The position numbers and the translations under genes were made by a program. The notes beneath the pieces were generated by a model. It was given only the letters and a program-made list of their open reading frames with translations, had not been told where the DNA came from and did not search any database. Positions 1 to 14,361 of a stretch of DNA of 14,361 nt are shown here, in pieces (within the stretch, counting starts at the first letter, position 1; every line of letters starts with the position of its first letter). This DNA comes from Thermoplasmatota archaeon (GTDB taxonomy: Archaea; Thermoplasmatota; Thermoplasmata; Thermoplasmatales; Thermoplasmataceae): assembly GCA_023379355.1 (NCBI GenBank), contig JAMCUD010000021.1, forward strand, positions 1-14,361, in the 5' to 3' direction.

Positions 1-622
1 AAGATGCTATGACGAAAGAACCATTCTCAATGGATCTTGCCCTGATCAGTGTTTTCCAGTGGTCAAGCTTCCTTTCTCCCCTGAACCACCCAGCCTGGTA
101 TGAAATAATATCTGAACCAAGAAGACGCAGTATTCTGGCAGGTTCCGGGAAACGGAGATCGTAGCATATAAGTGTGCCAAGTGTGAAATTTTCAGAGGTG
201 AATGGGGAATAGCCGTTGAGTCCAAAATTATAGACGTTGGATTCCCTGGATGAATATGCATCAAACAGGTGAGTCTTCCTGTAAATGCCTGCCACAAACC
301 CCATGTCATCAATAAATACGGAGGTGTTGTAAGGCTTCACATTGTTGCCAATGCTCTCTGCCATGTTCATCAGTACTCTTAGTCTGTTCTTTTTTGCAGA
401 AGAAATTATTGCCGAGACAAAATCTCCAGAAATATGCTCAGATGCCTCCACAGCCCCCCTGGGGTTTCCGTAATCAGGGAGGTACATCTGGTATTCAGGA
501 AAAACAACAAGATCTGTCTTTTCATTTTTCAGGCTTTCAAGTATTTCCAGGCTTTTCTTCAGGTTATCCTCCTTGGAACTGGTAGAACTCATCTGTACAA
601 TTGAAACTTTCACAAGTACCAT
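1..622 (-). CDS. Nitrilase-family carbon-nitrogen hydrolase, C-terminus cut by window edge
   Basis: The first 207 residues of a cytoplasmic carbon-nitrogen hydrolase are visible, running off the left edge without a stop. The nitrilase triad is complete: Glu43 in FPEY, Lys116 in YRKTHLF and Cys153 in ICYDLRFPE. The later WFRGER...LIRARSIEN stretch is also typical of the family. Members hydrolyse amides or nitriles; the ICYDLRFPE form resembles the Nit2/omega-amidase and YafV-like branch, which clears deaminated glutamine-type side products, but the substrate cannot be read from sequence. The family is usually about 260-280 residues, so roughly 60 are missing. The start ATG overlaps the top6A stop by one base (TAATG), with GGGGGTG just upstream, so it is probably translated by reinitiation after top6A. 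The link to a topoisomerase looks like shared expression only. Confidence 0.9.
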   Translation of the reverse strand, partial: MVLVKVSIVQMSSTSSKEDNLKKSLEILESLKNEKTDLVVFPEYQMYLPDYGNPRGAVEASEHISGDFVSAIISSAKKNRLRVLMNMAESIGNNVKPYNTSVFIDDMGFVAGIYRKTHLFDAYSSRESNVYNFGLNGYSPFTSENFTLGTLICYDLRFPEPARILRLLGSDIISYQAGWFRGERKLDHWKTLIRARSIENGSFVIAS

Positions 623-1710
623 TAAATTGCACCCCCTTCTGATAATTTTTCCGGAAGGTACGTGTCTGTCACGTAATCAAGGCCGTATTTTGCAAGTGCC
701 TGCTGTTCAGCTTTTTTGTTTATCTGAAGCATGGTCTCAATCTCCTGCTTCCAAGTCTCTGAATTGAATCTTGGATCATTAAGTTCTGCTTTTAGTGCCT
801 CTACGTCCTTATCTGTGAGTTTATCGGTTGGGAGATCGTAGTTCAGTATATCTGATGCCGTCACGCCGATAAAACCAGCGGTGGGAACTGCCAGATGGTG
901 TGATATATGGGCTGTCTTTATGGCGCCATATGCAATTGATCCGAAAATCCTGAAAGACCATGGATCACCGTCTGTGAAAACGTATACTGGGAGTCCAAGT
1001 TCCTCGTTCATTCTCTTGAGAATCCTCCTTGTGCTTCTTGCAGGCTGTCCCTTAAGATGGACCAACACCGATCTCATCCTCTCGTCAAAACCGTTCTCAA
1101 CAAGCCTGTCAAACATTCCTCCTGTTTCTATTGCAAGTATGAAATCAGCGTCTGCAGATTTAAGCCTGAGCTTTTCCTTTTCAACATTATACGGTATTGG
1201 ATACCCTCCATCTCCAACATCGTCCTTGCAGTTAATCGTCTTGAAATCCCCCTTCCTGCTTTTCTCCTCAACGGTTATGTTCCCAATGATACTGGCACCG
1301 TTTTCCTCTGGTCTGAGATGAAAATCTTCCCTCAGCAGTGCACTTATAATTTCAAGGTCCTCAGCCAAAAGGTTTGATTCATCCTGCGAATGGAACTTGC
1401 CGTTTCCCCAGCCTTCTGATATGTAATACATTTCCCTCAGGGTGGAAGACTTGTTTCCTCCGATCATCTCCATTATGAACTCCACCACAGAAAGCACCTT
1501 GAGGATATACTCAGCCCCGTCTATTGACTTGGCGCTTCTTGTTGTAACGTTTTCACCATATCTCCATATGGAGTATTTTTGATCAAGGACTATGTTGTCC
1601 TTGTTCCTGGAGGGAAGTGATATCTCTGGTACCTCTCCCAGTTTCAGTGTATTATACATTTCCAGCACCATCTTTTTCAGTTTTTCAACAGATTCTTCAT
1701 CATTGTTCAT
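622..1710 (-). CDS. top6A: DNA topoisomerase VI subunit A (Spo11 homologue)
   Basis: This is the DNA-cleaving subunit of type IIB topoisomerase VI, which works as an A2B2 heterotetramer to relax and decatenate DNA. Numbered from the ATG at 1710 (362 residues), the winged-helix/CAP part holds the catalytic tyrosine in LREMYYISE, most likely Tyr96. The Toprim fold holds the metal-binding acids Glu195 (AIETGG) and Asp247/Asp249 (FTDGDPWS). The length fits the family. I chose the ATG at 1710 because GGTGAT lies 7 bases upstream; a GTG at 1722 would add four residues but has no well-placed binding site. It overlaps the end of top6B by 11 bases and is followed by the nitrilase gene with a one-base overlap. 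All key residues are present, so it should be active. Confidence 0.96.
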
Positions 1711-3580
1711 CCTGAGTATCACCTTCCTCTATCCTTACAGCCTCAATGTTCCAGTCAGATGGGAGAAGTTCAGCTCCCTGCACATGTACCGGATCGATCC
1801 CCTTGAAATAGTAATCAGTTCCTGCATAATCAATGAATTTACCCTTCATTGTGAATGAAACTTTCCTTATTTCAGTTGGGGCCAGATGATCAATATTCCA
1901 TGAAATGCCACCTTCTGGTACATCGCCGGTTGGGGGTGATGCATAAAGGGTGAAGCTCCTCTCCTGCCCTGAATAGTTTATGATCTCTGCCACTACTTCC
2001 ATGTAATCATCCCTCTGAACCGTGCTCTCCTTTATGAATACGACATTTGCAATTTTTGAAATTATTGGACTGACCGCGGGTGGATCCTCGTTGACGATTG
2101 ATGCAGCCTTTCTAGTTATTTCTGGAATAAGGCTCTGGACCAACCTGAATTTCTCATTGATCTTCTGCCTTTTATCCTTCTTGTTCATGAATGATTTGAG
2201 AGATCTTCCTATGATCTTCATTGCAAGTTTTATCTCCTCCATTATTGCGTCAACGTTTGCAATTGCCTCTTTTGATTCTGATGTGTATGGCAATCTGACA
2301 CCATAAACATGGACAAATATTATTGCGGGCCCAAATGGTATCCCAGTTCCCTGCCTCTGTTCAAGTCCATAAGATCTCCAGTCTGTTTCAGATATTGCCC
2401 TTGTTATTGCACAGGCGCCGGGCTGATACAGGAGTGGAACCTTGTTTGCGTACCTTACTATTCTGACCTGATCATCGCTCCTGAGGTCACCACCATAGAC
2501 AAGACCTGCTTCAACCGCAAATGGATTCCCATTGTATACAGACGCCTTTCTTGTGACAGGCCTGCAGTAGAATGAAGGGTGGTGATCTTCATATACATTC
2601 TTCAAACCCTTGATTATGAATTCCTCGCCAAGAGGGGATAGGCAGTCAGTGGGGGGAGGCATCATTTTGACCTTTGTGAATGCGTCCCTCAACGCCGATA
2701 TTTCATCGAGGGTAATCTGCCTGGGATCTTTGTTTTCATCAATTGCGGCCAGTTTGAGAATTTCTGATGCAAGGTTTCTGCTGATCCTGTTGAAATCCGA
2801 TGTGAGGAAAGACCACATGGATTTTTCATGGGATTCCTTTGCCATTGACTGCACCTCCCCCATCTCCAGACCCAGTGGATAAGGTTTTACAGGTACAGAA
2901 GGCCTGGACGGGACTTCAAGTGCCCTGTTGAAAATGTATTTCCTGTCATCGGGGTCTGTGAATAAAAGCTGCATATTGGGGTTTGAAACCGCAGTTTCCC
3001 TCAGATATTCAAAAATAGACTGCCTTCCGACCTGGTACTTTCCCCTGAGAGGTATGGAGACTGAGGTCCCACTGACCCTGTTCCATATGACAGGCTTCTC
3101 CTCCACTATATTGGCAGTATTATCCTTAACATTTATTCCAAGTCTGAACTCGAACGCAACCTCGTCCCCCGGAATCTTTGATTTTATATACGACACTTTT
3201 CCTGTCGTTATCTGACCGTAAAGTATGGCTGCAGTTATACCGATACCCTGCTGTCCCCTGGTCTGCCTGAGCCTGTGAAATCTTGATCCGTAGAGTAGCT
3301 GTCCGAATACTTTTGGGATCTCCTGCCTCTGTATGCCAGGACCGTTATCCTCCACCGTAACAGTATACTGGTCTGTATCATCCCTCCTTATTGAGACCGA
3401 AATATCGGGAAGTATGCTGTTCTCCTCACACGCATCCAGGGAATTGTCCAGTGCTTCCTTCACCACCATGAACATTGATTTCTGAGGGGAATCGAACCCG
3501 AGAATGTGCTTGTTTTTCTCAAAAAATTCAGAAATTGATATTTCCTTAAACCTGTCCTGGCTGTCCCTGTTTCGGACCAT
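1700..3580 (-). CDS. top6B: DNA topoisomerase VI subunit B (GHKL ATPase)
   Basis: This is the ATPase subunit of topoisomerase VI, 626 residues. The GHKL fold shows the N box EALDNSLDA (42-50, catalytic Glu42), EDNGPGI (77-83) and the glycine-rich lid GQQGIGI (109-115). An H2TH-like insert follows at about 232-308. The transducer domain carries the conserved lysine in YANKVPLLY (Lys380), which reaches the ATP gamma-phosphate. From about 511 to 616 there is a beta-rich, Ig-like C-terminal domain. This domain is present in the longer Methanosarcina-type subunit and absent from the shorter Sulfolobus-type one. The ATG has no ribosome-binding site, but a TATA-like box is centred 28 bases upstream, so a leaderless transcript is likely. 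It is the first gene of top6B-top6A-nitrilase. Confidence 0.96.
   Translation of the reverse strand: MVRNRDSQDRFKEISISEFFEKNKHILGFDSPQKSMFMVVKEALDNSLDACEENSILPDISVSIRRDDTDQYTVTVEDNGPGIQRQEIPKVFGQLLYGSRFHRLRQTRGQQGIGITAAILYGQITTGKVSYIKSKIPGDEVAFEFRLGINVKDNTANIVEEKPVIWNRVSGTSVSIPLRGKYQVGRQSIFEYLRETAVSNPNMQLLFTDPDDRKYIFNRALEVPSRPSVPVKPYPLGLEMGEVQSMAKESHEKSMWSFLTSDFNRISRNLASEILKLAAIDENKDPRQITLDEISALRDAFTKVKMMPPPTDCLSPLGEEFIIKGLKNVYEDHHPSFYCRPVTRKASVYNGNPFAVEAGLVYGGDLRSDDQVRIVRYANKVPLLYQPGACAITRAISETDWRSYGLEQRQGTGIPFGPAIIFVHVYGVRLPYTSESKEAIANVDAIMEEIKLAMKIIGRSLKSFMNKKDKRQKINEKFRLVQSLIPEITRKAASIVNEDPPAVSPIISKIANVVFIKESTVQRDDYMEVVAEIINYSGQERSFTLYASPPTGDVPEGGISWNIDHLAPTEIRKVSFTMKGKFIDYAGTDYYFKGIDPVHVQGAELLPSDWNIEAVRIEEGDTQDEQ
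1718..1723 (-). promoter_or_regulatory. Ribosome-binding site deciding the top6A start
   Basis: GGTGAT lies 7 bases before the ATG at 1710, inside the last codons of top6B. It matches the archaeal anti-Shine-Dalgarno complement and favours the ATG over the GTG at 1722, which this site itself overlaps. Confidence 0.65.
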
Positions 3581-3602
3581 GGCGCTTTCATTGGCTTGAC
3601 CC

Positions 3603-3614
3603 TAATATTTTTTA
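3603..3614 (-). promoter_or_regulatory. TATA-like promoter of the top6B operon
   Basis: TAAAAAATATTA on the minus strand is centred about 28 bases before the top6B ATG. Archaeal transcription starts about 25 bases after the TATA centre, which puts the start at or next to the ATG. This agrees with the lack of a ribosome-binding site. Confidence 0.45.
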
Positions 3615-3760
3615 CCATTGGACTTATTCCTGGAAGTCAGGGAATAACAATTAGTTCCTGTTAGCATACGCCAGTTACTAAATATGAGATCTTGGTGAAA
3701 ATTGTATACAGAATCCTTGCCATGTTACATATAATTGTTGCAGCCCTGATTCACTGCATT

Positions 3761-3791
3761 TTTAAATAAGACATACAAATTTAACATTTGT
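3761..3791 (+). promoter_or_regulatory. Candidate TATA box plus operator-like palindrome, no assigned gene
   Basis: TTTAAATA at 3761-3768 is followed by the inverted repeat ACAAAT-ttaac-ATTTGT at 3775-3791, which ends about where a transcript from this box would start. That arrangement fits a repressed archaeal promoter. No recognisable plus-strand gene follows, so it may drive a small RNA or be chance in AT-rich DNA. The box also reads as AT-rich on the minus strand. Confidence 0.25.
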
Positions 3792-3844
3792 GACCGGAAT
3801 TTCCCTCTCGCAAGATAGCAGATGAAATCGAAAGAAAACACATC

Positions 3845-3881
3845 ATCTCCATGGATAGCCATTTGTCAGATCCATAGAGAT
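3845..3881 (-). terminator. Hairpin 3' of the PAC2-family gene, possible terminator or RNA end
   Basis: A 12-bp stem (3845-3856 with 3870-3881) encloses a 13-base loop. The only imperfect pair is a G-U wobble if the RNA is made from the minus strand. It begins about 60 bases after the stop of the L44e-to-PAC2 operon and is followed on the minus strand by a U-rich tract (TGTTTTCTTTCG). Archaeal termination depends mainly on the U tract, so the hairpin may instead stabilise the RNA end. Confidence 0.35.
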
Positions 3882-3942
3882 TCCGCCATCAACCTTTGAA
3901 GTTGGAAGATCTGTGGGAGATCGGGGATGGGGGGTCAGTGGA

Positions 3943-4704
3943 TTATCCAAAATACCCAAGATCGTCCTTAGGTTGTGTTCTTCCCTGAACGTCTTCCTGC
4001 ATTTTTTCGGTTATCTGTTCAATCTGCTTGCTTCTCTCCTCCAGTTCCTTCATGTCTACGTCAACATCCAGAAGGGATGAAAGTACCTTTACCAGTTCCC
4101 TCGCCCCCTTTGGATCAGCGAAGTAGCCTGAAGTTTCTCCCATGAGGCAGGCACCGCGAATGTTGAAAAGTTCCATTGCCATTCCAAGTATGACTCCGGC
4201 GGAACCCACTATTCCTCCGCCGGGCTCTCCTTTGGGAAATACAACTCCATAATCCTTGAGAAGTTTAACAAATTCCACGCCGGTAACTGCCCCGAGAACT
4301 CTGGGCGATTCAACTATCTTCCCTGTGCTGTAACCACCGAGAGTATACAGCGCTGATACGTTGAGCTTCTGAGCAAACTCCAGAATATTATAGGAAAGCT
4401 CGTACTGGCCCTCCTGTGTTGATCCCTGAAAATCTCCCACAAGAACAAGGAGATCGTTTTTCCCCTTTGGTATTTTCTTGTAATAAATTGAGTTCCTGAC
4501 CAGATGTACAACACCATCTTCCCCTATGAAGACCTGGGGCGGGAAATACTGGGAGAATATATCTGCAAGTTTTTCCATTTTCATTTTTTCTATAAGGTAC
4601 TCTGCCGCTATCTTTCCAACGTTTCCTATACCAGGAAGCCCCCCAATGAGAACGGGATTGTTCAGTCTGGGTCGTTTATATTGATTAACTACTATCTTTT
4701 CCAT
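3943..4704 (-). CDS. PAC2-family protein (archaeal proteasome-assembly-chaperone homologue)
   Basis: This 253-residue protein belongs to the archaeal PAC2 family (COG2047 type). The N-terminal part, with PVLIGGLPGIGNVGKIAAEY at about 17-36, is the family hallmark. A second signature is the glycine-rich GEPGGGIVGSAGVILG at about 159-174. Eukaryotic PAC1/PAC2 and the archaeal homologues PbaA/PbaB help build or bind 20S proteasomes. Here the role is inferred from family only. After a charged helix (about 217-240) it ends in GYFG, an aromatic tail loosely like the HbYX-type ends that dock on the proteasome. GGTGA lies 5 bases before the ATG, within nop10, and the two genes overlap by 20 bases. 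PAC2-type genes commonly follow nop10 in archaea. Confidence 0.85.
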   Translation of the reverse strand: MEKIVVNQYKRPRLNNPVLIGGLPGIGNVGKIAAEYLIEKMKMEKLADIFSQYFPPQVFIGEDGVVHLVRNSIYYKKIPKGKNDLLVLVGDFQGSTQEGQYELSYNILEFAQKLNVSALYTLGGYSTGKIVESPRVLGAVTGVEFVKLLKDYGVVFPKGEPGGGIVGSAGVILGMAMELFNIRGACLMGETSGYFADPKGARELVKVLSSLLDVDVDMKELEERSKQIEQITEKMQEDVQGRTQPKDDLGYFG

Positions 4705-4864
4705 TCATCTCACCTTTAAGATCTTTTATCCTATATTTCTGAAATCTGTCCACTGGCGAATATTTCGGTGGTATAGCCGGGCCAGTTTCATTGCCGCAAA
4801 TTTTACAGTGTTCTTCCAGCGTATAGGTATTGCATTTCCGGCATCTCCTTATGAGTGAGTTCAT
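4685..4864 (-). CDS. nop10: H/ACA ribonucleoprotein protein Nop10
   Basis: This 59-residue protein is the small zinc-binding subunit of the H/ACA guide RNP, which pairs with Cbf5 to pseudouridylate rRNA. The zinc ribbon is RRCRKCNTYTLEEHCKIC (Cys8, Cys11, Cys20, Cys23). The family signature follows as IPPKYSPVDRFQKYR. Translation begins at the ATG three bases after the aIF2-alpha stop; there is only a weak AGGAAG upstream, so coupled translation is likely. It overlaps the start of the PAC2-family gene by 20 bases. The gene order aIF2-alpha, nop10, PAC2 family is common in archaea. Its partner Cbf5 is encoded about 5 kb away in this window. Confidence 0.95.
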   Translation of the reverse strand: MNSLIRRCRKCNTYTLEEHCKICGNETGPAIPPKYSPVDRFQKYRIKDLKGEMNGKDSS

Positions 4865-4867
4865 TCG

Positions 4868-5626
4868 TCAGGGCTTCCTTACGAATTCAACAACTACGCC
4901 GTTCTTTTTTGACTTTTCTGTAACTGCCTGGACAGCCCTTTTTAAAGAATCTTCTGCCGCCTTATAATCTTTATCGGTTACCACTAATCTGTATCTGGGT
5001 GCCCCAGCATACTGTATTTCGGCCCCCTGTTTCTCTCCGGCTTCCATGGAATCCTTGATCAGTTCCACGCCGTTTGATGCAAGGGAATATGCTTCTATAA
5101 ATCCGCCGATCTTAACATATGGAACAACGATGTTTTCCTTGGCAATTCTCTGGAATACCGTTTTCCACTCTTCATTAACATCCGGGAGCCAGTCTTCTGA
5201 AGCTGCCGCATCCTCGAATGCGTTGTATAGGTTGAGAAATCTCTTTTCCAGATCCATTCCGAAACTGTTGTAACATTCATCGGGAGTTTTATTAAGTGCC
5301 TTTGCCACTATTTCAAAAAGCTTCTGTGATTTCTGTTCGTTCTTCCACTCAGATATCTTTTCTCTCCTCTGATGTTCATTTGCTCTCTTCAGTGAAAGAT
5401 CCACATACCCTCTTGCCGTGTCAACATTAAGAACCTTACATACGGTCCTCTGTCCCTCTCTGAGGTAATCCTTGATGTGCTTGACCCAGCCGGTTGCAAC
5501 TTCGGCTATATGGATGAAGCCTTCTTTTCCAGGGTACTCATCCAATTTTACATTTGCACCGAAGTTCCTTACCTCTTTTATGGTGACCACTACAAGGTCG
5601 CCGACTTCCGGTAGATTCTTCCGCAT
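4868..5626 (-). CDS. Translation initiation factor aIF2 subunit alpha
   Basis: This 252-residue protein is the alpha subunit of the heterotrimeric aIF2 that brings initiator Met-tRNA to the small ribosomal subunit. An S1 OB-fold spans about residues 8-80 (VGDLVVVTIKEV to YVDLSLKR). A helical domain spans about 85-165, and an alpha-beta domain from 170 to the end binds aIF2-gamma. In EVATGWVKHIK, Thr45 sits close to where some archaeal proteins have the serine (VAS) compared with eukaryotic Ser51; I infer this alignment and no phosphorylation follows from it. GGGAGAT lies 5 bases before the ATG, which overlaps the S27e stop by one base (TGATG). The length is normal for archaea. Confidence 0.95.
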   Translation of the reverse strand: MRKNLPEVGDLVVVTIKEVRNFGANVKLDEYPGKEGFIHIAEVATGWVKHIKDYLREGQRTVCKVLNVDTARGYVDLSLKRANEHQRREKISEWKNEQKSQKLFEIVAKALNKTPDECYNSFGMDLEKRFLNLYNAFEDAAASEDWLPDVNEEWKTVFQRIAKENIVVPYVKIGGFIEAYSLASNGVELIKDSMEAGEKQGAEIQYAGAPRYRLVVTDKDYKAAEDSLKRAVQAVTEKSKKNGVVVEFVRKP

Positions 5627-5823
5627 CAGAGATCTCCCGTAACCTCAGAAGTTGTTTCCAGGGTTCCTCCGGTTGGTCTTGCCATGGTTGATCCGCATAT
5701 ATTGCATACCACAACACTGGATATTTTGGTATAAGTTATCTGCTCATTTCCGCAGTCCTTGCATTTCAGTTTTATGAATTTATTCCCTATGCTTTTCAGT
5801 TTTACGAACTTCTGTTCAGGCAA
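5626..5823 (-). CDS. rps27e: Small ribosomal subunit protein eS27 (S27e)
   Basis: This 65-residue zinc-ribbon ribosomal protein has Cys21/Cys24 in KCKDCGNEQ and Cys40/Cys43 in VCNICGS, the standard S27e layout at normal archaeal length. The start is a TTG at 5823. GGAGGTG stands 7 bases before it, and no ATG occurs until well inside the zinc ribbon, so the TTG is the only credible start. The first base follows the L44e stop by one base, and the stop overlaps the aIF2-alpha ATG by one base. L44e-S27e-aIF2-alpha is a conserved archaeal cluster that couples ribosome and initiation factor synthesis. Confidence 0.95.
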   Translation of the reverse strand: MPEQKFVKLKSIGNKFIKLKCKDCGNEQITYTKISSVVVCNICGSTMARPTGGTLETTSEVTGDL

Positions 5824-5824
5824 T

Positions 5825-6109
5825 TTACTGCACCTCCACCAGTTCGAACTTCTTTGCCCTTATTCCCTTGGGGGTTGTAGCTTTCTTGCACTGAAGGCAC
5901 CTGAGTCTCAGAGGGACCCTCTTTGTAGGTTTCTCCCTCCCCTCATATTTAGGTCTCGGGAAACCCCCGTATCCTGAGGTTGCCCTTCTGAATCTCCTCT
6001 GACCGGCCTTGAACTCACTTGCCTTTTTCTTTCGGACTCTCTCCACTTCGTGCAGCGTGTGCTTCTTGCATCTTGGACAGTAAGCTTTAATTTCCTTTGG
6101 CATTTTCAA
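5825..6109 (-). CDS. rpl44e: Large ribosomal subunit protein eL42 (L44e)
   Basis: This is a 94-residue basic ribosomal protein if it starts at the TTG at 6109. Two zinc-binding CxxC pairs, [10 protein letters not shown] (Cys11, Cys14) and LRCLQCKK (Cys71, Cys74), bracket a basic stretch with GYGGFPRPK, as in all L44e proteins. The start is a choice of three: GTG 6118 (97 residues), TTG 6109 or ATG 6103 (92 residues). I prefer the TTG because it yields MKMPKEIK, matching the usual MKMPK-type start, and GGTGA lies 5 bases upstream. That same GGTGA contains the GTG, so the GTG is the least likely. It is the first gene of the L44e-S27e-aIF2-alpha-nop10-PAC2 operon. Confidence 0.93.
5831..5837 (-). 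promoter_or_regulatory. Strong ribosome-binding site for the TTG start of S27e
   Basis: GGAGGTG lies 7 bases before the TTG at 5823, within the last codons of the L44e gene. It is one of the best matches to the archaeal consensus in the window and fixes the unusual start codon. Confidence 0.75.
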
Positions 6110-6114
6110 TATTT

Positions 6115-6119
6115 TCACC
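6115..6119 (-). promoter_or_regulatory. Ribosome-binding site for L44e
   Basis: GGTGA is 5 bases before the TTG at 6109 and 11 bases before the ATG at 6103. The spacing favours the TTG. Confidence 0.5.
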
Positions 6120-6206
6120 TTTTGCTTGACATTAACCGGTTATGTGCAATCCTGTTGATTTTCATGCATAATAACTTCGGCAAAGTAAGAACCATATTGT
6201 CAGGAT

Positions 6207-6220
6207 CAATATAAGTTTTA
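6207..6220 (-). promoter_or_regulatory. Candidate promoter of the L44e operon
   Basis: TAAAACTTATATTG on the minus strand is the better of two TATA-like boxes upstream of L44e and would give a leader of roughly 80 bases. A second AT-rich box, around 6164-6176, would give a leader of about 35 bases. A leadered transcript fits the clear ribosome-binding site. The choice between the boxes is uncertain. Confidence 0.3.
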
Positions 6221-6276
6221 ACCGTCAAAGTTATTCCTGCGATTTCAGCGCCATATGTTGTGAAAGCCTCAGAAAC

Positions 6277-6296
6277 TCTATTAAGTCTATTTAGTA
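6277..6296 (+). promoter_or_regulatory. Candidate TATA region of the membrane protein gene
   Basis: An AT-rich stretch (CTATTAAGTCTATTTAGTA) ends about 10 bases before the ATG at 6307. The left box is centred about 26 bases upstream of the ATG, which would make a leaderless transcript. No ribosome-binding site is visible, in agreement with this. Confidence 0.35.
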
Positions 6297-6306
6297 TTAA
6301 CAGAAC

Positions 6307-6822
6307 ATGCGCAGAAGAGTCTTTTATGTTGGTCTTGTAATTTTAGTGATCGGCATAGTGCTGTTAATATCCGGATCTGCGCTACTCAGTGGAAAACTTG
6401 TTACCGGAGACAGCTTCCAACAGGTTAGATCTGATGTATTCGCCACAGATAATTTACAATTCAATGGCACGACTTTCCTTCTTGTAACAAATTCATCCAC
6501 CAATATTTCACTTATCAGGACCTCTGATATGCCGCTTGCAGAAACCGGGAACATATCTGATTATGCAATTAATTCCACAATATCCATCTCCACTGATAGA
6601 GCTTACGAAGTGGGGGCTGGGAATTACACTTTGGTATTCTTCGGAAAATCTGCCCCTCTTGTAAATTATGAGTATATATTGCAATCCCAGGAATATCTGG
6701 CTTCACTGGAAGTAATCGGCATAGTGCTGGCCATTATCGGTTTCATAATTATGTTAATAGGTGCATTCTTGAAAGAAAAACCTAAGGAAGATGACATTAT
6801 GAAACAGTTTGAGAATCTCTGA
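6307..6822 (+). CDS. Two-helix membrane protein with a sequon-rich external domain, function unknown
   Basis: I do not recognise this 171-residue protein. It starts MRRR, followed by a hydrophobic helix at about 7-28. A polar, beta-rich domain spans about 29-133, a second helix about 134-155, and a charged cytoplasmic tail (KEKPKEDD) ends the protein. The positive N-terminus and charged tail put both ends in the cytoplasm and the middle domain outside. That domain has six N-glycosylation sequons (Asn53, 62, 66, 82, 89, 106), a dense cluster that supports the external location. It has no ribosome-binding site and a TATA box suited to leaderless transcription. It stands alone between the divergent L44e operon and the Sm-like gene; the gaps on both sides suggest its own transcript. 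It could be a small cell-surface glycoprotein. Confidence 0.8.
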   Translation: MRRRVFYVGLVILVIGIVLLISGSALLSGKLVTGDSFQQVRSDVFATDNLQFNGTTFLLVTNSSTNISLIRTSDMPLAETGNISDYAINSTISISTDRAYEVGAGNYTLVFFGKSAPLVNYEYILQSQEYLASLEVIGIVLAIIGFIIMLIGAFLKEKPKEDDIMKQFENL

Positions 6823-6952
6823 ATGCTTCGAGTAATTTCCAGAGATAAATCACCATTTTCTAATTCCATCCCTTGGAACGGACCCATGAAGGCAAAATAC
6901 ATATTCAATACAGATGATAACTTTTCTTCAGTTCATTCATTCAAAGATAATG

Positions 6953-6959
6953 TTAAATA
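6953..6959 (+). promoter_or_regulatory. Candidate TATA box of the Sm-like/L37e/purF operon
   Basis: TTAAATA is centred about 33 bases before the ATG at 6989, giving a transcript with a leader of only a few bases. No ribosome-binding site precedes the ATG. The 166 bases between the membrane protein gene and this operon hold nothing else I can name. Confidence 0.4.
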
Positions 6960-6988
6960 GATTTTTACAATGCATCGCCTGAATTTAA

Positions 6989-7243
6989 ATGCCAAAACAA
7001 CAGTCAAATATTGCCAGACCCATGGATGTACTGCGAGGGTCCATAGACCACAATGTCCTTGTGGATGTTAAGGGGAACAGGGCCTATTCAGGTATCCTTG
7101 AAGGTTACGACATATACATGAACCTTGTGATTAAAAATGCAGGGGAAACCATATATGGTGAAAACAAGGGAAATTATGACAGGATTCTGGTCAGAGGAGA
7201 TAATGTGATATTTATTTCTCCCTCTCGAGGTGACAGTCAATGA
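6989..7243 (+). CDS. Sm-like archaeal protein (LSm/SmAP)
   Basis: This 84-residue RNA-binding protein is expected to form heptameric rings. The Sm1 motif runs from about residue 11 to 49 (MDVLRGSIDHNVLVDVKGN, then YSGILEGYDIYMNLVIKNA). The Sm2 motif is GNYDRILVRGDNVIFISP at about 61-78, with the RG pair that lines the RNA-binding pore. The length is typical for archaeal SmAP1. It is the first gene of an operon with L37e, whose ATG overlaps its stop (ATGA, 4 bases). The Sm-like/L37e pairing is very common in archaea and points to a role in RNA handling tied to ribosome production. Confidence 0.95.
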   Translation: MPKQQSNIARPMDVLRGSIDHNVLVDVKGNRAYSGILEGYDIYMNLVIKNAGETIYGENKGNYDRILVRGDNVIFISPSRGDSQ

Positions 7244-7404
7244 GCAACGGAACATCAGTAATGGGAAAGATGGGAAGCAAGAAGGTACACATAAGGTGCA
7301 GAAGATGTGGCCATCATTCATACCATGTAAGGGAGAAGAGGTGCTCTCACTGTGGATATCCCGCCCCAAAACTCAGATCCTATAGATGGGCTAAAGCCAA
7401 ATGA
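7240..7404 (+). CDS. rpl37e: Large ribosomal subunit protein eL37 (L37e)
   Basis: This 54-residue zinc-binding ribosomal protein has Cys20/Cys23 in HIRCRRCGHHSYHV and Cys35/Cys38 in RCSHCGYPAP. It ends in the basic PKLRSYRWAKAK tail typical of L37e. GAGGTGA lies 6 bases before the ATG, inside the Sm-like gene, and the ATG overlaps that gene's stop (ATGA). The last 53 bases are shared, in another frame, with the start of purF, and the codons for Lys-Arg-Cys in its second zinc half-site also carry the purF ribosome-binding site. The protein is full length despite this overlap. Confidence 0.95.
   Translation: MSNGTSVMGKMGSKKVHIRCRRCGHHSYHVREKRCSHCGYPAPKLRSYRWAKAK
7338..7343 (+). promoter_or_regulatory. 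Ribosome-binding site for purF inside L37e
   Basis: GAGGTG ends 8 bases before the GTG start of purF at 7352 and lies within the L37e codons for Lys-Arg-Cys. It supports the unusual GTG start and the long overlap. Confidence 0.6.
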
Positions 7405-8797
7405 TCACTGCGCTGTTGTCGGTTTCATAGGCAAGACAACTGCTTATCCGTATCTTGTGGCATCACTCCGTACGCTTCAGCACAGGGGGCAGGAGAGTGC
7501 GGGCATTGCAACGTTTCATGACAGCATAATCAGCGTCAAGAAAGGCATGGGACTTGTCCATGAGGTTTTTACTGACAGAGATATGGAGACAGGATCAATA
7601 CTCAATGGACAGGTTGGCATAGGGCATACACGCTATTCCACCTCCGGATCAAAGGGATTGGAGAATATAGGCCCTTTCCTTGTTTCAAATTCATATGGAT
7701 ATATTGCAATTTCCCACAATGGCGAGATCACAAACGCAAGCCAGTTGAGAGAACAGCTGAAGCTCAAAGGCGTTCCATTTCTAAGCAGTTCTGATACCGA
7801 AGTTATGCTCATGGAAATTTCCACAGAGATTAACAGCCATGGAATCATAAGTGGTTTCAGGAACTCTGTGAACAAACTCAGGGGAGCGTATTCATGTGCA
7901 ATAATGGTTGGAGACAGACTCTTCGCTCTCCGTGATCCAATGGGTTTCAGGCCACTGGTTATCGGGTACGCTGATGAAAGCTACATTGTAGCTTCTGAAA
8001 GCTGTGTAATGGACATACTCAATGGCGAGAAGATAAGGGATGTCAAACCGGGAGAACTGGTAGAATTAACTCCTGATGGACCCAAAAGCATATTTGTCAT
8101 GCCCGCGGCACATACGTCACACTGCATGTTCGAATACGTTTACTTTGCAAGACCTGACAGCGTCATAGATAATGTGGAGGTGTTCCAGACCAGAATCAGC
8201 TTGGGAAGAACACTTGCAAAAGAATACCCTGCCCAGGCAGATGTGGTGATACCTGTTCCGGATTCAGGCAGGGCACAGGCCCTGGGATATTCCCTGGAAT
8301 CAGGAATAAGGTACAGTGAAGGTCTAATTAAGAACAGGTTCTCCGAGAGGACTTTCATAATGCCAAACCAGAAATCCCGGCTTTCAGCCCTGAAACTTAA
8401 ACTGAATCCCATAAAATCCGAGGTAGATGGAAAGAGAGTGGTACTTGTTGACGACAGTATCGTCAGGGGAAATACAATGAAACATATTATTGCAATTCTC
8501 AGGAAAGCTGGAGCCAGAGAAGTACATGTGAGAATAGGGTCACCACGTATCATAGCGCCATGCTACTTCGGTGTGGACATGAAGACCAAGGACCAGTTCA
8601 TAGCCTCCGGTAAGACAATAGAGGAGATTGGTGACGAGATTGGAGCGGACAGCATAGGATATACCTCCATTGACGGTCTTGTCAGGAGCATAACCATGGA
8701 AAAGAGATCACTCTGTATTTCATGCCTGACTGGGGAATATCCAATTCCTGTGGAAGGTGGAAAGTATTCAGGGCAGCAGGAGCTGGAAAGCTTCTGA
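7352..8797 (+). CDS. purF: Amidophosphoribosyltransferase (glutamine PRPP amidotransferase)
   Basis: PurF makes phosphoribosylamine from PRPP and glutamine, the first committed step of purine synthesis. The 481-residue protein has an Ntn-type glutaminase domain with nucleophile Cys20 (DHCAVVGF), GHTRYSTSG at 91-99 and SHNGEIT at 121-127. The PRPP loop VVLVDDSIVRG is at 363-373. Cys258, Cys404, Cys455 and Cys458 match the four iron-sulfur ligands of the Bacillus-type enzyme, so an oxygen-sensitive [4Fe-4S] form is predicted. Cys20 must become N-terminal by removal of a 19-residue propeptide. The only in-frame start is the GTG at 7352, with GAGGTG 8 bases before it; this overlaps L37e by 53 bases. 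Its stop abuts that of nop5 on the other strand. Confidence 0.95.
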   Translation: MDIPPQNSDPIDGLKPNDHCAVVGFIGKTTAYPYLVASLRTLQHRGQESAGIATFHDSIISVKKGMGLVHEVFTDRDMETGSILNGQVGIGHTRYSTSGSKGLENIGPFLVSNSYGYIAISHNGEITNASQLREQLKLKGVPFLSSSDTEVMLMEISTEINSHGIISGFRNSVNKLRGAYSCAIMVGDRLFALRDPMGFRPLVIGYADESYIVASESCVMDILNGEKIRDVKPGELVELTPDGPKSIFVMPAAHTSHCMFEYVYFARPDSVIDNVEVFQTRISLGRTLAKEYPAQADVVIPVPDSGRAQALGYSLESGIRYSEGLIKNRFSERTFIMPNQKSRLSALKLKLNPIKSEVDGKRVVLVDDSIVRGNTMKHIIAILRKAGAREVHVRIGSPRIIAPCYFGVDMKTKDQFIASGKTIEEIGDEIGADSIGYTSIDGLVRSITMEKRSLCISCLTGEYPIPVEGGKYSGQQELESF

Positions 8798-9643
8798 TCA
8801 CCTTGATTTTGCTTCCTGTATCCTTTTAGTTATAAGATTTTTCATGGTTTCAGTATCTATTCTGGTGCCGTAGAAGTCTGCCCTGACTGCTATGGCAAGC
8901 TTGTTTGCAACAATCCTGGCTATTTTCCCCCTTTTTGAGGGGGGAAGGGACGATATTCCCGGAAACTTGAAAAGAAACCCATGCTTTGGTGATGGTGTCC
9001 CTGATCTCATATGCTTGAAAAATGCCTTCTCTGCACCAAGGACCTGAAAAGTGCTGGCCGGAAACTTCACCATATTTCTCAAACCACCTGACCTCCAGAT
9101 CAGTTCCAAAGCCAGGGGTACCCCTATGAGGTCTGCAGTGTTGGGCATTATTTTTACTGCCATTTCACTTGTAAACTGGAAAAGATCTGTTCTGAATGAA
9201 CACATGGAAACCCCTATTGAGGCGGATTTTGCAACCATTGAAATTGATGGGTTCGTATCAGAAACTCCTGCCATGGACCGGAAATAAAGGCATGGATCAT
9301 CCTGGTGGTATTCCACCCCTGTGAGTATTCCCAATGAATCTACCTTCTCCAGGTACAGGTTGATAATCTCCGTAATTTCCTCATAGAGAGAATAAAATTT
9401 TATGAGAAGCCTATCCTCAGTGAATTCATCTTTTATTCTTTTTTTTCCGTACTCCGTAAGGAGGTCGTGCAGGGAAGGTTCGCTTTTCTCCCTTATCATT
9501 TCTGTTTCTGGAATCTCTCCCCTTCTCAGGGCGTCGAAAATCTCTGTGAAATTTGTCCTGAGGTCTCTGTATACCCATATCTCTTTTCCGTTCCTTATCT
9601 CTCCGTACCATTTTCTTGTTGTTTTCTCTGAATCTGCCGTCAT
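8798..9643 (-). CDS. nop5: C/D box RNP core protein Nop5 (Nop56/58 family), short form
   Basis: Nop5 scaffolds the archaeal C/D guide RNP, linking L7Ae-bound RNA to the methyltransferase fibrillarin. From the ATG at 9643 the protein has 281 residues. The C-terminal Nop domain (about 165-261) is unmistakable: PLALELIWRSGGL, KFPASTFQVLGAEKAFFKH, PKHG and SKRGKIARIVANKLAIAVR. A reduced NOSIC-like helical part (about 57-110) includes IKDEFTEDRLLIKF. Only about 55 residues precede it, and the long coiled-coil arm seen in larger family members is mostly absent. A TTG at 9655 could add four residues. The first 218 bases overlap the end of cbf5 in another frame. No fibrillarin gene is adjacent. It is the last gene of the secY-cbf5 operon and ends exactly against purF. 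Confidence 0.88.
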   Translation of the reverse strand: MTADSEKTTRKWYGEIRNGKEIWVYRDLRTNFTEIFDALRRGEIPETEMIREKSEPSLHDLLTEYGKKRIKDEFTEDRLLIKFYSLYEEITEIINLYLEKVDSLGILTGVEYHQDDPCLYFRSMAGVSDTNPSISMVAKSASIGVSMCSFRTDLFQFTSEMAVKIMPNTADLIGVPLALELIWRSGGLRNMVKFPASTFQVLGAEKAFFKHMRSGTPSPKHGFLFKFPGISSLPPSKRGKIARIVANKLAIAVRADFYGTRIDTETMKNLITKRIQEAKSR

Positions 9644-10619
9644 CTGACCTATCAACCCTCTTCCTACTCTGTTCCGGTTTGGTTATTTTCCTTACTTCCC
9701 TTGTGGGTTTCTCCTCAGAACCTGAGATGAAATTTACCCTTTTCGGATTTGGATCAAGCAATACCCTGTCGAAATCCACAACCTTTGTATCCGTGATCTG
9801 GGAGTATGATACAAGCATTTTTCCACTGGCCAGTATCTCATTTGTTTCAGATATTGCAACAACCCTATCTCCCCTCAGTGGCGTTCCGATTATTGCCTTG
9901 ATGCCACCTGGAAAAAGATCCGAACCGTGTGCAATATTCTGCATTGCCGATGTTTTAACCACTATCTTTCCGTAATCCCTGAAGAGGTATTCCATTGGAA
10001 ATACCATTTTCCTCAGTGCACTGCTGTCACCATCTTCTGCAAGCTTCATTGCGTCACTGAGATCCTGAAGCGTTACAGCATCCTTCTCAGTAAATATTCC
10101 GCTTACGGTCCTGCGGAGGTCCATTAACTGTGCCCCCGTGCCCAGGACATACCCCATATCTGTGCAGAGGGTCCTGACATAGGTTCCGGATTCCGATCTT
10201 ACCCTGAAAAGTATATCCCTTCCCTTCTTCTCCATGATCTCCAGACCATATATCCATCTTGTGCGGAGGTTCCTTGAAACTGCAGATCTAACTGGAGGTA
10301 TCTGATATATTTCGCCTGTGAATTCCTCCATTACCTCTCTTACTTTTTCCTCACTTACATCCTCGTGGGTGAACATAACACCAACATATTCCTTTGGCAT
10401 TTCATGAGCAATCTCAACGAGCTTAACTGCCCTCCCCAGCGCCATTACAAGAACCCCTGTGGCAGAAGGATCCAGTGTACCCACGTGGGCTACTTTTTCT
10501 ATGCCCATAATGGACCTGACCCAGTAATCAATCTGGTGACTTGTGGGTCCCTTTGGTTTATCAATGATTACAAAGCCATCAAAAAAGTCAGCAGAAGTCT
10601 TTTCCCTTGATCGATTCAT
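9426..10619 (-). CDS. cbf5: H/ACA RNP pseudouridine synthase Cbf5/TruB with basic C-terminal tail
   Basis: Cbf5 is the catalytic subunit of archaeal H/ACA guide RNPs and can also act on tRNA U55. The TruB-type catalytic domain has GPTSHQ (25-30) and the catalytic Asp50 in HVGTLDPSATGVL. YVRTLCTDMG (147-156) is also typical. A PUA domain spans about 216-290. Archaeal members usually end soon after; here 397 residues include an extra ~100-residue tail rich in Arg, Lys, Asp and Asn (VRRDKERKR, KGRDSRNRNDKGEK, RKKKNKR). Most of that tail is read from the start of nop5 in another frame. It includes several CGG, CGA and CGC codons, suggesting the nop5 frame came first. GGTGA lies 9 bases before the ATG, and it overlaps cmk by 32 bases. 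Confidence 0.93.
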   Translation of the reverse strand: MNRSREKTSADFFDGFVIIDKPKGPTSHQIDYWVRSIMGIEKVAHVGTLDPSATGVLVMALGRAVKLVEIAHEMPKEYVGVMFTHEDVSEEKVREVMEEFTGEIYQIPPVRSAVSRNLRTRWIYGLEIMEKKGRDILFRVRSESGTYVRTLCTDMGYVLGTGAQLMDLRRTVSGIFTEKDAVTLQDLSDAMKLAEDGDSSALRKMVFPMEYLFRDYGKIVVKTSAMQNIAHGSDLFPGGIKAIIGTPLRGDRVVAISETNEILASGKMLVSYSQITDTKVVDFDRVLLDPNPKRVNFISGSEEKPTREVRKITKPEQSRKRVDRSDDGRFRENNKKMVRRDKERKRDMGIQRPQDKFHRDFRRPEKGRDSRNRNDKGEKRTFPARPPYGVRKKKNKR

Positions 10620-11121
10620 AAATTTTATTCACCACTTCTTCCACCGAAAGAGTATCGGTGTCAATTACAAGATCGTAAATGCCTGTTAGGCTATAATCTA
10701 TTCCATAAAATTTCCTGTATCTGAGATATTCAGATTCTTCTCTTACTTTCACCATCTCGCCGGTCTCATTATCCTGATCCCTGTAACTGACTCTCTGTAC
10801 CCTCGTGTTGAATGAAGCATTCAGGAAAATTTTGAAGGCTTCCAGATTATTTCTTACGCATAGCCATCCGGCAAGTCTGGATTCCAGAACGATATTATCA
10901 TTATCCCTGAGAAATTCAAGTATCATCCTATCCTGTTTTTCATCGATTTCCGGCCGGGTTTCAGCATACCTGTTGAATTCTTCAATACTCATACCGTGAT
11001 CCTTCGCAAGAGATCTGAAAAAGACGCCACCAGAGATAAATTTATAGGAAAGGCGAGACGCAAGTTGTCTGCCCACCGTGGATTTTCCGCTCCCAATGGG
11101 ACCGCTAATTGTTACCCGCAT
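10588..11121 (-). CDS. cmk: Archaeal-type cytidylate kinase
   Basis: This 177-residue kinase transfers phosphate from ATP to CMP/dCMP for the pyrimidine pool. The N-terminal P-loop is GPIGSGKST (7-15), followed by FISGGVFFRSLAKDHGMS, which is typical of the short archaeal Cmk (cytidylate kinase 2) family. The substrate-binding middle carries ESRLAGWL (80-87), and an Arg-rich lid (RVQRVSYRD) follows. It lacks the large CMP-binding insert of the bacterial enzymes, as expected. It overlaps the DUF106 gene by 17 bases and cbf5 by 32. Only a weak ribosome-binding site is visible, so it depends on coupled translation. Its place between DUF106 and cbf5 is a common euryarchaeal arrangement. Confidence 0.93.
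   Translation of the reverse strand: MRVTISGPIGSGKSTVGRQLASRLSYKFISGGVFFRSLAKDHGMSIEEFNRYAETRPEIDEKQDRMILEFLRDNDNIVLESRLAGWLCVRNNLEAFKIFLNASFNTRVQRVSYRDQDNETGEMVKVREESEYLRYRKFYGIDYSLTGIYDLVIDTDTLSVEEVVNKIYESIKGKDFC
10629..10633 (-). promoter_or_regulatory. Ribosome-binding site for cbf5 inside cmk
   Basis: GGTGA lies 9 bases before the cbf5 ATG at 10619 and within the last codons of cmk. It supports translation of cbf5 from within the overlap. Confidence 0.5.
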
Positions 11122-11818
11122 TGTATTCTATCTGTCCTGGATTCTCAGACTGGTACTTCTTCAGCCTGTATGAAAAATCAAAGAACTTTATTATCATACT
11201 GACAAAGTATCCGATCACAAGGCTTGCAATAAATTCAACTTCAATCCATGCAGGGAATACCCAGAGATGTGAGGTAGCAATGTTCACATTAAACGACCAT
11301 GGAACCGAGATCATCTGGTATGGAAGGGCGCTTATGAAATAGAACAGCCAGATAACAATAAGAAATGTGAATATACTGAGAACCATGAGAGGCTTCATCT
11401 GGTTCATCTGAACCATATTCTGCTCCATCATCATGCTCGACTGCATCTTGCTCAGTTTCTGGATCTTATCTTTCTGACCGCTCCTGTAAGCCTCCCTCAT
11501 TACCTTCTGGAAAGCCCTCATTCTCAACTGAGCCTTTCCCATCCTTATCCAGTCAGTAAAGAAGTACCTCGGAATTGATGTTATAAGACCTATAATAATT
11601 CCACTGATGAGAATACTGATCAGGGGATAAGCGTAATGGAATCCAAAAACAGGCATAAATACATCATTAAGGGCACCACCTATTACCCCCCTCAGTGAAG
11701 GGTTAGCAATAATTATCAGCAGAACAAAACTCATGAGCATGGGAAGCATCTGGTAGCCCATCATCTTCTTCATCTGGTCTGCCTGCTGTTTTTGCGCATC
11801 TGTCCTGCTTTCAACCAA
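11105..11818 (-). CDS. DUF106/EMC3-type membrane insertase (Oxa1 superfamily)
   Basis: This 237-residue integral membrane protein belongs to the archaeal DUF106 family, related to Oxa1/YidC, Get1 and EMC3. These proteins help insert membrane proteins independently of, or alongside, SecY. Hydrophobic segments lie at about 24-38, 63-85, 143-163 and 196-214. Between the second and third is a basic, Met-rich cytoplasmic coiled-coil region (MQSSMMMEQNMVQMNQM) that may bind signal sequences or ribosomes, as suggested for the family. The start appears to be a TTG at 11818, with GGGGAGG about 14 bases upstream, which is rather far; an ATG at codon 16 is an alternative. It overlaps adkA by 8 bases and cmk by 17. 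Its nearness to secY fits a shared role in membrane insertion. Confidence 0.88.
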   Translation of the reverse strand: MVESRTDAQKQQADQMKKMMGYQMLPMLMSFVLLIIIANPSLRGVIGGALNDVFMPVFGFHYAYPLISILISGIIIGLITSIPRYFFTDWIRMGKAQLRMRAFQKVMREAYRSGQKDKIQKLSKMQSSMMMEQNMVQMNQMKPLMVLSIFTFLIVIWLFYFISALPYQMISVPWSFNVNIATSHLWVFPAWIEVEFIASLVIGYFVSMIIKFFDFSYRLKKYQSENPGQIEYNAGNN

Positions 11819-12365
11819 CGAACATCAACCTCCCCGTTATTTTCTCGGCTGCCACTTCAGGTTTGCCCTCCACATTTGTGATGTAGTTTACTGTGGCTCC
11901 CGTATATACAGAATATGCAGCCGCATAATATCTGTTTATCTCCTGATGCTCTCTTATTTCATTAACCTTGTCCTCGTCCCTCGCCCTTGTTCCGTCAAGC
12001 TCTCTTCTCTTCTTTATTGTTTCAGGATCGGCTTCCAGAACGAAATATGAGGAGACTTTCAGTTCTCTGAGAACCCATTCAGGAAGTCCTGGAAGATACC
12101 CTCTCGGTGACTTTATTGACATATGCGTATCAATGATCACGTCGTCCATGTGACCTATTGCTGAAGATGCTTTCTTCTGAAGATTGATCTGTGTATCAAT
12201 GTTCAGTTTCCTCAGTTCATCCCTGTTACTGACCAGCTTTATGTCCCTTGCCATCTCGTACATCAATGTTCCAAAATTGATGATATCATAGTTGGAACGC
12301 TTTTTTACTATTTCAAGGACCGTGGATTTTCCCACTCCGGCCACACCGGATATTACAACCCTCAT
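11811..12365 (-). CDS. adkA: Archaeal-type adenylate kinase
   Basis: This 184-residue kinase interconverts AMP, ADP and ATP in the cytoplasm. It has the archaeal AdkA form rather than the bacterial one. The P-loop is GVAGVGKST (7-15), then YDIINFGTLMYEMA for AMP binding and IIDTHMSIKSPRGYLPGLPE at about 77-96. A basic segment KKRRELDGTRAR (118-129) completes the active site. The ATG directly follows the secY stop with no gap, and GGTGG lies just before it within secY. secY-adk linkage is ancient and found in bacteria and archaea alike. It overlaps the DUF106 gene by 8 bases. Confidence 0.95.
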   Translation of the reverse strand: MRVVISGVAGVGKSTVLEIVKKRSNYDIINFGTLMYEMARDIKLVSNRDELRKLNIDTQINLQKKASSAIGHMDDVIIDTHMSIKSPRGYLPGLPEWVLRELKVSSYFVLEADPETIKKRRELDGTRARDEDKVNEIREHQEINRYYAAAYSVYTGATVNYITNVEGKPEVAAEKITGRLMFVG

Positions 12366-14126
12366 CTATCCACCAACGAAGAACTGCCTTATGACTGGGT
12401 GCATTTCCATCAGCTGTTCCCTTCCCATGGCCTCGTAGAACTGGATCACTATACCTACAGCCAGGAGAAGACCTGTACCGCTGGTGTTACCCACCGTACC
12501 TATGAGATCAGCTCCAGCCGCCAGAAGCCCCACCGCCAGTCCGCTAAACACCGTTATTGCCGGAATGTATTTTTTCAGTACCCGTTCCATGACCTTGGGA
12601 TCCCTCCTGAATCCTGGAATCTGCATACCACTTGACCGTATCTGTTTTGCAACAGAGGCGGGACCCATATTGGTTGTTTCAATCCAGAATTTGGCGAACA
12701 TTATACTTGCTATTGCCATGAATCCAACGAACGCTATTATGTGGATAAGTTCCTGGAATGAAGAATGACCCAGAAGAATGTTCTGGTATATGCTTGGCTG
12801 GAAGAGAGGGAAGAACCAGTCCGATAATCCGCTAGGCGTGAACAGATAAAATGCCAAGCCTCCGGTTGGCGTTGTGCTTGAAATACCTAAAGTCGATATC
12901 TGTGCAGCTGTAGGATAAGCCCCTAAAAGGGCATCATGCCCCAGTATTGGAACATGACTCAGAACAGGGCTACTCCAGAACAATAATGTCCACATTGATA
13001 TGTTTGCCAGAAGTGCAGTTGCCAGTATAACCGGTATATTTGAAGCATATAACAGTTGAAGTGGATAACGCCCTCTAGCTCCCCGCACCCGTTCGTGCGA
13101 AATTGGCAGTTCTATCTTGCTGCTCTGGAAATATGCCACTATGAAGAATATGAAAAGGGTACCTATTAGGGCGATTATGGGATTCGGCTGTTGGAATAAT
13201 ATCTGTAGGTATCCCGTACTCAAAAGGTAACCGGAGGTAGCATGCCCCAGTATGAAGAACATTTTTGGAAGTGCACCTGCAGGTGGGTTAATCAGCGAAA
13301 GAGCTGAACCCGCTGTGGATGGAAGCCAGCTGAATGTTCCGGTTACCAGCTGCTGAGATACCCCTGCAGCTATAAACAGTGATATTCCAGAACCTATGCC
13401 GTATTTAGATACAACCTCATCCATGAGAAAAACGAGGTATGAACCAAAGAACAACTGGAGAATGATTATTGTTTCCGAAAGAAACTGCCCGTACCCAGGG
13501 ATCACGGAATTAATGCTTGTCACCAGCCCCGCATCTGGGACAAGGTATCCGAATGCCTGGGGTATGGCCTCCACGAATATCATGACTATGACCAGAAGCT
13601 TCTGAACGCCCTGGTATATGGCCTTATCCTCAGAGTTTGTGAGATCTATATTGAATATCTTCGCCCCAGCGAAGAGCTGCATGACTATACTTGCAGTAAC
13701 TATTGGCCCTATTCCCAGATCCATAAGGGATCCAGATGCACCCGCAAATATTGCCCTGAATGAGGCGAACACATCAACTGTCTGGGTTGTGTTCAGACCA
13801 TATATGTAAATGTTTGTAAGAATGAAATAAAGGATAACAACTGCTGCTGTCCAGATTAATTTCCACTTGAATTCCACATGTCCCTTTGCCTTCTTGACCG
13901 CAGGGAGTTTTGCGGTGAAATTCTCAAGTCCATATAATTTGCTTGGCTTTGGACCCGCGTAACTCATTATGAGGTAACCAATTAGAAACAGGGGGGCCGT
14001 TATGGCCGAAGCTATTAAAAGCTTTATGATCCCCAGATGCCCGAAATACCAGAAGCCCAGTACCACAAGGGCAAATACAGCAATAATGGGAATTGCTGCT
14101 CTCTTATTCCTCTTTATTTCCACCAT
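12366..14126 (-). CDS. secY: Protein translocase subunit SecY with N-terminal extension
   Basis: SecY is the pore of the Sec61/SecYEG channel. The canonical protein begins at about residue 67: KGHVEFKWKLIWTAAVVILY is the usual lateral helix and first membrane segment, and FRAIFAGASGSLMDLGIGPI (123-142) is the plug. The conserved cytoplasmic loops include ELPISHERVRGARGRYPLQL (339-358) and WIETTNMGP (481-489). The end is EMHPVIRQFF. At 586 residues it is longer than the usual 430-490. Two extra hydrophobic segments (about 11-29 and 32-57) precede the core. The external loop between about 385 and 455 is also enlarged. The ATG overlaps L15 by 23 bases with no strong ribosome-binding site. It lies in its usual place between L15 and adk. 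Confidence 0.96.
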   Translation of the reverse strand: MVEIKRNKRAAIPIIAVFALVVLGFWYFGHLGIIKLLIASAITAPLFLIGYLIMSYAGPKPSKLYGLENFTAKLPAVKKAKGHVEFKWKLIWTAAVVILYFILTNIYIYGLNTTQTVDVFASFRAIFAGASGSLMDLGIGPIVTASIVMQLFAGAKIFNIDLTNSEDKAIYQGVQKLLVIVMIFVEAIPQAFGYLVPDAGLVTSINSVIPGYGQFLSETIIILQLFFGSYLVFLMDEVVSKYGIGSGISLFIAAGVSQQLVTGTFSWLPSTAGSALSLINPPAGALPKMFFILGHATSGYLLSTGYLQILFQQPNPIIALIGTLFIFFIVAYFQSSKIELPISHERVRGARGRYPLQLLYASNIPVILATALLANISMWTLLFWSSPVLSHVPILGHDALLGAYPTAAQISTLGISSTTPTGGLAFYLFTPSGLSDWFFPLFQPSIYQNILLGHSSFQELIHIIAFVGFMAIASIMFAKFWIETTNMGPASVAKQIRSSGMQIPGFRRDPKVMERVLKKYIPAITVFSGLAVGLLAAGADLIGTVGNTSGTGLLLAVGIVIQFYEAMGREQLMEMHPVIRQFFVGG

Positions 14127-14361
14127 TAACTTCTACCGTTGACCCCTGAGCGGAAAGCTTGTTTATGGACTTTTCTGTTGCCTTGTTCACCTTTATTAAA
14201 GATTTCTCCCTGAATTCACCACTTCCAAGTAATTTATCGTAACCTGCCGACACAAGATCTATGTTGTAGATTTTTCCCTCTTTTTTTGCAAATCCCTTTT
14301 TTTCCAGATTAGGCAGCATGTTTGATAGTTCAGATAGTGTTATGGGGACCTCAACCTTCAC
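14104..14361 (-). CDS. rpl15: Large ribosomal subunit protein uL15 (L15), N-terminus cut by window edge
   Basis: The last 85 residues are visible; the gene runs off the right edge, so its start is not in the window. The GTG at 14361 reads in frame but is probably internal. The C-terminal L15/L18e fold is recognised from YNIDLVSAGYDKLLGSGEF followed by SLIKVNKATEKSINKLSAQG, the usual archaeal L15 end. The family is about 140-150 residues, so roughly 60 are missing. Its last codons overlap secY by 23 bases, and the L15-secY order is the classical one. This protein helps assemble the large subunit core. Confidence 0.9.
   Translation of the reverse strand: MKVEVPITLSELSNMLPNLEKKGFAKKEGKIYNIDLVSAGYDKLLGSGEFREKSLIKVNKATEKSINKLSAQGSTVEVNGGNKEE

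Follow-up and report, generated by a model that had tools for sequence, protein, structure and literature searches.

An apparently old dual-coding overlap of cbf5 and nop5 encodes a basic, predicted disordered Cbf5 tail in part of the Thermoplasmatales

Overlapping cbf5 and nop5 genes

The window, a stretch of 14,361 nt from contig JAMCUD010000021.1 of an acid-loving archaeon of the Thermoplasmataceae, carries the genes of two guide-RNP core proteins side by side on the reverse strand (Table 1). cbf5 reads from 10619 to 9426 and ends in a stop codon after 397 aa, while the short-form nop5 (281 aa) begins at an ATG at 9643, with an alternative in-frame TTG at 9655. The first-pass annotation had described an overlap of about 218 bases with both frames open, and this proved correct: the 3′ end of cbf5 and the 5′ end of nop5 have 218 nt in common, read in two frames such that cbf5 codon position 1 is nop5 codon position 3. 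The stop codon that it had placed near 9690 in the nop5 frame is also present, as a TAA at exactly 9685-9683.

Pfam matches in Cbf5 comprise TruB_N, TruB_C_2 and PUA, and matches to structure-chain sequences likewise identify both the TruB catalytic domain and the PUA domain. The PUA match ends at residue 281, and 112 residues lie beyond VVDFDR, which closes the conserved part of the protein, in line with the earlier description of a Cbf5 that runs on for about 100 residues past its PUA domain. Database relatives of equal length share 83–94% identity with it, and among named organisms Oxyplasma meridianum comes closest (89% identity in Cbf5).

The surrounding genes are tightly packed. The stop codons of nop5 and of the convergent gene at 7352-8797, which we take to be purF-like, stand back to back with zero bases between them (8795-8800). 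Upstream, genes are dense from 10588 to 14126: the start of cbf5 is overlapped over 32 nt by a cytidylate-kinase-like gene, which is itself preceded by open frames that abut or overlap by 8–23 nt.

Table 1. Positions of genes and sequence features around the cbf5–nop5 overlap, in window coordinates
Feature	Position	Strand	Basis
cbf5 (H/ACA pseudouridine synthase), 397 aa	9426..10619	-	Pfam domains; same-length relatives
nop5 (C/D guide RNP scaffold), 281 aa	8798..9643	-	ATG at 9643
Dual-coding overlap	9426..9643	-	Frames, stop avoidance, third-position data
Cbf5 C-terminal basic tail, residues 286-397	9429..9764	-	Predicted disordered from 293; matches to solved archaeal Cbf5 chains stop at query residue 286-290
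cbf5-frame motif IQRPQDKFH, residues 350-358; family [VI]Q[KR]P..[KR].H	9546..9572	-	Alignment columns 132-140
cbf5-frame terminal motif RKKKNK, residues 391-396; family RKxK[ND]K	9432..9449	-	Alignment columns 187-192
nop5 Trp codon of WYG motif, comparison anchor	9608..9610	-	Alignment of pairs
Shine-Dalgarno-like AGGT 5′ of nop5 ATG, within cbf5 codons	9647..9650	-	4 nt only
TAA bounding nop5 frame upstream	9683..9685	-	Sequence; open-frame limit

Two classes of cbf5–nop5 pairs

Loci for comparison came from a scan of genome contigs with a Cbf5 alignment, from which the best 80 of 219 loci were taken, and from a Nop-protein search across the order of a related genome (104 of 117 genomes). 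A total of 158 loci entered the survey and nop5 was found in 157, of which 30 had no adjacent cbf5 match (some of them lying at contig ends). Merging exact duplicates left 76 distinct adjacent cbf5–nop5 pairs, in which the position of the cbf5 stop codon was measured from the Trp of the nop5 WYG motif.

The distribution of stop positions is bimodal. In 43 of the 76 pairs the cbf5 stop lies +179 to +233 nt from the WYG Trp, in 33 it lies at -65 to -1 nt (a count that includes five basal loci, L102, L108, L112, L114 and L115, mostly without a true WYG), and no pair falls between the two classes. All 43 overlapping pairs share one phase, and at the DNA level 40 of their overlaps are distinct. The overlapping class includes records titled Ferroplasma acidarmanus (Fer1), Acidiplasma aeolicum and Thermoplasma sp. 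As the species are related, these counts are not independent, and the 33 controls represent other lineages.

Constraint on both reading frames

The expected behavior of the cbf5 frame was modeled species by species: nop5 codons were replaced by synonymous ones drawn at the frequencies seen in that species' non-overlapping parts. Against this null, the cbf5 frame over nop5 has no stop in any of the 43 overlapping species where 4.4 are expected in each, and the mean probability of an open frame is 1.2%; since openness itself defines membership of this class, the non-overlapping control matters. There, the homologous frame holds 159 stops (182 expected), and none of the 33 pairs keeps it open. 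Of 2000 nop5-synonymous shuffles made from the window itself, 0.1% left the cbf5 frame open across 60 nop5 codons.

Third positions of nop5 codons carry the mark of the second frame. In the overlapping class T occupies 9.9% of nop5 third positions within the overlap versus 25.6% downstream, and in the controls 27.9% over the homologous stretch versus 25.2% downstream. Aligned on the cbf5 stop in ten-codon bins, T stands at 6–13% before the stop and at 24–31% in the six bins that follow; all 43 stop codons fall within the first of these six. This sharp change holds for the overlapping class as a whole and not for the 10 species that stop late, at +209 or beyond: depletion of T between +180 and +206 from the Trp was sought in them and was absent (25.6% versus 27.5% in 17 species that had already stopped), so residues past the terminal motif look unconstrained.

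Divergence at nop5 third positions was compared between the overlap and the downstream part of the gene in disjoint, close pairs chosen by one rule, with all 12 chosen per class reported. Divergence in the overlap is 0.39 of that downstream in the 12 overlapping pairs, each of which falls below 1, and the ratio is 1.07 in the 12 control pairs. Between the window and locus L001, 4 of 60 third positions differ in the overlap and 98 of 208 downstream (Fisher p 1.1e-9). At nop5 positions 1 and 2, controls change about twice as fast in this stretch as in the rest of the gene (0.126 vs 0.059), an excess that is absent where the overlap exists (0.045 vs 0.054), so dual coding seems to restrain Nop5 too. 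Nop5 residues are conserved in both classes of pairs, and selection acts on the cbf5 frame in the overlapping class; judged from sequence, the shared stretch is dual-coding, with each frame under coding constraint.

Composition, motifs and predicted disorder of the Cbf5 tail

The tail is basic, as had been noted at first reading. Among tails longer than 20 residues, those of overlapping species contain 29% K+R and 11% D+E with a net charge of +0.18 per residue, and those of non-overlapping species are nearly the same in composition (31% K+R, +0.18 per residue). This charge exceeds what nop5 imposes: compared with stop-free nop5-synonymous shuffles the tail has more K+R (18.4 versus 14.3) and fewer hydrophobic residues (9.2 versus 12.7), and against free shuffles its net charge is higher than nop5-synonymous codons would give in each of the 43 overlapping species and in 7 of the 33 controls. 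Residues 293-397 of the window's Cbf5 are predicted to be disordered (pLDDT <50), and the overlapped part of Nop5 is predicted to be folded.

Similarity in the cbf5 frame is 1.12 per pair among 23 representatives, versus 0.55 (sd 0.06) in 60 shuffles. In the column-by-column analysis, which took 23 of the 43 overlapping and 14 of the 33 other species, the largest excess of cbf5-frame conservation over stop-free nop5-synonymous shuffles fell in two short motifs, [VI]Q[KR]P..[KR].H (columns 132-140, z from -1.8 at column 139 to 9.5 at column 134) and the terminal RKxK[ND]K (columns 187-192, z 1.6-6.4). Several overlap columns, 139 and 186 among them, show no excess or a deficit. Arg at column 187 occurs in 37 of 43 overlapping species, always as CGN, and in 13 of 33 controls; the corresponding counts are 38 of 43 and 0 of 33 for Lys at column 190, 42 of 43 and 8 of 33 for Lys or Arg at column 192, and 30 of 43 and 2 of 33 for His at column 140. 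Lys and Arg at columns 134, 188, 190 and 192 are encoded mostly through A. That C is kept at one site and A at another for the same charge points to selection at the level of amino acids, and the comparative data establish such constraint on the cbf5 frame in three respects: positive charge, low hydrophobicity and the two short motifs.

Initiation of nop5 and the Nop5 protein

An in-frame ATG within 60 nt 5′ of the WYG motif was found in 42 of the 43 overlapping species, 194–251 nt upstream of the cbf5 stop. Shine-Dalgarno-like matches of at least 4 nt precede 34 of these 42 starts, with 8.2 expected from other positions, and matches of at least 5 nt precede 19, with 0.66 expected; the excess is weaker in the 33 non-overlapping pairs (15 versus 10.5 and 9 versus 2.3, respectively). 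In the window the site is short (AGGT, 4 nt). From its sequence context, nop5 very probably initiates on its own.

The first-pass annotation had suggested that the overlap couples production of the two proteins. Termination–reinitiation, according to PMC10666635, needs stop and start within a few nucleotides, from -8 to about +10, and in Haloferax a distance of 22 nt abolished coupling. The 194–251 nt that separate the nop5 ATG from the cbf5 stop exceed the distances at which the pairs described there, from Haloferax and E. coli, could reinitiate. Given this distance and the Shine-Dalgarno-like site of nop5 itself, coupling by this route is unsupported. A programmed frameshift out of cbf5 into the nop5 frame, at eight consecutive A residues (9439-9446, reverse strand), was considered and set aside: K at column 189 appears in only 9 of the 23 representatives, so the run is not general.

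Nop5 has the coiled coil and Nop domain of its family, the Pfam Nop domain covering residues 137-280 of the TTG-started frame, which are residues 133-276 of the 281-aa protein. It is short compared with the 366–388 residues of the chains in archaeal C/D RNP crystals, from which it is offset by 84–97 residues, and its residues 5-75 align only loosely to 3pla_A. Nop5 proteins of the order are mostly of this short form (about 280 aa), though fibrillarin is present in the genomes tested; fibrillarin loss as the reason for a short Nop5 was rejected for 8 of 8 related genomes, in each of which the protein scored over the cut-off. Among the 17 database relatives of Nop5 that were aligned, six (P0134-P0139) have gene models of 191–242 aa that begin past WYG. 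From the alignment, these starts are likely to be misannotated, probably as a consequence of gene callers avoiding long overlaps, and the overlap may thus account for wrong nop5 starts in databases.

Distribution and origin of the overlap and the tail

In outgroups, Cbf5 ends 8–18 residues past the VVDFDR position at all 22 loci. A further 17 Thermoplasmatales genomes were searched with Cbf5, giving 13 readable genes, two genomes without a match and two with partial or weak matches; all 13 readable proteins end 1–22 residues past the same position, most with a YPxxWK-like end. These short ends, in outgroups and within the order, imply that the tail belongs to one part of the Thermoplasmatales. 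At the 30 loci with nop5 but no adjacent cbf5 (L090-L101, L103-L106 and 14 within L151-L176), Cbf5 was tail-less in the searched genomes of this kind.

Tail and overlap do not coincide entirely. A tail of 25–285 residues lies upstream of nop5 in 27 of the 33 non-overlapping pairs; the L187 protein has 13 residues and those of the five basal loci 12–19. Outside the basal group 28 of 71 species lack the overlap (the 27 with a tail of at least 25 residues, and L187), so the overlap as such is dispensable. Relatives with an early Cbf5 stop, which the first-pass annotation had named as grounds for dropping its reading, therefore do occur (33 of 76), yet most of them carry a tail all the same, and they fall outside the overlapping groups on the tree. 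The share of the tail written before the nop5 Trp also varies among overlapping species, being 11–12 residues in Ferroplasma and Thermoplasma and 52 in the window. In the E-plasma lineage (L021, L023, L033) a tail of 283–285 residues lies wholly upstream of nop5.

On a quick tree of non-overlapping columns, in which L187 forms a long branch, parsimony needs two changes between overlap states; as far as the alignment goes, these could be either one gain and one loss or two gains. The tree is compatible with a single clade of all 43 overlapping species (p-AU 0.39). Summed branch length across these species is 12.7 changes per column, from which we infer that the overlap is old.

Alternative explanations for the open cbf5 frame

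There are other possible reasons why the cbf5 frame stays open over nop5. The first is ribosome traffic: elongating ribosomes on cbf5 could keep the nop5 start unfolded or tune nop5 output, with the tail as a by-product. The constant phase and narrow length range of the overlap, the position of the nop5 start within cbf5 codons, and the fact that the two are consecutive guide-RNP genes would all fit. However, selection extends 50–60 codons beyond the nop5 start, favoring Lys and Arg at specific sites and disfavoring hydrophobic residues, none of which is needed for passage, and 33 of 76 pairs do without the overlap; we regard this explanation as unlikely. An RNA element within 9426-9643, be it a structure, a guide sRNA or a regulatory site, could by itself give low third-position divergence. 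It is rendered quite improbable by a signal that tracks the cbf5 frame through stop avoidance and by column 134, which tolerates AAA, AGA and AGG alike. Known RNA families beneath the overlap were looked for and rejected, the window having no Rfam match at gathering score.

Loss of a cbf5 stop followed by neutral run-on, in which nop5 constraint happens to leave the other frame open and charged, has a point in its favor in that nop5 dictates much of the tail: V-V-R follows from W-Y-G, and many basic residues come from charged nop5 codons. Yet when nop5 is shuffled synonymously the cbf5 frame is shut in about 99% of draws and the charge comes out lower, stops occur in that frame in relatives that lack the overlap, and slow third positions are confined to pairs that have it; together these results leave neutral run-on with very little probability. 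A sequencing or assembly indel near 9700, raised at the outset as a possible artefact, is excluded for practical purposes: 43 of the 76 distinct pairs have the overlap, those of Ferroplasma acidarmanus Fer1 and Acidiplasma aeolicum among them, and same-length Cbf5 relatives exist at 83–94% identity.

Discussion

The best reading of these comparisons is an old same-strand gene overlap maintained by selection, and we consider it likely that what has preserved this dual-coding arrangement is a requirement of Cbf5 for a basic, disordered tail, with RNA as its probable target. Ribosomes on cbf5 would pass the end of the PUA domain and read the first ~60–75 codons of nop5 in the other frame, adding a disordered, Lys/Arg-rich tail to Cbf5. 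Nop5 would be translated from its own start inside cbf5, the overlapped part forming the folded beginning of its apparently shortened N-terminal domain. The tail might then serve the H/ACA particle as an arm that binds RNA, be it guide RNA or pre-rRNA, through electrostatic contacts, in which case the cbf5 stop could not come earlier. RNA binding by the tail is plausible, and in one clade of the Thermoplasmatales the tail probably took the place of the C-terminus typical of archaeal Cbf5. Canonical archaeal Cbf5 (2apo, 2hvy and others) has the same TruB and PUA domains, and the difference lies in what follows, 112 residues beyond VVDFDR in the window versus 8–18 in outgroups.

Long phase-1 overlaps are already a known kind. 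Among long same-strand prokaryotic overlaps phase 1 predominates, with 3′-extension of the upstream gene as the commoner origin, although the commonest overlaps are of 4 and 1 nt and the best-fitting simulation includes selection against overlaps of >60 bp (PMC3887535). The cbf5–nop5 pair resembles those pairs in being same-strand, long and in phase 1, and differs from them, as they are described there, in keeping 194–251 nt in the 42 species with an ATG and in showing selection in both frames. Thermus rnpA-rpmH, as described in PMC9841429, likewise unites two genes of the RNA and translation machinery on shared DNA in two frames. There, neighboring starts share one ribosome site and rpmH is nested, whereas here the 3′ part of cbf5 covers the beginning of nop5, which has a separate start.

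Charged N- and C-terminal extensions are a notable difference between eukaryotic and archaeal Cbf5 (PMC7991803). Eukaryotic Cbf5/dyskerin, Nop56 and Nop58 carry Lys-rich, disordered KKE/D tails, which PMC11528048 states to be absent from archaea. The first-pass annotation had likened the present tail to that of dyskerin, and this stands in part: both are C-terminal, follow the PUA domain, and are charged and (here by prediction) disordered. The likeness does not extend to the KKE/D type, as the archaeal tail has few acids (29% K+R, 11% D+E), does not form a K/E-D polyampholyte, and showed no KKE or KKD repeats by eye. By analogy it may work like the eukaryotic snoRNP tails, which does not imply kinship with them. 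In yeast, as the same source reports, cells that had lost only the Cbf5 tail showed no marked growth defect, and pseudouridylation in vitro was unaffected, while removal of this tail together with those of Nop56 and Nop58 slowed growth; a mild phenotype on tail loss would thus be unsurprising.

In full-text searches of openly accessible journal papers, no title or abstract opening among the papers listed described this overlap or tail. In 43 of 76 pairs, a dual-coding region of ~200–250 nt joins two guide-RNP core genes, and related lineages without the overlap provide a natural control that lets selection be read per frame. In its general type, though not in its exact make-up, the tail runs against the view printed in PMC11528048 that archaea lack Lys-rich disordered snoRNP tails. 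A broader proposal, for and against which we see the case as evenly balanced, is that Thermoplasmatales evolved their own Cbf5 counterpart of the eukaryotic basic snoRNP tails and that in some members this counterpart came to be encoded almost wholly within the beginning of nop5, leaving an H/ACA tail and the N-terminal domain of a C/D scaffold to evolve on shared bases; the tail would bind guide RNA or pre-rRNA, or help to concentrate particles at nascent rRNA. Culturable Ferroplasma, Acidiplasma and Oxyplasma would offer systems for studying the function of such a tail without a nucleolus.
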